Source: Pseudonocardia sp. T1-2H
Lineage (GTDB): Bacteria; Actinomycetota; Actinomycetes; Mycobacteriales; Pseudonocardiaceae
Direction: 5' to 3'
Length of the DNA stretch: 64,000 nt
Assembly: GCF_038039215.1 (NCBI RefSeq)
Contig: NZ_JBBPCL010000001.1
Location: 4,526,001 to 4,590,000, forward strand
The position numbers and the translations under genes were made by a program. Under the pieces are notes generated by a model, which was not told the DNA's origin, made no database searches, and saw only the letters and a list, made by a program, of their open reading frames with translations. This document shows positions 1 to 64,000 of the stretch, piece by piece (position 1 is the first letter of the stretch; the number at the start of each line of letters is the position of its first letter).

Positions 1-623
1 GGGTGGTCGTGCTCACCGGCGCCGAGGGGTTCTTCTGCGCCGGCGGGGACATCTCCACGATGAGCGACGACGAGCAGCTCGGCGTCTACCGGCTGCAGGT
101 GATCGCGGAGCTGGTGGAAGCCCTGGTCGAGGGGCCGAAGCCGGTGGTCGCCGCCGTCGAGGGTGGCGCCTACGGGGCCGGGCTGTCCCTCGTCGCCGCC
201 TGCGACCACGTCGTCTCCGCCTCGGACGCGAAGTTCTGCGCCTCCTTCGGCGGGATCGGCCTGGCCACCGACGCGGGCCTCGGCTGGACGCTGCCGCGGC
301 GGATCGGCCAGGGCCGGGCGAGCGAGATGATCCTCTTCGGCGAGGTCGTCGGGGCCCCGCGGGCCGCGGAGATCGGTCTCGTGGAGCGGCTGGCCGAGCC
401 GGGTGGTGCGCACGCGCTGGCGGTGGAGCGGGCCGAGCTGCTGGCCCGTCGGTCGCGGCCGGCGCTGGCGGCGTCGAAGGCGTTGTTCGCGGCGGGCCAC
501 ACGGACCTGCGGCAGGTCCTCACGGCGGAGGCCCGGGCCCAGCGGACGTTGTTCGTGGGCCCGGACTTCGCCGAGGGGGTCGGTGCCTTCCGGGAGAAGC
601 GGCGACCCCGGTTCGAGGCGTGA
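1..623 (+). CDS. Enoyl-CoA hydratase/isomerase (crotonase) family protein, 5' partial
   Basis: The 5' end lies outside the window; about 206 C-terminal residues are visible, where family members are usually about 260, so some 50 residues are missing. The reading frame begins with the codon at position 3. The crotonase fold is seen in GAEGFFCAGGDIS (an oxyanion-hole AGGD turn) followed by EGGAYGAGLSLVAACD. The family hydrates or isomerises acyl-CoA thioesters in beta-oxidation or aromatic catabolism. The usual catalytic glutamates are not obvious near GGIGLATDAGLGW, so isomerase and other crotonase chemistries stay open. The gene converges on the downstream amidohydrolase with a 13-bp gap. Confidence 0.85.
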   Translation, partial: VVVLTGAEGFFCAGGDISTMSDDEQLGVYRLQVIAELVEALVEGPKPVVAAVEGGAYGAGLSLVAACDHVVSASDAKFCASFGGIGLATDAGLGWTLPRRIGQGRASEMILFGEVVGAPRAAEIGLVERLAEPGGAHALAVERAELLARRSRPALAASKALFAAGHTDLRQVLTAEARAQRTLFVGPDFAEGVGAFREKRRPRFEA

Positions 624-636
624 CTCCCCGGCTGGC

Positions 637-2349
637 TCACGGCGCCTTCCGCGGGCCCCGGATCAGCCGCCCGGGCAGCGCGTCGGTCTCCACGCCGCGG
701 GTGTAGGTCTCCTGCCCCGCGACGATCGTGTGCTCGTACCCGTCGACCCGCTGCAGCAGCCGCCGGCCTCCGGCCGGGAGGTCCGCGCGCATCTCCGGAC
801 GGTGCAGCCGCATCCGGTCGACGTCGATCACGTTGAGGTCCGCGCGGTAGCCCGGCGCGAGCACCCCGCGGTCCCGCAGCCCGACCGCCCGGGCGGTGTC
901 CCGGGACTGCCGCTGCACGACGAACGACAGGCCGAGCCGCGCGCCGGCGCGGTCCCGGGTCCAGTGCTGGACCAGCGTCGAGGGGAAGCTGCCGTCGCAG
1001 ATCGTGCCCACGTGCGCGCCGCCGTCAGAGAGCCCCGGCAGCGTGTGCGGATGCACCAGCATCTCGTGCAGGTCGTCCAGGTTCCCGTGCGCGTAGTTGG
1101 CGCTGACCAGGTAGAGCATCCCGCCGGCGGCGACGATGTCGTAGGCGAGCTGGACCGCGTCGACCCCTTCGCGCTGCGCCCGCGCCGCGAGGGACTCCGA
1201 CACCGGCGGCTCGTAGTTCGGCGGGTCCGTGAGCTCGTACATCAGCTCGTACTTGTGGATGAGCGTGCCGCCGAGACGGTTGCGCTCCTTCTCCCGGGTC
1301 TGCGCGGCGAGGATCTCCGCGCGCAGCTCCGGCTCACGCATCCGATGGGCCTGCTCCTCCGGCGTGAGGTCGGCCAGGCGACGCCAGACGGGGTTGGTCA
1401 TGAACGGGTTCAGGGTGTTCCGGAGCCCGAGGATCATGCCGACGGGCCGGGCCGCGACCTGGGCCCGCATCTCCAGCCCGTCCGCCCATGCCCGTTCGAG
1501 CATCGCGAGCACCTGCTTGTGCCGCCCGGTGTCCTGCGGGAACTGGACCAGGGACACCGACAGCGGGCGGCCGGACTCCTCCACCATCCGGCGCAGCAGC
1601 GCGAACTCCTTCGCCGGGTCCGGGAAGTCCGTGACCAGCTGCAACACCCCGGTTCCGGTCTCCCCGACCGCCTTCGCGATGGCGATGAGCTCGTCCGCAC
1701 CGACGTCGTAGGACGGGGTCAGCTCCCCGTCGATGCTCTTGTGGTTCAGCGTGCGCGAGGTGGAGAAGCCCAGCGCGCCGGCCTGCACCGCGGCCTTGGC
1801 GAGCTTCGCCATCAGCGCGATCTCCTCGGGCGTCGCCTCCTCGTACGCGGCGGCCCGGGCCCCCATGGCGTGCACGCGCAGCGCGGCGTGCGGGACCTGG
1901 GTGGCGAGGTCGACGTCGTGCGGGCGGGCCTCGAGCGCGTCGAGGTACTCGTCGAAACCGAGCCAGTTCCAGGCGAGGCCCTCGTGCAGGGCGACGCCGG
2001 GGATGTCCTCGACGCCCTCCATCAGGTCGATCAGCCGGTCGTGGTGCTCGGGCAGGGCCGGGGCGAACCCGACGCCGCAGTTGCCCATGACGACGGTGGT
2101 GACCCCGTGCCAGGACGACGGGTGCAGCCGGGACTCCCAGGTGGCCTGCCCGTCGTAGTGGGTGTGGATGTCCACGAACCCGGGGGCGACGACCGCGCCG
2201 GCTGCGTCGATCTCGCGGGCGCCGGCTCCGGCGACCCTCCCGACCTCGACGATCCGGTCGCCGGTGACGGCGACGTCCGCCGTGCGCGGTTCCCCGCCGT
2301 TCCCGTCGATGACGCTGCCACCCCGTACCACCAGGTCGTACGTCGCCAT
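637..2349 (-). CDS. N-acyl-D-amino-acid deacylase-type amidohydrolase
   Basis: The 570-residue protein belongs to the metal-dependent amidohydrolase superfamily, D-aminoacylase/dihydroorotase-like branch. The N-terminus has the composite beta-sandwich start (LVVRGGSVIDGNGG), then the metal motif GFVDIHTHYDGQ with H62 and H64. VVMGNCGVGFAP near residue 95 and SDGGAHVG near the C-terminus match the D-aminoacylase pattern. Expected chemistry is hydrolysis of N-acyl-D-amino acids or related cyclic amides in the cytosol. Many actinomycetes carry several paralogues of unknown substrate, so the specificity is a family guess. The ATG start is about 75 bp from the divergent AlkA-like gene. Confidence 0.85.
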   Translation of the reverse strand: MATYDLVVRGGSVIDGNGGEPRTADVAVTGDRIVEVGRVAGAGAREIDAAGAVVAPGFVDIHTHYDGQATWESRLHPSSWHGVTTVVMGNCGVGFAPALPEHHDRLIDLMEGVEDIPGVALHEGLAWNWLGFDEYLDALEARPHDVDLATQVPHAALRVHAMGARAAAYEEATPEEIALMAKLAKAAVQAGALGFSTSRTLNHKSIDGELTPSYDVGADELIAIAKAVGETGTGVLQLVTDFPDPAKEFALLRRMVEESGRPLSVSLVQFPQDTGRHKQVLAMLERAWADGLEMRAQVAARPVGMILGLRNTLNPFMTNPVWRRLADLTPEEQAHRMREPELRAEILAAQTREKERNRLGGTLIHKYELMYELTDPPNYEPPVSESLAARAQREGVDAVQLAYDIVAAGGMLYLVSANYAHGNLDDLHEMLVHPHTLPGLSDGGAHVGTICDGSFPSTLVQHWTRDRAGARLGLSFVVQRQSRDTARAVGLRDRGVLAPGYRADLNVIDVDRMRLHRPEMRADLPAGGRRLLQRVDGYEHTIVAGQETYTRGVETDALPGRLIRGPRKAP

Positions 2350-2423
2350 GGAAGACCCTCCGTCGCGGTCGGTCGATCCGTTGTAGCCCCGGAACTGTCG
2401 GTGGGGGAAGCCACACTGCCCCC

Positions 2424-3485
2424 ATGACCACCGAAGAGAGCAACCGCATCAACCGAGCAGGCGTCCGCTTCACGATCGTTCCGCGCGGCGCCTACTCCCT
2501 CGCCGAGTCCGGGATGTTCGGCCGCGGCGAGCGCCGCGGGGACTGGCCCGGCTCCGGGGCCTACGCGCCCGAGGAGGGCGTGCTGCGCCTGGCGTTCCTG
2601 CTCGACGACCTGCGCACGCCGGTCGGCGTGGCGCTCGTCCAGGACGGCGCTGGCGTGCACGGCTCGGTCAGCGGGCTCGATCCCGGCGGGGACGTCGGAC
2701 CGGTCCGGGACCAGGTGGCCAGGATGCTGTCCCTCGACGGCGACGGGGCCGGCTTCGAGGCCGTCGGCGCGCGGGATCCGCAGGTCGCGAGGCTACTGGC
2801 CGCCGCGCCCGGGCTGCGGCCACCGCTGTTCGCCTCCCCCTACGAGGCCGCGGTGTGGTGCGTGATCGCGCAACGCTGGGGAACCCGGCAGGCCGCGGCC
2901 GCGCGGGAACGGCTGTCCCGGGAGTTCGGCGCAGTGGTCGACGCGGGCGGTGTCGGGACGGCCGTCGTGCCCACGCCCGCGCAGGTGCTGGGGGCCGAGA
3001 GCCTCCCCGGCCTGCCGGCGGTGAAGCAGGAGCGGCTCCGGGCCGTGGCGCAGGCGGCGAGCGAGGGGATGTTCGAGCCGGTCGCGATCCGGGACGGCGA
3101 TCCGGACGAGGTCCGGGCCCGGCTGCGGCAGGTGAACGGGATCGGCGAGTTCGCCGCGTCGCTGATCTACCTGAGGGCCTCCGGGGTCACGGATGCCCTG
3201 GTGGACGGCGAGCCGCGGCTGGCCGCGCTGGTCGGGGCGCTCTACGGCCTCGGCGGACCGGCGTCGCCGGAGGACCTGGCGGGGATCGCCGAGTCGTGGC
3301 GGCCCTTCCGCACCTGGGTCGCGGTGCTGGTCCGGGCCGCGGGCCGGCGGCTGCCGGAGTTCGCGGACATGCCGGAACCCGCTCCGGCGCCCCGGCCGCG
3401 GTCCGCCGGCCGCAGCCGCGCGCCGAGGCCGCCGGGCGTTTCACCGCTCGATCCGCCCCGGGCCCGGCTCGCGCTGATCGGCTGA
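2424..3485 (+). CDS. AlkA-like HhH-GPD DNA glycosylase homologue (catalytic Asp replaced by Glu)
   Basis: The 353-residue protein resembles AlkA-type 3-methyladenine DNA glycosylases. It has an N-terminal domain of about 120 residues, then a helical domain opening with LFASPYEAAVWCVIAQRW, a helix-hairpin-helix (LRQVNGIGEFAASLIYLR, residues about 232-249) and the family end AESWRPFRTWVAVLV. In E. coli AlkA the catalytic Asp238 sits in DVFLPDDYL; the aligned stretch here is DALVDGEPRL, so the aspartate position is Glu263. The C-terminal 40 residues are Pro/Arg-rich and probably disordered. The fold supports alkylation-damage repair, but the substitution makes activity uncertain. The ATG start is taken as drawn; the gene converges on the next one with a 6-bp gap. 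Confidence 0.75.
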   Translation: MTTEESNRINRAGVRFTIVPRGAYSLAESGMFGRGERRGDWPGSGAYAPEEGVLRLAFLLDDLRTPVGVALVQDGAGVHGSVSGLDPGGDVGPVRDQVARMLSLDGDGAGFEAVGARDPQVARLLAAAPGLRPPLFASPYEAAVWCVIAQRWGTRQAAAARERLSREFGAVVDAGGVGTAVVPTPAQVLGAESLPGLPAVKQERLRAVAQAASEGMFEPVAIRDGDPDEVRARLRQVNGIGEFAASLIYLRASGVTDALVDGEPRLAALVGALYGLGGPASPEDLAGIAESWRPFRTWVAVLVRAAGRRLPEFADMPEPAPAPRPRSAGRSRAPRPPGVSPLDPPRARLALIG

Positions 3486-3491
3486 GCCGGG

Positions 3492-4391
3492 TCAGACCGC
3501 CTCGTCGGCCAGGAAGTCCAGGACGGTCCGGGTGAAGACGTCGTTGTCGTCGCCCGCGACCATGTGGCCGGTCGCGGAGACGTCCACGTGCCGGGCGCCG
3601 GGGATGAGCTCCAGCAGCTCGGCGACGCCCTCGTCGCTCACGATGTCGGACTGCGCGCCCCGGACCAGCAGCGTCGGCACGCTGATGGCGGCGGCCGCGG
3701 TGGTGGCGCGTTCGTACGAGGTCGAGCGGCGGGGCTCGGACTCGATGCGGAGGAAGGCCGGGTCCCAGTGCCAGTACCAGCGCCCGTCCTCGCGCAGCCG
3801 CACGTTCTTCCGCAGCCCCTCGGGGCTCGGGGGGCGCTTGCGGTGCGGGTTGTAGGCGCGGACGGCCTCGGCCACCTCGTCCAGCGAGGCGAAGCCGTCC
3901 GGGTTCCCCCGCATGAACGCGATGATCCGGGCGACGCCGTCCGGCTCCACCCTGGGCACGATGTCCACCAGCACGAGCGCGCGGGCGAGATCACCCCGCT
4001 CGCCCTGGCCCACGAGGGAGGTCATCCCGCCCATCGAGGCGCCGATCAGCAGCGGCGGTTCGGGTGCGTCCAGTGCGGCGACGACCGCGGCGAGGTCCGC
4101 CACCAGGCCGTCCGTGCCGTAGTCGCCGTCCGGGGCCCAGTCGCTGTCGCCGTGCCCGCGGGCGTCGAGGGCGATCGAGGTCCAGCCGTGCTCGGCGAGT
4201 GCCGCGGCGGTCCGGAACCAGGAGTGCCGGGTCTGGCCACCGCCGTGCAGCAGGAGCGCGGTGCCGCGGTGGGTGCCGGCGGAGTCCCACCGGTCCCCGA
4301 CGAGCTTGCCCGCCGCGCCGTCGAACACCACCCGTTCGCCGGGCGGCACGGTGGCACGCGGAGCGGGCGGTGGGTCGTTCGCTTCGGACAT
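3492..4391 (-). CDS. Alpha/beta-fold hydrolase
   Basis: This 299-residue alpha/beta hydrolase has a complete triad. LLLHGGGQTRHSW forms the oxyanion region, LIGASMGGMTS holds the nucleophile Ser119 (counted from the ATG at 4391), an acid lies in the VRGAQSDIV loop, and His lies in SATGHMVAGDDN. The start was set at the ATG at 4391 (MSEAND) instead of a GTG nine codons upstream, because the protein then begins just ahead of the hydrolase core. The physiological ester or epoxide substrate cannot be read from the sequence. It is divergent from the methyltransferase gene with a 47-bp gap. Confidence 0.82.
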   Translation of the reverse strand: MSEANDPPPAPRATVPPGERVVFDGAAGKLVGDRWDSAGTHRGTALLLHGGGQTRHSWFRTAAALAEHGWTSIALDARGHGDSDWAPDGDYGTDGLVADLAAVVAALDAPEPPLLIGASMGGMTSLVGQGERGDLARALVLVDIVPRVEPDGVARIIAFMRGNPDGFASLDEVAEAVRAYNPHRKRPPSPEGLRKNVRLREDGRWYWHWDPAFLRIESEPRRSTSYERATTAAAAISVPTLLVRGAQSDIVSDEGVAELLELIPGARHVDVSATGHMVAGDDNDVFTRTVLDFLADEAV

Positions 4392-4438
4392 GCATCGCAC
4401 CCTAACGCTCGCCCGCACGGGACCCAGGGGACCAGGCT

Positions 4439-5101
4439 GTGAGGATGAGCGCGTTGTGGAACGAGGTCGACGAGTACGTGGCGGGCCTGCTGGTCGGCCG
4501 GGACGAGGCCCTGGACGGGGCGCTGCGGGACAACGCCGCCGCCGGCCTGCCGCCGATCGACGTGTCCCCGACGCAGGGCAAGTTCCTGCACCTGCTGACC
4601 CGGGTCTCCGGCGCGCGGCGGGTCCTGGAGATCGGCACCCTCGGCGGCTACTCCACGATCTGGCTGGCCCGCGGCCTGCCGGAAGGCGGCCGGCTCGTCA
4701 CGCTCGAGCGCTCCCCCGCCCACGCGGCGGTGGCCCGGGCGAACCTGGCGCGGGCCGGGCTGGACGGCGTGGTCGAGGTCCGCGAGGGCGCGGCGCTCGA
4801 CCTGCTGCCCGCGCTCGTGGACGCCGAGCCGTTCGATCTCGTGTTCGTCGACGCGGACAAGGAGGCCAACACCGAGTACCTGGGCTGGGCGGTCCGGCTC
4901 ACCCACCCGGGCGCGACGATCGTGGTGGACAACGTGGTCCGGCAGGGCCGGATCGTCGACGCCCGCGATCCCGAACCGCGGGTCCGGGCCACCCGGCGGT
5001 TCTTCGAGGCGCTCGCCTCGGACGAGCGCCTCGACGCCACGGCTCTGCAGACCGTGGGGATGAAGGGGCACGACGGATTCGTGCTCGCGGTCGTCCGCTG
5101 A
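4439..5101 (+). CDS. Class I SAM-dependent O-methyltransferase (family 3)
   Basis: The 220-residue protein matches the catechol/caffeoyl-CoA O-methyltransferase family (PF01596). The SAM motif I is RRVLEIGTLGGYS, motif II is GRLVTLERSP, and the metal-binding acid region is FDLVFVDADKEANTEYL followed by VVDNVV. It should transfer methyl from SAM to a hydroxyl on a small, probably aromatic, acceptor using a divalent cation. An AGGGG at 4426-4430 lies 8 nt before the GTG at 4439, which favours that start over the ATG two codons later. It ends 31 bp before the CoA-transferase gene and may be cotranscribed with it. Confidence 0.85.
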   Translation: MRMSALWNEVDEYVAGLLVGRDEALDGALRDNAAAGLPPIDVSPTQGKFLHLLTRVSGARRVLEIGTLGGYSTIWLARGLPEGGRLVTLERSPAHAAVARANLARAGLDGVVEVREGAALDLLPALVDAEPFDLVFVDADKEANTEYLGWAVRLTHPGATIVVDNVVRQGRIVDARDPEPRVRATRRFFEALASDERLDATALQTVGMKGHDGFVLAVVR

Positions 5102-5132
5102 GCGGTCGACCGATCGGTTAGCGTGCGGGGCG

Positions 5133-6359
5133 ATGAGTACATCGACGGAGTCGGCGGCCCGGGCCGGCGACCCGGGGCCCCTGGCGGGGGTCACGGTGGT
5201 GGCCCTGGAGCAGGCGGTCTCGGCACCGCTGTGCACCCGCACCCTCGCGGACCTCGGCGCCCGGGTGATCAAGGTCGAGAACCCGCGCGGCGGGGACTTC
5301 GCCCGGCACTACGACGACGTGGTGCACGGCCTGGCCGCGCACTTCGTCTGGTGCAACCGCGGCAAGGAGTCCGTCACGCTGGACCTGAAGTCCGTTGCCG
5401 GTAGGGACCTGCTGCACCGGCTGCTGGCGGAGGCGGACGTGCTGGTCTCCAACCTCGCCCCCGGGGCGACGGAGCGGATCGGCGTCGGCGCCGCGCAGAT
5501 GGCGCAGCGGCACCCGCACGTCGTCGCGCTGGAGATCTCCGGGTACGGCACCGGCGGGCCGCTGTCGGCGAAGAGGGCCTACGACATGCTCGTGCAGGGC
5601 GAGTCCGGTGCGTGTTCGATCACCGGCCTGCCCGGTGCCCCGGCCAAGCCGGGCCCGCCGTTCGCGGACACCAGCACGGGCCTCTACGCCGCGATCGCCA
5701 TCCTCGGGGCGCTCTACGAGCGCGGGAAGGTGCGCAGCGCCGACGGCGGCGGCCGGGTCGCGGTGAGCATGTTCGACACGATGGCCGAGCTGATGGGCTA
5801 TCCGCTCACCTACACCCGGCACAGCGGGGTCGAGCAGCAACCGGTCGGGATGGGCTCCCCCGCGGTCGTGCCCTACGGCGCATACCCGACGGCGGACGGC
5901 CGGACGGTGATCCTGGGCACCACGAACGACGCCGAGTGGCAGCGCCTCGCCCGGGACATGATGGGCCGTCCGGATCTCGCGGACGACGAGCGCTACCGTC
6001 GCGGCCCGGACCGGGTGGTCCACCGCGCCACGCTGGACGCCGAGCTCGCGGCCTGGTGCCGCACGCTCCCGCTGGCCGAGCTGCAGGCGAAGGCGGACAC
6101 CGCCGGGATCGGGAACGCCCGGTACAACACGCCGTCCGAGGTCGTCGAGCATCCGCACCTGGCCGCGCGGGACCGGTGGCGGGAGGTCGAGACCCCCGGC
6201 GGCACGATCCCGGCGTTGCTGCCGCCGCCGGTCTACGAGGGCCGCGAGCTCAGGATGGGGCCCGTCCCCGGCCTGGGTGAGCACACCGACACCGTGCTGG
6301 CCGCGCTCGGGCTCAGCCCGGCGGAGATCATGGACCTGCGGGACCGGGAGGTCCTGTGA
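5133..6359 (+). CDS. CaiB/BaiF family III CoA-transferase
   Basis: The 408-residue protein is a full-length family III acyl-CoA transferase. It opens with PLAGVTVVALEQAVSAPLCT and LADLGARVIKVENP, and has GYGTGGPLSAKRAYDMLVQ. The catalytic aspartate expected in this family is Asp179 in GPPFADTSTG, which forms the mixed anhydride with the CoA donor. The family moves CoA between carboxylic acids (formyl-CoA, carnitine, bile acids, racemases). The next gene, an acyl-CoA dehydrogenase, starts 25 bp downstream in the same direction, so the product probably activates a carboxylic acid for the dehydrogenase. The substrate is not identifiable. Confidence 0.9.
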   Translation: MSTSTESAARAGDPGPLAGVTVVALEQAVSAPLCTRTLADLGARVIKVENPRGGDFARHYDDVVHGLAAHFVWCNRGKESVTLDLKSVAGRDLLHRLLAEADVLVSNLAPGATERIGVGAAQMAQRHPHVVALEISGYGTGGPLSAKRAYDMLVQGESGACSITGLPGAPAKPGPPFADTSTGLYAAIAILGALYERGKVRSADGGGRVAVSMFDTMAELMGYPLTYTRHSGVEQQPVGMGSPAVVPYGAYPTADGRTVILGTTNDAEWQRLARDMMGRPDLADDERYRRGPDRVVHRATLDAELAAWCRTLPLAELQAKADTAGIGNARYNTPSEVVEHPHLAARDRWREVETPGGTIPALLPPPVYEGRELRMGPVPGLGEHTDTVLAALGLSPAEIMDLRDREVL

Positions 6360-6384
6360 GAACGCGAAGTTGCGAGGGAGAGAC

Positions 6385-7542
6385 GTGGACGTCAGCGACC
6401 TGAACGACGTGCTCGGCTCGGTGCGGACGTTCATCCGCAACGAGGTCGTGCCGCTGGAGGAGCAGATCGACGAGCGGGACGAGATCCCGGCCTCGATCGT
6501 CGCGCAGTGCAAGGAGATGGGCCTCTACGGCTTCACGATCGGGGAGGAGTACGGCGGCCTGGGCCTCTCGGCCACCGAGGAGGTGCAGCTGGCGTTCGAG
6601 CTGGGCTGGACCACCCCGGCGCTGCGCTCGCTGTTCGGCACGAACAACGGCATCGCCGGGCACGTGCTGCTCGAGGGCGGGACGGAGGAGCAGAAGAAGG
6701 CGTGGCTGCCCCGGCTGGCCTCCGGCGAGGTGACCGCGTCGTTCGGGCTCACCGAGGCGGACGCGGGCTCGGACCCGTCGTCGCTCACGACCACCGCCCG
6801 CCGGGACGGCTCGGACTGGGTCCTGAACGGCTCGAAGCGCTACATCACGAACTCGCCGGTCGCCGACGTGATCATGGTGTTCGCGAAGACGAACCCCGAC
6901 GCCCCGGGCAACCGCGGGATCTCCACGTTCCTGGTGCCGAAGGACACGCCGGGCCTGTCGGTCGGCCCGAAGGACCACAAGATGGGCCAGTTCGGCGCCT
7001 GGACCGCGGACGTCTACCTCGACGACGTGCGGGTGCCCGCGAATGCGGTCGTGGGGGGCGAGGAGGGCATCGACAACGGCTTCCTCATCGCCGCGAAGTG
7101 CCTCGCGCACGGCCGGCTGCACATCGCGGCCGTCTGTGTCGGGATGGCGCAGCGGCTGGTGCACGAGACCGTCGAGTATGCGAAGACCCGGGAGCAGGGC
7201 GGCAAGCCGATCGCCCGGTTCCAGCTGATCCAGGGCCTGGTCGCGGACTCGGTCACGGACACCTACGCCGGCCGCGCGCTGGTCATGGAGACCGCGCGGG
7301 CGTTCGACGCGGGCACGGACAAGATCGCGGGCCCGTCTGCGGCGAAGTACTTCTGCTCGGAGATGGTCGGCCGCGTCGCGGACCGTGCGGTGCAGGTGCA
7401 CGGCGGTGCGGGCTACATGCGCGGCGTCGCGGTGGAGCGCTTCTTCCGGGACGCCCGCCTCTTCCGGATCTACGAGGGCACCAGCCAGATCCAGCAGGTC
7501 ATCATCGCGCGGGACGCGCTGGGCAAGGCGGCCCGTGGCTGA
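6385..7542 (+). CDS. Acyl-CoA dehydrogenase
   Basis: The 385-residue flavoprotein has the three-domain acyl-CoA dehydrogenase layout: an N-terminal helical domain, the FAD/substrate stretch FGLTEADAGSDPSSL, and a C-terminal helical domain with VQVHGGAGYMRG. The presumed catalytic base is Glu364 in RIYEGTSQIQQV, the position used by short- and medium-chain enzymes. The start is the GTG at 6385, because GAGGGAG at 6374-6380 gives a good ribosome site. It converts a saturated acyl-CoA to the 2-enoyl-CoA, with electrons leaving through ETF. The TGA overlaps the ATG of the downstream acetyltransferase (TGATG). Confidence 0.92.
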   Translation: MDVSDLNDVLGSVRTFIRNEVVPLEEQIDERDEIPASIVAQCKEMGLYGFTIGEEYGGLGLSATEEVQLAFELGWTTPALRSLFGTNNGIAGHVLLEGGTEEQKKAWLPRLASGEVTASFGLTEADAGSDPSSLTTTARRDGSDWVLNGSKRYITNSPVADVIMVFAKTNPDAPGNRGISTFLVPKDTPGLSVGPKDHKMGQFGAWTADVYLDDVRVPANAVVGGEEGIDNGFLIAAKCLAHGRLHIAAVCVGMAQRLVHETVEYAKTREQGGKPIARFQLIQGLVADSVTDTYAGRALVMETARAFDAGTDKIAGPSAAKYFCSEMVGRVADRAVQVHGGAGYMRGVAVERFFRDARLFRIYEGTSQIQQVIIARDALGKAARG

Positions 7543-8030
7543 TGGCTGAGTTCCGGGTCGCCTCGGCGGACGACTGGGCCGCGATCTGGCCGATCTGGCA
7601 CACGGTCGTCGCCGCCGGGGACACCTACACGTGGTCCCCGGACACCACGGAGGAGCAGGCCCGCGCACTGTGGATGCCGCCACCGCCCGCGGTGACCGTC
7701 GTCGCCGAACGGGACGGTGCGGTCGTCGCCACGGCCCTGCTCAAGCCCGTGCAGTCCGGTCCGGGCGATCACGTCGCGAACGCGGGGTTCATGGTCGACC
7801 CCGCCCGGTCCGGCGGCGGGATCGGGCGGGCGCTCGCGGAGTTCGTGCTGGACGAGGCGCGCCGCCGCGGCTACCGGGCGATGCAGTTCTCGGCCGTCGT
7901 GGCCGCGAACGTCCGGGCCGTCGGGCTGTGGAAGTCGCTCGGGTTCGACATCATCGGGACCGTCCCCGAGGCGTTCCGGCACCCGACCGAGGGCCTCGTG
8001 GGGCTGCACATCATGCACCGCGCACTCTGA
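7542..8030 (+). CDS. GNAT family N-acetyltransferase
   Basis: The 162-residue GNAT protein starts at the ATG that shares one base with the preceding stop, so it is translationally coupled to the acyl-CoA dehydrogenase. The core strand NAGFMVDPARSGGGIGRAL carries the acetyl-CoA pyrophosphate-binding loop, followed by ANVRAVGLWKSLGFDIIGTVP, the usual C-terminal GNAT signature. Related proteins acetylate amines such as phosphinothricin or amino acids, or act on proteins. The neighbouring CoA enzymes suggest a role linked to that operon but do not fix the acceptor. A strong hairpin follows 10 bp after the stop. Confidence 0.85.
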   Translation: MAEFRVASADDWAAIWPIWHTVVAAGDTYTWSPDTTEEQARALWMPPPPAVTVVAERDGAVVATALLKPVQSGPGDHVANAGFMVDPARSGGGIGRALAEFVLDEARRRGYRAMQFSAVVAANVRAVGLWKSLGFDIIGTVPEAFRHPTEGLVGLHIMHRAL

Positions 8031-8040
8031 GCACACACGA

Positions 8041-8077
8041 CGACGCCGGGCCCGCGGCGAACGCGGACCCGGCGTCG
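8041..8077 (+). terminator. Intrinsic-terminator-like hairpin after the GNAT gene
   Basis: Left arm 8041-8056 and right arm 8062-8077 pair over 16 bp with one G-U-type mismatch around a 5-nt loop. It lies 10 bp after the GNAT stop and between convergent genes, so it can serve both directions. There is no U-tract. Confidence 0.7.
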
Positions 8078-8087
8078 AGGTGCTCGG

Positions 8088-8147
8088 GGTGGTCGGCGAC
8101 CCGGTGGTCGGCGACCCGGTGGTCGGCGACTCAGTGGTCGGCGGGCC
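8088..8147. repeat. 15-bp tandem repeat overlapping the 3' end of ctaF
   Basis: Four units of about 15 bp start with GGTGGTCGGCGACCC at 8088, 8103 and 8118 (the third ends CTC), with a diverged fourth unit at 8133. The ctaF stop codon lies at the boundary of units three and four, so the repeat encodes the last residues of ctaF and continues into the spacer. Slippage here could shift the stop codon. Confidence 0.75.
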
Positions 8148-8529
8148 GGATGTGGTACTCGAACACCAGGCCGCCGATCGTGATCAGCAGGACGATCATC
8201 GCGATCACCATCAGCCAGACGTACAGGAACGCGAGGCCGAGCGCGAACAGCGCCGCGGACCCGGCGACCGCGATGGGCCAGTAGCTGCCCGGCGAGAAGA
8301 AGCCGACGTCGCCGGCGCCGTCGGACACCTCGGCGTCCGGGTTGTCCTCCGGGCGCTCCTCGAGCCGCCGGGACACGAACCGGAAGTACGTGCCGATGAT
8401 CAGCGAGAGGCCGGCGGTGAGGAACAGCGCGGCGATGCCGACCGGCTCGTGGCTGAGGACGGTGTAGACGATCGCGGCCAGGAAGAAGAAGCCGGTGCAG
8501 ATCTCGAAGATGCGGGATTCGATCTTCAT
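8131..8529 (-). CDS. ctaF: Cytochrome c oxidase subunit IV (actinobacterial CtaF)
   Basis: The 132-residue membrane protein belongs to the actinobacterial aa3 oxidase subunit IV family. It has paired helices near residues 8-27 and 32-48, a soluble linker (RRLEERPEDNPDAE), the motif GFFSPGSYWPIAVAGSAA, and two further helices, ending EYHIRPADH. AGGAG lies 7 nt before the ATG at 8529, which fixes the start. It follows ctaC by 19 bp and is surely cotranscribed with it, providing accessory subunits for the terminal oxidase of the respiratory supercomplex. The catalytic ctaD and ctaE genes are not in the window. Confidence 0.93.
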   Translation of the reverse strand: MKIESRIFEICTGFFFLAAIVYTVLSHEPVGIAALFLTAGLSLIIGTYFRFVSRRLEERPEDNPDAEVSDGAGDVGFFSPGSYWPIAVAGSAALFALGLAFLYVWLMVIAMIVLLITIGGLVFEYHIRPADH

Positions 8530-8548
8530 CGGGTGACTCCTGTCCGGA

Positions 8549-9517
8549 TCAGCGGCCGGCCGCGACCGGCTCGGAGGCCGATCGCAGCGTGCGATCCGTC
8601 GCGAACGGGTAGGTCGTGACGGCCTGCGGTGCGCACCACTGGCCACAGTTCAGCGTGGTGAGCGCCTCGGCTGCGGTGTAGGGCGCGCCCGTCTGCGGGT
8701 TCGTGGCCTTGCGCAGCGCGATGTAGCGGTCGTAGAGCGCCGGCTGCAGCGCACGGACCTCGAAGTTCATCGACGCGTGATAGGTGCCGCAGAGCTCGGC
8801 GCAGCGTCCGACGAAGGCGCCCTCGCGCTCGATCCGGTCGATGGCCACGGTCTTGTCCGTGTCGTTCTTGTCCGGCATCGGGAAGACGTCCCGCTTGAAC
8901 AGGAACTCCGGCACGAAGAAGCTGTGGATCACGTCGTTGGACGAGAGCGTGAACTCGATGCTCCGGTCCGTCGGCAGCACCAGCAGCGGGATCTCGGTCG
9001 ACGTGCCGATCGTCTCGACGGGGGCGTTCGTCCCGGTGACGTTCTGGCCGGTGTAGTCGAACTTCCAGTTCCACTGGAACGCGGTGACGGCGACCCGGAC
9101 GTCGGGGTCCGGGTTCGACTTGTCGACGTAGTTCTGCACCTTGACGGTGAAGCCGAAGAGCACCGCCACGATGATCGTGGGGACGATCGTGAAGACGATC
9201 TCGACGGGCAGGTTGTACTGCGTCTGCCGGGGCGGGGTGTCGTCGTCACCCTTCTTCTTGCGGTGGAAGGCGACCGCCCAGAACATCGCGCCCCAGGTGA
9301 TGACGCCCACGATCAGCGCCGCGATCGCCGCCCACGTCCAGAGGGTGCGCATCTGCAGCGACTCGGGGGTGACGCCCACCGGCCAGCCGAAGCGGATGAC
9401 CTCGTCGACGGAACACCCGGTCAAGAGCGGGACGGCGACGACCGCGAGCGCGGCCAGCTTCGCCACCCGCTTGAACCCCGTGCGGCCACGGACTGCTCCG
9501 CGCTCTGCTCGGCCCAC
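8549..9517 (-). CDS. ctaC: Cytochrome c oxidase subunit II
   Basis: The 322-residue lipoprotein carries the CuA electron-entry site of the aa3 oxidase. The signal peptide ends in the lipobox LLTGC (Cys35). Two membrane helices span about 57-82 and 104-126, followed by the external cupredoxin domain with FQWNWKFDY and NDVIHSFFVPEF (His198). The CuA loop CAELCGTYHASM supplies Cys239, Cys243, His247 and Met250. The GTG start has AGGGAGG nine bases upstream. The gene is divergent from asnB across about 240 bp, as in mycobacteria, and leads the ctaC-ctaF pair. Confidence 0.95.
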   Translation of the reverse strand: MGRAERGAVRGRTGFKRVAKLAALAVVAVPLLTGCSVDEVIRFGWPVGVTPESLQMRTLWTWAAIAALIVGVITWGAMFWAVAFHRKKKGDDDTPPRQTQYNLPVEIVFTIVPTIIVAVLFGFTVKVQNYVDKSNPDPDVRVAVTAFQWNWKFDYTGQNVTGTNAPVETIGTSTEIPLLVLPTDRSIEFTLSSNDVIHSFFVPEFLFKRDVFPMPDKNDTDKTVAIDRIEREGAFVGRCAELCGTYHASMNFEVRALQPALYDRYIALRKATNPQTGAPYTAAEALTTLNCGQWCAPQAVTTYPFATDRTLRSASEPVAAGR

Positions 9518-9756
9518 TGCTGGCCGCCTCCCTACCGTCGTTCCCGCGCCCGGCTGTGCGCCGGGCCGCGCGTGAAGCTGAAGAACCTGTCCACCTGCGG
9601 TTCCGCCGGAACGTCACCACATCGGCCGAGCCCGCGGAACCCGCACTTTCGACCTGGCGTAGAGCCTAGCCGAGCAGATCGGTCGACGGCGCGTCCGGGG
9701 TCTCAAGAGGGGACCGCCGCGGCACGCCCGGGAGCGCTTGCGCATACTTGCTCGCT

Positions 9757-11688
9757 GTGTGCGGCTTGCTGGGACTGCTGACCGCCGGGGCTGACGCGGC
9801 CGACCGGACCGGACCGATCGCGGAGGCCCTGAGGTGTCAACGGCACCGGGGCCCCGACGAGAGCGGAACCTGGAACGACAAGGACGTCGTGCTGGGCTTC
9901 AACCGCTTGTCGATCATCGATGTGGACGGCTCCCACCAGCCGTTGCAGTACGAGGGTGGGCGCTACACGATCATCTTCAACGGTGAGATCTACAACTACC
10001 TGGAGCTGCGCGAGGAGCTGGCCCGCGACCACGGCGCCACCTTCGCGACCGAGGGCGACACCGAGGCCGTCGTGGCCGCCTACCACCACTGGGGTGCGGA
10101 CGCGGTCCCCCGGCTGCGCGGGATGTTCTCGTTCCTGATCTGGGACGCCGAGGAGCGCCTGCTCTTCTGCGCGCGGGACCCCTTCGGCATCAAGCCGCTG
10201 TTCTACGCCACCGGGCCGACCGGCACGGCGTTCGCCAGCGAGAAGAAGAGCCTCCTCCAGCTCGCCGGCGAGCTGGGCATCCTGAGCGACCTGGACCCGG
10301 CCGCGCTGCAGCTCTACCTGACCCTGCAGTACGTCCCGGAGCCGCGGACCCTGCACCGCTCGATCCGGCGCGTCGAGTCCGGCACGCACGTCACCGTGCG
10401 GCCGACCGGCGAGGTCGTCGAGAAGCGGTACTTCACCCCGAAGTTCCTGTCGCTGCCGTCGCACGCGCCGGCCAGCGCGAAGGCCGAGGCCATCGTGCAC
10501 GGCGAGATCGCGGAGGTCCTGCGGGACTCGGTGGCCAAGCACATGCGGGCCGACGTGACGGTGGGCGCCTTCCTCTCCGGCGGCATCGACTCGACGGCGA
10601 TCGCGGCGCTGGCCAAGGAACACAACCCGGACCTGATCACCTTCACCACCGGGTTCGAGCGCGAGGGCTACTCCGAGGTCGACGTGGCGGCGGAGTCCGC
10701 GGCGGCGATCGGCGTCAAGCACGTCGTCCGGACCGTGACCGCGGACGAGATGATGGAGTCGCTGCCGCTGATCACCTGGTACCTCGACGACCCGGTGGCG
10801 GACCCGGCGCTGGTCCCGCTGTGGTTCATCGCCCGCGAGGCGCGCCGCCACGTCAAGGTCGTGCTGTCCGGCGAGGGCGCGGACGAGCTGTTCGGCGGCT
10901 ACACGATCTACCGCGAGCCGTTGTCGCTCGCCCCGTTCGAGAAGGTCCCCGGCACGCTGCGCCCGCTGCTCGGCCGGGCGTCGCGGCGGCTGCCCGAGGG
11001 GCTGCGCGGCAAGGACCTGCTGCGCCGCGGTGCGCTGTCGCTGGAGCAGCGCTACTACGGCAACGCCCGGATCTTCCGGGACGACCAGTTGCACTCGATC
11101 CTGCGCCAGTACGACCCGCGGGTCAGCCACGCCGACGTCACCGCCGAGCACTACAGGGCGTCGGAGAAGTGGGACGCCGTCGCGCGGATGCAGCACGTGG
11201 ACCTGTTCACCTGGCTGCGCGGGGACATCCTGGTCAAGGCGGACAAGATGACCATGGCGAACTCGCTCGAGCTGCGGGTGCCGTTCCTGGACCCCGAGGT
11301 CTTCAGGATCGCCTCCGCGCTGCCGCTGGAGCAGAAGATCACCTCGGGGGCCCAGGGCACCACGAAGTACGCGCTGCGCCGCTCGCTCGAGGGCATCGTC
11401 CCGCCGCACGTGCTGCACCGGAAGAAGCTCGGCTTCCCGGTGCCGATCCGGCACTGGCTGCGCGACGAGATGTACGCCTGGGCGCGGGACATCATCCGGG
11501 ACTCCGACGCGGGACACCTGGTGGACCTGCCGGCCGTGCAGTCCCTGCTCGACGCGCACCGGGAGGGCCCGGTGGACCACAGCCGCCGGATCTGGACCCT
11601 GCTGGTCTTCCTGCTCTGGCACGGCATCTTCGTCGAGCGCCGGATCAGCCCGAAGATCCCGGAGCCCGTCTACCCCGTCCGCATCTAG
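9757..11688 (+). CDS. asnB: Asparagine synthetase (glutamine-hydrolysing)
   Basis: The 643-residue enzyme converts aspartate, glutamine and ATP to asparagine. The start was moved to the GTG at 9757 so that Cys2 follows the initiator (MCGLLGLL), because class II amidotransferases need an N-terminal cysteine nucleophile. The glutaminase domain contains HRGPDESG and FNGEIYNY. The synthetase domain has the ATP-pyrophosphatase loop LSGGIDST near residues 271-278 and GEGADELFGGYTIY. In mycobacteria the homologue (Rv2201) also affects cell-wall amidation, so the physiological acceptor may not be only aspartate. A 22-bp-period repeat array begins 41 bp after the stop. Confidence 0.93.
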   Translation: MCGLLGLLTAGADAADRTGPIAEALRCQRHRGPDESGTWNDKDVVLGFNRLSIIDVDGSHQPLQYEGGRYTIIFNGEIYNYLELREELARDHGATFATEGDTEAVVAAYHHWGADAVPRLRGMFSFLIWDAEERLLFCARDPFGIKPLFYATGPTGTAFASEKKSLLQLAGELGILSDLDPAALQLYLTLQYVPEPRTLHRSIRRVESGTHVTVRPTGEVVEKRYFTPKFLSLPSHAPASAKAEAIVHGEIAEVLRDSVAKHMRADVTVGAFLSGGIDSTAIAALAKEHNPDLITFTTGFEREGYSEVDVAAESAAAIGVKHVVRTVTADEMMESLPLITWYLDDPVADPALVPLWFIAREARRHVKVVLSGEGADELFGGYTIYREPLSLAPFEKVPGTLRPLLGRASRRLPEGLRGKDLLRRGALSLEQRYYGNARIFRDDQLHSILRQYDPRVSHADVTAEHYRASEKWDAVARMQHVDLFTWLRGDILVKADKMTMANSLELRVPFLDPEVFRIASALPLEQKITSGAQGTTKYALRRSLEGIVPPHVLHRKKLGFPVPIRHWLRDEMYAWARDIIRDSDAGHLVDLPAVQSLLDAHREGPVDHSRRIWTLLVFLLWHGIFVERRISPKIPEPVYPVRI

Positions 11689-11728
11689 CCCGACCCGCCG
11701 GCCTGCTGCCTGCGGGCCCGTTGCCCCG

Positions 11729-11904
11729 CGAGTCGCGCTCCGGACCCCCACGAGTCGCGCTCCGGGGCCGCGCGAGTCGCGCTCCGGGGCCGCGCGAGTC
11801 GCGCTGTCGGACCCCGCGAGTCGCGGTGTACAGACGTGCGAGTCGGCGCCTCCGGACGCGCGAGTCGGTGCCCCCCGACGCGCGAGTCGCGCCTCAGCGA
11901 CCGA
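11729..11904 (+). repeat. 22-bp-period dyad array A (8 units) after asnB
   Basis: CGAGTCG occurs at 11729, 11751, 11773, 11795, 11817, 11839, 11861 and 11883, an exact 22-bp step each time. Most copies extend to the odd dyad CGCGA-G-TCGCG; units 2, 6 and 7 keep one good half. The 11-13 bp between cores vary, with units 2 and 3 identical. No protein frame can be kept, because 22 is not a multiple of three. Confidence 0.9.
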
Positions 11905-12286
11905 CCGGTTGCGGTATGCCCTGCACCTTCGCGCCGCATGCGGAGCCGGCCGGCGAGACCACGGCTCAGGGGTACGACGCAGGTCGAAAGCCCGGTCCCC
12001 TGCCGACTGCCCCGGTTCGAGGCGCGCAGCTCCGACCCACGGGGCCCGGGGGCGCGCCGCCGTACAGGCCTCCGAGGAGCGGCGCCTCACCGAACCCTGC
12101 GGCCCACCGACGAGCGCCCTTTTCCGCCACCGCGTGCCGGCCGGCCCCTCGCGGCCCTGCACGGTGCTGCCCGCGACGGAGTAAGGACGTGTCGAGCCGC
12201 CGCGTCGCCGCGGGTTACTCCGCCCCGTTCGGGTCCGCGCCGGCTCGTCCTGGCGAGCGCGGGATCCTGCAGATCCCGCCCGGGTC
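11905..12286. other. Non-coding spacer between repeat arrays A and B
   Basis: About 380 bp between the two arrays hold no convincing gene on either strand; open frames here are short or run through the repeats. No tRNA fold or transposase remnant was recognised. The only structure noted is a short hairpin at 12259-12279, at the edge of array B. Confidence 0.6.
12259..12279 (-). terminator. Short hairpin beyond array B
   Basis: GCGGGATC (12259-12266) pairs perfectly with GATCCCGC (12272-12279) around the 5-nt loop CTGCA. Read on the minus strand it follows adoK and the repeat array and could end adoK transcripts. There is no U-tract, so termination is inference. Confidence 0.4.
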
Positions 12287-12528
12287 CGACTCGAGAGGTC
12301 CCCGGCCGCGACTCGCCCGGTCGCAGATCCCGACTCGCGAGGTCCCAGACCGCGACTCGCCCGGTCGCAGATCCCGACTCGCGAGGTCCCAGACCGCGAC
12401 TCGCCCGGTCGCAGATCCCGACTCGCGAGGTCCCCGACCGCGACTCGCCCGGTCGCAGATCCCGACTCGCGAGGTCCCAGACCGCGACTCGCGGGGTTCC
12501 GGGGGCCGACTCGTGGAGTAGGCCGGGC
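12287..12528 (-). repeat. 22-bp-period dyad array B (11 units) after adoK
   Basis: CGACTCG occurs at 12287, 12309, 12331, 12353, 12375, 12397, 12419, 12441, 12463, 12485 and 12507, always 22 bp apart. This is the complement of the core in array A, so each array has the same orientation relative to its adjacent upstream gene. From 12309 to 12484 two unit types alternate (GCCCGGTCGCAGATCC and GCGAGGTCC(C/A)... tails), giving a 44-bp higher-order repeat. The last unit ends 5 bp before the adoK stop codon. Confidence 0.92.
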
Positions 12529-12533
12529 CGGGC

Positions 12534-13517
<984 letters not shown>

Positions 13518-13540
13518 TCACCTTACGCCGAACAGCACGA

Positions 13541-13581
13541 ACCCCCACGTCGAGGAGAGGTGATCTCCCCGACGCGGGGGT
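13541..13581 (-). terminator. Long hairpin between the HesB gene and adoK
   Basis: Arms 13541-13558 and 13564-13581 pair over 18 bp with two mismatches around the loop GGTGA. On the minus strand it lies 24 bp after the HesB-type gene stop and 29 bp before the adoK start, so it can terminate or attenuate read-through. Confidence 0.65.
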
Positions 13582-13605
13582 CCGTGTGGAACTACTGGCG
13601 GGTGC

Positions 13606-13974
13606 TCAGTTGAACGAGTCCCCGCAGGCGCACGAGCCGCCGGCGTTCGGGTTGTCGATCGTGAAGCCCTGCTTCTCGATGGTGTCGACGAAGTCGATGA
13701 CCGCACCCTGCAGGTACGGCGCGCTCATCCGGTCCACGCCGACCTTGAGGCCGTGGTACTCGCGGAACAGGTCGCCGTCGAGGGACCGGTCGTCGAAGAA
13801 GAGCTGATAGCGCAGGCCCGCGCAGCCGCCGGGCTGGACCGCGATGCGGAGGTGCATGTCGTCCCGGCCCTCCTGCTCCAGCAGGGTGCGGGCCTTGATC
13901 GCAGCGTTGTCGGTGAGCTCGACGCCGTGCGTCTCGGTCGCGGCGTCGCTCTGGACGGTGTTCTCGACGGTCAT
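13606..13974 (-). CDS. HesB/IscA-family iron-sulphur cluster carrier (ErpA-like)
   Basis: The 122-residue A-type carrier has the three conserved cysteines: one in VQPGGCAGLRY and two in the C-terminal GGSCACGDSF. It receives Fe-S clusters from the SUF machinery and passes them to apo-enzymes; LipA, encoded later in this window, is one plausible client. The start is the ATG at 13974 (MTVENTV) behind GGGAGAGG; a longer frame begins six codons upstream without support. It matches Rv2204c by position. The remnant glycerate kinase lies upstream on the same strand. Confidence 0.9.
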   Translation of the reverse strand: MTVENTVQSDAATETHGVELTDNAAIKARTLLEQEGRDDMHLRIAVQPGGCAGLRYQLFFDDRSLDGDLFREYHGLKVGVDRMSAPYLQGAVIDFVDTIEKQGFTIDNPNAGGSCACGDSFN

Positions 13975-14118
13975 GACCTCTCCCAACAGCACACGGGGTC
14001 AGATCTGTTCCCGACGTCGCCGGGAATCGTGCCGTGTCTCGGCGACCATAGTAGGCGCCCGATCCGGCGGCGGTCAGCCCGGCGGCCGTGACGACGCCGC
14101 CCGACGCGGTGATCCGAG

Positions 14119-14562
14119 TCACCGGCTCCACTGCGTGGCGACGTGCGCGGCGAGCGCCGCGAGGGTCCCCGCCGGATCCGCGAGCGAGGCCTCGACACTC
14201 CCCGCGTGTTCCGCCACCGCGTAGGAGGTGTCGACGCCGATCGCCCCCGCCTCGCGCCGTCCGACCAGCACCTGCCCGGCCAGGACCAGGCACGGGACGC
14301 CCTGCGTCGCGGCCCTCCGCGCCACGGCGGCGATCGCCGACCCGCGCAGCGACCGCCAGTCGAAGCAGCCCTCTCCGGTGAGCACGAGCCCCGGTCGGCC
14401 GTCGAACGCGGCCTCGAGGCCGGATGGCTCGACGGCCGGAAGCGGCAGCACCGTCGTCTCGTCGCCCGGTGCGCCCCGCCCCCAGCCCTCCGCGATCGCC
14501 GCCGCCGCTTCCGCCGCGCTGAGCGTTCCGGCGAAGGACGACGGGGCCACCAGCACACGCAC
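14119..14562 (-). pseudogene. Internally deleted glycerate kinase remnant
   Basis: From the GTG at 14562 the 147-residue frame opens like a glycerate 2-kinase (VRVLVAPSSFAGTLSAAEAA, then a helix ending GAPGDETTVLPL). At about residue 42 it jumps straight to the C-terminal part (LVLTGEGCFDWRSLRG, GVPCLVLAGQ, AEHAGSVEASLADPA). Full-length family members, including the syntenic Rv2205c, have about 360 residues. The middle of roughly 200 residues, including the SDGG region after the first strand, is absent while both ends stay in one frame. The simplest reading is an in-frame deletion leaving an inactive relic. TTGEG-type LTGEGCFD is otherwise well conserved, so the loss may be recent. Confidence 0.8.
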
Positions 14563-14606
14563 GGGCGGCAGGGTAACGGCCCAGCTCAGCCCGTACGCTG
14601 TGACCC

Positions 14607-15247
14607 GTGAGGTTCCTGCGCCGCTCCGACGAGCCGTCAACGACCGTGACCCAGGCCGACGCCAAGCCGTCCGCCGACGCCGACGGGGTGCGCGTCGGGG
14701 GAAGTCGGTCGGGAAGGGCCGCCCCACCCCCAAGCGCCGCGACGCGGAGGGCCGCCGCCGCGGACCGGCGCCGGCCCCGCCCCGGACGCAGCGCGAGGCG
14801 TCGAAGCTCGCGCGGCAGAACCGCCCGAACAAGGACGAACGGCGCGCACAGGCCGCCGAGCGCCGCCGCCGGATGGATGCGGGCGACGACAAGGTCCTGC
14901 TCCCCCGGGACCGCGGACCGGTCAAGGCCTACGTCCGCGACGTCGTGGACTCCCGCCCGCACCTCATGGGCCTGTTCATGCCGCTCGCCGTGGTCGTGCT
15001 GATCTCCGTGCTGCTGCCGATCCCCGCGGCGCAGCAGTACCTGAGCCTGTTCAGCCTGGTCGCGCTCGCGGTGATGGTCGCCGAAGGCGTCACGCTCGGG
15101 ATCCAGACCACCAGGAAGGCCCGCGCGAAGTTCCCGGAGGAGAACATCAGCGGCCTGGGCACCGGCTGGTACGCCTTCACCCGCGCGAGCCAGCTGCGCA
15201 AGCTGCGGGTCCCGAAGCCGAAGGTGCAGCGCGGGGCGCAGGTCTGA
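14607..15247 (+). CDS. DUF3043 membrane protein (single-base frameshift)
   Basis: The gene matches DUF3043 (Rv2206 by position). The N-terminal frame from the GTG at 14607 reads MRFLRRSDEPSTTVTQAD. The conserved part, GKGRPTPKRRDAEGRR with two membrane helices (HLMGLFMPLAVVVLISVLL and a second after QQYLSLFS), lies in another frame. The switch falls at a run of five G at 14697-14701, where six would restore one frame of about 213 residues. A GTG at 14600 in the second frame is a less likely alternative start. Function is unknown; the basic N-terminus should face the cytoplasm. Confidence 0.78.
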
Positions 15248-15254
15248 CCCGGGT

Positions 15255-15463
15255 CTAGCCCTCCTGCAGCGACATCGGGCCGTAGACCTTCTCCCCGAGC
15301 CGTCGAGCAGGTCGACGGCGTCGACCCCGGCTTCGCGCAGGTCCTCCCAGGTGTCGCCGAACCACGCCTCGGCCTCGGCCTGGTCGTCGAACTCCTCGGG
15401 TGCGTCGGCGGGCGGGGCGGTCTCCGCGCCGCTCGCGTCGAGGTACCTCCATCGGAACGCCAT
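15255..15463 (-). CDS. Small conserved acidic protein (single-base frameshift)
   Basis: From the ATG at 15463 the protein reads MAFRWRYLDASGAETAPP and continues through FDDQAEAEAWFGDTWEDL to VDAVDLLDG. The natural ending, GEKVYGPMSLQEG and a stop at 15255, is in another frame. One missing base near 15296-15303 explains this, and the corrected product has about 69 residues. Proteins of this pattern are common small hypotheticals in actinobacteria. I know no function. It is convergent with DUF3043 and divergent from the transporter gene. Confidence 0.7.
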
Positions 15464-15567
15464 GACCGGGAACCCTAACGCCCCGGCCTGCGCCGGAAAC
15501 CGGACGCTCCTACCGTGGTCGGACATCTCCGGCGCTGTATCTCCGACGCGACGAGGAGCGGTAGCCC

Positions 15568-16911
15568 ATGACCGAGGCGTCACCCCGTAGGACCGAGGCC
15601 TTCCTACCGCCCACGCCGCCCACCGGGGCGAAGGCGAAGTTCAGACAGCTCGGACCCGGCCTGCTCGCGGCCGCCACCGGCGTCGGCGCCGGGGACCTCG
15701 TCGCGACCATGGTCGCGGGCGCGGAGTACGGCACCGCCCTGCTGTGGGCCGCGCTCCTCGGCACCGCGCTCAAGCTCGCGCTCGGCGAGGGCGTCGGCCG
15801 CTGGCACCTCGCCTCCGGCTCCACCCTGCTCGACGGCTGGCGCCGGCTCGGCCGCTGGGCCACCGGCTTCTTCGGCGTCTACATCGTGATCTGGGGCTTC
15901 GTCTACGGCGCGACGGCCATGTCCGCGGTCGGGCTGCCCCTCAACGCCCTGTTCGGCGGCCTGTCCGTGCGCTACTGGGCGATGATCGCCGGCGTCGTCG
16001 GGCTCGCCCTGGTGTGGGCGCAGCGGTACCACTTCTTCGAGAAGTTCATGACGGTCCTGGTGCTGATCAAGTTCGTCTCCGTCGTGTCCATCGCGGTCCT
16101 CGTCTCGCCCGACCTGGGCAACCTGGCCAGCGGTCTCGTCCCGCGCCTGCCGGACGGCTCGGCGGTCTACGTGCTCGGCCTGATCGGCGGCGTCGGTGGC
16201 ACGATCACGATGGCGGCCTACGGGTACTGGTTGTTCGCGAAGGGCTGGAAGGGCACCGGCTGGCTGTCGATGATGCGGCTGGACAACGCCGTCGGGTACG
16301 TCATGACCGGCATCTTCGTGGTCGCGATGCTGATCGTCGGCTCCACGATCCTGTTCGGCCAGAACCTCACCGAGTCCGACAGCGGCCTGCTCACCCTCGG
16401 CACCGCGCTGGGCGAGCGCTACGGCGACTGGTCCCGGATCCTCTTCCTCGTCGGCTTCCTCGCGGTGACCTCGACGTCCCTGCTCGGCGTGTGGAACGGC
16501 GTCAGCCTGCTGTTCGCCGACTGGGTGCGGGTCATCCGGCTGCCGCACGGCGCCGCGGCGGAGGTGGGCGCCGAGGCCGTGGTGCCCGGCGAGGCGAAGG
16601 CGGCCGACGAGAAGGGGTATTGGGGCGTCGCCGTCGAGAAGTCGCTGCCGTTCCGCGGGTACCTGCTCTGGCTGACGCTGCCGCCGATGGCGCTGCTGTT
16701 CATCGACAAGCCCTTCGGCCTCACGCTCGTCTACGGGGTGCTGGGCTCGGTGTTCATGCCGTTCCTCGCGATCACGTTGATGCTGCTGCTGAACTCGAAG
16801 CGGGTCGTCGGCGAGGGGCGTTCGGGCTGGCTGTCCAACATCCTGCTCGGCGCGGCGTCCGCGCTGTTCCTGGCGCTGCTGGTGACGGACCTGGTCGGCC
16901 GCTTCGGCTGA
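15568..16911 (+). CDS. Nramp-family transporter lacking the canonical metal motifs
   Basis: The 447-residue integral membrane protein has about eleven helices and the Nramp fold. Helix 1 is QLGPGLLAAATGVGAGDLVATM, and the helix 6 region is LIGGVGGTITMAAYGYW (residues about 204-220). Canonical Mn/Fe Nramp proteins carry DPGN in helix 1 and MPH in helix 6. Here the equivalents are GAGD (40-43) and a stretch without Met-Pro-His, so ion choice probably differs; other Nramp-related proteins are known to prefer other metals or substrates. It ends 14 bp before cobU on the same strand, so a link to cobalt or cobalamin is possible but is inference. Confidence 0.82.
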   Translation: MTEASPRRTEAFLPPTPPTGAKAKFRQLGPGLLAAATGVGAGDLVATMVAGAEYGTALLWAALLGTALKLALGEGVGRWHLASGSTLLDGWRRLGRWATGFFGVYIVIWGFVYGATAMSAVGLPLNALFGGLSVRYWAMIAGVVGLALVWAQRYHFFEKFMTVLVLIKFVSVVSIAVLVSPDLGNLASGLVPRLPDGSAVYVLGLIGGVGGTITMAAYGYWLFAKGWKGTGWLSMMRLDNAVGYVMTGIFVVAMLIVGSTILFGQNLTESDSGLLTLGTALGERYGDWSRILFLVGFLAVTSTSLLGVWNGVSLLFADWVRVIRLPHGAAAEVGAEAVVPGEAKAADEKGYWGVAVEKSLPFRGYLLWLTLPPMALLFIDKPFGLTLVYGVLGSVFMPFLAITLMLLLNSKRVVGEGRSGWLSNILLGAASALFLALLVTDLVGRFG

Positions 16912-16925
16912 GCTAGCGTGCTCGC

Positions 16926-17446
16926 GTGACGCGCACGCTGGTCCTGGGTGGGACCCGGTCCGGAAAGTCCCGCTACGCGGAGGACCTGCTGCCCGCCGAC
17001 GCCGAGGTCCGCTACGCCGCCACCGCCCGCCGGCACCCCGGCGACCCGGACTGGGACGCGCGGATCGAGACGCACCGCGCCCGTCGTCCGGCCGGGTGGA
17101 CCACCGTCGAGGACCCGGACCTCGTCGCGGAGATCGCCCGCGGCGGGGTCCTGCTCGTGGACGACCTCGCCACCTGGCTCACCGGAATCCTCGACGACGC
17201 CGGCGCCTGGGACGCCCGGCCGGTGCCGCCGTCGGTCGGCGAGGCGGTCGACGCCCTGGTCAGGGCGGTGGCCGAGGCCCCGGGCGGCTCGCGATCGTCT
17301 CGGCAGAGGTGGGCCTGGGGGTCGTCCCGGAGACACGGTCGGGCCGGCTGTTCCGCGACGAGCTGGGCGCGGCCAACGCCGCGCTCGCGGCGGTGTGCGA
17401 CGAGGTGCTGCTCCTCGTCGCCGGGCTGCCCGTACGGCTCAGGTGA
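16926..17446 (+). CDS. cobU: Adenosylcobinamide kinase/guanylyltransferase (single-base frameshift)
   Basis: CobU phosphorylates adenosylcobinamide and attaches GMP, giving AdoCbi-GDP for CobS. The P-loop is GGTRSGKS (residues 8-15), followed by RYAATARRHPGDPDWDARI and VLLVDDLATWLTG. After residue about 120 the frame breaks: RLAIVSAEVGLGVVPETRSG and the C-terminal DELGAANAALAAVCDEVLLL lie in another frame ending at 17446. One missing G near 17282-17285 restores a protein of about 173 residues, the normal length. The start is the GTG at 16926. It sits between the Nramp-like gene and cobT in one operon. Confidence 0.85.
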
Positions 17447-17466
17447 CGGCCAGGTAGGAAGAGCGC

Positions 17467-18525
17467 GTGACCTCACCCGACCTCCCCGAGGTGCCCTCGC
17501 CCGACGCCGAGGCCCGGCGCGCCGCCGTGGCCCGGCACGACGCGATGGCCGTTCCCGCCGGCGGCCTCGGCGTCCTCGCCGAGCTGGGGTGCTGGCTCGC
17601 CGCGGCGCAGGGCACGTGCCCGCCGCGGCCGCCCGCGCGGGCCCGGGTCGTCGTCGTCGCCGCGGACCACGGGATCGCCGCCGCCGGGGTGTCCGCGTAC
17701 GCCCCGGACGTCACGGTCAAACAGGTCGCCGCGACCCTCGAGCAGGGCACTCCGGTCTCGGTGACGGCGACCGTCGCGGGGGTGTCCGTCCGGGTCGTCG
17801 ACGCCGGGCTGGACGCGGAGCTCCTCCCCGGCCAGGGCCGGCACCGGGTCCGCCGGGGCAGCGGCCGGATCGACCGTGAGGACGCGCTGACGGCCGAGGA
17901 GACCGAGCGCGCGTTCCGGATCGGGCGTGGACTGGCGGACGAGGAGGTCGACGCCGGCGCGGACCTGCTGATCCCGGCCTCGCTCGGGGTGGGCGCGACG
18001 ACCGCGGCATCGACGCTGGTCGCGGCCGTGACCGGGGCCGAACCCGTCGCCGTCGTGGGGCGGGGCAGCGGGATCGGCGACGGGGCGTGGATGCGCAAGT
18101 GCGCCGCGATCCGGGACGCGCTGCGCCGGACCCGGCCCGTGTCGAAGGAGCCGCTGGGGCTGCTGCGGACGGCCGGCGGCGCGGATCTCGCGGTGCTCAC
18201 CGGGTTCCTCGTGCAGGCCGCGCTGCGCCGCACCCCCGTGCTGCTCGACGGCCTCGTGGTCGGCGCCGCCGCGCTGCTGGCGGACGAGCTGACCCCCGGC
18301 GCCCGCGCCTGGTGGCTGGCCGCGCAGATCTCCCCCGAGCCCGCGATGACCTTCGTGCTGCAGCACCTGCAGCTCGTCCCGGTGCTGGACCTGCAGGTCA
18401 GACAGGGCGACGGGACGGGCGCGGTCGCCGTCGTCCCCCTGCTGCAGATGGCGGCGCGGCTGCTCGGCGACACCGTCACCGCGGAGGCGGCCGGGATCGT
18501 GCCGGTGCGCGCCGTCTCGGGCTGA
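17467..18525 (+). CDS. cobT: Nicotinate-nucleotide:dimethylbenzimidazole phosphoribosyltransferase
   Basis: The 352-residue CobT makes alpha-ribazole phosphate for the lower ligand of cobalamin. Recognisable segments are VVVVAADHGIAAAGVSAYAP, ADLLIPASLGVGATTAASTL, and RTAGGADLAVLTGFLVQAAL. The catalytic glutamate of Salmonella CobT (Glu317 in GEGSGA) aligns with Asp315 in QGDGTGA, a conservative change. AGGAAGA precedes the GTG at 17467. It follows cobU by 20 bp and precedes cobS by 4 bp, so cobU-cobT-cobS cover nucleotide loop assembly. The rest of the cobalamin pathway is not here. Confidence 0.92.
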   Translation: MTSPDLPEVPSPDAEARRAAVARHDAMAVPAGGLGVLAELGCWLAAAQGTCPPRPPARARVVVVAADHGIAAAGVSAYAPDVTVKQVAATLEQGTPVSVTATVAGVSVRVVDAGLDAELLPGQGRHRVRRGSGRIDREDALTAEETERAFRIGRGLADEEVDAGADLLIPASLGVGATTAASTLVAAVTGAEPVAVVGRGSGIGDGAWMRKCAAIRDALRRTRPVSKEPLGLLRTAGGADLAVLTGFLVQAALRRTPVLLDGLVVGAAALLADELTPGARAWWLAAQISPEPAMTFVLQHLQLVPVLDLQVRQGDGTGAVAVVPLLQMAARLLGDTVTAEAAGIVPVRAVSG

Positions 18526-18529
18526 GCCG

Positions 18530-19282
18530 GTGCGCGGACTCGCGCTGGCGCTGAGCTGGCTGACCGTGCTGCCCGTCCGCACCGGGGCGCCGTCGGCGGG
18601 CACGGCGGCCGGCGCGCTGCGCTGGGCCCCGGTCGTGGGCGCGGCGCTCGGCGCGGCTGCGGGCGCGCTGCTGCTCGGGCTGACCGCGCTCGGGGTTCCG
18701 CCGCTGGTCGGTGGGCTGCTCGCCGTCGGGTCCCTGGGGCTGGCGACCCGCGGTATGCACCTCGACGGCCTGGCGGACACCGCGGACGGGCTCGGCTGCT
18801 ACGGCCCGCCGGAGCGGGCGCTGGCGGTCATGAAGGACGGTGGGGCGGGGCCGTTCGCGGTGGTGACGCTGATCGTCGTGCTCGGGTCCCAGGCGGCCGC
18901 GCTCGCCTCACTGCCGCCCGGCCTGCTCGTCGGCGCTACCGCGCTGGCGGGGGCCGTCGGGCGGTCCGCATTCGCTTGGGTCGCGCGGCGCGGGATCCCG
19001 GCGGCGCGGCCGGGTGGGCTGGGGGCGACGGTCGCGGGGTCGCAGCCGGCCTGGGTCGCGCCCCTCTGGTGGCTGGTCCTGGCCGGGCTCGGCGCGCTGC
19101 TCGTCCCGGCCCGGTGGCCGGGGGCGCTCGCCGTCGGTCTCGCCGCGGCCGTCGTGATCGGGCTGTCCCGGCACACGGCGCGCCGCTTCGGCGGAATGTC
19201 CGGCGACGTCCTCGGCGCGGCGTCCGAGCTGGCCGTCACCGTGGTACTGGTGACCGTTTCCGCAGCTCAGCCTGGGTTGTGA
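18530..19282 (+). CDS. cobS: Adenosylcobinamide-GDP ribazoletransferase (cobalamin synthase)
   Basis: The 250-residue integral membrane enzyme joins AdoCbi-GDP and alpha-ribazole to form adenosylcobalamin. The start LALALSWLTVLPVRTG and the acidic signature TRGMHLDGLADTADGLG (residues about 66-82) are diagnostic, and about six helices follow. The GTG start lies 4 bp after the cobT stop, implying coupling. The stop codon abuts a palindrome that is shared with the convergent ilvE gene. Confidence 0.92.
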   Translation: MRGLALALSWLTVLPVRTGAPSAGTAAGALRWAPVVGAALGAAAGALLLGLTALGVPPLVGGLLAVGSLGLATRGMHLDGLADTADGLGCYGPPERALAVMKDGGAGPFAVVTLIVVLGSQAAALASLPPGLLVGATALAGAVGRSAFAWVARRGIPAARPGGLGATVAGSQPAWVAPLWWLVLAGLGALLVPARWPGALAVGLAAAVVIGLSRHTARRFGGMSGDVLGAASELAVTVVLVTVSAAQPGL

Positions 19283-19314
19283 GCGGGAAACCTCGTTCTA
19301 GCGAGGTTTCCCGC
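19283..19314. terminator. Bidirectional palindrome between cobS and ilvE
   Basis: Left arm 19283-19295 (GCGGGAAACCTCG) pairs perfectly over 13 bp with 19302-19314 around the loop TTCTAG. It fills the 38 bp between the two convergent stop codons. The apex CTCGTTCTAGCGAG recurs in the palindrome before glnE, and with one change after lipB. Confidence 0.8.
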
Positions 19315-19320
19315 GCACAG

Positions 19321-20415
19321 TCAGAGGGCGGTCATCCAGCCGTGGGTGTCCGTGCCCTTGCCGCGCTGGATGTCGGTGAGCAGTGCGCGCAGCCGGGTGG
19401 TGACGGGGCCGGGCTCGCCGTTCCCGACGCGCACCTCGCCGTCGTTGTGCTTGACGTTCCCGATCGGCGTGATGACCGCCGCCGTGCCGCAGGCGAACAC
19501 CTCGGTGATCCGGCCGTCCGCACAGCCCTCCAGCCACTCCGCGGCCGAGATCTTGCGCTCGGACACCTGGCAGCCGATCTCCTTGGCCAGCACCAGCAGC
19601 GACGCCCGGGTGACGCCCTCGAGGATGCTGCCGGACAGCTCCGGCGTCACCAGCTCGGCGTCCTCCCCGGAGCCGAGGACGAAGAACAGGTTCATCCCGC
19701 CCATCTCCTCGACCCACTTCTTCTCCGCGGCGTCGAGGTAGGCGACCTGGGCGCAGCCGTGCGCGGCGGCCTGGGCCTGCGGGAGCAGCGAGGCGGCGTA
19801 GTTCCCGCCGCACTTCGCCGTGCCCGTCCCGCCGACGGCGGCGCGGGTGAAGTCCGTGCACAGCCACACGTCGACGGGCTTGACCCCGCCCGGGAAGTAC
19901 GCGCCGGCGGGCGAGGCGATCAGGACGTAGAGGTACTCGTCGGCCGGCTTCACACCCAGCCCGACCTCGGTCGCGATCATGAAGGGCCGCAGGTAGAGCG
20001 ACTCTTCACCGCCGGCCGGCGGCACCCACGCGCGGTCGACGTCCAGCAGCTCGGTCAGCGACGCCATGAACAGCTCGTCCGGCAGCTCGGCCATGCCCAG
20101 GCGCACCGCGGACTGCCGGAAGCGGGCCGCGTTCGCCTCGGGGCGGAACGAGGAGATCGTCCCGTCCGGCTGGGTGTAGGCCTTGAGCCCCTCGAAGATC
20201 TCCTGGCCGTAGTGCAGAACCATCGTCGCGGGGTCCAGCGCGATCGGGCCGTAGGGGACGACCTGCGCGTCGTGCCAGCCCTGGGCGGCCGTCCACCTGA
20301 TCGTCACCATGTGATCGGTGAAGTACCGGCCGAAGCCCGGCTCGGCCAGGATCTCCGCGCGGCGGGAGTCCGAGACCGGGGCGGGATTGGCGGTGCGGGT
20401 GAAGGACACGCTCAT
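19321..20415 (-). CDS. ilvE: Branched-chain amino acid aminotransferase
   Basis: The 364-residue fold-type IV PLP enzyme transfers the amino group between glutamate and the 2-oxo acids of leucine, isoleucine and valine. [25 protein letters not shown] and the PLP lysine Lys201 in [14 protein letters not shown] are seen, with [15 protein letters not shown] near the C-terminus. The start is the ATG at 20415 (MSVSFTR); a frame 18 codons longer lacks support. The position matches Rv2210c. It converges on cobS through a short shared palindrome. Confidence 0.94.
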
Positions 20416-20470
20416 GACCGAGACGTTACAACCCGGATGGCGGCGGCCGCGCCACCCCTGACGGAGCAAC

Positions 20471-21817
20471 TCAGGCGGCCCGTTCGTCCGGCGCCGCCGC
20501 CTGCCCGTCCTGCGGTTCCGCGCGTCGCGAGCGCAGCGAGACCGCGGTCGTCAGCAGCCAGCCGCCGCCGATCGCGCAGGCCGTGATCAGCACCGTCCGC
20601 GGGGGCATGCTCAGCGCCAAGAACCCGCAGAGCGCCGCCCCGATCCCGGCGAGCCACATCCGCCAGGTCCGGCCCGCCCGCGGCAGCCGCAGCGCGGCCA
20701 GGTGCACCACGACGAAGTCGACGAGCAGGGCGCACGCCGCGAGCGCGATCGCACCCCAGGTGCCCACGAGCACCACGACCAGGATCGCCAGGACCATGCC
20801 CGCGATGTCCGCCCGCCAGGCCGCGCCGCTGCCGCAGCGCCGCGCGACGATCCGCGGGAGGTCCCCGCGCACGGCCATCGCGGCGGTCGTCGCGGCCACG
20901 GCGGCGAGCACCGCGAGCAGCGTCGACCCGGCGGCGACGGCCGCGCCGATCCGCACGAGGACGCCCAGCGCGGGGGCCCGGCCGGTGTCGACGAGCGCGA
21001 CGAGCGGGGAGCGCTCGACGGCGAGCCGGTCCGTCCCGAGCCCGACGAGCAGCGCCCCGCACACGGCCAGGTACGCGGCCGTCGCGATGCCGATGACGAT
21101 CGCGAGGGCGTGGCCGCGGGTCCGCGTCGGGGCGCGCAGCTCCTCCCCCAGCCCGACGACCCGGCTGAAGCCCGCGAACCCGAAGAAGATCAGTCCCGCC
21201 CCGGTGAACACGCCCAGCTCACGGGTGATCGGCAGCAGCCCCGGGGCCATCGAGACCGGCTGGTCCGTCGCGGCGGACACCGACGGCGTCCCGGCACCCC
21301 CCGGGCCGAGCAGTCCGACGACGACCACGACGAGCAGCACCGCGCCGATGCCACCGACCAGCGGCCACGCCGCCCGCGGGGTGGGCCGCACGCTGAACAG
21401 GTTGAGCGCGGTCATCACGACGATCACGACGATGGCGACCACGAGCGGCCGCGTGGGCAGGACGTAGGTCCCGAAGATCCCGGCGGCGGCCGCGGCGGCC
21501 GCGATCTTGCCCGTCAGGTGGGCGGCGCCGCTGAGCCGGCCGACGGCGGGATGCAGGCGTTCCCGCGCCGCGTCGTAGCCGACGTCGTGGTCCCGGGTCT
21601 CGCCCTCGCGGGACGCCGCCAGGTCCGCCGCGGACGCCGCACAGCATCCGGCGACGGCCGCCGCCAGCACCACCGACAGCATCAGCCACGGACCGGCGAC
21701 CGCGGCCGCGGGCGCGAACACGGCGAAGATCCCGGCCCCGAGCACGGCGGACAGCCCGAGGACGACCGCGTCCGCGGTGCCCAGCCGTCGGCCCAGGGTC
21801 GTCGCCACGGACACCAC
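20471..21817 (-). CDS. APC-superfamily amino acid permease
   Basis: The protein of about 448 residues has roughly twelve hydrophobic helices and an APC-type start ([20 protein letters not shown], the unwound helix 1 glycine motif). A helix 6 region, [20 protein letters not shown], follows. It should import or exchange an amino acid or polyamine across the membrane. Several GTG codons near 21808-21817 could be the start and none has a strong ribosome site; 21817 is the furthest upstream in frame of that cluster. It is divergent from pepA across about 115 bp and follows ilvE with no shared transcription unit needed. Substrate unknown. Confidence 0.8.
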
Positions 21818-21931
21818 TGTCGCATCCGACCCTGTCGGAAACGGCCCCGTGACGGTGTCATTAGCATTTCGAAGAGGTCTCGCCGCGACGTTGCGTGCGA
21901 CACACCGTCCCGCCGAGCAGAGGAGTTCCCC

Positions 21932-23449
21932 GTGACCACGTCCGTCTCCGTGTCCGCGACCGAGGTCGGTCTGGTGGTCGGTTCCCCCGCCGCGGCCGAG
22001 GCCGACGCCGTGGTCGTCGGCCTGCTCCCCGGCGAGGACGACGGGCACCCCGTCCTCGTGGCCGGCGCCGAGGAGATCGACGCGGCCTTCGACGGTGAGC
22101 TCGCCGCCCTGCTGGACCTCGCGGGGGCGTCCGGCAAGGCCGAGGAGGTCGTCAAGGTGCCGTCCCGCGGGGCGGTCGCCGCGAAGCTCGTCGTGGCGGT
22201 CGGGCTCGGTCCGGCCGAGAACGGGATCCCCGACGGCGAGCAGGTGCGTCGCGCCTCCGGTGCGGTGGCCCGCGCGCTCGCCGGGTCCGGACGGGTGGTC
22301 AGCACCCTCGGCACCGTCGACCTCACGGCCGCGGCCGAGGGCACGCTGCTCGGCGCCTACCGCTTCACGGCGTTCAAGGGCGACCCGGAGGCGGGGAAGA
22401 AGCCGGTCGCGCAGGTCGAGTTCAGCTCCGCCGGGGACGAGGACGGCCTGGAGGTCCTGCGGCACGCCGTCGCCGTGGCGCATGCCGTCCGGACGACCCG
22501 GGACCTGATCAACACCCCGCCCAACGCGCTCTACCCGGAGACGTTCGCCGCGCGGGCGAAGGAGCTGGGCGAGGCCGCGGGTCTGGACGTCGAGGTGCTG
22601 GACGACGCCGCGCTCGCCGAGGCCGGGTTCGGCGGCGTGCTCGGGGTCGGCCAGGGCTCCTCGCGCAAGCCCCGGCTGGTCCGGCTGAGCTGGTCCGGCG
22701 GGGCGACGCCGGTGAAGAAGGTCGCCCTCGTCGGCAAGGGGATCACGTTCGACACGGGCGGCATCTCGATCAAGCCCGCGGCGGGGATGGACCACATGAC
22801 GTCGGACATGTCCGGCGCCGCGGCCGTCATCGCGACGACCGTGCTGGCCGCGACGCTGGAGCTGCCGGTGGCCGTCACGGCGACCGTTCCGATGGCCGAG
22901 AACATGCCGTCCGACACCGCGTACCGGCCCGGTGACGTGCTGACGATGTACGGCGGCAAGACCGTCGAGGTGCTGAACACCGACGCCGAGGGCCGGCTGA
23001 TCCTGGCGGACGCGATCGTCCGCGCCGCCGAGGACGAGCCGGACTACCTGGTCGAGACGTCCACGCTGACCGGCGCGCAGATGGTCGCGCTGGGCACCCG
23101 GACCGCCGGGATCATGGGCAGTGACGAGCTGCGGGACCGGGTCGCCGCGCACGGCCGCGCGGTCGGCGAGGACGCCTGGGCGATGCCGCTGCCGGAGCAC
23201 CTGCGGGCCGAGCTGGACTCGCGCGTCGCGGACCTGGCCAACGTCACGGGCAACCGGTTCGGCGGGATGCTCGCGGCGGGGATCTTCCTGCGCGAGTTCG
23301 TGGCCGAGGGCCTGCCGTGGGCGCACATCGACATCGCGGGCCCGTCCTTCAACACCGGGGGCCCGTGGGGCTACACGCCCAAGGGCGGCACCGGCACCCC
23401 GGTCCGCACGCTGCTGGCGCTCCTCGAGGACATCGCGGCCAACGGCTGA
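21932..23449 (+). CDS. pepA: Leucyl aminopeptidase (M17)
   Basis: The 505-residue M17 metallopeptidase removes N-terminal residues from peptides in the cytosol, usually as a hexamer with two Zn or Mn ions. The C-terminal catalytic domain has GKGITFDTGGISIKP, the diagnostic NTDAEGRLILAD and WAHIDIAGPSF. AGAGGAG precedes the GTG start at 21932. It matches M. tuberculosis PepB (Rv2213) by position. A palindrome of the GTGCGCGGA family begins 8 bp after the stop. Confidence 0.94.
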   Translation: MTTSVSVSATEVGLVVGSPAAAEADAVVVGLLPGEDDGHPVLVAGAEEIDAAFDGELAALLDLAGASGKAEEVVKVPSRGAVAAKLVVAVGLGPAENGIPDGEQVRRASGAVARALAGSGRVVSTLGTVDLTAAAEGTLLGAYRFTAFKGDPEAGKKPVAQVEFSSAGDEDGLEVLRHAVAVAHAVRTTRDLINTPPNALYPETFAARAKELGEAAGLDVEVLDDAALAEAGFGGVLGVGQGSSRKPRLVRLSWSGGATPVKKVALVGKGITFDTGGISIKPAAGMDHMTSDMSGAAAVIATTVLAATLELPVAVTATVPMAENMPSDTAYRPGDVLTMYGGKTVEVLNTDAEGRLILADAIVRAAEDEPDYLVETSTLTGAQMVALGTRTAGIMGSDELRDRVAAHGRAVGEDAWAMPLPEHLRAELDSRVADLANVTGNRFGGMLAAGIFLREFVAEGLPWAHIDIAGPSFNTGGPWGYTPKGGTGTPVRTLLALLEDIAANG

Positions 23450-23457
23450 CACCGCCC

Positions 23458-23497
23458 GTGCGCGGACAACGTTGTTCCGGCGACGCCTTCCGCGCAC
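23458..23497. repeat. GTGCGCGGA-family palindrome after pepA
   Basis: GTGCGCGGA (23458-23466) and TCCGCGCAC (23489-23497) form a perfect 9-bp stem; the interior contains ACAACGTTGT. This 40-bp element and its flanks match the copy at 62471-62510 with only two differences. Confidence 0.8.
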
Positions 23498-23544
23498 GAC
23501 CTCGGTGCGCACAACCGGCCCTACCGATCGGTAACCTGAGCCGC

Positions 23545-24381
23545 ATGACCCGACGTCGTGTCCTGCACCAGGTCCCTGCCGGCTCCCGCTCCGCCGTGGT
23601 CACCGGCGCGGCGCGCGGGATCGGCGAGTCGATCGCCCGCGAGCTGGTCGGGCGGGGCTACCGCACCCTCGTCACCGACGTCGACGGCGAGGCCGCGGCG
23701 GCCACCGCGGAGCGGATCGGGGCGGCGGCGGGGATCGCCTACGACGTCACCGATCCCGACGCCGCCCACGCCGTCGCCTCGCGCGCCCGGGAGCTCGCGC
23801 CGCTGGGGGCGTGGGTGAGCAACGCGGGCGTCGGGTTCGACGGGACGCTGGCCGAGCTGGACGAGAAGCACGTCCGGGCGCTCGTCGAGGTCAACCTGAT
23901 GGGGCCGATCTGGGGCTCCCGCGCGGCGATCGCGGCGTTCCGGGAGCAGGCCGTCGAGGGCATCCCGGGCGGTGAGCTGGCGATCACGGCGTCGCTCTCC
24001 GGTCTCGGCCCGGTGCCGGGGCTCTCGCTCTATGCCGCGACGAAGGCGGGCGTCCTGTCCCTCGCGACGTCCCTGGCTCCCGAGCTGCGCGGCGACGGGA
24101 TCCGGGTCCACGCGATCTGCCCCGACGGCGTCGGCACCGCCCTGCTCGACGGCATGGCGCCGGACGGGCAGGCGAAGGCGCTGGTCCGCAGCGGTGTGCT
24201 GCTGACCCCGGAGCAGGTCGCGGACGCACTGGTCGGGATGTTCGGGACGAGCCGGGTCTACCGCACGGTCCCCGCCTGGCGCGGGGTGATGATGCGCCTC
24301 TCCGCCCTGGCCCCGGGGCCGCTGATGCGCCTGGAGCCCGCCATCCGGGCGGTGGGCTCGCGCCGGCTCCGGCGGGGCTGA
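23545..24381 (+). CDS. Short-chain dehydrogenase/reductase
   Basis: The 278-residue classical SDR has the cofactor motif VVTGAARGIGESIA, the NAGVG motif, and the active site SLYAATKAG (Tyr-x-x-x-Lys). Asp in LVTDVDGEAAA after the second strand suggests NAD(H) preference. A hydrophobic C-terminal extension (WRGVMMRLSALAPGPLM) may associate with the membrane. The syntenic mycobacterial gene, ephD, is a larger hydrolase-SDR fusion, so this may be a reduced counterpart or a replacement. The substrate is unknown. Confidence 0.85.
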   Translation: MTRRRVLHQVPAGSRSAVVTGAARGIGESIARELVGRGYRTLVTDVDGEAAAATAERIGAAAGIAYDVTDPDAAHAVASRARELAPLGAWVSNAGVGFDGTLAELDEKHVRALVEVNLMGPIWGSRAAIAAFREQAVEGIPGGELAITASLSGLGPVPGLSLYAATKAGVLSLATSLAPELRGDGIRVHAICPDGVGTALLDGMAPDGQAKALVRSGVLLTPEQVADALVGMFGTSRVYRTVPAWRGVMMRLSALAPGPLMRLEPAIRAVGSRRLRRG

Positions 24382-24388
24382 CGCGGGC

Positions 24389-24733
24389 TCAGGCTCCGAG
24401 GTCCCGGCGGCGCTCCCGGTCCCGCAGGATCCGCTGTCGCGCGTCGTGGTCCCGCATGCGCTTGGGGTAGCCGACGATCTGCGCGTCGTAGATCGGGATC
24501 TTCAGCGACCGGGCCAGCTTGCGGGCACCCTCGGGGCCGGAGACCCGCCGTCGCGTCCACTCGCCGTCGGTGGCCACGAGGACCATGGTCGTCTCCGTCA
24601 CAGCCGTCCTGGGCTCGACGAACGCCTCGACGCCCTCGTGCGTCGCCGTCCACGCGCGCAGGTGGTCCTCGTCCCCGCTCCGCGTCCGAACCACGCCGCG
24701 ACCGCCGCGCATCCTGCTGAACAGGCCCATCAT
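24389..24733 (-). CDS. Conserved actinobacterial protein of unknown function
   Basis: From the paired ATG codons at 24733/24730 (MMGLFSRMRGG) the protein has about 114 residues. It contains GVEAFVEPRTAVTETTMVLV and IPIYDAQIVGYPKRMRDHDA, segments I recognise from small conserved actinobacterial hypotheticals sometimes labelled oxidoreductase without evidence. No cofactor motif or membrane helix is visible. A frame extending to 24829 is Arg-rich and unlikely to be coding. It is convergent with the SDR gene and divergent from lpd. Confidence 0.7.
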   Translation of the reverse strand: MMGLFSRMRGGRGVVRTRSGDEDHLRAWTATHEGVEAFVEPRTAVTETTMVLVATDGEWTRRRVSGPEGARKLARSLKIPIYDAQIVGYPKRMRDHDARQRILRDRERRRDLGA

Positions 24734-24940
24734 GGTTCCATCCCCGTCCGGAGCCGACGCTCCTCGGAGGACCCAACGCGCGGGCCGCCGATTTTTCTCC
24801 CGGACCCGGCGACGGGCCTCGCCCCCCACGAGAGATCCCGTGATGACAAGATGGGGCCGCCCTGCCCGCCGTACCCGGTGTTCGGGGCGCCGGTGGCGTG
24901 ATCACGCCGTACCGGAGCTGATCGTCCGGAGGAGAACGAC

Positions 24941-26323
24941 GTGCCCGAGCAGAACGCCGACCTGGTGATCCTCGGCGGAGGATCGGGCGGCTACGCGTGC
25001 GCGCTGCGCGCAGCAGAGCTCGGGATGTCCGTGGTCCTGGTCGAGAAGGACAAGCTCGGCGGCACGTGCCTGCACCGCGGCTGCATCCCCACCAAGGCCC
25101 TGCTGCACGCCGCCGAGGTCGCCGACGCGTCCCGGGACGGCGCCAGGGTCGGCGTGCTGTCCCAGCTGATCGGCATCGACATGGCCGGGGTCAACGCCTA
25201 CAAGGACGGCGTCGTCGGCCGGCTCTACAAGGGCCTGCAGGGGCTCGTGTCCTCGCGCAAGATCAACCTCGTCGAGGGGGCCGGGACGTTCGTCGGCCCG
25301 AACGCCGTCGAGGTCGACGGCACCCGGTACGTCGGCAGCAAGGTCGTCCTGGCCACCGGCTCGTACGCGCGGAGCCTGCCCGGCCTGGACATCGGCGGCC
25401 GGGTCATCACCTCGGACCAGGCGCTGACCCTCGAGGACGTGCCGCGGAAGGTCGTCATCCTCGGCGGCGGCGTGATCGGCGTCGAGTTCGCCTCCGTCTG
25501 GCGGTCCTTCGGGGCCGAGGTCACGGTCGTCGAGGCGCTCCCCCGGCTCGTCCCGAACGAGGACGAGTTCTGCTCCAAGCAGCTCGAACGCGCCTTCCGC
25601 AAGCGCAAGATCACCGCCAAGACCGGGGTGAAGTTCACCGGGGCCAAACAGACGGACCACGGCGTCACCGTCTCGCTGGAGTCCGGTGAGGAGCTCGAGG
25701 CGGACCTGCTGCTCGTCGCCGTCGGCCGCGGTCCGAACACGACCGGCCACGGGTACGAGGAGGCCGGCGTCGCCATGGAGCGCGGCTTCGTCGTCACCGA
25801 CGAGCGGCTGCGCACCAACCTGCCGGACGTCTACGCCGTCGGGGACATCGTGCCCGGGCTGCAGCTCGCGCACCGCGGCTTCGGCCAGGGCATCTTCGTC
25901 GCCGAGGACATCGCCGGGCTGGAGCCGCGGCCGATCGACGAGGCCGGCATCCCGCGCGTCACCTACTGCGAGCCCGAGGTCGCGTCCGTCGGCCTGACCG
26001 AGGCGCAGGCCAAGGAACGCTACGGCGAGATCCAGACGCTGACCTACGACCTCGGCGGCAACGGCAAGTCGCAGATCCTGCAGACCTCCGGCGCCATCAA
26101 GCTGGTCAAGGCCGGCAGCAAGGACACCCCGGGACCGGTCGTCGGCCTGCACCTGGTCGGCGCGCGCGTCGGGGAACTGATCGGCGAGGCCCAGCTCGTC
26201 TACAACTGGGAAGCCCAGGCCGACGACGTCGCGCCGCTGATCCACGCCCATCCCACCCAGAACGAGGCGCTCGGCGAGGCACACCTCGCGCTGGCGGGCA
26301 AACCCCTCCACTCGCACGGCTGA
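24941..26323 (+). CDS. lpdA: Dihydrolipoamide dehydrogenase (E3)
   Basis: The 460-residue flavoprotein reoxidises dihydrolipoyl groups with NAD. It starts at GTG 24941 behind GGAGGA. The FAD motif is [20 protein letters not shown], the redox disulphide is [11 protein letters not shown] (Cys43, Cys48), the NAD motif is [17 protein letters not shown], and the C-terminal catalytic pair is HAHPTQNE (His437, Glu442). It lies 49 bp upstream of the E2 acyltransferase, so E3 and E2 are made together for the 2-oxoacid dehydrogenase complexes. Confidence 0.95.
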
Positions 26324-26372
26324 CGCCGCGAAGACCGCACACCCGCACGTCGAACTAGGCAGCCGACCCGAC

Positions 26373-28193
26373 ATGGCCTTCTCCGTCCAGATGCCCGCTC
26401 TCGGTGAGAGCGTCACCGAGGGCACCGTCACCCGCTGGCTCAAGCAGGAGGGCGACGCCGTCGAGGTCGACGAGCCGTTGCTCGAGGTCTCGACGGACAA
26501 GGTCGACACCGAGATCCCGTCCCCGGCCGCCGGCGTCCTGCAGAAGATCGTCGCGGCCGAGGACGAGACGGTCGAGGTCGGCGCCGAGCTCGCCGTCATC
26601 GGCGACGAGTCCGAGTCGGGCGACTCCTCGGACTCCTCCTCGGAGGCCGCGGAGGAGCCGGCTCCCGAGCCCGAGCCGGAGCCGGTCGCGGAGACCGAGC
26701 CGGAGCCCTCCGCGGACGCGGACCGGCCCGTCGAGAAGCCGAAGGCCGGGACGGGGTCCGGTGGCGGCAGCTCCACCCCGGTCACGATGCCGGAGCTGGG
26801 CGAGAGCGTCACCGAGGGCACCGTCACCCGCTGGCTCAAGGCCGTCGGGGACACCGTCGCGGTCGACGAGCCGCTGCTCGAGGTGTCCACGGACAAGGTC
26901 GACACCGAGATCCCGTCGCCGGTCGCCGGCACCGTCCTCGAGCTGTCGGTGGCCGAGGACGAGACCGTCGAGGTCGGCGGCCAGCTCGCCCTCGTCGGCG
27001 ACGCAGACGCCGCTCCCGCCGAGTCCGCGCCGGAGCCCGAGCCGGAGCCCGAGCCGGAGCCCGCCCCGAAGGCGGAGGAGAAGGCACCCGAGCCCGAGCC
27101 GGAGGCGCCGAAGGAGCCCGTCAAGGAGGAGCAGGCCGCCCCCGAGCCGGCGAAGCCCGCCGTCGAGGACTCCGCCCGGGCGGAGGAGGCCCCCGCCCCC
27201 AGCAGCGACGGCAACGGCTCCGGTGGCGCCCCGTACGTCACCCCGCTGGTCCGCAAACTGGCCGCCGAGCACGACGTCGACCTGGACACGCTGACCGGCA
27301 GCGGCGTCGGTGGCCGCATCCGCAAGCAGGACGTGCTCGCGGCCGCCGAGTCGGCCAGGGCCCCCGAGCCCGAGGCTCCCGCCGCCGCCCCGGAGCCGGC
27401 CGCGGCCGCCGCCCCGAGCGGCGCGCCGAAGCAGCCGACCACCGTCCCGGCGCGCGCGGACAACGCGCCCCGGCCGGGCACGACCGTGAAGATGCCGCGC
27501 CTGCGGCAGATCATCGCCCAGCGGATGGTCGAGTCGCTCAAGGTCTCGGCGCAGCTGACCACCGTGCAGGAGGTCGACGTCACCCGGATCGCGAAGCTGC
27601 GCGCCCGGGCCAAGGCGGACTTCGAGCGCCGCGAGGGCGTCAAGCTCACCTACCTGCCGTTCTTCGCGAAGGCGACCGTCGAGGCGCTCAAGGCGTTCCC
27701 GGCCGTCAACTCCTCGATCACCGAGGACGGCAAGCAGGTCGAGTACCACGGCGCCGTCCACCTGGCGATCGCCGTGGACACCCCGCGCGGCCTGCTCGTC
27801 CCGGTCATCAAGAACGCGGACGACCTGAGCCTCGCCGGGCTGGCCAAGAAGATCGCGGACGTCGCGGCCCGCACCCGGGCCAACAAGATCGGCCCGGACG
27901 AGCTCTCCGGCGGCACGTTCACGATCACCAACATCGGCAGCGCCGGCGCGCTGTTCGACACGCCGATCATCAACCAGCCGCAGGTCGGCATCCTGGGGAC
28001 CGGCGCGATCGTCAAGGAGCCGAAGGTCGTCGCGGGCCCGGACGGCGAGGACGTCATCGCCGTGCGTTCGGTCTGCTTCCTCCCGCTGACCTACGACCAC
28101 CGCATCGTCGACGGCGCGGACGCCGGTCGCTTCGTCAGCGCGATCAAGGCCCGCCTCGAGGAGGGTGCGTTCGAGGCCGAGCTGGGCCTGTAG
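26373..28193 (+). CDS. sucB: Dihydrolipoamide acyltransferase (E2, DlaT/SucB type)
   Basis: The 606-residue E2 core enzyme has two lipoyl domains with the lipoylated lysine in [11 protein letters not shown] at Lys43 and Lys175. Long Glu/Pro/Ala linkers follow, then a peripheral subunit-binding domain ([17 protein letters not shown], about 288-325) and the catalytic domain ending with [13 protein letters not shown] (His576, Asp580). Actinobacteria often use one such E2 (mycobacterial DlaT, Rv2215) for pyruvate dehydrogenase, so the sucB name describes ancestry more than a proven substrate. Downstream lipB and lipA supply its lipoyl cofactor. Confidence 0.92.
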
Positions 28194-28197
28194 GCCC

Positions 28198-28237
28198 GTG
28201 CGCGGAACTCGTTGCCAGGGCAACGATGTCCGCGCAC
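28198..28237. repeat. GTGCGCGGA-family palindrome after the E2 gene
   Basis: GTGCGCGGA (28198-28206) pairs with TCCGCGCAC (28229-28237), and an inner CGTTGCC/GGCAACG adds stem. It begins 4 bp after the stop codon and probably terminates the lpd-E2 transcript. Confidence 0.75.
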
Positions 28238-28358
28238 GACCGGTTCCGCCGCGGCGGGCAGGGGTTCGCCCCTGCCCGCCGCGGCGCTTCCCGGGAACCG
28301 TCGCGCTTTCCGGGGACCCGAGTCGCGGCCGCCGGTCCGTTCGGCAAGGATCGGACGG

Positions 28359-29249
28359 GTGCGAGTCGTGGTGGCCGGTTCGTCCGGTCTCATCGGAACA
28401 GCCCTGGTCGCCCAGCTCCGGGAGGCGGGGCACGAGGTCCTGCGCCTGGTGCGGCGCGCGCCCGCCGCCCCGGACGAGCGCGGCTGGGACCCCCCTTCGG
28501 GGACGATCGACGAGGGCACGCTCGCCGGCGTCGACGCGGTCGTGAACCTCGGTGGGGTCGGCATCGCGGATCGGCCGTGGAGCGGCGCGCGGAAGCAGGC
28601 GATCCGGGACAGCCGGGTCGTCCCGACCGACGTCCTCGCCTCCGCCGTCGCCCGGGCGGAAGTGCCGGCGCTGGTCAGCGGTTCGGCGGTCGGCTACTAC
28701 GGGGACACCGGCGACGAGGAGATCGACGAGTCCGCGCCCTCCGGGCGGGGGTTCCTCGCGGACGTCTGCCGGGACTGGGAGGCGGCCACCGCACCGGCCG
28801 TCGACGCCGGCGCGCGCGTGGTCACGCTGCGCACCGGGCTGGTCCTGTCCCCCTCCGGCGGCCTGCTGCAGATCATGAAGCCGGTCTGGAAGACCTTCCT
28901 CGGCGGCCGGATCGGCGACGGCACGCAGTACATGCCTTGGGTGTCCCTCGACGACGAGGTCGGCGCCATCCGCTTCGCCGTCGAGAACGACGCGGTCCGC
29001 GGCCCGGTGAACGTCACCGGCCCCACCCCCGTCACCAACGCCACCTTCACCGCGCAGCTCGCCGAGGCCGTCGGCCGGCCGGCGCCGCTGGTCATCCCGG
29101 CCTTCGTGGTCAGCACGGTGCTCGGCGACATGGGCCGGGAGATGCTGCTCTCGGGCCAGCGCGCGGTGCCGACGGCCCTGCTCGACGCCGGTTTCCAGTT
29201 CCGCCACCACAGCCTGCCGGACGCGCTCGCCGCGGCGGTGGGGAGCTGA
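28359..29249 (+). CDS. TIGR01777-family NAD-dependent epimerase-like protein
   Basis: The 296-residue protein has the extended-SDR start VVVAGSSGLIGTALVAQL, then DAVVNLGGVGIADRPWSG and SGSAVGYYGDTGDEEIDE, with the C-terminal GRPAPLVIPAF seen in YfcH/TIGR01777 proteins. The GTG at 28359 fits the family N-terminus (MRVVVAGSSG) and follows AAGGA. It corresponds to Rv2216 by position. The reaction is unknown. Its conserved place between the E2 and lipB genes hints at a link with lipoyl metabolism or the envelope, but that is inference. Confidence 0.85.
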   Translation: MRVVVAGSSGLIGTALVAQLREAGHEVLRLVRRAPAAPDERGWDPPSGTIDEGTLAGVDAVVNLGGVGIADRPWSGARKQAIRDSRVVPTDVLASAVARAEVPALVSGSAVGYYGDTGDEEIDESAPSGRGFLADVCRDWEAATAPAVDAGARVVTLRTGLVLSPSGGLLQIMKPVWKTFLGGRIGDGTQYMPWVSLDDEVGAIRFAVENDAVRGPVNVTGPTPVTNATFTAQLAEAVGRPAPLVIPAFVVSTVLGDMGREMLLSGQRAVPTALLDAGFQFRHHSLPDALAAAVGS

Positions 29250-29431
29250 GTCCGGTGTCGTCCGTCGTGGTTCTCGGGCGGATCGCGCGGGGCCCCCGGC
29301 TGGGAAGGATCACGTCGCCGGTGACAGGGACGGGGTGGCGAGGGCAGTGGTGTGACGCTCGGAACGACTCGTCAACCCGCGTGACGTCCATGACGAGGCG
29401 ATGTCCGGGAGCGCGGGCGTAATCTGAGCCG

Positions 29432-30169
29432 ATGCCCAACCCCGGTACGTCGTGTCGCCGCTCGGTGAACCCGGTGCGCGTCGACACCCTCGGCACCGTC
29501 GACTACGTCACCGCCTGGGACGTCCAGCGCAGCAACGCCGAAGCCCGCCGCGACGGGTCCGGTCCGGACGTCCTGATGCTGCTCGAGCACCCGTCGGTCT
29601 ACACCGCGGGCAAGCGCACACGGCCGGAGGACCGGCCGACGGACGGCACCCCCGTCGTCGACGTAGATCGCGGCGGTCGCATCACCTGGCACGGCCCCGG
29701 TCAGCTCGTCGGCTACCCGATCGTCGCGCTCACCGAGCCGATGGACGTCGTGGACTACGTCCGTCGCCTCGAGGAAGCCCTGATCAGCGTCTGTCACGCC
29801 CTCGGTCTGCGGGCTGCCGGGCGGGTCGACGGCCGCACCGGCGTCTGGCTCCCCGGCGACGCCACCCGCCTCGAACGCAAGATCGCCGCGATCGGCGTCC
29901 GGATCCAGGGCGGCGTGACGCTGCACGGCTTCTCGCTGAACTGCGACCCGGACCTGACCGCGTTCGGCCGGATCGTCCCCTGCGGCATCACCGATGCGGG
30001 CGTGACGTCGCTGTCCGAGGAGCTGGGCCGGGACGTCACGACCGACGACGTCCTCGCCCCCGTCACCGAGGCCGTCCTCGCCGCGATCGAGGGCACCCTG
30101 CCGGTGCGCGAGCACGTCGTTCCGAAGTGGACCGACTCCGTCCCGGGCCTGGACCTGCAGCTCCGCTGA
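29432..30169 (+). CDS. lipB: Octanoyl-[ACP]:protein N-octanoyltransferase
   Basis: The 245-residue LipB moves octanoate from acyl carrier protein to the lipoyl lysine of apo-proteins. Diagnostic segments are [32 protein letters not shown], the catalytic lysine in [11 protein letters not shown] and the catalytic cysteine in [11 protein letters not shown]. The ATG at 29432 gives a short N-terminal extension before the core; a GTG at 29474 is an alternative. It works with LipA, encoded 2.2 kb downstream, although two unrelated oxidoreductase genes intervene here. In M. tuberculosis lipB and lipA are adjacent. Confidence 0.93.
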
Positions 30170-30174
30170 AGTCG

Positions 30175-30212
30175 GTGCGCGGAAACCCCGCCCGGGCGAG
30201 GTTTCCGCGCAC
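30175..30212. repeat. GTGCGCGGA-family palindrome after lipB
   Basis: GTGCGCGGAAACC (30175-30187) is perfectly complementary to 30200-30212, a 13-bp stem with further GC pairing inside. It starts 5 bp after the lipB stop. Confidence 0.82.
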
Positions 30213-30397
30213 GACCCGGCCGCCCGCACGGACACGCGTCCGGAGCTCACCCGGCCACCCGGCTGAGCTCCCGCGTCATCCGCTCGCACCCTCTGGTTCG
30301 ACACCGCGTGCCGCACGCTCGTCAACCGGATCGGTGACGGCGAGGCGGCGGTCCTGCTGACGTCACGAGCCGGTTCCGGCCCTGGCCGACATTTGTG

Positions 30398-30456
30398 CAG
30401 CTCACCCGCGGTCGTGCGCGTGGAACCTCGTTCTATCGAGGTTCCACGCTCACAGG
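30398..30456. repeat. Palindrome with conserved flank at the 3' end of the LLM oxidoreductase gene
   Basis: Arms 30414-30430 and 30437-30453 pair over 17 bp with one mismatch around TTCTAT. The LLM gene stop codon is inside the right arm. The preceding 16 bp (30398-30413) match 45487-45502 before the glnE-adjacent palindrome, so about 59 bp are shared by the two loci with about eight differences. Confidence 0.8.
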
Positions 30457-31382
30457 TTCGGGAGGACCTCCGACGCGACGAGCTCGACCTGGTCGATGTC
30501 TGCCAGATCCAGGAGCTGCAGGTAGACGCGGGTGGCACGGGTCCGGTCCCGCCAGGCCCCCAGCCTGTCGACGACCTCCGCGGGCGTCCCGGCCAGGCCG
30601 TTCTCCCGCAGCTCGTCGACCTCCCGGCCCAGGACCAGCGCCCGCCGCGCGACCTCCGCGTCGTCGCGACCCACGCAGATCACCTGCGCGATCGAGCGGA
30701 CGAGCTCCTTCGGGTCCCGGCCGATCTCGACACACGCCGCGTCGACCCGGTCGAACTGTGCCGCGGTCGCCTCCATCGGGGAGAACGCCACGTTGAACTC
30801 GTCCGCGAACCGGGCCGCGAGGGCGGGCGTCTTCTTCTTGCCGTGCCCGCCGACGATCACGGGCGGCGTGGGCTGCTGCACCGGCTTGGGCAGCGCCGGG
30901 GAGTCCGTGACCGTGTAGTGCTTCCCGACGAACGCATACCGATCGCCCGGCAGCGTGCGCCACAGGCCGGTGATCATCTCGAGCTGCTCGGCGAGGATCT
31001 CGAACCGCTCCCCCAGCGACGGGAACGGCAGGCCGTAGGCCTCGTGTTCGGCCGCGAACCAGCCGCCGCCCAGGCCGAGCTCGACGCGCCCGCCCGACAT
31101 CTGGTCCACCTGCGCGACGGCGACGGCGAGCGGGCCGGGGTTCCGGAACGTCGCCGAGGTGACGAGCGTGCCGAGCCTGATCCGGGACGTCTCCCGGGCC
31201 AGGCCGGCGAGCGTGATCCAGGCGTCCGTCGGCCCGGGCTCGCCGCTGGCCTCGCCCATCGCGAGGAAGTGGTCCGAGCGGAAGAACGCGTCGTAACCGC
31301 TGTCCTCGGCCGCCCGCGCCACCCGGAGGAGATCGTCGTAGTAGGCGCCCTGCTGAGGTTCGGTGAATATCCGGAGGTCCAC
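30450..31382 (-). CDS. LLM-class (F420-dependent type) oxidoreductase
   Basis: The 310-residue luciferase-like TIM-barrel protein resembles actinobacterial F420-dependent oxidoreductases. It begins MDLRIFTEPQQGAYYDDLL and has SGYDAFFRSDHFLAMG, SGGRVELGLGGGWFAAEHEAYG and PPVIVGGHGKKKTPALAA. Cofactor preference (F420 versus FMN) is assigned by resemblance only. The GTG start at 31382 is the family start. Its gene is inserted between lipB and lipA relative to mycobacteria and is divergent from the SDR gene. No substrate can be named. Confidence 0.85.
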   Translation of the reverse strand: MDLRIFTEPQQGAYYDDLLRVARAAEDSGYDAFFRSDHFLAMGEASGEPGPTDAWITLAGLARETSRIRLGTLVTSATFRNPGPLAVAVAQVDQMSGGRVELGLGGGWFAAEHEAYGLPFPSLGERFEILAEQLEMITGLWRTLPGDRYAFVGKHYTVTDSPALPKPVQQPTPPVIVGGHGKKKTPALAARFADEFNVAFSPMEATAAQFDRVDAACVEIGRDPKELVRSIAQVICVGRDDAEVARRALVLGREVDELRENGLAGTPAEVVDRLGAWRDRTRATRVYLQLLDLADIDQVELVASEVLPNL

Positions 31383-31480
31383 GCCGTCACGCTAGCCCGG
31401 TGACCGCGAGGTGCGCCGGATGATCGCGGCCCGCGAGGACCGGCGGGGCGCCCGCGGTCTCCGCGTTAGCCTGGGTGGCC

Positions 31481-32404
31481 ATGAGCCGTTGGACGAGCGC
31501 AGACCTGCCCGATCTCACCGGACGGACGGTGCTGGTCACGGGCGCGACCTCCGGGCTCGGCGCGGCGTCGGTCCGCGCGCTGGCCCGGACCGGCGCGCGG
31601 GTGCTGATGACCGCGCGGGACACCGATCGCGGTCGCGCGGTGGCACCCGACGGCGTCGAGGTCGTCGAGCTGGATCTGGCCGATCTGTCGTCGGTCCGCA
31701 AGGCGGCGGCAGAGGTCCGCGAGCGCACCGGCGACAGGCTGGACGTGCTGATGAACAACGCGGGCGTGATGGGGACGCCGCGCCTGAGGACGGTCGACGG
31801 GTTCGAGCTGCAGATCGGCACGAACCACCTCGGGCACGCGGCGCTGACCTGGCTGCTCATGCCGGCGCTGCGAGCCGCGGGAACGCCCGACCGGCCGTCG
31901 CGCGTCGTGGTGCTGTCCAGCCTCGCGCACCGGGGCGGCGGCCTCGACGTCGACGACCTGAACTGGGAGCGCCGCCTGTACCGACCGGACCGGGCCTACA
32001 GCGCGTCGAAGCTCGCGGACCTGCTCTTCGCCGCCGAGCTGGACCGGCGGCTGCGGGCCGCGGGCGATCCGGTGATCTCGGTCGCCGCGCATCCCGGGCT
32101 CACGAACACCGAGCTGCTCGGCAACTCGCTGCGCAGGCGTGGACGACTCGCCGGGATGCTCGCCGGGCCGTTCAACGCGCTGGCGACCCAGAGCGTCGAA
32201 CGCGGGGTACTTCCCCAGCTCAACGCCGGGTTCGCCGACGGCGTGCGGGGAGGGGACTACATCGGCCCCGGCGGCCCGGCCGAGGTCCGGGGCTTGCCCG
32301 CGCCCGCCCGGCGGAGTGCCGCCGCGCAGGACCCGGGACTCGCGCGATCCCTCTGGGCGGTAACGGCCGATCTCACGTCGGTCCGGCCCGATCCCGCCGC
32401 GTAG
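31481..32404 (+). CDS. SDR-family oxidoreductase (retinol-dehydrogenase-like)
   Basis: The protein of about 307 residues has the SDR motifs [29 protein letters not shown] and the active-site pair in [25 protein letters not shown] and [11 protein letters not shown] place it with the retinol dehydrogenase/WWOX-like branch that acts on hydrophobic alcohols or ketones. The ATG at 31481 is preferred to a GTG two codons upstream. It ends 10 bp before lipA and may be cotranscribed with it, although no functional link is known. Confidence 0.85.
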
Positions 32405-32414
32405 CCTGTACGGC

Positions 32415-33419
32415 GTGACGGTCGCACCCGAAGGTCGCAAGATGCTCCGCCTCGAGGTCCGCAACAGCGAGACCCCGATCGAGCGCAAGCCGGCATGGAT
32501 CCGGACGAAGGCGAAGACCGGCCCGCAGTACACCGAGCTCAAGGGACTGGTCCGCTCCGGCGGGCTGCACACGGTGTGCGAGGAGGCGGGCTGCCCCAAC
32601 ATCTACGAATGCTGGGAGGACCGCGAGGCCACCTTCCTCATCGGCGGCGAGCAGTGCACGCGGCGGTGCGACTTCTGCCAGATCGACACCGGCAAGCCCG
32701 CCGACCTGGACCGTGACGAGCCGCGGCGGGTCGCGGAGTCCGTGCAGACCATGGGCCTGCGGTACTCGACGGTCACCGGCGTGGCCCGGGACGACCTGCC
32801 GGACGGCGGTGCCTGGCTCTACGCCGAGACGGTCCGCCAGATCCACGCGCTGAACCCGGGCACCGGCGTCGAGCTGCTGATCCCGGACTTCAACTCGATC
32901 GACGTGCAGCTCGACGAGGTGTTCGGCTCCCGCCCCGAGGTGCTCGCGCACAACCTGGAGACGGTCCCGCGGATCTTCAAGCGGATCCGACCGGCGTTCC
33001 GTTACGAGCGTTCCCTCGACGTGATCACCAAGGCCCGGGCGGCCGGGCTCGTCACCAAGTCGAACCTGATCCTCGGCATGGGCGAGACCCCCGACGAGGT
33101 CACCGCCGCATTGGCGGACCTCCACGACGCCGGCTGCGAGATCATCACCATCACGCAGTACCTGCGACCGTCGAAGCGGCACCACCCCGTCGAGCGCTGG
33201 GTGAAGCCGGAGGAGTTCGTCGAGCACTCCGACGCGGCCGAGCAGATGGGCTTCGCGGGCGTCATGGCCGGGCCGCTGGTGCGGTCGTCGTACCGGGCCG
33301 GGCGGCTGTACGCGCAGACCGTCGCGCACCGCGGCGAGGAGCTCTCGCCGAACCTGGCGCACCTGGCGTCGGAGGGTGCGGCGGCCCAGGAGGCGCGCTC
33401 GTTGCTCGCCCGCGGTTAG
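32415..33419 (+). CDS. lipA: Lipoyl synthase
   Basis: The 334-residue radical SAM enzyme inserts two sulphurs into protein-bound octanoyl groups. The auxiliary 4Fe-4S cluster ligands are Cys55, Cys60 and Cys66 ([12 protein letters not shown]), and the radical SAM cluster ligands are Cys81, Cys85 and Cys88 (CTRRCDFC). The C-terminal Arg-Ser-Ser-Tyr (VRSSYRAG) contains the serine ligand of the auxiliary cluster. The GTG at 32415 is the family start. The A-type carrier near 13.8 kb could help rebuild the sacrificed cluster. Confidence 0.96.
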
Positions 33420-33436
33420 GCCGTATCCTGGCCCAC

Positions 33437-34165
33437 ATGGCCGGCAAGCCCGACAAGGAAACACAGAAGCGCCTGAAGGCGGAGAAGCGCGCGGCCTCCA
33501 AGGAGCGCCGCTCGCAGATCTGGCAGGCCTTCCAGATGCAGCGCAAGGACGACAAGGCGCTGCTCCCGCTGATGATCGGCGTGCTGGTGCTCGCCGTCGT
33601 CGTGGCGTTCGGCATCGGCCTGATCTTCGACCTCGAATGGATCTTCCTTCCGTTCGGCGTCGTCATCGGCGCGCTGGCGGCGTTCAGCATCTTCGGGCGG
33701 CGGGTGCAGTCGTCGGTCTACAAGAAGGCGGACGGGCAGCCGGGCGCCGCGGGCTGGGCGCTGGACAACCTGCGCGGGCAGTGGCGGGTCACCCAGGGCG
33801 TCGCGGGCACCACGCACCTCGACGCCGTACACCGGGTGATCGGCCGGCCGGGCATCATCCTGGTCGCCGAAGGCGCCCCGCACCGGGTGAAGAGCCTGAT
33901 CGCGCAGGAGAAGAAGCGCACCGCGCGGGTCGCCGGCAAGACCCCGATCTACGACATCAGCGTCGGCAACGAAGAGGGCCAGATCCCCCTCAAGACGCTG
34001 CAGCGCCACCTGATGAAGCTCCCGCGCAACATCAGCGCGAACGAGATGGACAGCCTCGAGGCGAGGCTCAACTCCCTGGGCTCGCGAGCGGCGGCGATGC
34101 CGAAGGGTCCGCTGCCCCCGGGGGCGAAGATGCGAAGCGTCCAGAGGACGGTCCGCCGCCGCTGA
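33437..34165 (+). CDS. DUF4191 membrane protein
   Basis: The 242-residue protein matches DUF4191 (Rv2219 by position). It has a very basic N-terminus, two close helices (LLPLMIGVLVLAVVVAFGIG and IFLPFGVVIGALAAFSIF), then a soluble domain with GWALDNLRGQWRVTQGVAGT and LVAEGAPHRVKSLIAQEKK. It starts 17 bp after lipA and is probably in the lipA transcript. The biochemical function is unknown, although the gene's place beside lipA is widely conserved in actinobacteria. Confidence 0.9.
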   Translation: MAGKPDKETQKRLKAEKRAASKERRSQIWQAFQMQRKDDKALLPLMIGVLVLAVVVAFGIGLIFDLEWIFLPFGVVIGALAAFSIFGRRVQSSVYKKADGQPGAAGWALDNLRGQWRVTQGVAGTTHLDAVHRVIGRPGIILVAEGAPHRVKSLIAQEKKRTARVAGKTPIYDISVGNEEGQIPLKTLQRHLMKLPRNISANEMDSLEARLNSLGSRAAAMPKGPLPPGAKMRSVQRTVRRR

Positions 34166-34174
34166 CCGATCCGC

Positions 34175-34226
34175 CGGTTGAGTGGCTCAAGCGCCATCCT
34201 GCGCTGCCTGAGCCTCTCGAGCGGCG
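34175..34226. repeat. Imperfect palindrome (left copy) upstream of the AbiEi-like gene
   Basis: TTGAGTGGCTCAAGC near 34178-34192 faces GCCTGAGCCTCTCGAG at 34206-34221, an imperfect hairpin just after the DUF4191 stop. Read against the reverse complement of 35318-35370 the two elements share TTGAGTGGCTC, CGCTGC and CGGCG in the same order over about 50 bp. Confidence 0.65.
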
Positions 34227-34337
34227 TCGTCTCCACCGGCCCGGTGCAGCCGAGTTGTCCACATGAGGCCCTCTCCGGGCTTTCGAAACGGAGTTGTCCA
34301 CAGGCCTCGGGACGAGGAGTCACGGCTTCCGACCGGA

Positions 34338-35348
34338 ATGTCCGACGCTGGGCTCATGCGTCTCTCCCGAGCCGACCGTGACCGTCTGCGCGCGCTCTTC
34401 CCCGACGGTGTTGCGACCCGGAAGGACCTCCTCGACGTAGGTCTGTCCGCGTCCGCAATCACTCGCGCCTGCCAGGCCGGCGGACCGTGGCGATCCCCGG
34501 TCCGCGGCATCGTCGTCCTCTCCGACGGCCAGATCTCCCCTCGGCAACGAGCCCGCGCCGCGCTCCTCCGCTGCGGTGAACCATGCGTGATCACCGGGGT
34601 CTCGGCAGCCCGGTTGTACGGGATCCGCGGGCTGCCGCCGGACGACCGGCTGCACCTCCTGGTTCCGAACGAACGCCAGGTCAGCGGCACCACCCTCTTC
34701 ATCGTCATCCGCACCCGCCGGATGCCCGTCCCGGTCGTGCGGGACGGCCTGCCGCTCGTTCCGGTCGCACGCGCACTCGTCGACGCCGCAGTGCCGTTGC
34801 GGGAGGCCGACGCGGTACGGGCGATGTTCGCCGACGCGATCCAGCGCGGCCACTGCACGCCGGCCGACCTCGCGATCGAACTCGCCCAGGTCCAGCGGCC
34901 CTACACCGCGCTCGCCCGCAGCGTGCTCGAGGAGGTCACCGACGGCGTCCGGTCGGCGGCCGAGGCGTGGGCCCGCCGGCTCGTCCTCCGCAGCGGGCTG
35001 CCCGCGCCGCAGTGGAACGTCGCGGTCCGACGCGCCGACGGCCGGCTCATCGGGGTGGCCGACGCCTGGTGGGACGACGTCGGCCTCGTCTGGGAGATCG
35101 ACTCCCGGGAATGGCACCTCGACCCCGGGTCGCACGACCGGGACACCCGCCGGCAGTCCGGGTTCGCGGCGGAAGGCATTCCGGTGGTCCACACCAGGCC
35201 GTCGCGACTGCGGACGGAACGGGCCGAGGTACTCGACGAGCTGATGCGCGCCCACGCGAACGCGTCCCGCAGCCCACGGCCCCGGGTACGGACGGAACTG
35301 TGGCGCCCCGATGTCCGCCGCTTGAGCGGCTCGAGCAGCGTTGCCTGA
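34338..35348 (+). CDS. AbiEi-like N-terminal domain plus DUF559/Vsr-like nuclease-fold protein
   Basis: The protein of about 336 residues starts at an ATG at 34338 (MSDAGLMRLS; an ATG at 34356 is possible). Residues about 8-60 form a helix-turn-helix-like unit (LFPDGVATRKDLLDVGLSASAITRA) typical of AbiEi-type antitoxin domains. The C-terminus (LVWEIDSREWHLDP, Glu253 and Asp255) resembles the DUF559 branch of the Vsr/restriction endonuclease fold. No toxin partner is adjacent. Such proteins are numerous in actinomycetes and their role is unknown. The gene sits between two palindromes of one family, and its last codons and stop lie inside the right copy. Confidence 0.72.
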   Translation: MSDAGLMRLSRADRDRLRALFPDGVATRKDLLDVGLSASAITRACQAGGPWRSPVRGIVVLSDGQISPRQRARAALLRCGEPCVITGVSAARLYGIRGLPPDDRLHLLVPNERQVSGTTLFIVIRTRRMPVPVVRDGLPLVPVARALVDAAVPLREADAVRAMFADAIQRGHCTPADLAIELAQVQRPYTALARSVLEEVTDGVRSAAEAWARRLVLRSGLPAPQWNVAVRRADGRLIGVADAWWDDVGLVWEIDSREWHLDPGSHDRDTRRQSGFAAEGIPVVHTRPSRLRTERAEVLDELMRAHANASRSPRPRVRTELWRPDVRRLSGSSSVA

Positions 35349-35365
35349 CGCTCGAGCCACTCAAG
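35321..35365. repeat. Palindrome (right copy) over the 3' end of the AbiEi-like gene
   Basis: CTTGAGCGGCTCGAGC (35321-35336) is complementary to 35350-35365 with one mismatch over 16 bp, with a 13-nt loop that contains the TGA stop codon. It lies between convergent genes and is the inverted partner of the element at 34175-34226. Confidence 0.78.
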
Positions 35366-35392
35366 CACCGGGACGCGGTCGACCCGAGCGGC

Positions 35393-35862
35393 TCAGCGGG
35401 AGCGGATCACGATCGTCCTGGTGGCGCGGTCGTGCCAGCCCCGCCCGTCGTCGTCCCGGATGATCGCGGGCACCACGATCCCCAGCAGCAGCGTCCGCAG
35501 CAGCGCCCGCGGCAGCCCCACCAGCGGGGCCATGTCCACCCGGGCGACCCGCATCCCCAGCGCGACCATCCCGGGCGTCATGCCGAAGATCGCCGTGGGC
35601 AGGGCCGTGAGGGCGAACCAGATCAGCCAGACGGTCCAGCCGAGGGTCGAGGAGCCGAGCGCGTCGAGGCCCGAGAAGAAGAGGGCGAGGGCATAGGCGA
35701 TGATCCAGTCGATCGCGACCCCACCGAGCCGGCGGCCGAAACCGACGGTCGCGCCCACGCCTTCCCGGGCAGGCCGAACTTGGCCCCGGGGTGTCCGTCC
35801 GCAGCAGGTGTGTCCGGATCGACGGGTGATCCGGGGAGCCAGGACTCGTGCCAGCGGGCCAT
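35393..35862 (-). CDS. RDD-family membrane protein (single-base frameshift)
   Basis: The N-terminus from the ATG at 35862 (MARWHESWLPGSPVDPD, then AKFGLPGK) and the body (VGFGRRLGGVAIDWIIAYAL, FGMTPGMVALGMRVARVD, LLRTLLLGIVVPAII) lie in different frames that join near 35758-35764. One missing base, probably a G in the AAGGCG stretch, restores a protein of about 156 residues with the Arg-Asp helix 1 of RDD proteins. It matches Rv2219A, which also precedes glnA1. The function is unknown; some RDD proteins have been proposed as ion exchangers. Confidence 0.8.
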
Positions 35863-35911
35863 GGGCTCTAGCCTATGCGGCCTGAGTGACAAGCACCTCT
35901 GTACCGGCCCG

Positions 35912-35949
35912 TTAACGCCTGTGAAACACACAAGTGACCGACGGGCAAC
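35912..35949 (+). promoter_or_regulatory. GlnR-type operator upstream of glnA1
   Basis: Four 5-mers in the gTnAC-n6-GaAAC-n6 register occur: TTAAC (35912-35916), GAAAC (35923-35927), GTGAC (35934-35938) and GCAAC (35945-35949), each separated by exactly 6 bp. This is the double GlnR box known from actinobacterial glnA promoters. It ends 55 bp before the chosen start codon, so nitrogen control by GlnR is likely. Confidence 0.78.
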
Positions 35950-36004
35950 AGCACGGTCATAGCGTCGCCACGATCGTGAAGGCCGAACGAAGGAGCCAGT
36001 GAGC

Positions 36005-37428
36005 GTGTTCAGCAACTCCGAAGAGGTACTCAAGTACATCTCGGACGAGAAGGTCGAGTACGTCGACATCAGGTTCTGCGACCTGCCCGGCGTCATGCAG
36101 CACCTCACCGTCCCCGCCACGGCGTTCGATCAGGACTTCATCGACGGTGGCATCGCGTTCGACGGGTCGTCCGTCCGCGGCTTCCAGGCCATCAACGAGT
36201 CGGACATGGCGCTGTTCCCGGACCCCGCCACGGCCCGCCTGGACCCGTTCCGCAAGCACAAGACGCTCAACATGAACTTCTTCGTGCACGACCCGATCAC
36301 CGGCGAGCCCTACAGCCGTGACCCGCGGAACGTCGCCCGCAAGGCCGAGGAGTACCTCGCCGCCTCCGGCATCGCGGACACCTGCTACTTCGGTGCCGAG
36401 GCCGAGTTCTACATCTTCGACTCGGTTCGGTTCGGGTCGGACCCGCACCAGCAGTACAGCCACATCGACTCCGTCGAGGGCTGGTGGAACACCGGCCGCG
36501 AGGAGGTCGGCGGCAACCTGGGCTACAAGGTCCCCTTCAAGGGTGGCTACTTCCCGGTCCCGCCGGTCGACCACTACGCGGACCTGCGTGACGACATGGC
36601 CACGAACCTGATCAACAGCGGGTTCGAGCTGGAGCGCGGCCACCACGAGGTGGGCACCGCCGGCCAGGCCGAGATCAACTACAAGTTCAACACGCTGCTG
36701 CACTCCGCAGACGACGTGATGCTCTTCAAGTACATCATCAAGAACACCGCCTGGCACGCCGGCAAGACCGTCACCTTCATGCCGAAGCCCCTCTTCGGTG
36801 ACAACGGCTCGGGCATGCACGCCCACCAGTCGCTGTGGAAGGACGGCGTGCCGCTGTTCCACGACGAGGCCGGCTACGGCGGCCTCTCGGACCTGGCGCG
36901 CTACTACATCGGCGGCATCCTGCACCACGCGCCGTCGCTGCTGGCGTTCACCAACCCGACGGTGAACTCCTACCACCGCCTGGTCCCCGGCTTCGAGGCC
37001 CCGGTCAACCTGGTCTACTCGGCCCGGAACCGCTCCGCCTGCATCCGGATCCCGCTGACGGGCAACAACCCGAAGGCCAAGCGCCTCGAGTTCCGCTGCC
37101 CGGACTCGTCCGGCAACCCGTACCTGGCGTTCGCCGCGATGATGATGGCCGGCCTGGACGGGATCAAGAACAAGACGGAGCCCGCGGCCCCGATCGACAA
37201 GGACCTCTACGAGCTCCGCCGGAGGAGCTCAAGGACATCGCGCAGGTCCCGGCCAGCCTCGACGCGGTCATCGACCGGCTCGAGGAGGACCACGACTACC
37301 TGCTCGACGGCGGCGTGTTCACCCCGGACCTCATCGAGACCTGGATCGCCCACAAGCGGGAGAACGAGATCGACCCGCTGCGTCTTCGCCCGCACCCCTA
37401 CGAGTTCGCCCTGTACTACGACGTCTGA
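36005..37428 (+). CDS. glnA: Glutamine synthetase type I, GlnA1 (single-base frameshift)
   Basis: GlnA1 makes glutamine from glutamate, ammonia and ATP as a dodecamer. The start is set at the GTG at 36005 ([12 protein letters not shown]), 9 nt after AGGAG; a GTG at 35999 is too close to it. Recognisable parts are [44 protein letters not shown] and [12 protein letters not shown]. The adenylylation tyrosine (DLYEL, codon 37208-37210) is present, but two codons later a C is missing near 37216. The rest, [10 protein letters not shown] to [10 protein letters not shown], continues in another frame to 37428. The corrected protein has about 474 residues. Breakage of this gene in a living strain is unlikely. 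Confidence 0.93.
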
Positions 37429-37524
37429 TCGTGGGCGTCGGCGTACTTCGACGTCCGATCGGCGTAGAGCGATCCGACCTGCTGTGAGCGGTCGGACCGC
37501 GCGATCGGACGGTCTCGCCCGGTG

Positions 37525-37560
37525 ACGGCCCGGCATCCCTCTCGGGGGATGCCGGGCCGT
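37525..37560 (+). terminator. Strong terminator hairpin downstream of glnA1
   Basis: ACGGCCCGGCATCCC (37525-37539) pairs perfectly with 37546-37560 over 15 bp around a 6-nt loop; TTGCCCTTT follows. It separates glnA1 from the oxygenase gene. Confidence 0.85.
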
Positions 37561-37619
37561 TGCCCTTTCGCGGCTCCCCGAGGCAGCCCTTTCCCGGCTT
37601 CGACCGGCAGGATGGACCC

Positions 37620-38639
37620 ATGGCCGACATCGCGATCCCGGTCCTGCGCCTCACCGAAGCCCGCACCCCGGACGGCGGGTTCGCCCCGGCGTTCCTGGAC
37701 GAGCTGCGGCGAGCGCTGCACGAGGTCGGGTTCCTGCAGCTCACGGACTTCGGCGCCGACGCCGGCCAGGTCGACGAGCTCGCGGACGTCACCCGCCGCT
37801 TCTTCGCCCTTCCGCTCGCCGATCGCCTGGCGCTGGACAACCGGGCATCGCCGCACTTCCGCGGGTACACCCGGCTGGGCCACGAGATCACCGCCGGCCG
37901 CCCGGACGCCCGCGAGCAGCTGGACTTCGCCCCGGAGCAGGCACCGCTCCCCCGCGACGAGTGGGACGCGACGTACCGCCTGCTGGAGGGCCCCAACCAG
38001 TGGCCCGACGCGTCGTTGCCGGAGCTACGGGAGAAGGTCCTGGCCTGGGCGGAGCTGCTGTCGGGCGTCGGCACCGAGCTGACCCGGGCGCTCGCCGCGG
38101 CCCTCGGCCTGCCCGAGACCCACTTCGACGCCGTGTTCGCCGCCGCCCCGCACTGGTTCGGCAAGCTGATCCGCTACGTCGGCGTCGAGGACGAGGACCT
38201 GCAGGCCCAGGGCGTCGGGCCGCACGCGGACTGGGGTTTCCTCACGCTGCTCCTGCAGGACTCGACCGGCGGGCTGCAGGCGCGGCCGTCGCGCTCCGGC
38301 GAGTGGGTCGACGTGCCGCCGCTCGACGGGGCGCTCGTCGTCAACGTCGGGGAGATGCTGGAGGTCGCCACCCACGGCTACCTGGTGGCGACGGTCCACC
38401 GGGTGCTGCCGTGCAGGCCGGGGACGACGCGGCAGTCGATCGGCTTCTTCTGGTCGCCGCGCCTGGACGCGACCCTGGACCCGGTCCCGCTGACCCGAGA
38501 GCTCGCGGCGCACGCCCCCGGCGTCACCGAGACCGAGCACAACGCGATGCTCCCCCGCTTCGGGGACAACGCGCTCAAGGGCTGGCTTCGCTCACATCCC
38601 GAGGTGGCGGCGCGTCATCACGCGGACCTGCTGGGCTGA
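37620..38639 (+). CDS. 2-oxoglutarate/Fe(II)-dependent dioxygenase (isopenicillin N synthase-like)
   Basis: The 339-residue protein has the DIOX_N domain (IAIPVLRLTEA, LHEVGFLQLTDFG) and the jelly-roll core. The iron ligands are His202 and Asp204 in GPHADWGFLTLL and His260 in ATVHRVL. Arg271 with Ser273 (RQSIGFF) is the usual 2-oxoglutarate carboxylate site. Family members hydroxylate, desaturate or cyclise small molecules. It starts an accessory block between glnA1 and glnE. Its 3' end overlaps the convergent EamA gene by 65 bp. The substrate is unknown. Confidence 0.88.
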   Translation: MADIAIPVLRLTEARTPDGGFAPAFLDELRRALHEVGFLQLTDFGADAGQVDELADVTRRFFALPLADRLALDNRASPHFRGYTRLGHEITAGRPDAREQLDFAPEQAPLPRDEWDATYRLLEGPNQWPDASLPELREKVLAWAELLSGVGTELTRALAAALGLPETHFDAVFAAAPHWFGKLIRYVGVEDEDLQAQGVGPHADWGFLTLLLQDSTGGLQARPSRSGEWVDVPPLDGALVVNVGEMLEVATHGYLVATVHRVLPCRPGTTRQSIGFFWSPRLDATLDPVPLTRELAAHAPGVTETEHNAMLPRFGDNALKGWLRSHPEVAARHHADLLG

Positions 38640-39579
38640 TCGGTCGAGTCGAGCGGGGTGCCGCGGGACGGCCACGGGTCAGGGCGACGCCCGTCAGGAT
38701 CAGCACGCCGCCGAACAGCTGGACCGCGCCGGGCACCTCGCCGAGCAACAACCAGGACCCGAGCGCGGACGCCACCACCTCCAGCAGCGCCACGAGCGAG
38801 CCGCGGGCCGCGCCGATCCGGGAGATCGCGGCGATCCCGGTGAGGTAGGCGACGACCGTCGAGACCAGGACGAGCAGGGTGGCGGCGAGCGGCCAGCCGA
38901 GGTCCGCACCGGCCAGGACGACCGGGGCCGCAGCCGGGTCGACGACCAGCGGCAACAGCCCCACGGTGCCGAGCACCGCGACGACGACGGTCCCGACCGT
39001 CATCCCGACACCGGCCAGTACCAGCGGCGGCGTCGACGAGCCCGCACGGTCCGCGAGCAGGAAGTACGACGCCTGGCAGACGGCCGCGACGAGCCCCCAG
39101 GCGACGCCGACCGGGTCCAGCCCGCCGCCCGTCCAGATCTCGACGACGAACGACAGCCCGACGAGCGCGATCACCCCGCCGGCCAACGTCCGCGTCCCGG
39201 GCGGCTGCCGCCGGACCACCCACACCCAGGCGACGACCAGGACCGGGCCGAGGTACTCCAGCAGCAGCGCGATGCTGACCGGCATGTAGCGGACGGCGTT
39301 GAAGAACGCGACCTGCACCCCGGCCATGGCCAGCACGCCGTAGAGCAGCAATGCGGGCGCGTCCGCCCGCAGCGCCGCGAGGACGCCGGGCCGCAGCACC
39401 GCCAGCACGATCAGCAGCACGAACGCCGAGCCGCCGACCCGGACCAGGACCGCCCCGGCCGAGGACCAGCCTGCGTCGATCAGGGCCTTGGCGAGCGGGC
39501 CGGACGTGCCGAACGAGACCGCCGAGACGACGGCCAGGACGAGCCCCGCCGACGACGAGGCGCGGACCGCTGTGCTCAG
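38575..39579 (-). CDS. EamA-family (DMT) permease
   Basis: The protein of about 334 residues has ten hydrophobic segments in two EamA halves, with LLLEYLGPVLVVAWVWVV near the middle of the first and AYLTGIAAISRIGAARGSLVALLEV late in the second. The first helices (LVLAVVSAVSFGTSGPLAKA) are only included if translation starts upstream of the GTG at 39420. In that stretch no ATG, GTG or TTG is in frame. The best candidate is a CTG at 39579 overlapping the TGA of the preceding gene (CTGA), so a coupled non-canonical start or a base error is implied. It probably exports a metabolite or amino acid. Confidence 0.78.
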   Translation of the reverse strand: MSTAVRASSSAGLVLAVVSAVSFGTSGPLAKALIDAGWSSAGAVLVRVGGSAFVLLIVLAVLRPGVLAALRADAPALLLYGVLAMAGVQVAFFNAVRYMPVSIALLLEYLGPVLVVAWVWVVRRQPPGTRTLAGGVIALVGLSFVVEIWTGGGLDPVGVAWGLVAAVCQASYFLLADRAGSSTPPLVLAGVGMTVGTVVVAVLGTVGLLPLVVDPAAAPVVLAGADLGWPLAATLLVLVSTVVAYLTGIAAISRIGAARGSLVALLEVVASALGSWLLLGEVPGAVQLFGGVLILTGVALTRGRPAAPRSTRPISPAGPRDDAPPPRDVSEASP

Positions 39580-40013
39580 TCCTCGGCTCCGGTGACGGGG
39601 ACCAGACCGGCCGCCTCGATCCCCGCGACGGCCGCGGCCTCGTCGTTCAGCGACAGGTCCCCGGTGACGCCGACGGCGCCGAGCAGCGTGCCCTCGGCGT
39701 CGCGGACGAAGACGCCGCCCGGCACGGAGAGGATCTTGCCGCCGGCGAGGGTGGCGACGGAGGTGAAGAACTCCGGGGAGTCCGCGGCGCGCGCGGCGAT
39801 CGCCCGGTTGGTCATGCCGAGGGCCAGGACGCCGTTCGCCTTGGCGACGGCGAGATCGGGTCGCATGTAGCCGGACCCGTCCTGCCGCGCGAGGGCGACG
39901 ATCGCGCCGCCCGGGTCGAGGACGGCGACGGTCAGCGGCTTGAACCCCTGTTCCGCGCCGTGCGACAACGCTGCCGCGACGACGGTCTGGGCCTGCTCCA
40001 ACGAGATGCTCAC
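39576..40013 (-). CDS. GlcG/HbpS-family protein
   Basis: The 145-residue protein matches the GlcG/HbpS (DUF336) family, with LTVAVLDPGGAIVALARQDG, ITNRAI-like GMTNRAIAARA, and VGVTGDLSLNDEAAAVAGI at the C-terminus. HbpS of Streptomyces binds haem and modulates an adjacent two-component system; other members lie in glycolate or propanediol loci. No sensor kinase or secretion signal is seen here, so a cytosolic small-molecule or haem-binding role is only inferred. The GTG start is at 40013; its stop overlaps the presumed EamA start. Confidence 0.82.
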   Translation of the reverse strand: MSISLEQAQTVVAAALSHGAEQGFKPLTVAVLDPGGAIVALARQDGSGYMRPDLAVAKANGVLALGMTNRAIAARAADSPEFFTSVATLAGGKILSVPGGVFVRDAEGTLLGAVGVTGDLSLNDEAAAVAGIEAAGLVPVTGAED

Positions 40014-40094
40014 GGCCGCGAGCCTCTCACGCCGGGCCCTCCGACGCGATCAGTGGGAGGCGGCCACCGAGGGGCGCGGGACACCGTGACCGCC

Positions 40095-43000
40095 TCAGCG
40101 GCGGCCGGGCTGCGGGACCCCGACGGACAGCTCCACCGACACCGGACGGTGCCCGCCGACCCGCACCGACCGGACGCCGGGCTGCTCGGCGTGCGCGGTG
40201 ACCGTGTAGTCCCCCGGCGCGATCCCGGTGAAGCGGAACGTGCCGTCCTGGCCGGTCCGGGCGGTGCCGACGACGGTGCCGTGCCCGTCCAGCAGCGTGG
40301 TGACGATGTCCGGCGCCGGGTGCGGACCGGCGTGCACGACGCCGTCGACGGTCCCGCCCTGCTGGGCCGTCCCGGCGGGGCGGATGTCGTGACGCTGCGG
40401 CAGACCGCCGATCCGCACGCGCTCCGCGACCGGGTTGCCCGCCTCGCCGTAACCGACGACGAGGTGCTCGCCCGGCCCCGGGACGGTGATCCGGTAGCCG
40501 CCGTCCGGGCCGGACACGGTGGAGGCGACCTGGTTGCCGGCCCCGTCGAACACGACGACCGAGGCACCCGGCACGGGCTGTCCGGTGCCGCCGAGGACGC
40601 TCCCGACGAGGCCGGGCCGGGTCGGGGAAGCTCGGCCGGCGCCTGGCCCGGTGCGAGCCGGCTCGGTGCGACCTGGCCCGGTGCGACCTGGCCCGGTGCG
40701 GGCTCGCTCGATGCGGGCTGAGCGGCCCGGCCCCAGCCCGCTGCGGCCTGAGGCCGAGGTCCCGTGGCCCGCTCGCGTGCCGCGGCGTGGCGGGGCGTGC
40801 GGTCGTTCCCGTTCCCTGCGGCCCCCACGCCCACGGCGGCCGCCGCCGGAGCGGTCCACCCTGCCGTGGTGGCGTCGGTCGGCGTTCCGGCCGCGGACGG
40901 CGTCAGGTTGTCGGGCTCGTCCTCGGCAGCGAGCGGCGCCTCCGGATCCCGCCTCCCCAGGCGCGCCCGCAGCCGCTCCACCAGCGTGTAGAGCACCGGG
41001 ACGAGCACGAGCGTCAGCAGGGTCGAGCTGATCAGACCGCCGATCACGACGATCGCGAGCGGCTGGGAGATGAACACCCCGCCGCCGGTGAGCCCGAGGG
41101 ACATCGGCAGCAGCGCGAAGATCGTCGCGACCGCCGTCATCAGGATGGGCCGCAGGCGTTGAGCGGACCCCTCCAGGACCGCCTCCCGCAGTCCGCGCCC
41201 ATCCCGGCGGAACTGGTTGACCAGGTCGATCAGCACGATCGCGTTCGTCACCACGATGCCGACCAGCATCAGCATGCCGATCAGCGCCGGCACCCCCAGC
41301 GGCGTGCCCGTGGCCAGGAGCAGCACGATCGCGCCGGTCGCCGCGAACGGGATCGAGACGAGCAGGATCAGCGGCTGCACGAGGCTGCGGAAGGTCAGCA
41401 CCATCACCAGGTAGACGACCGCGATCGCGACGAGCAGCGCGATCCCGAGCTGGGCGAACGCGTCGTCCTGCTGGGTGCTGACGCCCCCGATCTCCGCCGT
41501 CGCCCCGGCCGGGAGGGTGAGCCCGTCCAGCGTGGTGCGCAGGGTGGCGGTGGCGGCGCCGACGTCGTCCCCGGTGGGTCGCGCGGTGATCTGCGCGCTC
41601 CGGGCGCCGTCCGTGTGCCCGATGCTCGGGGCGGTGCTGCTCTCGGTGACCGTGGCGACGTCGGCGAGGGTGCCGCGGCCGAGCGGCAGCGCGCTCAGGG
41701 CCGCGACGTCCGCGGGTGCGTCCCCGGTGCGGACGACGACGTTCCGGGTGACCCCGTCGACGCTCAGCGTGCCGACCGGGCTGCCGCGCAGCGCGGCCGC
41801 CACGAGCTGCCCGACCTGGGCCTCGGTGAGCCCGGCGGCGGCCGCCTTCGCGCGGTCCACGCTCACCTCGACGGTGGGCTGGGCAGCGGCGAGGTCGTTG
41901 CGGACGTCCGTGACCCCCGCGATCCCGGCGACCGCTTGCTGCACCTGGTCCGCGGCCTGCGCGAGGACCCGGGGGTCGTCCGCGCGGACCGCGACCGAGA
42001 GGTTGTTGCTGCCGAAGCCGCCCTGGCCGCCGGACACGGTGAGCTGCCCGACCTGGTCCTCCCCACCGAGCGCGGCGAACCGGGTGCGCAGGTCGTCCTG
42101 GACGGCGGTGGCGTCCGCGCCGTCCCGCAGGGTGATCGAGAACCGGGTGGCGCTGAGCGAGCGGCCGGGCGGGCCGAACGTGCCGCCGCCGGCCCCGACG
42201 GTCACCTGGTAGCTCGCCACGTCCTCGTCCCCGGTCAGGACCGTCTCGACACGCTTCGCCGCGGCGTCCGCCTTCGGCAGCGCCGTGCCGGGCGGCATCT
42301 CCTGGCTGACCGAGACGGTGTCCCCGCCCGCGTCGCCGATGAAGTTCGTGGTGAGCTGCGGGGCGAGGGCGAGCGTGCCGCCGAGGATCAGCACGGAGAC
42401 GACCACCGAGATCACCGGATGCCCGATCGAGCCGCGGAGGACCGGCAGGTAGCCGCGCTGCAGCCACGTGCGCTTCTCGTGTTCCTCGGCCGCGGGGACG
42501 GGGGCGCCCTTCTTCTGCTTCCGCCGCAGCACGGCGGACGCGAGCACCGGCACCACGGTCAGCGAGACGACCAGCGACGCGAGCAGCGCCGCCGCGACCG
42601 TCACCGCGAAGGGCCGGAAGAGCTCCCCGACCTGGCCGCCGACCAGGCCGATCGGGGCGAAGACCGCCACCGTGGTGACCGTGGACGCGGTGATCGCGCC
42701 GGCGACCTCCCGGACGGCACGGATCACCGTGCGCGCGACGGCGGCCTTCGGCAGGCCGGGTCTCAGGTGCCGCGAGATGTTCTCGATGACGACGATCGAG
42801 TCGTCCACCACGCGGCCGATGGCCACGGTGAGCGCGCCGAGGGTGAGGATGTTGAGCGTCTCGCCCGTCAGGTCCAGCACGATCATCGCGATCAGCACGG
42901 ACAGCGGGATGGACACCGCCGTCACCAGCGTCGCGCGCACGGACAGCAGGAACAGCAGGATCACAATGATGGCGAACGCGAGCCCGAGCAGGCCCTCGGT

Positions 43001-43999
43001 GGTGAGGTCCTCGACGGACTGCTCGATGAACGGCGCCTGGTCGAACACCACCGTGACCTGCGCGTTCTGCGCCGCTCCGCCGAGGGTGTCTGCGATGCGG
43101 GGCAGCAGGGCCTGCACGTCGTGGGAGACGGCGACGGTGTTGGCGTCCTCGGCCTTGACGACGCCGACGCCGACGCTGGGCACGCCGTTGGTGCGGGTGT
43201 AGCCGGTGGCGGGCGCGGGCGCTTCGGTGACCGTGGCGACGTCACCGAGCCGGACCGGGCCGCCGGGCGAGCTCAGGTAGAGGTCCGCGAGCGCCTCGAC
43301 CGAGGTGATCGGGGTGCCGACCTCGACGGTCAGCGGGTTCGTGTCCGGGGAGAGCTGGCCTGCGGGCACACGCACGCCGTTGGCCTGCAGCAACGTGGAG
43401 ATCCCCTGCATGGAGACGCCCCGGGCGGCCGCCTCGGCGGGGTCGAGCGTGAGGGTGACCTGGGACGTCGTGATCCCGGTGAGCGTCACGTCCGAGACCC
43501 CGTCGACGCCGGCCAGCAGTGGCTGCACGTCCGTCCGGAGGATGTCCGCCACGCGCTCCTGCGGGAGGTTCGACGACACCGCGAGCTGGACGACCGGGAT
43601 GTTCCCGATCCCGCCGGTGACGACCCGCGGGGTGACCCCGGTGGGCAGCGCCAGCCCCTGCACGGCGCGCTGGAGCTGGGAGGTCAGGTCGTCGGTGTTC
43701 GTGCCGTACTCGAGGTTCAGCGTGACCACCGACGAGCCGTTCGTGCTGGTCGACGTGGTGCCGGTGACCCCGGTGATCCGCCCGACCGCCTGCTCGATCG
43801 GCGTGGTGACCTGCTCCTCGACCGCCTCCGGCGAGGCGCCCTGGTACGTGGTGGCGACGGTGGCCACCGGCACGTCCAGCGACGGGAAGAGCTCCTGGCG
43901 CAACGAGGTGGTGCTGAGCACGCCGAACACGACGAGCAGGACGGTGGCCAGCCCGACGACGGCGCGGTTGCGCAGGCTGAGCCGGGCGAGCCAGGTCAT
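40095..43999 (-). CDS. RND (HAE1-type) efflux permease with C-terminal CarboxypepD_reg-like domains (frameshift in the linker)
   Basis: From the ATG at 43999 about 1,030 residues form a typical AcrB/SwrC-like RND permease: MTWLARLSLRNRAVVG, TVATTYQGASPEAVEEQVT, the helix 4 motif GRVVDDSIVVIENI and a second permease half ending LVPVLYTLVERLRARLG. An Ala/Pro/Gln-rich linker with APGQVAPGQVAP repeats follows. About 40600-40650 the frame shifts (one base missing) into two beta-sandwich repeats, GLVGSVLGGTGQPVPGASV with GPDGGYRITVPGPGEHLVV, and GGTVDGVVHAGPHPAPDIV with GIAPGDYTVTAHAEQPG, ending at 40095. These resemble carboxypeptidase regulatory/Cna-B domains. No membrane-fusion partner is adjacent. 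The substrate is unknown. Confidence 0.82.
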
Positions 44000-44147
44000 G
44001 TGGCGGGCCTTCCGGAACGGGAACGGGAGCCCGATTCAACAGTGCTCGTCCGAGTCTTCCGCGATCACCGCTGAGAATCTCCTGAGCCCTCCCGCCCGGA
44101 AGGCGGCGAGAAGGGCACGGTGTGACACACACCATGCCCGAGGCCCG

Positions 44148-44576
44148 TCAGGCGGCGCGGGTCAGTGCGATGAGCGGGATCGTGCGGATGCCCTCGGTCT
44201 TCCTCGCGTAGTCGCCGAAGCCCGGGTTGAGGCCGACGATCTTGTCCCACTGCGCGTCCCGCTCGTCGCCGGTGATCTCCTCGGCGTGCGCGGTGAAGGT
44301 GTCCACCCCGGAGTCCGTGGCGAGCTCGACGGTGACGTCCGGCGTGGTCTTGAGGTTGTGGTACCAGGCCGGGTGCGACGGCGCGCCCGCCGCGGAGGCG
44401 ACGATGACGTAGTGGTCCGGCTCGGGGAAGTAGATGAGCGGGGTCACGCGCTCGGCGCCGGACTTGGCGCCGACGTGGTGCAGCAGGATCATCGGCGCGC
44501 CCTCGAAGGGCGGGCCGACCTTGCCGTCGTTCTCGCGGAACTCGCGGATGACGCGGGCGTTGAAGTCCTCGGGCAT
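44148..44576 (-). CDS. Deazaflavin-dependent nitroreductase (Ddn)-family protein
   Basis: The 142-residue protein matches the F420H2-dependent Ddn/DUF385 split-barrel family. MILLHHVGAKSGAERVTPLIY and HYVIVASAAGAPSHPAWYHNL are characteristic, with TTPDVTVELATD after them. In mycobacteria relatives reduce quinones or activate nitroimidazoles. It starts at the ATG at 44576 and is followed upstream by the M50 protease gene on the same strand. The natural substrate is not known. Confidence 0.88.
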   Translation of the reverse strand: MPEDFNARVIREFRENDGKVGPPFEGAPMILLHHVGAKSGAERVTPLIYFPEPDHYVIVASAAGAPSHPAWYHNLKTTPDVTVELATDSGVDTFTAHAEEITGDERDAQWDKIVGLNPGFGDYARKTEGIRTIPLIALTRAA

Positions 44577-44607
44577 GGATGTCCTCCGTGGTGGTCGAGG
44601 GCCCCGT

Positions 44608-45348
44608 TCAGAACAGCAGGACCCAGGCGGCGGTGACCGTCGCCGCCGTCCCGACGAACCAGAACAGCGCCGCCCACATTCCCCCCGGGATCCCCGTCAG
44701 ACCCGCCAGCTGGTCCGCGTCCGAACTGCCCCTGCGGCCGTGCCGACGGGTGCGGCGTCGGGAGCGCTGCAGCTCCCGGACCGCCCGGACACCCCCGAAC
44801 AGCAGGAACCAGCAGAGCGCGGCGGCGAACCCGGCGCGGACGTCCGGCGGCGCCCAGACCGCGGCGAGTCCCAGGACTCCCCCGGTGACCAGCACGGCGA
44901 GCGCGCCGAACGCGTTGCGGATCTGGATCAGGGTCGCGACGAGCAGCGCGAGTGCGACCCACAGCAGAGCCCGGGTGTTGCCGGTGGCGACGAGCGCGGC
45001 GCCGCCGAGCCCGAGCAGCGGCGGCGCGACGTAGCCCGCGAGGAACATCAGGACGACACCCGGGCCGCGTCCCGCGCCCGTCGAATGGGTGACCCCGGAG
45101 GTGTCCGCGTGCAGCCGGATCCCGGTGAGCCCGCGCCCGACCAGGACCGCGACCAGCGCGTGCCCGCCCTCGTGTGCGATCGTCACGACGGTGCGGGTCA
45201 TCCGCCAGCTCAGCGGCACCAGCACGACTGCCAGCGCGATCGCCGCGGCCGCCAGCTCCGCCGGGCGCGCGGACAGCTGGTCGAACGCGCCCGTGAACGC
45301 GTCCGACAGGTTTTCGATCAGCGGTGGCACGTCGTCCAGTGTGCCCAA
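44608..45348 (-). CDS. M50-family zinc metalloprotease, membrane protein
   Basis: The 246-residue protein has several membrane helices with the protease motif HEGGH (His59, Glu60, His63, counted from a TTG at 45348) in VVTIAHEGGHALVAVLVG. A conserved C-terminal SSDADQLAGLTGIPGGMW supplies the likely third metal ligand. The actinobacterial M50B branch is related to site-2 proteases, and its substrates are unknown. A GTG at 45330 is an equally plausible start because no ribosome site supports the TTG. It precedes the Ddn-like gene by 31 bp on the same strand. Confidence 0.82.
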   Translation of the reverse strand: MGTLDDVPPLIENLSDAFTGAFDQLSARPAELAAAAIALAVVLVPLSWRMTRTVVTIAHEGGHALVAVLVGRGLTGIRLHADTSGVTHSTGAGRGPGVVLMFLAGYVAPPLLGLGGAALVATGNTRALLWVALALLVATLIQIRNAFGALAVLVTGGVLGLAAVWAPPDVRAGFAAALCWFLLFGGVRAVRELQRSRRRTRRHGRRGSSDADQLAGLTGIPGGMWAALFWFVGTAATVTAAWVLLF

Positions 45349-45486
45349 TCCCGGTTCCCACGGTCTGCGGGGCTCGACCTCACAGGAGTCCTTCCGGCTA
45401 CCGCCGGTACGACGCGGCCGCCGTGGCCCGGCTCGATCTCCTCAATGGCAACTGCTGCGTCTGCAACTGCTGAGCGCGCGTTTCCC

Positions 45487-45542
45487 CAGTTCACCCGGGG
45501 TCGTGCGCGCGGAGCCTCGTTCTAGCGAGGCTCCGCGCGCAC
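45487..45542. repeat. Palindrome with conserved flank at the 3' end of glnE
   Basis: GTGCGCGCGGAGCCTCG (45503-45519) is perfectly complementary to 45526-45542 over 17 bp around TTCTAG. It lies 5 bp beyond the glnE stop. The 16 bp before the stem match those before the element at 30414. Confidence 0.85.
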
Positions 45543-45547
45543 AGGGG

Positions 45548-48500
45548 TCACCAGCCGTAGAAGACCCGTTCGACGACGCTGCGGGCGCGCCGGGTGGCCC
45601 GGCGGTAGTCGTCGAGGAAGACGCCCGGGTCCCCGTCCGCGGGGTAGCCCAGGGACGCGGCGATCGCGGCGAGCTCCCGGCCCGACCGGGGCAGCTGGTC
45701 CCCCGGCTTCCCGCGGACGAGCATGATCGCGTTCCGCGCCCGGGTCGCCATCTCCCAGCCCGCCCGGAGCTCCGCGGCGTCGTCCTTGCTGATCAGGCCG
45801 GCCTCGGCGGCCTCCCGCAGCCCCTCGAGCGTGGAGGTCGTGCGCAGCTCCGGGACATCTCCCGCGTGCTGCAGCTGAAGGAGCTGCACGGTCCACTCGA
45901 CGTCCGCGAGGCCGCCGTACCCGAGCTTGGTGTGGGTGCCGCGGTCCGCGCCGCGGGGCAGCCGCTCGGCGTCGACCCGGGACTTGATCCGGCGGATCTC
46001 CAGCACGGACTTCTCGGCGAGCCCGTCGGCGGGGTACCGGATCGGGTCGACGAGCTCGATGAACCGCCGGCCCAGGTCCGCGTCCCCGGCGACCGGGTCG
46101 GCGCGCAGCAGCGCCTGCGCCTCCCAGAGCTCGCTCCAGCGCGCGTAGTACTCGCGGTACGACGCCAGGGTCCGCACCAGCGGCCCCGACCGGCCCTCGG
46201 GCCGGAGGTTCGCGTCGACGACCAGCGCGGGGTCCGGGCTCGGCGAGCCGAGGCCGCGGCGCACGGTCTCCACGACGGTCGTCGCGAACTTCACCGCGTC
46301 CCGGTCCGCCTCCTGCGGGTCGGCCTCCGGATCGGCGGGGTCCGCCTCGCACACGAACAGGACGTCCGCGTCGGAGCCGTACGCCAGCTCCGCCCCGCCG
46401 AGCCGGCCCATCCCGATCACCGCGATCCGCGCCGGGACGTGACCGCCCGCCGCGACGGACTTGATCGCACTGTCCAGCGTCGCCTGCAGCACGGCGACCC
46501 AGACCGAGCTGAGCGCCGCGCACACCTGCTCGACCGACAGCAGCCCGAGCAGGTCCGCACACGCCACGCGCAGCATCTCGTGCCGGCGCAGCGAGCGCGC
46601 GCTGGCGACCGCCGCGGTGAAGTCGGGCTGGCGGGCGACGGTCGCGCGCAGGGAGGCGGCGACCTCCGCCGGGTCCCGCTGCAACTCGTCCGCCTGCCCG
46701 GCGTTCGGGCTGGCGAGCATCCGCAGCACCTCGGGCGCCCGGGTCAGCAGGTCCGGGACCAGCGCCGACGTCCCGAGGAGCTGCATCAGCCGCTGCGCCA
46801 CCGCGCCCTCGTCGCGCAGCAGCCGCAGGTACCAGGGCGTGCTGGCGAGCGCCTCGGAGACGCGGCGGTAGGCCAGCAGCCCGCGGTCGGGGTCCGGGCT
46901 GACGGCCAGCTCGTCGAGGAGCACCGGGAGCAGTGTCTGCTGGATCGACGCGGCCCGCGAGACCCCGCTCGTCAGCGCCCTCAGGTGCCCGAGCGCGCCC
47001 TCCGGGGAGGCCCAGCCGAGTGCCCCCAGCCGCGCGACCGCGGCCTTCTCGGACAGCCGGACGGCGGACGCGGGCAGCCGGGAGACGGCCGCGAGCAGCG
47101 GCCGGTAGAACAGCTTCTCGTGCAGCCTGCGGACCCGGCGCGCGTTGCGCGTCCACTCCGCCACCAGCACGCCGACCACGTCGTGCCGCCCGTCCGGGCG
47201 CAGCCGCGCGGCGCGGGCGAGCCAGCGGAGCCCGTCCGTGTCGTCGGGGGCGGGCAGGAGGTGGGTGCGGCGCATGCGCTGCAGCTGCAGCCGGTGCTCG
47301 AGCAGCCGCAGGAAGCGGTAGGAGGCGGCGAGGTTGGCGCCGTCGTCCCGCCCGACGTAGCCGCCGTTCGCGAGCGCCGCGAGGGCGTCCAGCGTCGACG
47401 GCGACCGCAACGTCTCGTCCGTTCGGCCGTGCACCAGCTGCAGCAGCTGGACGGCGAACTCGACGTCCCGCAACCCGCCCCGGCCGAGCTTCAGCTCGCG
47501 TTCCGCGAGGTCCGGCCGCACGTGCTCCTCGACCCGGCGGCGCATCGCCTGCACGTCCACCACGAAGTCCGCGCGGTCTGCTGAGCTCCACACCATCGGC
47601 GCCACGGCCTCGACGTACTGCCGGCCGAGGTCCGGGTCCCCGGCGATCGGCCGCGCCTTGAGCAGGGCCTGGAACTCCCAGGTCTTGGCCCACCGCTTGT
47701 AGTAGCTCACGTGCCCGTCCAACGTGCGGACCAGCGCGCCCTGCCGGCCCTCGGGGCGCAGGTTGGCGTCGACCTCGAAGCAGGCCTCCCCCGCGATCCG
47801 CATGACCCGGCTCGCGATCTTCGTCGCGCTCTGCAGGTCGCCGTCGCCGACGAAGATCACGTCGACGTCGCTGACGTAGTTCAGCTCCTGGCCGCCGCAC
47901 TTGCCCATGCCGATGACCGCCAACCGGACGTCGTCGTCGGGCTGGGTCTCCTCCACTGCGACGGCGAGCGCGGCGCGCATCGCGGCCGAGGCCAGGTCCG
48001 CGAGCTGCGAGGCGACCTCGTCGACCTCCATGACCGGCAGGGACGGCTCGCCGACCGCGGCCAGGTCCGCGCCGGCGAGGCCGAGCAGCTCGTCGCGGTA
48101 GGCCGTCCGCAGGGCGGCGACGGCGGCGGCCCCGGTGAGCTGGGCCCGCGCCCCGCCCGGGGAACCGGCGGGCGGGAGCGCCGGATCGGCGCCGACGGCA
48201 CGCAGCAGGTTCGCGGTGCGCCGTTCGAGGTCCGGGGGCGGGTCCTGGCGGGTGGGGCCGTCGGCGAGCAGGGACCAGCGGTCCGGGTTGGCGATCAGGT
48301 GGTCCCCGAGCGCGGTCGACGCTCCGAGCAGCCCGAACAGCCGCCCGCGCAGGCCGACGTCCGCGCGGAGCTCCCGGTCGATCGCCTTCCAGTCCGGGGC
48401 CGCCTTCGCGAGCCGCTCGACCTGGCGCAGGGCCAGGTCCGGGTCGGGGCTGCGGGCCAGGGCCCACATGACGTCCGCCGCGCCGGTGACCGGCCGGTCC

Positions 48501-48592
48501 GTCGCCCACCAGCCGAGATCCTGCACCGTGGCTTCGGCCCACGGTTCGGTGAGTCCGAGCCGGGCCAGGGACGTTCCGGTGCGTTCCGCCAC
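45548..48592 (-). CDS. glnE: Bifunctional glutamine synthetase adenylyltransferase/deadenylylase
   Basis: The 1,014-residue GlnE attaches AMP to, and removes it from, the regulatory tyrosine of GlnA1. It has two nucleotidyltransferase halves with the metal motifs YVSDVDVIFVGDGD (N-terminal) and YGSDADVLFVCE (C-terminal), each followed by a helical domain with LRDVEFAVQLLQLVHG and LADVEWTVQLLQLQHA. Length is normal. The start is the GTG at 48592. It is transcribed opposite to glnA1 and is separated from it by about 8 kb of accessory genes, but is next to glnA2 as in mycobacteria. Confidence 0.95.
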   Translation of the reverse strand: MAERTGTSLARLGLTEPWAEATVQDLGWWATDRPVTGAADVMWALARSPDPDLALRQVERLAKAAPDWKAIDRELRADVGLRGRLFGLLGASTALGDHLIANPDRWSLLADGPTRQDPPPDLERRTANLLRAVGADPALPPAGSPGGARAQLTGAAAVAALRTAYRDELLGLAGADLAAVGEPSLPVMEVDEVASQLADLASAAMRAALAVAVEETQPDDDVRLAVIGMGKCGGQELNYVSDVDVIFVGDGDLQSATKIASRVMRIAGEACFEVDANLRPEGRQGALVRTLDGHVSYYKRWAKTWEFQALLKARPIAGDPDLGRQYVEAVAPMVWSSADRADFVVDVQAMRRRVEEHVRPDLAERELKLGRGGLRDVEFAVQLLQLVHGRTDETLRSPSTLDALAALANGGYVGRDDGANLAASYRFLRLLEHRLQLQRMRRTHLLPAPDDTDGLRWLARAARLRPDGRHDVVGVLVAEWTRNARRVRRLHEKLFYRPLLAAVSRLPASAVRLSEKAAVARLGALGWASPEGALGHLRALTSGVSRAASIQQTLLPVLLDELAVSPDPDRGLLAYRRVSEALASTPWYLRLLRDEGAVAQRLMQLLGTSALVPDLLTRAPEVLRMLASPNAGQADELQRDPAEVAASLRATVARQPDFTAAVASARSLRRHEMLRVACADLLGLLSVEQVCAALSSVWVAVLQATLDSAIKSVAAGGHVPARIAVIGMGRLGGAELAYGSDADVLFVCEADPADPEADPQEADRDAVKFATTVVETVRRGLGSPSPDPALVVDANLRPEGRSGPLVRTLASYREYYARWSELWEAQALLRADPVAGDADLGRRFIELVDPIRYPADGLAEKSVLEIRRIKSRVDAERLPRGADRGTHTKLGYGGLADVEWTVQLLQLQHAGDVPELRTTSTLEGLREAAEAGLISKDDAAELRAGWEMATRARNAIMLVRGKPGDQLPRSGRELAAIAASLGYPADGDPGVFLDDYRRATRRARSVVERVFYGW

Positions 48593-48623
48593 GATGTCGA
48601 AGATACTGCCGGATGACGGGGCG

Positions 48624-49001
48624 TTACGGAGCGTTCGGGTAGGTGTCGGGTTCGAGGAGCGGGAACCGCAGCCAGCTCAGCTGCGCGGACAGCGCCCGGT
48701 AGGCCGCGAGGCGGGCGTCGTCGGTGCCCGCCTCCTCGGCCTCGGCGATCGGCGCCCAGAGCCGGTGCACCATCGCGGGCCCGAGCTCGAGCAGGCCGCC
48801 GGAACCGGTCGTCGCGAAGCGCGCCAGGACGTAGCGGACGAGCGCACCGATCGGGATGCCGGTGTGCGCGCTGAGCCCGCGCAGCGTCTCGAGGGGGTCC
48901 AGGCGGGTGTAGTCCGCGACCTCGGCCTTGAAGTTGGCGTCCGGGTCGTCGTCGGGCCAGGGGCCGGTCCAGCGTTCGAGGGTGACCGTGAGTTCCTCCA
49001 C
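48624..49001 (-). CDS. DUF6027-like protein of unknown function
   Basis: The 125-residue protein starts at the GTG at 49001 (MEELTVTLERWTGPWPDDDP) and contains DYTRLDPLETLRGLSAHTG, IPIGALVRYVLARFATTGS and LELGPAMVHRLWAPIAEAE. It is acidic and helical with no membrane segment. I recall this pattern as DUF6027, a family found beside glnE in actinomycetes, but cannot confirm the number. The gene ends 31 bp upstream of the glnE start, so the two may be cotranscribed. A link with nitrogen control is suggested only by position. Confidence 0.75.
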   Translation of the reverse strand: MEELTVTLERWTGPWPDDDPDANFKAEVADYTRLDPLETLRGLSAHTGIPIGALVRYVLARFATTGSGGLLELGPAMVHRLWAPIAEAEEAGTDDARLAAYRALSAQLSWLRFPLLEPDTYPNAP

Positions 49002-49127
49002 GTGCCCGAGACTAGAGAGCGGACCGCTCGGCGAACCGGGCCTCGGCGGGCAGCCGCCGAGCCACCGGTTCGCGTCGATCAGTGCAGTTTCACCGCCGGT
49101 GTCCGGTAGGTCCGTATCCTGGGCGAC

Positions 49128-49730
49128 GTGGACGGTGACCTGCCCGGGAGGGACATCCTCTTCCAGCTCCTGCTGAGCCCGACCGCGCTCGCGGTCCTCG
49201 GGGGTGTGCTGCTGGTGTTCGCGCTGGTCCTGGCGTTCGTGCTGCGCCGGGTCTGGCGGCGCGCGCGGTCCTTCGCGGACGCACAGTCCCACCGCCTCGA
49301 CCGGGCCCGCACCGAGTTCGCGGCCCTGCGCCTGCCCGAGGGCCCGCAGCGCCGGGCCGTCGACCTGCGGCGTCGGCTCGGCGCCGCCGTCGCCGCGACG
49401 GAACGCCAGTTCGCCCGGGCCGAGGAACACACGCTCGTCTCCGCGACCGTCCAGGACCAGTACCTGGAGCTCCGGCGGCTCGCCGCGGGCCTGGACACGT
49501 ACCTGCGGAGTCTGCAGGACGACCCGGACCCCGCCCGCGTCGAGGCCGCCCTGCCGGAGGCCGCGGCGTGGACCGGTCAGCTCTGCGACGTCGCGGCGGA
49601 GCTGCGTGCGGCCGTCCGGGAGACGACGGCGGGGACGACGGACGCGGACGTGCGCACCCTCGGGACGTCGACGATCGACGGGGTCGCCGCCCTGCGGGCA
49701 GGGATGGACTTCCTCCGCGACCCGCGCTGA
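49128..49730 (+). CDS. Single-pass membrane protein of unknown function
   Basis: The 200-residue protein has one N-terminal membrane helix (ALAVLGGVLLVFALVLAFVL, residues about 20-40), an Arg-rich stop-transfer segment, then about 150 cytosolic, mostly helical residues (QSHRLDRARTEFAALRLPEG, VQDQYLELRRLAAGLDTYL). The GTG at 49128 is the only reasonable start. I do not recognise the family. It converges on glnA2, with a perfect 19-bp palindrome between them. Confidence 0.75.
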   Translation: MDGDLPGRDILFQLLLSPTALAVLGGVLLVFALVLAFVLRRVWRRARSFADAQSHRLDRARTEFAALRLPEGPQRRAVDLRRRLGAAVAATERQFARAEEHTLVSATVQDQYLELRRLAAGLDTYLRSLQDDPDPARVEAALPEAAAWTGQLCDVAAELRAAVRETTAGTTDADVRTLGTSTIDGVAALRAGMDFLRDPR

Positions 49731-49737
49731 CCCACTC

Positions 49738-49777
49738 GTGCGTGGAGGTCGGCGCCAGGGCGCCGACCTCCACGCAC
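49738..49777. terminator. Bidirectional palindrome between the membrane protein gene and glnA2
   Basis: The 19-bp arms 49738-49756 and 49759-49777 are perfectly complementary and start GTGCGTGGAGG. The element lies 7 bp after one stop and 4 bp beyond the restored glnA2 stop, supporting that gene end. Confidence 0.85.
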
Positions 49778-49781
49778 AGGG

Positions 49782-51126
49782 TCACAGCACCGGGAGGTAC
49801 GTCGAGAAGCTCGTAGGGCGTGACGTTGCGGCGGTAGGCGTCCCACTCCGCGCGCTTGTTGCGCAGGAAGAAGTCGAAGACGTGCTCGCCGAGGATCTCG
49901 GCGACGAGCTCCGAGTGCTCCATCGCCGACAGCGCCTCGGTGAGGTTCTGCGGCAGCGCCTCGTAGCCCAGCGCGCGCCGCTCGGTCTCGGTGAGCGACC
50001 AGACGTCGTCCTCGGTGGCGACGGGCAGCTCGTAGCCCTTCTGCACGCCGGTGAGGCCGGCGCCCAGGATCACCGCGAACGCGAGGTAGGGGTTGCAGGC
50101 GCTGTCCAGCGTCCGCACCTCCACCCGCCGCGTCGACGACTTCCCGGGCGAGTACATCGGCACCCGCACCAGCGCGGACCGGTTCGCGTGCCCCCAGGAG
50201 ACGGCCGTCGGGGCCTCGCCCCCGGTGATCAGCCGCTTGTAGGAGTTCACCCACTGGTTCGTGACCGCGCTCATCTCGCGCGCGTGCCGCAGCACGCCGG
50301 CGACGAAGGCCTTGCCGGTCTCGGACAGCTCGTAGGGGTCGGTCGGGTCGTGGAAGGCGTTGCGGTCGCCCTCGAAGAGGGAGAAGTGCGTGTGCATGGC
50401 CGAGCCCGCGTGCTCGGTGAACGGCTTCGGCATGAAGGAGGCCTTCACGCCCTGGGTGAGCGCGACCTCCTTCACGACGTAGCGGAAGGTCATGATGTTG
50501 TCCGCCATGGTGAGCGCGTCCGCGTAGCGCAGGTCGATCTCCTGCTGGCCGGGGCCGCCCTCGTGGTGGCTGAACTCCACCGAGATGCCCATCGACTCCA
50601 GCGTCTCGATCGCGTTGCGCCGGAAGTGCGGGGCGACGTCGTGGCTCGCCTGGTCGAAGTAGCCGCCGGAGTCCGCGGGGACGGGCGGGGTGCCGTCCGC
50701 GGGCAGGTCCCGCAGCAGGTAGAACTCGATCTCCGGGTGGACGTAGCAGGTGAAGCCCGCCTCGCCGGCCTTGCTCAGCGCGCGGCGCAGGACGTGCCGC
50801 GGGTCCGCCCAGGACGGCGATCCGTCCGGCATGGCGATGTCGCAGAACATGCGCGCCGAGTAGTGCTCACCGCTGGCGGTCTCCCAGGGGAGCACCTGGA
50901 ACGTCGACGGATCGGGGCGCGCGACCATGTCCGACTCGTAGACGCGCGCGAAGCCCTCGATGGCGGAGCCGTCGAAGCCGATGCCCTCGGCGAACGCCCC
51001 CTCGAGCTCCGCGGGGGCAACCGCCACCGACTTGAGGTAGCCGAGCACGTCGGTGAACCACAGCCGAACGAATCGGATGTCGCGTTCCTCGAGCGTGCGC
51101 AGCACGAATTCCTGCTGGCGGTCCAT
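49782..51126 (-). CDS. glnA2: Glutamine synthetase type I, GlnA2 (single-base frameshift near the C-terminus)
   Basis: GlnA2 (Rv2222c by position) starts at the ATG at 51126 with RFVRLWFTDVLGYLKSVAV, FDGSAIEGFAR and HPEIEFYLLRD. The active-site segment SAMHTHFSLFEG and SWGHANRSALVRVP are intact. After NVTPYELL the frame derails, but the adjacent frame reads YLPVL and stops at 49782, the normal GlnA2 ending. One extra base, or two missing, near 49800-49803 explains it, and the corrected protein has about 447 residues. GlnA2 lacks the DLYELPPEE adenylylation loop. In related bacteria it is dispensable and may use other acceptors. Confidence 0.92.
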
Positions 51127-51226
51127 GGACAGGGAGCCTAGGAACGCCGTGTTACATCAATGTTTCGTCGCTGCTCGACGTGCACGAACCACTCACCCGG
51201 CCGGTGATCCGCGCATCCCGCGTCCA

Positions 51227-52831
51227 TCAGGCCGCGACCGTGCACGTCGCCGGCTGCTGCTTCGTGGCCGGATCCACCAGGTAGGCGGTCAGCTTGTCGT
51301 CGATGCACTTCGTGCCCTGCAGACCCGCGGTGTGCTGGGTGCCGTTCACCGTGATCAGGGTGCTGCCGAGGTCCTTCGCGACGTCGACGCCCGCCTGGTA
51401 CGGCGTCGCCGGGTCACCGGTGACGGACACGACCATCGTCTGCGGGATGCCCGGCGCGTGCGGCGTGTGCGGCGTCGACGTCGGAGGGACCGGCCAGAAC
51501 GCGCACGTCTCCCGGGCCTCGACGGGGCCCTTGCCGGTGGCGCGGTACGGGGCGGCCGCGTAGACGCCGTCGGTGAGCTGCTTGACCCGGGCCGGGTCGC
51601 TCACCCCGCCGCTGTCCACGCAGCTGATCGCGGTGAAGGCCTCGATCGAGTTCGAGTACTTGCCGTCCGCGCCGCGCGAGTAGTAGATGTCCGCGAGCGT
51701 CATCAGCAGGGCGCCGTCGTTCGTGGCCATGCCGGAGATCCCCTGGGCGAGCGCGGGCCACAGCTGGCGCACGTACAACGCCTGTGTCACGCCGAGGACG
51801 GCGTCGTTGAAGCCGAGCGGCCGCGCCGGGTCGCCGGACGGGATCGGCGTGGTGATGAGCCGCTGGGCCAGCGCGTTGAACGTCTGCGTGGTGCGGGCCG
51901 GGTCCGTGCCGAGCGGGCAGTTGGCCTGGGTCGTGCACCACTTCGCGAACGCGTCGAACGCCTGCTGGAAACCTGCCGCCTGCTTGATCGAGGACTCGAC
52001 GTAGTCCTGCCGCGGGTCCACGACGCCGTCGAGCACCAGCGCGCGCACGTTCTGCGGGAAGGCCTCCGCGTAGGCCGAGGCGATCTGGGTGCCGTAGGAG
52101 TAGCCGTAGAAGCTGAGCTTCTCGTCACCCAGGGCGGTCCGCAGGACGTCGAGGTCCTTGACGACGTCCCGGGTGCCCACGTTGGCGAGCACCTGGTTCC
52201 CCATCCGCGCGGAGCAGCGGTCCGCCTGGGACTTCGCGTCCGCCTCGGCGGCCGCGACCCCGGCGGGCGACGGATCCGCGAAGACCTTGATCCGCTCCTC
52301 GTCCTGCTCCTTGTCGGTGAGGCAGTCGAGCTGCGGAGTGCTGGCGCTCACGCCGCGCGGGTCGAACCCGACCAGGTCGAAGCGCTGCGCGAGCGTCCCC
52401 GTGCCGACCTGCTTGCTGACCGCCGGCAGGTACTCGGTGCCCGAGCCGCCCGGCCCGCCCGGGTTGAACAGCAGCGAACCGATCTTGGGCCCGGTGGTGG
52501 CCTTCTGCCGGATGACCGCGAGCTTCGCGGTGTCCCCGTCCGGCTTCGCGTAGTCGAGCGGGACCTCGAGGTACGCGCAGTCGTACTTCGGATCCGCGAA
52601 CGGCTGTGCGCTGTCCTGGGTCTTCGAGAAGGGGCTGCACGAACCCCAGGACAGCTGCTGGCCGTAGTAGCGGGCCAGGTCCGGGGTCGGCGCATCGGAG
52701 GCGGCGACCTCGTTGACCGGGGTGCTCCGGGTGGTGGTGGCGGAGGAGCCGCACGCGGCGGCGAGCACCGCCGCGACCGCTCCGAGCGAGACCGCGAAGA
52801 TCCAGGGCGACGAGCGACGGCGAGACAACAC
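51227..52831 (-). CDS. Secreted alpha/beta hydrolase, TAP/Hip1-like lipoprotein
   Basis: The 534-residue protein has an N-terminal signal with a lipobox-like AAACG (Cys27). The hydrolase segment LLFNPGGPGGSGTEYLP, the nucleophile Ser245 in FYGYSYGTQIAS and a C-terminal TAP-like domain with VTGDPATPYQAG and NGTQHTAGLQG supply the triad. It resembles the tripeptidyl-aminopeptidase-like proteases of Streptomyces and Hip1/CaeA (Rv2224c), and the position is the same. It should act outside the membrane on peptides or esters. Several cysteine pairs fit an extracytoplasmic protein. Confidence 0.9.
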   Translation of the reverse strand: MLSRRRSSPWIFAVSLGAVAAVLAAACGSSATTTRSTPVNEVAASDAPTPDLARYYGQQLSWGSCSPFSKTQDSAQPFADPKYDCAYLEVPLDYAKPDGDTAKLAVIRQKATTGPKIGSLLFNPGGPGGSGTEYLPAVSKQVGTGTLAQRFDLVGFDPRGVSASTPQLDCLTDKEQDEERIKVFADPSPAGVAAAEADAKSQADRCSARMGNQVLANVGTRDVVKDLDVLRTALGDEKLSFYGYSYGTQIASAYAEAFPQNVRALVLDGVVDPRQDYVESSIKQAAGFQQAFDAFAKWCTTQANCPLGTDPARTTQTFNALAQRLITTPIPSGDPARPLGFNDAVLGVTQALYVRQLWPALAQGISGMATNDGALLMTLADIYYSRGADGKYSNSIEAFTAISCVDSGGVSDPARVKQLTDGVYAAAPYRATGKGPVEARETCAFWPVPPTSTPHTPHAPGIPQTMVVSVTGDPATPYQAGVDVAKDLGSTLITVNGTQHTAGLQGTKCIDDKLTAYLVDPATKQQPATCTVAA

Positions 52832-53057
52832 CCCGTCAGCATGCCAGCGTGCGCGCGGAGCGCACTCCGGGCGCGCCGGATCGTGACCCGGCGGCTTCCG
52901 GCCGAAGGGTCACCCGCCGCTGTGAAGTACGTCGCCGACGCTGGGATCGCGCCGCCGCGGGTGTCAGGCTTCCAGCGCCAGCTCCGCGAGGAGCCCGCAC
53001 TACCCGCAACGACCCGGGGACCCGCCGAGCGGGCCTCGAGGCAGGGAAGGACGGACG

Positions 53058-53918
53058 ATGACGTCTGCGAACGACAAGGCTGCCCCCGTGGAGGAAGCCC
53101 CCTACCGGACGGCCGCGCGGCCCAAGCGCGTCCGGATCCACCATCTGCTGGAGATGAAGCAGCGCGGCGAGCGCTGGCCGATGCTCACCGCCTACGACCG
53201 CTACTCCGCGGAGATCTTCGACGAGGCCGGGATCCCGGTCCTGCTCGTCGGGGACTCGGCCGGGAACAACGTGTTCGGCTACGACAACACCCTCCCGGTG
53301 ACCGTCGACGAGCTGATGTCGCTGGTCCGGGCCGTGGCCTGGAACGCGAAGAGCGCCCTCGTCGTTGCGGACCTGCCGTTCGGCAGCTACCAGATCTCCC
53401 CCGGCCAGGCCCTGGAGACCGGGTTCCGGTTCCTGAAGGAGGGCGGCGCGCACGCCGTCAAGCTCGAGGGCGGGGCGCGGTTCGTCCCGCAGGTCGAGGC
53501 CCTGACCGGCTCCGGGATCCCGGTCATGGCGCACCTCGGCTTCACCCCGCAGAGCGAGCATGCGCTCGGCGGGTTCCGGATCCAGGGCCGGGGCGAGGCC
53601 GGGGACCGGCTCGTCGAGGACGCCCTGGCGCTGCAGGAGGCGGGCGCGTTCGCGGTCGTCCTGGAGATGGTGCCGGCGGACGTCGCGAAGCGGGTCACCG
53701 CCGAGCTGCACATCCCGACGGTCGGCATCGGCGCCGGCCCGGACTGCGACGCGCAGGTGCTGGTCTGGTCGGACATGGCCGGGATGAACCGGGGCCGCAA
53801 GCCGCGGTTCGTGAAGCCCTACGCGGACGTCGGCGGGATCCTCCTCGACGCCGCCCGCCGCTTCGGCGCCGAGGTGCGGGGCGGCGAGTACCCGGACTCG
53901 GACCACTCGTACTCCTGA
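53058..53918 (+). CDS. panB: 3-methyl-2-oxobutanoate hydroxymethyltransferase
   Basis: The 286-residue TIM-barrel enzyme adds a hydroxymethyl group from methylene-tetrahydrofolate to 2-oxoisovalerate, the first step of pantothenate synthesis. [58 protein letters not shown] and [11 protein letters not shown] (catalytic Glu) are all in place. The ATG at 53058 gives a short extra N-terminus also seen in other actinobacteria. IlvE in this window uses the same 2-oxo acid. A repeat array starts 15 bp after the stop. Confidence 0.95.
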
Positions 53919-53932
53919 GCCGCGCCAGACCC

Positions 53933-54094
53933 CGACTCGCGCGGCTCCACGGCCCGACTCGCGCGGCTCCACGGCGCGACTCGCGGGGCTCCCGTCCCGA
54001 ACTCCGCGAGTCGCGATCTGGGACCGCGCGAGTCGCGATCTGGGACCGCGCGAGTCGGGGGCTCGGGCCGTGCGGGTCGGGGGCTCGACGGGGC
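53933..54094. repeat. 22-bp-period dyad array C (3 plus 4 units) between panB and the GCS2 gene
   Basis: CGACTCG occurs at 53933, 53955 and 53977, then CGAGTCG at 54007, 54029 and 54051 and the variant CGGGTCG at 54073, each 22 bp apart within its half. The halves are in opposite orientation, separated by 30 bp with CGACTCGCGG facing CCGCGAGTCG. The last unit abuts the stop codon of the convergent gene. The dyad core is the same as in arrays A and B, 41 kb away. Confidence 0.9.
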
Positions 54095-55210
54095 TCAGGT
54101 GAGGTGGGCCCGCAGGCGCACTCCCGGGTCCCCGGACTCGTAGCGCGCGAGCATCTCCGTCGCCGGGCACTCCCGGGCCGCCCACCGCTCCCGCAGCCCG
54201 ACGAGCCGGTCCAGGTCCTCCGGCCGCTCCGCGAGCGCCCGCTCCGCGGCGTCGATCAGCTCGCCGGTGCGCACGTGCACCTCCGGGTCCCGGAGCCCGG
54301 CGATCGCGACCTGCCGGTGCACTGCCGCGTCCGGGGTGATCCGGCGGCCGAGCAGCGTGTCGTCGAGGAGCAGGCCGGTGAGCAGGCTGAGCAGCTCGCC
54401 GTAGAGCGCGGGGTCGGCGCACGCGTCGAAGGCCTTGAACTCGATGCGGCCGATCTCCGCGGGCAGCCGCGCGACCTGCGTCAACGACGGGTCCGACGCG
54501 ATCTGTCCCTCGGCACCGGCGAGGAACGCCATCGCGGCGGGCCGGGCGCCGGTACGGATCGCCGTCCGCGCGGAGAGCCCTCCCCACGGTCGCCCGTCCC
54601 GGAAAGGCGAGGAGAACGACAGCGGCACGAGGAACGGGCTGTAGAACGTGAGCTTCGCGGCGGCGTCGACCAGCCCGGCCGCGTCCATGTCCGGGAAGGA
54701 GAGGTTCAGGTCCGGCCCGTGGGTCACCATGTGCAGGTGCGCCGTGCGCTCCTCCGGCGAGCCGGTCCGGTGCACACGTTCCCACTCGTTGAGCTCCGGG
54801 ACGATCGGGTAGGCCGAGCGGACGGGGTTGAAGCCGATCGCGAACGGCACCAGCCCGCGGGCCAGCGCCTCGTCCTCCAGGGCGGCGACGTCCCGCTCGA
54901 GCGCGGCCACCGCGTCGTCGATCGAGGTGTGGATACGGGTCCGCACCTCGATGCCCTTGGGGTCGCACCGGAGCAGCCGGCCCCCCTCGTCGAAGCGCTC
55001 GAACCCCTCGACGTACCAGCGCTTGAGCTTGATCCCCTGGTCCCCGACGCGCAGGCCCGGATAGTCCGCCGGGTCCTCGGGCAACGCGTCGACGATGTCC
55101 TGCAGCTCGGTGAACGTGGTGTTCGTGAAGTCCGCGAACACCCCGTCGTCGCGCAGGAAGGCGAGCTCGTGCTCGATGCCGAACCGCACGCCGTCGGGAT
55201 CTCCCGCCAC
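54095..55210 (-). CDS. Glutamate-cysteine ligase family 2 (GCS2)-like protein
   Basis: The 371-residue protein begins with the GCS2-type RFGIEHELAFLRDD and has GIEVRTRIHTSIDDAV, THGPDLNLSFPDMDAAG and GRIEFKAFDACADPALYGEL, matching the carboxylate-amine ligase fold. The family ranges from gamma-glutamylcysteine ligases (as in ergothioneine synthesis) to ATP-grasp-like carboxylate-amine ligases, and the exact reaction is not clear. No other egt genes are nearby. The start is the GTG at 55210. It converges on panB across array C. Confidence 0.75.
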   Translation of the reverse strand: MAGDPDGVRFGIEHELAFLRDDGVFADFTNTTFTELQDIVDALPEDPADYPGLRVGDQGIKLKRWYVEGFERFDEGGRLLRCDPKGIEVRTRIHTSIDDAVAALERDVAALEDEALARGLVPFAIGFNPVRSAYPIVPELNEWERVHRTGSPEERTAHLHMVTHGPDLNLSFPDMDAAGLVDAAAKLTFYSPFLVPLSFSSPFRDGRPWGGLSARTAIRTGARPAAMAFLAGAEGQIASDPSLTQVARLPAEIGRIEFKAFDACADPALYGELLSLLTGLLLDDTLLGRRITPDAAVHRQVAIAGLRDPEVHVRTGELIDAAERALAERPEDLDRLVGLRERWAARECPATEMLARYESGDPGVRLRAHLT

Positions 55211-55363
55211 GGCTCCTCCGCTCGGTGTAGTGCTGGATCACTCGGAACTGGGCTCGCCGCCGACGCCACCGGAGCGGGACGGCGGCGTCGCCGGAGAAAG
55301 GCTAGCCTCACCGGAACCACGACGGGCCGTGTCCGAGGAAACAGGGTGAAAGGGGTTGACGCC

Positions 55364-55927
55364 GTGACGGATCGCGATCTCCTACGTGCGCTGCGTGAGC
55401 GCCGCTCGCGTCCCCGGCTGGTCGCGCCCGCCCCGGGACCCGGCGAGCTCGCCGAGCTCCTCGCCGTCGCCGCCGGCGCGCCCGACCACGGACGGCTGCG
55501 GCCCTGGCGGTTCGTCGTCGTCGACGAGTCCGCGCGCGGCCCGCTCGGCGAGGCGTTCGCCGCGGCCCACGCCGAGCGGGCGCCGGAGGCCACCCCGGAG
55601 CAGTTGGAGCACAGCCGGACCAAGCCGCTGCGGGCGCCGCTGGTCGTGGTGGTCGTGGCGTCGCCGGTGGCGCACGCGAAGGTCCCGCAGTGGGAGCAGC
55701 ATGCGTCCGCCGCGGCCGTCGCCCACGGGCTCGTCCTGGCCGCGGCCGTGGCCGGGTTCGGCGCGATCTGGCGGACGGGCTGGTACGGCGATGCCCCGAA
55801 GGTCCGCGCGCACCTGGGCCTGACCGCGGAGGAGACCGTGACGGCCTGGGTCTACCTCGGCACGCCGGCCGGTCCGGCCCCCGCCCCTCGCCCGGAGGTC
55901 CCGCTCCCCGTCACGTACCTGCGCTGA
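55364..55927 (+). CDS. Nitroreductase-family protein
   Basis: The 187-residue FMN-type nitroreductase fold protein has LLRALRERRSRPRLVAPAP, GAPDHGRLRPWRFVVVDE and a C-terminal LAAAVAGFGAIWRTGWYGD. It resembles the YdjA-type small nitroreductases that have reduced FMN loops. The GTG at 55364 is chosen with AAAGGGG upstream. The 3' end overlaps the convergent ribonuclease gene by 17 bp. The substrate is unknown. Confidence 0.85.
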   Translation: MTDRDLLRALRERRSRPRLVAPAPGPGELAELLAVAAGAPDHGRLRPWRFVVVDESARGPLGEAFAAAHAERAPEATPEQLEHSRTKPLRAPLVVVVVASPVAHAKVPQWEQHASAAAVAHGLVLAAAVAGFGAIWRTGWYGDAPKVRAHLGLTAEETVTAWVYLGTPAGPAPAPRPEVPLPVTYLR

Positions 55928-57326
55928 ACCGGACGCGGCCGGTCGCCGGGTCGGCCTCGACGAGCCGGACCCCGACCGTCCCGCCCGCCTTCAGCGTGCC
56001 CTCGCAGCGGGCCATGACCGGCGGCTCCGGCAGGTAGACCTCGCCCGGCTCGGCCCGCAGCACGATCACCTCGACCTCCTCGCCCACCCGGTCCGCGAGC
56101 AGGCCGGCCTCGGTGCGATCCATGCAGGCGCGCTCGACCTGGCCCGCCCGCGCCTCCGAGGCGGAGAGGAGACCCGGCAACGTCGGGAGGGCATCGAGCA
56201 GCCAGGGCGCCGGGTCCTCGCCCGCCGCGATCGCCAGGCAGAGCTCGCTGCCGAACCGGTCACCGAGCCGCCGCAGCGGGGCCGTGACGTGCGCGTACGG
56301 CGCCCCGATGCCCCCGTGGCCGGGGTCCTCCGGCGGAGCCTGACCGGGACCGAACCAGCTGTACCCCGCACCCCGCAGCAGCGAGGTGGCCGCGCGGCGG
56401 AGGGCGAGCGCGGGGGCCGAGCCGTCCCCGGACGCCGGCGAACGCAGACCGGCCAGGACCTCCGCGGGAGTCGCGCCCTCCGGCCACGCGACCCCGAGCC
56501 CCAGCGCGGTCCGGCGCAGCGCGGCGACGTCGGCGGGATCCGGCACCGGCAACGTCCGCAGCAGGCCCACCCCCGCGTCGAGCATCATCCTGGCCGCGCA
56601 CATGCCGGTGAGCAGCGAGATCTCCGCGTTCCAGTCCTCGACGGCGCTCCGCCGCCGCACCTCGACGGTCCACCCGTCGCCGCTGCGGACGACCTCCTGC
56701 TCCGGCAGCTCCAGCTCGACCGCGCCGCGGCCGACGGCCAGCGCGCGCCGCAGCGGACCCAGCTCCGGCAGGGCGGCCAGGGCGACGGGCAGCGGGCACC
56801 CGGCGTCGACGTCGGCCTGCACGCCCGCGTAGTCCAGCCGCGCGCGGGACCGGACCATCGCGCGGCGGACCTGCACGTCCCGGGCCTCGCCGGCCTCGTC
56901 GAGGGTGATCCGCCAGAGCACGGCCGGGCGGTCGCCGTCCGGCAGCAGGCTCGCCGCCCCCTCGGACAGCACCGGCGGGTGCAGCGGGACCGAGCCGTCC
57001 GGGAGGTAGAGGGTCTGCCCGCGGCGGCGCACCTCGGCGTCGAGCGCGCCCCCGGGTTCGACGACCGCGCCCAGGTCCGCGATCGCGTAGTGCACGACGA
57101 AGCCCTGCCCCGTGCGCGCGATCCCGACCGCCTGGTCCAGGTCCTTCGAGCCCGGCGGGTCGATCGTTACCAGCTCGAGGTCCGTGGCGTCGACCCGGTC
57201 CGGACCGGCCGTGACCGGCTCGACGGCCGACGCCTCGGCCAGGACGTCGGGCGGGAAGGACGCGGGGAGGTCGAACTCGGCCCGGACGGCGGCGAAGTCG
57301 GGGCGGGCTGTTCGCGGGGTCACCAC
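55911..57326 (-). CDS. RNB-domain (RNase II-like) ribonuclease
   Basis: The 471-residue protein is an RNB catalytic domain almost alone. The metal site is in LVTIDPPGSKDLDQAVGI, with Asp56, Asp62 and Asp64. HYAIADLGAVVEPG and LYLPDGSVPLHPPVLSEGAA follow, then WNAEISLLTGMCAARMML. It lacks the full cold-shock and S1 domains of E. coli RNase II; a short C-terminal strand region may be a reduced OB fold. It is expected to degrade RNA 3' to 5' in the cytosol. The GTG start is at 57326. Confidence 0.87.
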   Translation of the reverse strand: MVTPRTARPDFAAVRAEFDLPASFPPDVLAEASAVEPVTAGPDRVDATDLELVTIDPPGSKDLDQAVGIARTGQGFVVHYAIADLGAVVEPGGALDAEVRRRGQTLYLPDGSVPLHPPVLSEGAASLLPDGDRPAVLWRITLDEAGEARDVQVRRAMVRSRARLDYAGVQADVDAGCPLPVALAALPELGPLRRALAVGRGAVELELPEQEVVRSGDGWTVEVRRRSAVEDWNAEISLLTGMCAARMMLDAGVGLLRTLPVPDPADVAALRRTALGLGVAWPEGATPAEVLAGLRSPASGDGSAPALALRRAATSLLRGAGYSWFGPGQAPPEDPGHGGIGAPYAHVTAPLRRLGDRFGSELCLAIAAGEDPAPWLLDALPTLPGLLSASEARAGQVERACMDRTEAGLLADRVGEEVEVIVLRAEPGEVYLPEPPVMARCEGTLKAGGTVGVRLVEADPATGRVRFSAGT

Positions 57327-57431
57327 GGGCGAAGGATAGGAGCGCGGCCGGGCAAGGGCACGGGCCGGAGATCACGCGCTACCGTGGGCCCGCCCCGGCC
57401 GCCCCAACTCCGACCCCCACGGAGCCCCCCG

Positions 57432-58508
57432 ATGTCCGCCCAGCCCGTCGTCCGGCTCGTCTCGGTGGTCGTCGTCGCGCTCGCGCTCCTGCTCGGCGTC
57501 TACGTCGCGACGACGGGCGCCACCGTCGCCGCCGCCCCGGCGCGCCCGCCCACGACCACTGCGGCCACCGCGGAGCCGCAGCCCGCCCGGTGGGCGCCGG
57601 TCGACCGGGCGGGTCCCGCGTTCTCCGTCCCGCAGGACCTGCTCGACGCGAGCCTGACCTGCACCCCGGCGGTCGACGGCGCCTCCGTCGACCCGGTCCT
57701 GCTGCTGTCCGGCACCGGTGCGGACCCGGACGAGGCCTTCGACTGGGGCGTCGAGCCGGTGCTCGCCACCCGGGACATTCCGACCTGCGTGTCCGTCGCC
57801 CCCGACCACAACAACGCCGACATCGCGGTGCGCGGCGAGTACGTCGCGCACGCCGTGCGGTCGATCGCCGAGCGTTCCGGGCGGAAGGTCGCCGTCGTCG
57901 GGCACAGCCAGGGCGGCGTCGTGATCCGCTGGGCGCTGCGGTTCTGGCCGGACCTGCGCCCGCTGGTGTCCGACGTCGTCGCGCTCGGCCCGCCAACCGA
58001 GGGCGCGGCGCCCCTGGCGACCGCCTGCACCGACACCTGCAGCGCCGCCCGGTGGCAGCAGCGCGCGGGCTCGGAGTTCCTCGCGGCGCTCAACTCCGGA
58101 CTGCGGACGTTCCCCGGGATCGACTACACCGTCGTCACCTCGGCCACGGACGCCGTCGTCACCCCCACCCCGGCGGCCTCGGCGCTGCCGGTCGGCGAGC
58201 CCGGCGGCGGCACGGTCGTCAACGTCGCGGTCCAGGACCTCTGCCCCGGCCGCCCGGTGGACCACGTCGCCCTCGGCACGTCGGACGCCGTGGCGCTCGC
58301 CCTCGTCGTGGACGCGCTGCAGAATCCGGGACCGGCGGACGTCGCGCGCGCCGGAACGCAGGGCTGCGGGCGGATCGACGCCCGCGGGATCACCCGGGCC
58401 GAACTGACGGACGGGACGCGGCGCCTGGACGTCGCCGGCAACCGGCCGACGACCCCGCTCCCGGCCGAACCCGCCCTCCCCTGCTACACCCACGCGACGG
58501 GCTGCTGA
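57432..58508 (+). CDS. Secreted lipase, alpha/beta hydrolase
   Basis: The 358-residue protein has a Sec-type signal (VSVVVVALALLLGVYVATTG) and a Thr/Ala-rich spacer. The lipase core contains PVLLLSGTGADPDEAFDWG and the nucleophile elbow VVGHSQGGVVIRW (Ser159). An acid lies in VTSATDAVVTP, and His in RPVDHVALGTSD. Cysteine pairs fit secretion. The pattern resembles the Candida antarctica lipase B-like bacterial lipases that hydrolyse acylglycerols. The ATG at 57432 is clear. It has no obvious operon partner. Confidence 0.87.
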   Translation: MSAQPVVRLVSVVVVALALLLGVYVATTGATVAAAPARPPTTTAATAEPQPARWAPVDRAGPAFSVPQDLLDASLTCTPAVDGASVDPVLLLSGTGADPDEAFDWGVEPVLATRDIPTCVSVAPDHNNADIAVRGEYVAHAVRSIAERSGRKVAVVGHSQGGVVIRWALRFWPDLRPLVSDVVALGPPTEGAAPLATACTDTCSAARWQQRAGSEFLAALNSGLRTFPGIDYTVVTSATDAVVTPTPAASALPVGEPGGGTVVNVAVQDLCPGRPVDHVALGTSDAVALALVVDALQNPGPADVARAGTQGCGRIDARGITRAELTDGTRRLDVAGNRPTTPLPAEPALPCYTHATGC

Positions 58509-58605
58509 TCAGCCTCGGAAACAGAGTCGTCACTCTGCCCTCTGGACAACGGCCGCTCCGCGGGTCAGCCTTGACACACCGGTTCGCCGAACCATGGGAG
58601 GCGTC

Positions 58606-58761
58606 ATGAGGTTGGGCAGGAAGCTGGCGGAGGGTTTCGCCGTCGACCGGGAGGCCGAGCAGGCCGACCAGCCGCGCGTCCCCGAGGAGAAGGTCACCGT
58701 CCCGGTCGAGGTGGCGGCACTCGAGGAGGCCCCCGAGCCCGTTCGCCCCGCCCGGGTCTGA
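58606..58761 (+). CDS. Small acidic 51-residue protein
   Basis: An ATG at 58606 behind GGGAGG opens a 51-residue frame (MRLGRKLAEGFAVDREAEQA, ending PVRPARV). It is Glu/Pro-rich with a basic start and no membrane helix. Its third-position GC bias, ribosome site and 13-bp distance to the next gene suggest it is real and cotranscribed with the Cys-rich gene. I do not recognise it. Confidence 0.55.
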   Translation: MRLGRKLAEGFAVDREAEQADQPRVPEEKVTVPVEVAALEEAPEPVRPARV

Positions 58762-58774
58762 CCCGGACCGCACG

Positions 58775-59503
58775 ATGGGCGGACTCTTCGCCCGCACGCC
58801 GCACGAGCATTCCGAGAAGCCACTCCCGGGATTCAAGCTCGCGTATCCCATGCTGTCCGCCGACGGCACGGTGGCGGGCTACAGCGGGGTGACGCTCGGC
58901 CGGGCCCACGTCTACCGCACGGTCGACGACGCGGTGTGCGCGCACGGGTCCCGGCACGCGTGCCCGTCCCGGTGGTGCGACTGCGGGTTCTACTGCTTCC
59001 ACGAGCTGTCCTCGGCCCGGGACCTGGCCTGCGAGCCGGACCACCGGGGCGCGGTGCTGCTCGAGGTCGCGGTGTCCGGACGTTACCGGCGCTACGAACG
59101 GGGGCTGCGCTACGCCCGGCAGCGGGTGCGCACGGTCCGGATCGGCCGCTGCGAGTGCGGCCGGGCCGCGGAGCTGCTCGCGGACTCCGGGGTGGGCAGT
59201 GTCGGCTGGCGCCGGCTCGTCCCGGTGTGCCCGGGCTGCGCGGCGCTGCGCCCGGTGATCACCCCCGAGGACTTCTCCCGGCTGGCGGGGGGCATCGACG
59301 TGCGGGTCGACGGCCCCATCCCCGGGATGCCCGTCTCCGGCGTCGCGGTCCGCCCCGAACCGGCGGCCGAACCGCCCCCGGCGGGCCGGGACGACGAGCC
59401 GGGGACGGTCGCGCTGCTCGCCGCCGAGGTCGCGCTGCTGCAGGCCAGGCTGGACGAGGTCCAGTCCCGGCTGGACCGGCTCACCCGCGGCCCGCAGAGC
59501 TGA
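58775..59503 (+). CDS. Cysteine-rich protein with a C-terminal coiled coil, unknown function
   Basis: The 242-residue protein has two Cys clusters. The first is Cys55, 63, 68, 70, 74 and 86 with His61 (HACPSRWCDCGFYCFHE). The second is Cys126, 128, 152 and 155 (CEC...CPGC), which looks like a zinc ribbon. Between them is a conserved-looking GAVLLEVAVSGRYRRYERG. A Pro-rich linker precedes a predicted coiled coil (about 211-236, VALLQARLDEVQSRLDRL). There is no signal or membrane helix. I know similar CxCGFY-type actinobacterial hypotheticals but no function. Confidence 0.75.
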   Translation: MGGLFARTPHEHSEKPLPGFKLAYPMLSADGTVAGYSGVTLGRAHVYRTVDDAVCAHGSRHACPSRWCDCGFYCFHELSSARDLACEPDHRGAVLLEVAVSGRYRRYERGLRYARQRVRTVRIGRCECGRAAELLADSGVGSVGWRRLVPVCPGCAALRPVITPEDFSRLAGGIDVRVDGPIPGMPVSGVAVRPEPAAEPPPAGRDDEPGTVALLAAEVALLQARLDEVQSRLDRLTRGPQS

Positions 59504-59508
59504 GCCCG

Positions 59509-60228
59509 CTACAGCCAGGCGGGCATGACCGGTGGCTTGCTGCCGTCGTCCGTCTTCAGCGCGCGCGAACGACCGCGGCCGGAGACCCACGTCGCGAGGT
59601 CGGCCGTCGGGCCGGACACGGACACCAGGCCGGGCGCCTCACCGGTGGACCACACCTGGTCGCGATCCGTCGCGACCAGCCGCACCGCCGGCGTCTCGGG
59701 GCGCTCGGACAGCGACCGGGTGACGTCGCTGAGCAGCTCGCGCAGCATCGGCGCCGGGAAGTCCTCGAACGACGCGCCGACGTCCAGGTCCACCGAGTGG
59801 ATCCACATCTCCCGCGCCCGCAGCCACCCGATGTCCTGGACCGGCATCGGGTTGCCCCGCCCGTCGCGGACGATGGCCTTCCACGCGTCCTTGGGCATGG
59901 CCTTCACCGCGACGGCGAGCCTGTCCGAGGTCGCCACGACGTCCTCGCGGATGACCGCGGCGTCACGCAGCGCACCGCTCTCGATGTCCGCGTCCCGCTG
60001 CTCGCGGGAGGCGTACATCGGTGTCTCCTTGCCGGTCTTCGCCCAGTTGAGGAGGTTGATCAGCGCATCGGCGTTGCGAGCGACGTGGGTCAGCACGTGC
60101 GCGCGGCTCCACCCGGGCAGCGCCGACGGCTTGCGGAACGCCTCGTCGCCCATGCGCGTCATGAGTCCACGCAGGTGCGCCGCGCCGTCGCCGGCCCAGT
60201 CCAGGGTCTCCTTCAGCGTGCGGCTCAC
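59509..60228 (-). CDS. Maleylpyruvate isomerase-family, mycothiol-dependent enzyme
   Basis: The 239-residue DinB-like four-helix protein carries the metal site of mycothiol-dependent maleylpyruvate isomerase: His48 (RAHVLTHVARNAD), Glu140 and His144 (REMWIHSVDLD). Length and the C-terminal sterol-carrier-like half are normal. The GTG at 60228 overlaps the stop of the preceding FAH-family gene by 4 bp, so the pair is translationally coupled. With that neighbour it fits isomerisation of maleylpyruvate to fumarylpyruvate in gentisate breakdown, although no gentisate dioxygenase is in the window. Confidence 0.85.
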   Translation of the reverse strand: MSRTLKETLDWAGDGAAHLRGLMTRMGDEAFRKPSALPGWSRAHVLTHVARNADALINLLNWAKTGKETPMYASREQRDADIESGALRDAAVIREDVVATSDRLAVAVKAMPKDAWKAIVRDGRGNPMPVQDIGWLRAREMWIHSVDLDVGASFEDFPAPMLRELLSDVTRSLSERPETPAVRLVATDRDQVWSTGEAPGLVSVSGPTADLATWVSGRGRSRALKTDDGSKPPVMPAWL

Positions 60229-61067
60229 GTCGCCGAGCCCGCCCGCGCCTTCAGCCTGCAGGTGTTGCGGCACTCGCCGATCCCCGCGATCGACGTGACC
60301 AGTTCGGTTCCGTCGGTCAGGTAGCGCGGGGGCTTGCGCGCGTGCCCCACGCCGCCGGGCGTGCCGGTGGCGATGACGTCGCCAGGGTTGAGCGTGAGGA
60401 TCGCGGAGAGGTACTTGACGAGCTCGACCGCGCCGAAGACCAGCTGGTCCGTGGTGGAGTCCTGCATGACCTCCCCGTCGAGGCTGCTGGAGATGGCCCA
60501 GCCACCCTCGGGCAGTTCGTCCGGCGTCACCAGGACCGGGCCGAGCGGCGTCGAGTGCTCGAACGTCTTGCCCTGCAGGAACTGCTTGGTGCGGTTCTGG
60601 AAGTCCCGCATGCTCACGTCGTTGAGGATCGTGTAGCCGGCGATGGCGGCCGCCGCCGTCGCGTCGTCCGCGTCCCGGACCGGACGCCCGATGACGAGGG
60701 TGAGCTCGGCCTCGTAGTCCACCGCGGTGGAGACGGTGGGCAGCTCGATGTCGTCGTACGCGCCGACCAGCGCGGGGGCGAACTTCGCGAAGACCGTCGG
60801 GTACTCGGGGAGCTGGTTGCCCATCTCGAGCACGTGGTCCCGGTAGTTCAGTCCCACGCAGATGATCTTCTCGGGCGAGGGCACCAGCGGGGCGTAGTCC
60901 AGGCCCTCGACCGGGTGCGTCGGGCCCGCCGCCGCGGCGGCGTGGGCGGCCCAGTCCTCGCGGGACAGCAGGGCACGCAGGTCCGCCTCGCCGGTCTCGA
61001 CCGCCGTGTCCGCGTCCACGCGGACCGCCCGGGTGCCCACGGCCGTCCGGATCGTCGCCAGCCTCAT
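60225..61067 (-). CDS. Fumarylacetoacetate hydrolase-family protein (probable fumarylpyruvate hydrolase)
   Basis: The 280-residue protein has the FAH core: ICVGLNYRDHVLEMG, the metal ligands Glu119 and Glu121 in DYEAELTLVIG with Asp150 in TILNDVSMRD, and GDVIATGTPGGVG. Members cleave C-C bonds in acylpyruvates or act as decarboxylases. Coupling to the maleylpyruvate isomerase-like gene points to fumarylpyruvate hydrolysis to fumarate and pyruvate. The ATG at 61067 begins MRLATIRTAVG, a usual family start. Confidence 0.87.
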   Translation of the reverse strand: MRLATIRTAVGTRAVRVDADTAVETGEADLRALLSREDWAAHAAAAAGPTHPVEGLDYAPLVPSPEKIICVGLNYRDHVLEMGNQLPEYPTVFAKFAPALVGAYDDIELPTVSTAVDYEAELTLVIGRPVRDADDATAAAAIAGYTILNDVSMRDFQNRTKQFLQGKTFEHSTPLGPVLVTPDELPEGGWAISSSLDGEVMQDSTTDQLVFGAVELVKYLSAILTLNPGDVIATGTPGGVGHARKPPRYLTDGTELVTSIAGIGECRNTCRLKARAGSAT

Positions 61068-61140
61068 CGCGTCCGCTCCACGCTCGTCCTCACCGTCACG
61101 GGTAGGAGTCTGCGATATGCCCCGTCCGCCCCGATACCCA

Positions 61141-61192
61141 CCCCTGGCGAGTGGCGACGGGCGCTCCGGCGTCCGCCGCCACTCGCCGGGGG
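61141..61192 (-). terminator. Hairpin downstream of the serine hydrolase gene
   Basis: CCCCTGGCGAGTGGCG (61141-61156) pairs with 61177-61192 over 16 bp with one mismatch and a 20-nt loop. On the minus strand it follows the hydrolase stop by 5 bp and precedes the FAH gene promoter region. Confidence 0.7.
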
Positions 61193-61197
61193 GTGCC

Positions 61198-62352
61198 TCA
61201 GAGGCGGTAGACCTCCCGCTCGAAGTCCTGGTACATCTGCATGGCCTCGGCCGGGATGAACGGCAGGAACTGGCTGTAGATCGCGCCGGTCACCCCGGAG
61301 GCCGGGTCGACCCAGTAGTGGCTGTTGAACACCCCGGCCCAGGCCCCGCTGTAGGCGGCACGCAGGCCCGGCTCCTGGACGGTGTTGAGCAGCAGGCCGT
61401 GGCCCCACTTCATCCCGGGCGGCCCGTTCCACGGCCCGGAGACCGCCGGGTCGCCGGTCGGGATGTAGGTCGGGAAGTCCAGCGAGCCGATCTGGTTGGT
61501 GAACGCCTGCTCGACCGTCGACGCCTGCAGGATCTGCTCGCCGTCCAGCGTCCCGTTGTTGAGCAGCATCAGCTGGAAACGCAGGTAGTCCCGCGGGGTG
61601 GAGTAGAGGCCGTGGCCCCCGGCCCACCACTGCGGTGCCGTCGACCAGTCGATGTCCGTGGCGACCCAGCTGCCGTCCTCGCCCTTGACGTGGACCGCGG
61701 CGAGGTTGGCGCGGTCCGCCTCGCTCGGCGTGAACGACGTCCGGTTCATCCCGAGCGGGCCCAGGACGTGCTCGGCGAGGTAGTCCTTCAGGTTCTGCCC
61801 GCTGACCTCGCGGACGACCTCACCCAGCCAGTCCGTGTTGATCCCGTACTCGAACTTCGTCCCCGGGTCCGCGACCAGCGGGGCGGTGAAGATCGCCTTG
61901 TCCCCGGTGAGCACGTTCGGGGTCCCGGTGACCCGCTCCCACTCCACGATCTCCGGGTTCCAGAACCAGTAGCTCAGACCGGTCGTGTGGGTGATCAGCT
62001 GCTTGACAGTGGCGCGGGAGCCGGCGGGGCGGTACTTGGGGGTGTCGCCGTCGAAGCCCTCGAGGACCTGCAGGTCCGCGAACTGCGGGAGGATCGTGTC
62101 GATCGGCGCCTCGAGCTCGAGGTTCCCCTGCTCGACCTGCTGCAGAGCGGCCGTCGTGGCGACCATCTTGGTCATGGACGCGATCCGGAAGTGCGTGTCG
62201 ACGCCCGCCGGCTCGTCCGAGCCGACCGAGCGCGGCCCGGCGCCGCCCTCGTAGAGGATGTTCCCGTCCCGGTCCGCCGCGATCGCGACGGCCTGGGGAA
62301 CCGATCCGGCCGCGACCGCGTCCCGGAGTACCTGGTCGATGGCTGAGCTCAT
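61198..62352 (-). CDS. Serine hydrolase, beta-lactamase/EstB family
   Basis: The 384-residue protein has the class C beta-lactamase-like fold: the SxxK motif SMTK (Ser59, Lys62) in RIASMTKMVATT, the tyrosine motif YGIN (Tyr169, Asn172), and KWGHG in place of KTG. There is no secretion signal, so a cytosolic esterase or amidase is likelier than antibiotic resistance. The start is the ATG at 62352. The gene is followed by a hairpin and the FAH/maleylpyruvate pair, on the same strand. Confidence 0.88.
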   Translation of the reverse strand: MSSAIDQVLRDAVAAGSVPQAVAIAADRDGNILYEGGAGPRSVGSDEPAGVDTHFRIASMTKMVATTAALQQVEQGNLELEAPIDTILPQFADLQVLEGFDGDTPKYRPAGSRATVKQLITHTTGLSYWFWNPEIVEWERVTGTPNVLTGDKAIFTAPLVADPGTKFEYGINTDWLGEVVREVSGQNLKDYLAEHVLGPLGMNRTSFTPSEADRANLAAVHVKGEDGSWVATDIDWSTAPQWWAGGHGLYSTPRDYLRFQLMLLNNGTLDGEQILQASTVEQAFTNQIGSLDFPTYIPTGDPAVSGPWNGPPGMKWGHGLLLNTVQEPGLRAAYSGAWAGVFNSHYWVDPASGVTGAIYSQFLPFIPAEAMQMYQDFEREVYRL

Positions 62353-62470
62353 GGGGGCTGCTCCTTCTGGCGTCTCTGCCAGCTCGATGTGATGCGCCGC
62401 ACAGCCTTCCGACAGCGGGCGGCCACGGCAACCGGCCCCCTCCGAACGGGCAGGTGCGGCTTCGCCGCCC

Positions 62471-62510
62471 GTGCGCGGACAACGTTGTTCCGACGACGTC
62501 TTCCGCGCAC
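62471..62510. repeat. GTGCGCGGA-family palindrome after the molybdenum hydroxylase gene
   Basis: GTGCGCGGA (62471-62479) pairs with TCCGCGCAC (62502-62510). The element lies 16 bp beyond the stop of the minus-strand hydroxylase gene and is nearly identical to the one after pepA at 23458-23497. Confidence 0.8.
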
Positions 62511-62526
62511 GAGCGCCGGGACCGGA

Positions 62527-64000
62527 TCAGATCGCCCCGGACTCCTCGGTGCTGTCGCCACCCCGCCGCGGCAGGTCGTCGAAGATCGCCGGCGGCTCGC
62601 GCCACGGGTCCTCACCCCCTGCCCGGACCGCCCGCCAGATCCGCTCCGGCGTGCACGGCAGGTCGATGTGTCGCACCCCGAACGGCCGCAGTGCGTCGAC
62701 GATCGCGTTCTGCACCGCGGGCGTCGACCCGACGGTCGCGGACTCACCGATCCCCTTCGCGCCCAGCGGGTTCATGTGGGTCGGGGTCTCGGTGGTCGCG
62801 ACCTCGAACGGGAACAGGTCCGCGGCGGTCGGGACGTGGTAGTCCGCGAGTGTCGAGGTCAGGGGCTGCCCGTCCGCGTCGTAGACGACCTCCTCGTAGA
62901 GCGCCTGCGCGATGCCCTGGGCCAGCCCGCCGTGCTGCTGGCCCTCGACGAGCAGTGGGTTGAGGATCCGCCCGCAGTCGTCGACGGCGACGTGCCGGCG
63001 CGGGCTGACCCGTCCGGTATCGGTGTCGACCTCCACGACGGACACGTGCGCGCCGAACGGGAACGTCGCGCCGGCCTGGGTGGCGTCGAGCCCCGCGAAG
63101 AGCGTCTCCCCGGCCGCCTCGGCCCCGCTCGCGACCTGCTGCCAGGTGACCGTGGGCGTCGGCACCCCGGTGACGCCGAACTCGCCGCCGTCGGTCAGCT
63201 CGACGTCGTCGATGTTCGCCTCGAGCATCGCCGCCGCCCGGTTGCGGGCCTGGGCCAGGACGTCGGTCGCGGCCTTGTCGACGGCCGAGCCGCCCATCTG
63301 CAGGGACCGCGAACCGCCCGTGCCGCCGCCGCGCGGGACCGTCGCGGTGTCGGACTGCTCGTAGGTGATCCTGTCCATGGGGATGCCGAGGCGGTCCGAC
63401 ACCAGCATCGCGAACGACGTCGCGTGGCCCTGGCCGTGCGCGGACGTCCCGGCCGAGACGGTCGCGGTGCCGTCGGCGTGCACGTGCACCGAGCCGTACT
63501 CGCTGCCCCCGCCACCGGCGGTGATCTCCACGTAGACGGCGATCCCGATGCCGAGCTGCACCGGGTCCTGCGCCTCGCGCCGGGACTGCTGCTCCTCCCG
63601 GAGCTTCTCGTAGTCCGCGAGGCGCAGCGCCTCGCGCAGCGGCAGGTCGTAGTCCCCGACGTCGTAGGTCGCGCCGACCGGCGTGGTCAGCGGGAACGAG
63701 GACGGGTCCAGGAAGTTCCGCCGGCGCAGCTCCACCGGGTCCATGTCCAGCTCGACGGCGGCGATGTCCACCAACCGCTCGAGGTGCGCCGCCGCCTCCG
63801 GGCGTCCGGCACCGCGGAACGCGCCGACGGGCGTGGTGTTGGTCAGGGCCGACGCGGCGTCGTAGCCGACCTTCGGGATGGCGTAGACGCCCGGCGCCAT
63901 CACGTAGGTCATGCGCAGCGGCAGCGCGCCGCCGAACCCGGCGTAGGCGCCGGCGTCCCCGACGACGCGGCAGCGCAGCCCCGTCATCGTCCCGTCCCGG
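62527..64000 (-). CDS. Form II (CoxL-like) molybdenum hydroxylase large subunit, 5' partial
   Basis: The N-terminal part lies beyond the right edge; about 490 C-terminal residues are visible, from RDGTMTGLRCRVVGDAGAYA. The active-site loop GAFRGAGRPEA matches the form II AYxGAGR type, not the CO-oxidising AYRCSFR type, so a purine, aldehyde or N-heterocycle substrate is likelier than CO. SAGTSAHGQGHATSFAMLV, VPRGGGTGGSRSLQMGGSAV and the C-terminal NPLGAKGIGESATVG, which carries the catalytic glutamate, are intact. Medium (FAD) and small (2Fe-2S) subunit genes are not visible. Confidence 0.88.
   Translation of the reverse strand, partial: RDGTMTGLRCRVVGDAGAYAGFGGALPLRMTYVMAPGVYAIPKVGYDAASALTNTTPVGAFRGAGRPEAAAHLERLVDIAAVELDMDPVELRRRNFLDPSSFPLTTPVGATYDVGDYDLPLREALRLADYEKLREEQQSRREAQDPVQLGIGIAVYVEITAGGGGSEYGSVHVHADGTATVSAGTSAHGQGHATSFAMLVSDRLGIPMDRITYEQSDTATVPRGGGTGGSRSLQMGGSAVDKAATDVLAQARNRAAAMLEANIDDVELTDGGEFGVTGVPTPTVTWQQVASGAEAAGETLFAGLDATQAGATFPFGAHVSVVEVDTDTGRVSPRRHVAVDDCGRILNPLLVEGQQHGGLAQGIAQALYEEVVYDADGQPLTSTLADYHVPTAADLFPFEVATTETPTHMNPLGAKGIGESATVGSTPAVQNAIVDALRPFGVRHIDLPCTPERIWRAVRAGGEDPWREPPAIFDDLPRRGGDSTEESGAI

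Follow-up and report, generated by a model that had tools for sequence, protein, structure and literature searches.

The genome of Pseudonocardia sp. T1-2H carries a family of repeat arrays in which the 7-bp core 5'-CGAGTCG-3' recurs head to tail every 22 bp, most often between genes and in many cases shortly past a stop codon. The core, its direction, and its register are kept while the spacers drift, and the arrays look like selected DNA sites. From comparisons of genome sequences, we tentatively favor, with a little less than even confidence, the reading that a direction-reading protein on these phased sites at gene 3' ends stops or insulates transcription.

Two array loci in a 64-kb window

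The window, the whole 64-kb stretch of DNA analyzed here, corresponds to C1:4526001-4590000 of the 7.0-Mb genome (G000). The arrays that a first-pass annotation described between genes it called asnB and adoK are real: direct reading and a pattern scan both recover eight CGAGTCG and 11 CGACTCG cores, with all steps at 22 bp. Array 1 (11729 to 11889, plus strand), with cores starting at 11729, 11751, 11773, 11795, 11817, 11839, 11861, and 11883, lies 40 bp past the stop codon of an asparagine synthase (glutamine-hydrolyzing) gene (9757 to 11688, plus strand) and is in its sense direction. Array 2 (12287 to 12513, minus strand) shows CGACTCG on the plus strand, hence CGAGTCG on the minus strand, at starts from 12287 to 12507, each 22 bp on from the previous one; it lies 20 bp past the stop codon of a PfkB-family kinase gene (12534 to 13511, minus strand) and is again sense to it. 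The interval between these facing arrays (11890 to 12286) contains no called gene and no substantial sequence in common with the intervals at other loci. The asnB name agrees with the match of this open reading frame to TIGR01536, over its cut-off, and to PF00733, but the adoK name is not borne out, as the kinase gene matches only PF00294 and no NCBIfam model above cut-off. TRF reports the 22-bp period and, in array 2, an additional 44-bp higher-order period (96% matches). An Rfam scan of positions 11600 to 12600 returned one subthreshold miRNA match, which we take as chance.

The core had been described as an 11-bp dyad. Since the exact 11-mer CGCGASTCGCG occurs in just 6 of the 19 units (11727, 11771, 11793, 11815, 11881, and 12483), the conserved part is the 7-mer and not the dyad. 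The window also holds a second locus that the first-pass annotation did not mention, in the gap between panB (3-methyl-2-oxobutanoate hydroxymethyltransferase; 53058 to 53918, plus strand; TIGR00222, PF02548) and a GCS2-family gene that converges on the locus (54095 to 55189, minus strand; PF04107). Here, three plus-strand CGACTCG cores (array 3, 53933 to 53983, minus strand) form the left arm and three CGAGTCG cores (array 4, 54007 to 54057, plus strand) form the right arm of a head-to-head cluster, separated by a 23-bp junction (53984 to 54006) of the 20- to 27-bp class described below. Elsewhere in the window, a 15-bp tandem repeat of 3.7 copies (8088 to 8143, 95% matches) lies where two converging genes meet.

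A genome-wide family with a patchy distribution

The complete G000 genome contains 258 pairs of the form CGASTCG-N15-CGASTCG, compared with a single pair for a reversed-pattern control. In 60 20-kb pieces of G000, 40 of which were picked mostly around arrays, the commonest period of 7-mer chains with at least three units (15- to 33-bp range) is 22 bp, with 49 chains, followed by 15 bp with 11. Random placement without 22-bp periodicity, one of two outcomes that the first-pass annotation had set against its own proposal, is thus not what the genome shows; nor is the other, absence from close relatives. Among 35 relatives of the same genus, 25 carry between 4 and 371 pairs and 10 carry none, while the controls range from 0 to 3. 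Outside the genus, a single pair appears in 4 of 24 genomes, which is not above the control level.

A three-unit pattern extends the distribution: among the matches listed, most are from Pseudonocardia, with several from Nocardioides and others from Actinophytocola gossypii and Amycolatopsis acididurans. At the family level, the pattern is present in 25 of 297 genomes and 8 of 45 genera, often in one genome beside array-free congeners. At the class level, it is present in 6 of 393 genomes, namely, G000 and five members of one genus of another family. We take these five to be Nocardioides, judging from the named three-unit matches; in one of them (G197), the match is a plain 11-bp repeat, and two others match only once. 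Matches in Terrabacter, Myxococcales, Planctomycetaceae, and Eremiobacterota look like near-identical tandem copies and were not counted as members, and the matches in a viral collection are two stretches of one contig. The array family therefore recurs patchily in other Pseudonocardiaceae and some Nocardioides. We found no description of CGAGTCG arrays in a 22-bp register in the literature searched, from which subscription papers were mostly absent.

Core, direction, and register are constrained

Neighboring units in G000 differ at 24% of spacer positions versus 0.6% of core positions. Internal cores are intact in 158 of 163 cases, with the remaining 5 altered, compared with about 15% intact cores expected if the core drifted as the spacer does; because chains were identified through their cores, tolerating up to two missing units, the intact figure is biased upward, though not to that extent. 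In twelve other sets, intact cores likewise exceed expectation, the excess being least clear where spacers are nearly alike (autotrophica, Actinophytocola), and the most mutated cores among them are those of Amycolatopsis (10 intact, 7 mutated). Between species, the spacer varies while the core and the step remain constant. The register in G000 is equally strict, with 229 steps of 22 bp versus 5 steps of 19 to 21 bp.

The central base never flips between adjacent cores at +22, in 0 of 229 steps in G000 and 0 of 65 in G009. Because it is locked to the orientation, the CGAGTCG 7-mer acts as a directional site, and we dropped the earlier interpretation of a symmetric, operator-like inverted repeat. 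The broader suggestion of a multisite binding platform or a new repeat class survives in part: the arrays are a repeat class tied to gene 3' ends in many species of the genus, with core and register constraint pointing to a bound protein, while the operator, convergent-end, and segregation wording is not supported.

Arrays lie between genes and often past stop codons

Placement was assessed in the window and 40 20-kb G000 pieces, most chosen around arrays, which together contain 56 arrays of at least three units; genes were called with our own codon-usage script, and some boundaries are rough. Three of the 56 arrays fall inside predicted genes. The 53 intergenic arrays occupy 22 convergent gaps, 31 tandem gaps, and no divergent gap, whereas 513 of 2,227 random intergenic points fall in divergent gaps (P about 1e-6). 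An association with gene 3' ends thus holds, but the proposed tie to convergent ends does not. Ten arrays are members of tight head-to-head clusters and were set aside from the stop-codon count. Of the other 43, 24 are no more than 60 bp from a stop codon in the sense direction (5 to 54 bp), 5 in the antisense direction only, 1 in both, and 13 in neither. The corresponding counts in G009 are 8, 1, 1, and 4, plus 4 tight-cluster members. In G009, 4 of the 18 intergenic arrays lie in gaps called as divergent, close to the proportion of random points (170 of 652), and the avoidance of divergent gaps therefore holds for G000 only. An unbiased 400 kb to the left of the window contains no array; the arrays are therefore sparse and uneven, and most genes do without them.

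The G000 pieces contain 19 facing neighbor pairs (a CGAGTCG array followed by a CGACTCG array; G->C), 23 to 1,139 bp apart. Five such pairs (L053, L260, L264, L269, and L272) flank a single minus-strand gene, of different kinds. A comparison of 16 intervals between facing arrays found no common cargo, with short weak matches (42 and 57 bp) in two pairs only, and we rejected a composite mobile element with inverted ends on this ground. A segregation signal with replichore polarity, as suggested earlier, is also not supported: four-unit matches number 49 forward and 53 reverse, counted genome-wide, and both orientations occur at single loci. A polar signal of the KOPS type was discarded for the same reason.

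Arrays and hairpins alternate at orthologous gene ends

The 3' end of the kinase gene was compared in 39 genomes of 60 searched. An array is present in 7, a perfect stem of at least 10 within 220 bp in 19, both in none, and neither in 13; of these 13, 10 have a gap shorter than 60 bp or one interrupted by the end of a contig. The stem in one of the 19 (G031) itself holds a core pair. The gap measures 111 to 845 bp with arrays and 44 to 175 bp with hairpins. A Fisher test gave P = 0.0096 on counts of 18 genomes with a hairpin and 14 with neither feature; a recount changes these to 19 and 13, beside the 7 with arrays. At the second locus, 30 genomes of 54 with the gene gave 5 arrays, 11 hairpins outside arrays, none with both, and 14 with neither; one of these hairpins (G011) consists of a single pair of cores separated by 23 bp. 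The genomes compared at both gene ends are related, and the events are not independent. More broadly, a further hairpin occurs at 1 of 56 array-bearing ends versus 73 of 459 other ends, though an array fills much of the zone searched. A close relative with a 96% identical kinase (G026) has lost the kinase-side array, which indicates that a given array is dispensable.

Several other repeats were seen at gene ends. Within the window, the ends at 23449, 28193, 30169, 45330, 49730, and 62352 have near-perfect hairpins with mutually similar GTGCGCGGA-like stems, as if copied, and the exact 8-mer TGCGCGGA is present in only 4 of 73 hairpins gathered from the fetched pieces. The gene-end hairpins of relatives share stem words across loci or species, CGTGAGTGG at L188, L238, and L245 and GAACGGCAC at L186, L187, and L226; the latter two words possibly represent a family of dispersed terminators. 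Past the ortholog of the gene at 54095, L313 and L306 carry other short direct repeats, with units of ~17 bp in G082 and ~18 bp in G074.

Array junctions fall into spacing classes

At head-to-head junctions, where a CGACTCG array meets a CGAGTCG array, the cores are separated by 10 to 15 bp in 15 places, 20 to 27 bp in 57, and 16 to 19 bp in none. These 72 places are those listed for 7 of 22 matching genomes, with the eight G000 gaps taken from a separate neighbor count; they leave out five places in G472, a near-copy of G025, and one place each in G025 and G018, where the strict gaps are 34 and 32 bp and the neighboring unit is one base out of register. G030 adds 44 gaps at 23 to 30 bp. Overall, head-to-head gaps cluster near 12 and 24 bp, and 0 of the 116 counted fall at 16 to 19 bp. 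The opposite (G->C) junctions, in 64 places from 20 genomes, peak at 12 to 13 bp (5 places), 23 to 25 bp (19), and 33 to 35 bp (24), with 16 scattered; this count omits nested repeats as well as two places (one each in G473 and G024), and because the pattern ended at 35 bp, the last peak could equal the first plus one lost unit. The gap classes are about one helical turn apart, with periods of 10 to 12 bp fitting alike, and places within one genome are not independent.

The spacing has exceptions. In other genera, the head-to-head rule is kept in part (13 and 23 bp in g168, plus 2 bp inside longer matches, and 9 bp four times in G502), and the G->C rule is kept poorly (17, 19, 22, 26, 31, and 44 bp). 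G473 has one head-to-head gap of 34 bp. A looser count of neighboring cores of any kind in the named contigs gave one gap of 16 bp and other off-class gaps of 4, 9, 9, 32, 34, 37, and 57 bp; in G000, the off-class gaps are 7, 29, 48, 56, and 58 bp. Facing partner arms in G000 are slightly more alike than arms from other loci (mismatch, 0.387 versus 0.433; P = 0.005), and head-to-head arms are no more alike than those of other loci (P = 0.40). In a mixed-species set, partners of both kinds are more alike (P of 0.001 or less), a result that species-wide unit types would also give.

A candidate transcription boundary

The direction, phase, core constraint, and location after stop codons agree with a series of protein sites that act at the ends of genes, and because arrays alternate with hairpins at the same gene ends, stopping or insulating transcription is our best guess for their function. 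Each array would be a row of directional binding sites, with the core reading 5'-CGAGTCG-3' on the sense strand, typically just past the stop codon. A putative sequence-specific DNA-binding protein would sit at every two helical turns on one face of the DNA and contact its neighbors, both within an array and over inverted junctions. The resulting nucleoprotein row could serve as a transcription boundary, halting RNA polymerase as it leaves the gene or contributing to the halt (roadblock termination), and pairs that face each other may insulate neighboring units. In this reading, the array would stand in for the hairpin terminator found at that gene end in other species. We infer the protein, the way it binds and cooperates, and the stop to transcription. 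Several observations count against this boundary reading: 13 of the 43 G000 arrays outside tight clusters are more than 60 bp from any 3' end and 5 are antisense, the divergent share in G009 is near random, 400 kb lacks any array, G026 has lost one, and the junction rules hold only partially in other genera.

The same core-constraint and phase data would also fit a platform for chromosome organization. The arrays would then be bound by a nucleoid protein or a topoisomerase that controls supercoiling or looping where genes end, much as gyrase binds BIME-2 repeats in Escherichia coli, with any stop to transcription being incidental. The 19 facing pairs in G000, 23 to 1,139 bp apart and with a gene between them at 5 loci, would suit loops, and the binding of gyrase to BIME-2 and of IHF to RIBs at transcription-unit 3' ends is reported in PMC2817692. 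We nevertheless consider such a platform unlikely, as it does not on its own account for the mutual exclusion of arrays and hairpins at a given gene end. We give a similarly low probability to a selfish or hitchhiking repeat that spreads and expands by replication slippage and settles past gene ends, where it does least harm and brings the host no gain. It would account for the patchy distribution (25 of 35 relatives in the genus; 25 of 297 genomes and 8 of 45 genera in the family), for the likeness of units within arrays and the 44-bp higher order in array 2, and for the fast turnover at one locus between close species. However, plain copying does not predict a fixed core, central base, and register amid spacer drift, facing arrays have no common cargo, and a RAYT transposase was recovered from one array-rich Pseudonocardia genome of 17 and one array-poor genome of 15.

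An element acting in RNA would have hairpins form in the transcript of the array or head-to-head cluster, where they terminate transcription or shield the 3' end of the mRNA; this would fit the sense placement past stop codons. Neighboring cores can pair, with a consensus fold of -14.5 kcal/mol, and one pair between them (7,21) covaries, with a z of 3.7 in G000 and 2.2 in G009. However, no covariation was found at the next pairs inward, and the top covariation scores in G000, (8,17) and (17,21), are compatible with no helix. In samples of 40 units each, G000 units fold no better than those with shuffled spacers (z of -0.13; SE, 0.17) and G009 units only slightly better (-0.53; SE, 0.14). The head-to-head loops of G030 and G073 differ widely in sequence at constant length and do fold better than inner-shuffled loops (z of -1.41 with an SE of 0.21 and -0.72 with an SE of 0.25, respectively), which we think stems from their common GGG..CCC layout. 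Per-position pairing in 44 G030 and 26 G073 loops equals that of shuffled partners within noise, and loop arms show fewer matches to their own partner than to shuffled partners (9.09 versus 9.76 and 10.42 versus 11.11 of 15). Covariation for base pairing is weak or absent, and on balance, the loop data favor contacts on DNA over RNA pairing, which also leaves the empty 16- to 19-bp class unexplained. Across these fold and covariation tests, the RNA hairpin reading is weak at best, and we regard an RNA-level element as quite improbable.

Relation to known systems

The REP, BIME, and RIB elements of enterobacteria and pseudomonads resemble the arrays in being extragenic and high in copy number, with many at transcription-unit 3' ends, in regular spacing and both orientations, and REPs are said to aid Rho-dependent termination, BIME-2 to bind gyrase, and RIBs to bind IHF (PMC2817692). 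The CGAGTCG arrays are likewise extragenic and abundant (258 pairs; 53 of 56 arrays intergenic), but they conserve a 7-bp directional core in a head-to-tail 22-bp register rather than a hairpin unit. A palindromic unit maintained by pairing was not found (G000 unit fold z of -0.13, weak covariation at one flanking pair, and none in loops), and a profile search for the RAYT family (Y1_Tnp, PF01797) recovered it, among Pseudonocardia, in 1 of 17 genomes rich in arrays and 1 of 15 poor in them, and in 0 of 8 g63 genomes. Because these two features are lacking, we do not file the arrays under REP/BIME or with RAYT-associated repeats; the likeness is one of place and perhaps of role.

Intrinsic hairpin terminators of the same genus occupy the same place, and either one or the other is found at the two orthologous ends. 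The arrays differ in being direct repeats, with no extra perfect stem of at least 10 beside them at these ends, although head-to-head loops fold better than their inner-shuffled versions. Plasmid iterons are direct repeats of 17 to 22 bp, two turns apart, that are bound by a Rep protein. The arrays, too, repeat directly every two helical turns or so (229 steps of 22 bp versus 5 of 19 to 21 bp), implying binding in phase, but they are chromosomal, lie at many loci at gene ends, and conserve only 7 bp. No replication gene lies beside the two window loci, and the arrays follow metabolic and other genes. The clt loci of Streptomyces plasmids consist of rows of 8-bp TRS repeats read by the DNA-binding protein TraB, and clt-like sequences occur on chromosomes, as given in the accessible part of PMC4170104. 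By description, these too are rows of short motifs in actinomycetes, protein-read in the case of TraB; that part of the source does not name gene-end placement or a 22-bp phase for TRS. Protein roadblocks offer the mechanism proposed here: bound LacI (E. coli) or Reb1 (yeast) stops the polymerase, which is then removed, as described in PMC10310618. LacI and Reb1 act at single or few sites, whereas the arrays are rows of phased candidate sites.

Implications

Terminators in high-GC actinomycetes often lack U-tracts. If the boundary reading is correct, a single motif would mark protein-read transcription boundaries in these organisms. A wider claim, which we regard as doubtful, is that of a dedicated actinobacterial system moving between lineages, in which a direction-reading protein would assemble in phase on CGAGTCG arrays and end transcription, a hairpin-free class of protein-on-DNA terminator swapped with hairpins at the same genes. 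Because arrays are naturally present in some congeners and absent from others, and swap with hairpins at given genes, the boundary reading is open to direct testing, and the arrays provide bait for the protein. If that reading is true, the patchy spread through Pseudonocardiaceae and some Nocardioides would represent a DNA-protein code passed between lineages.
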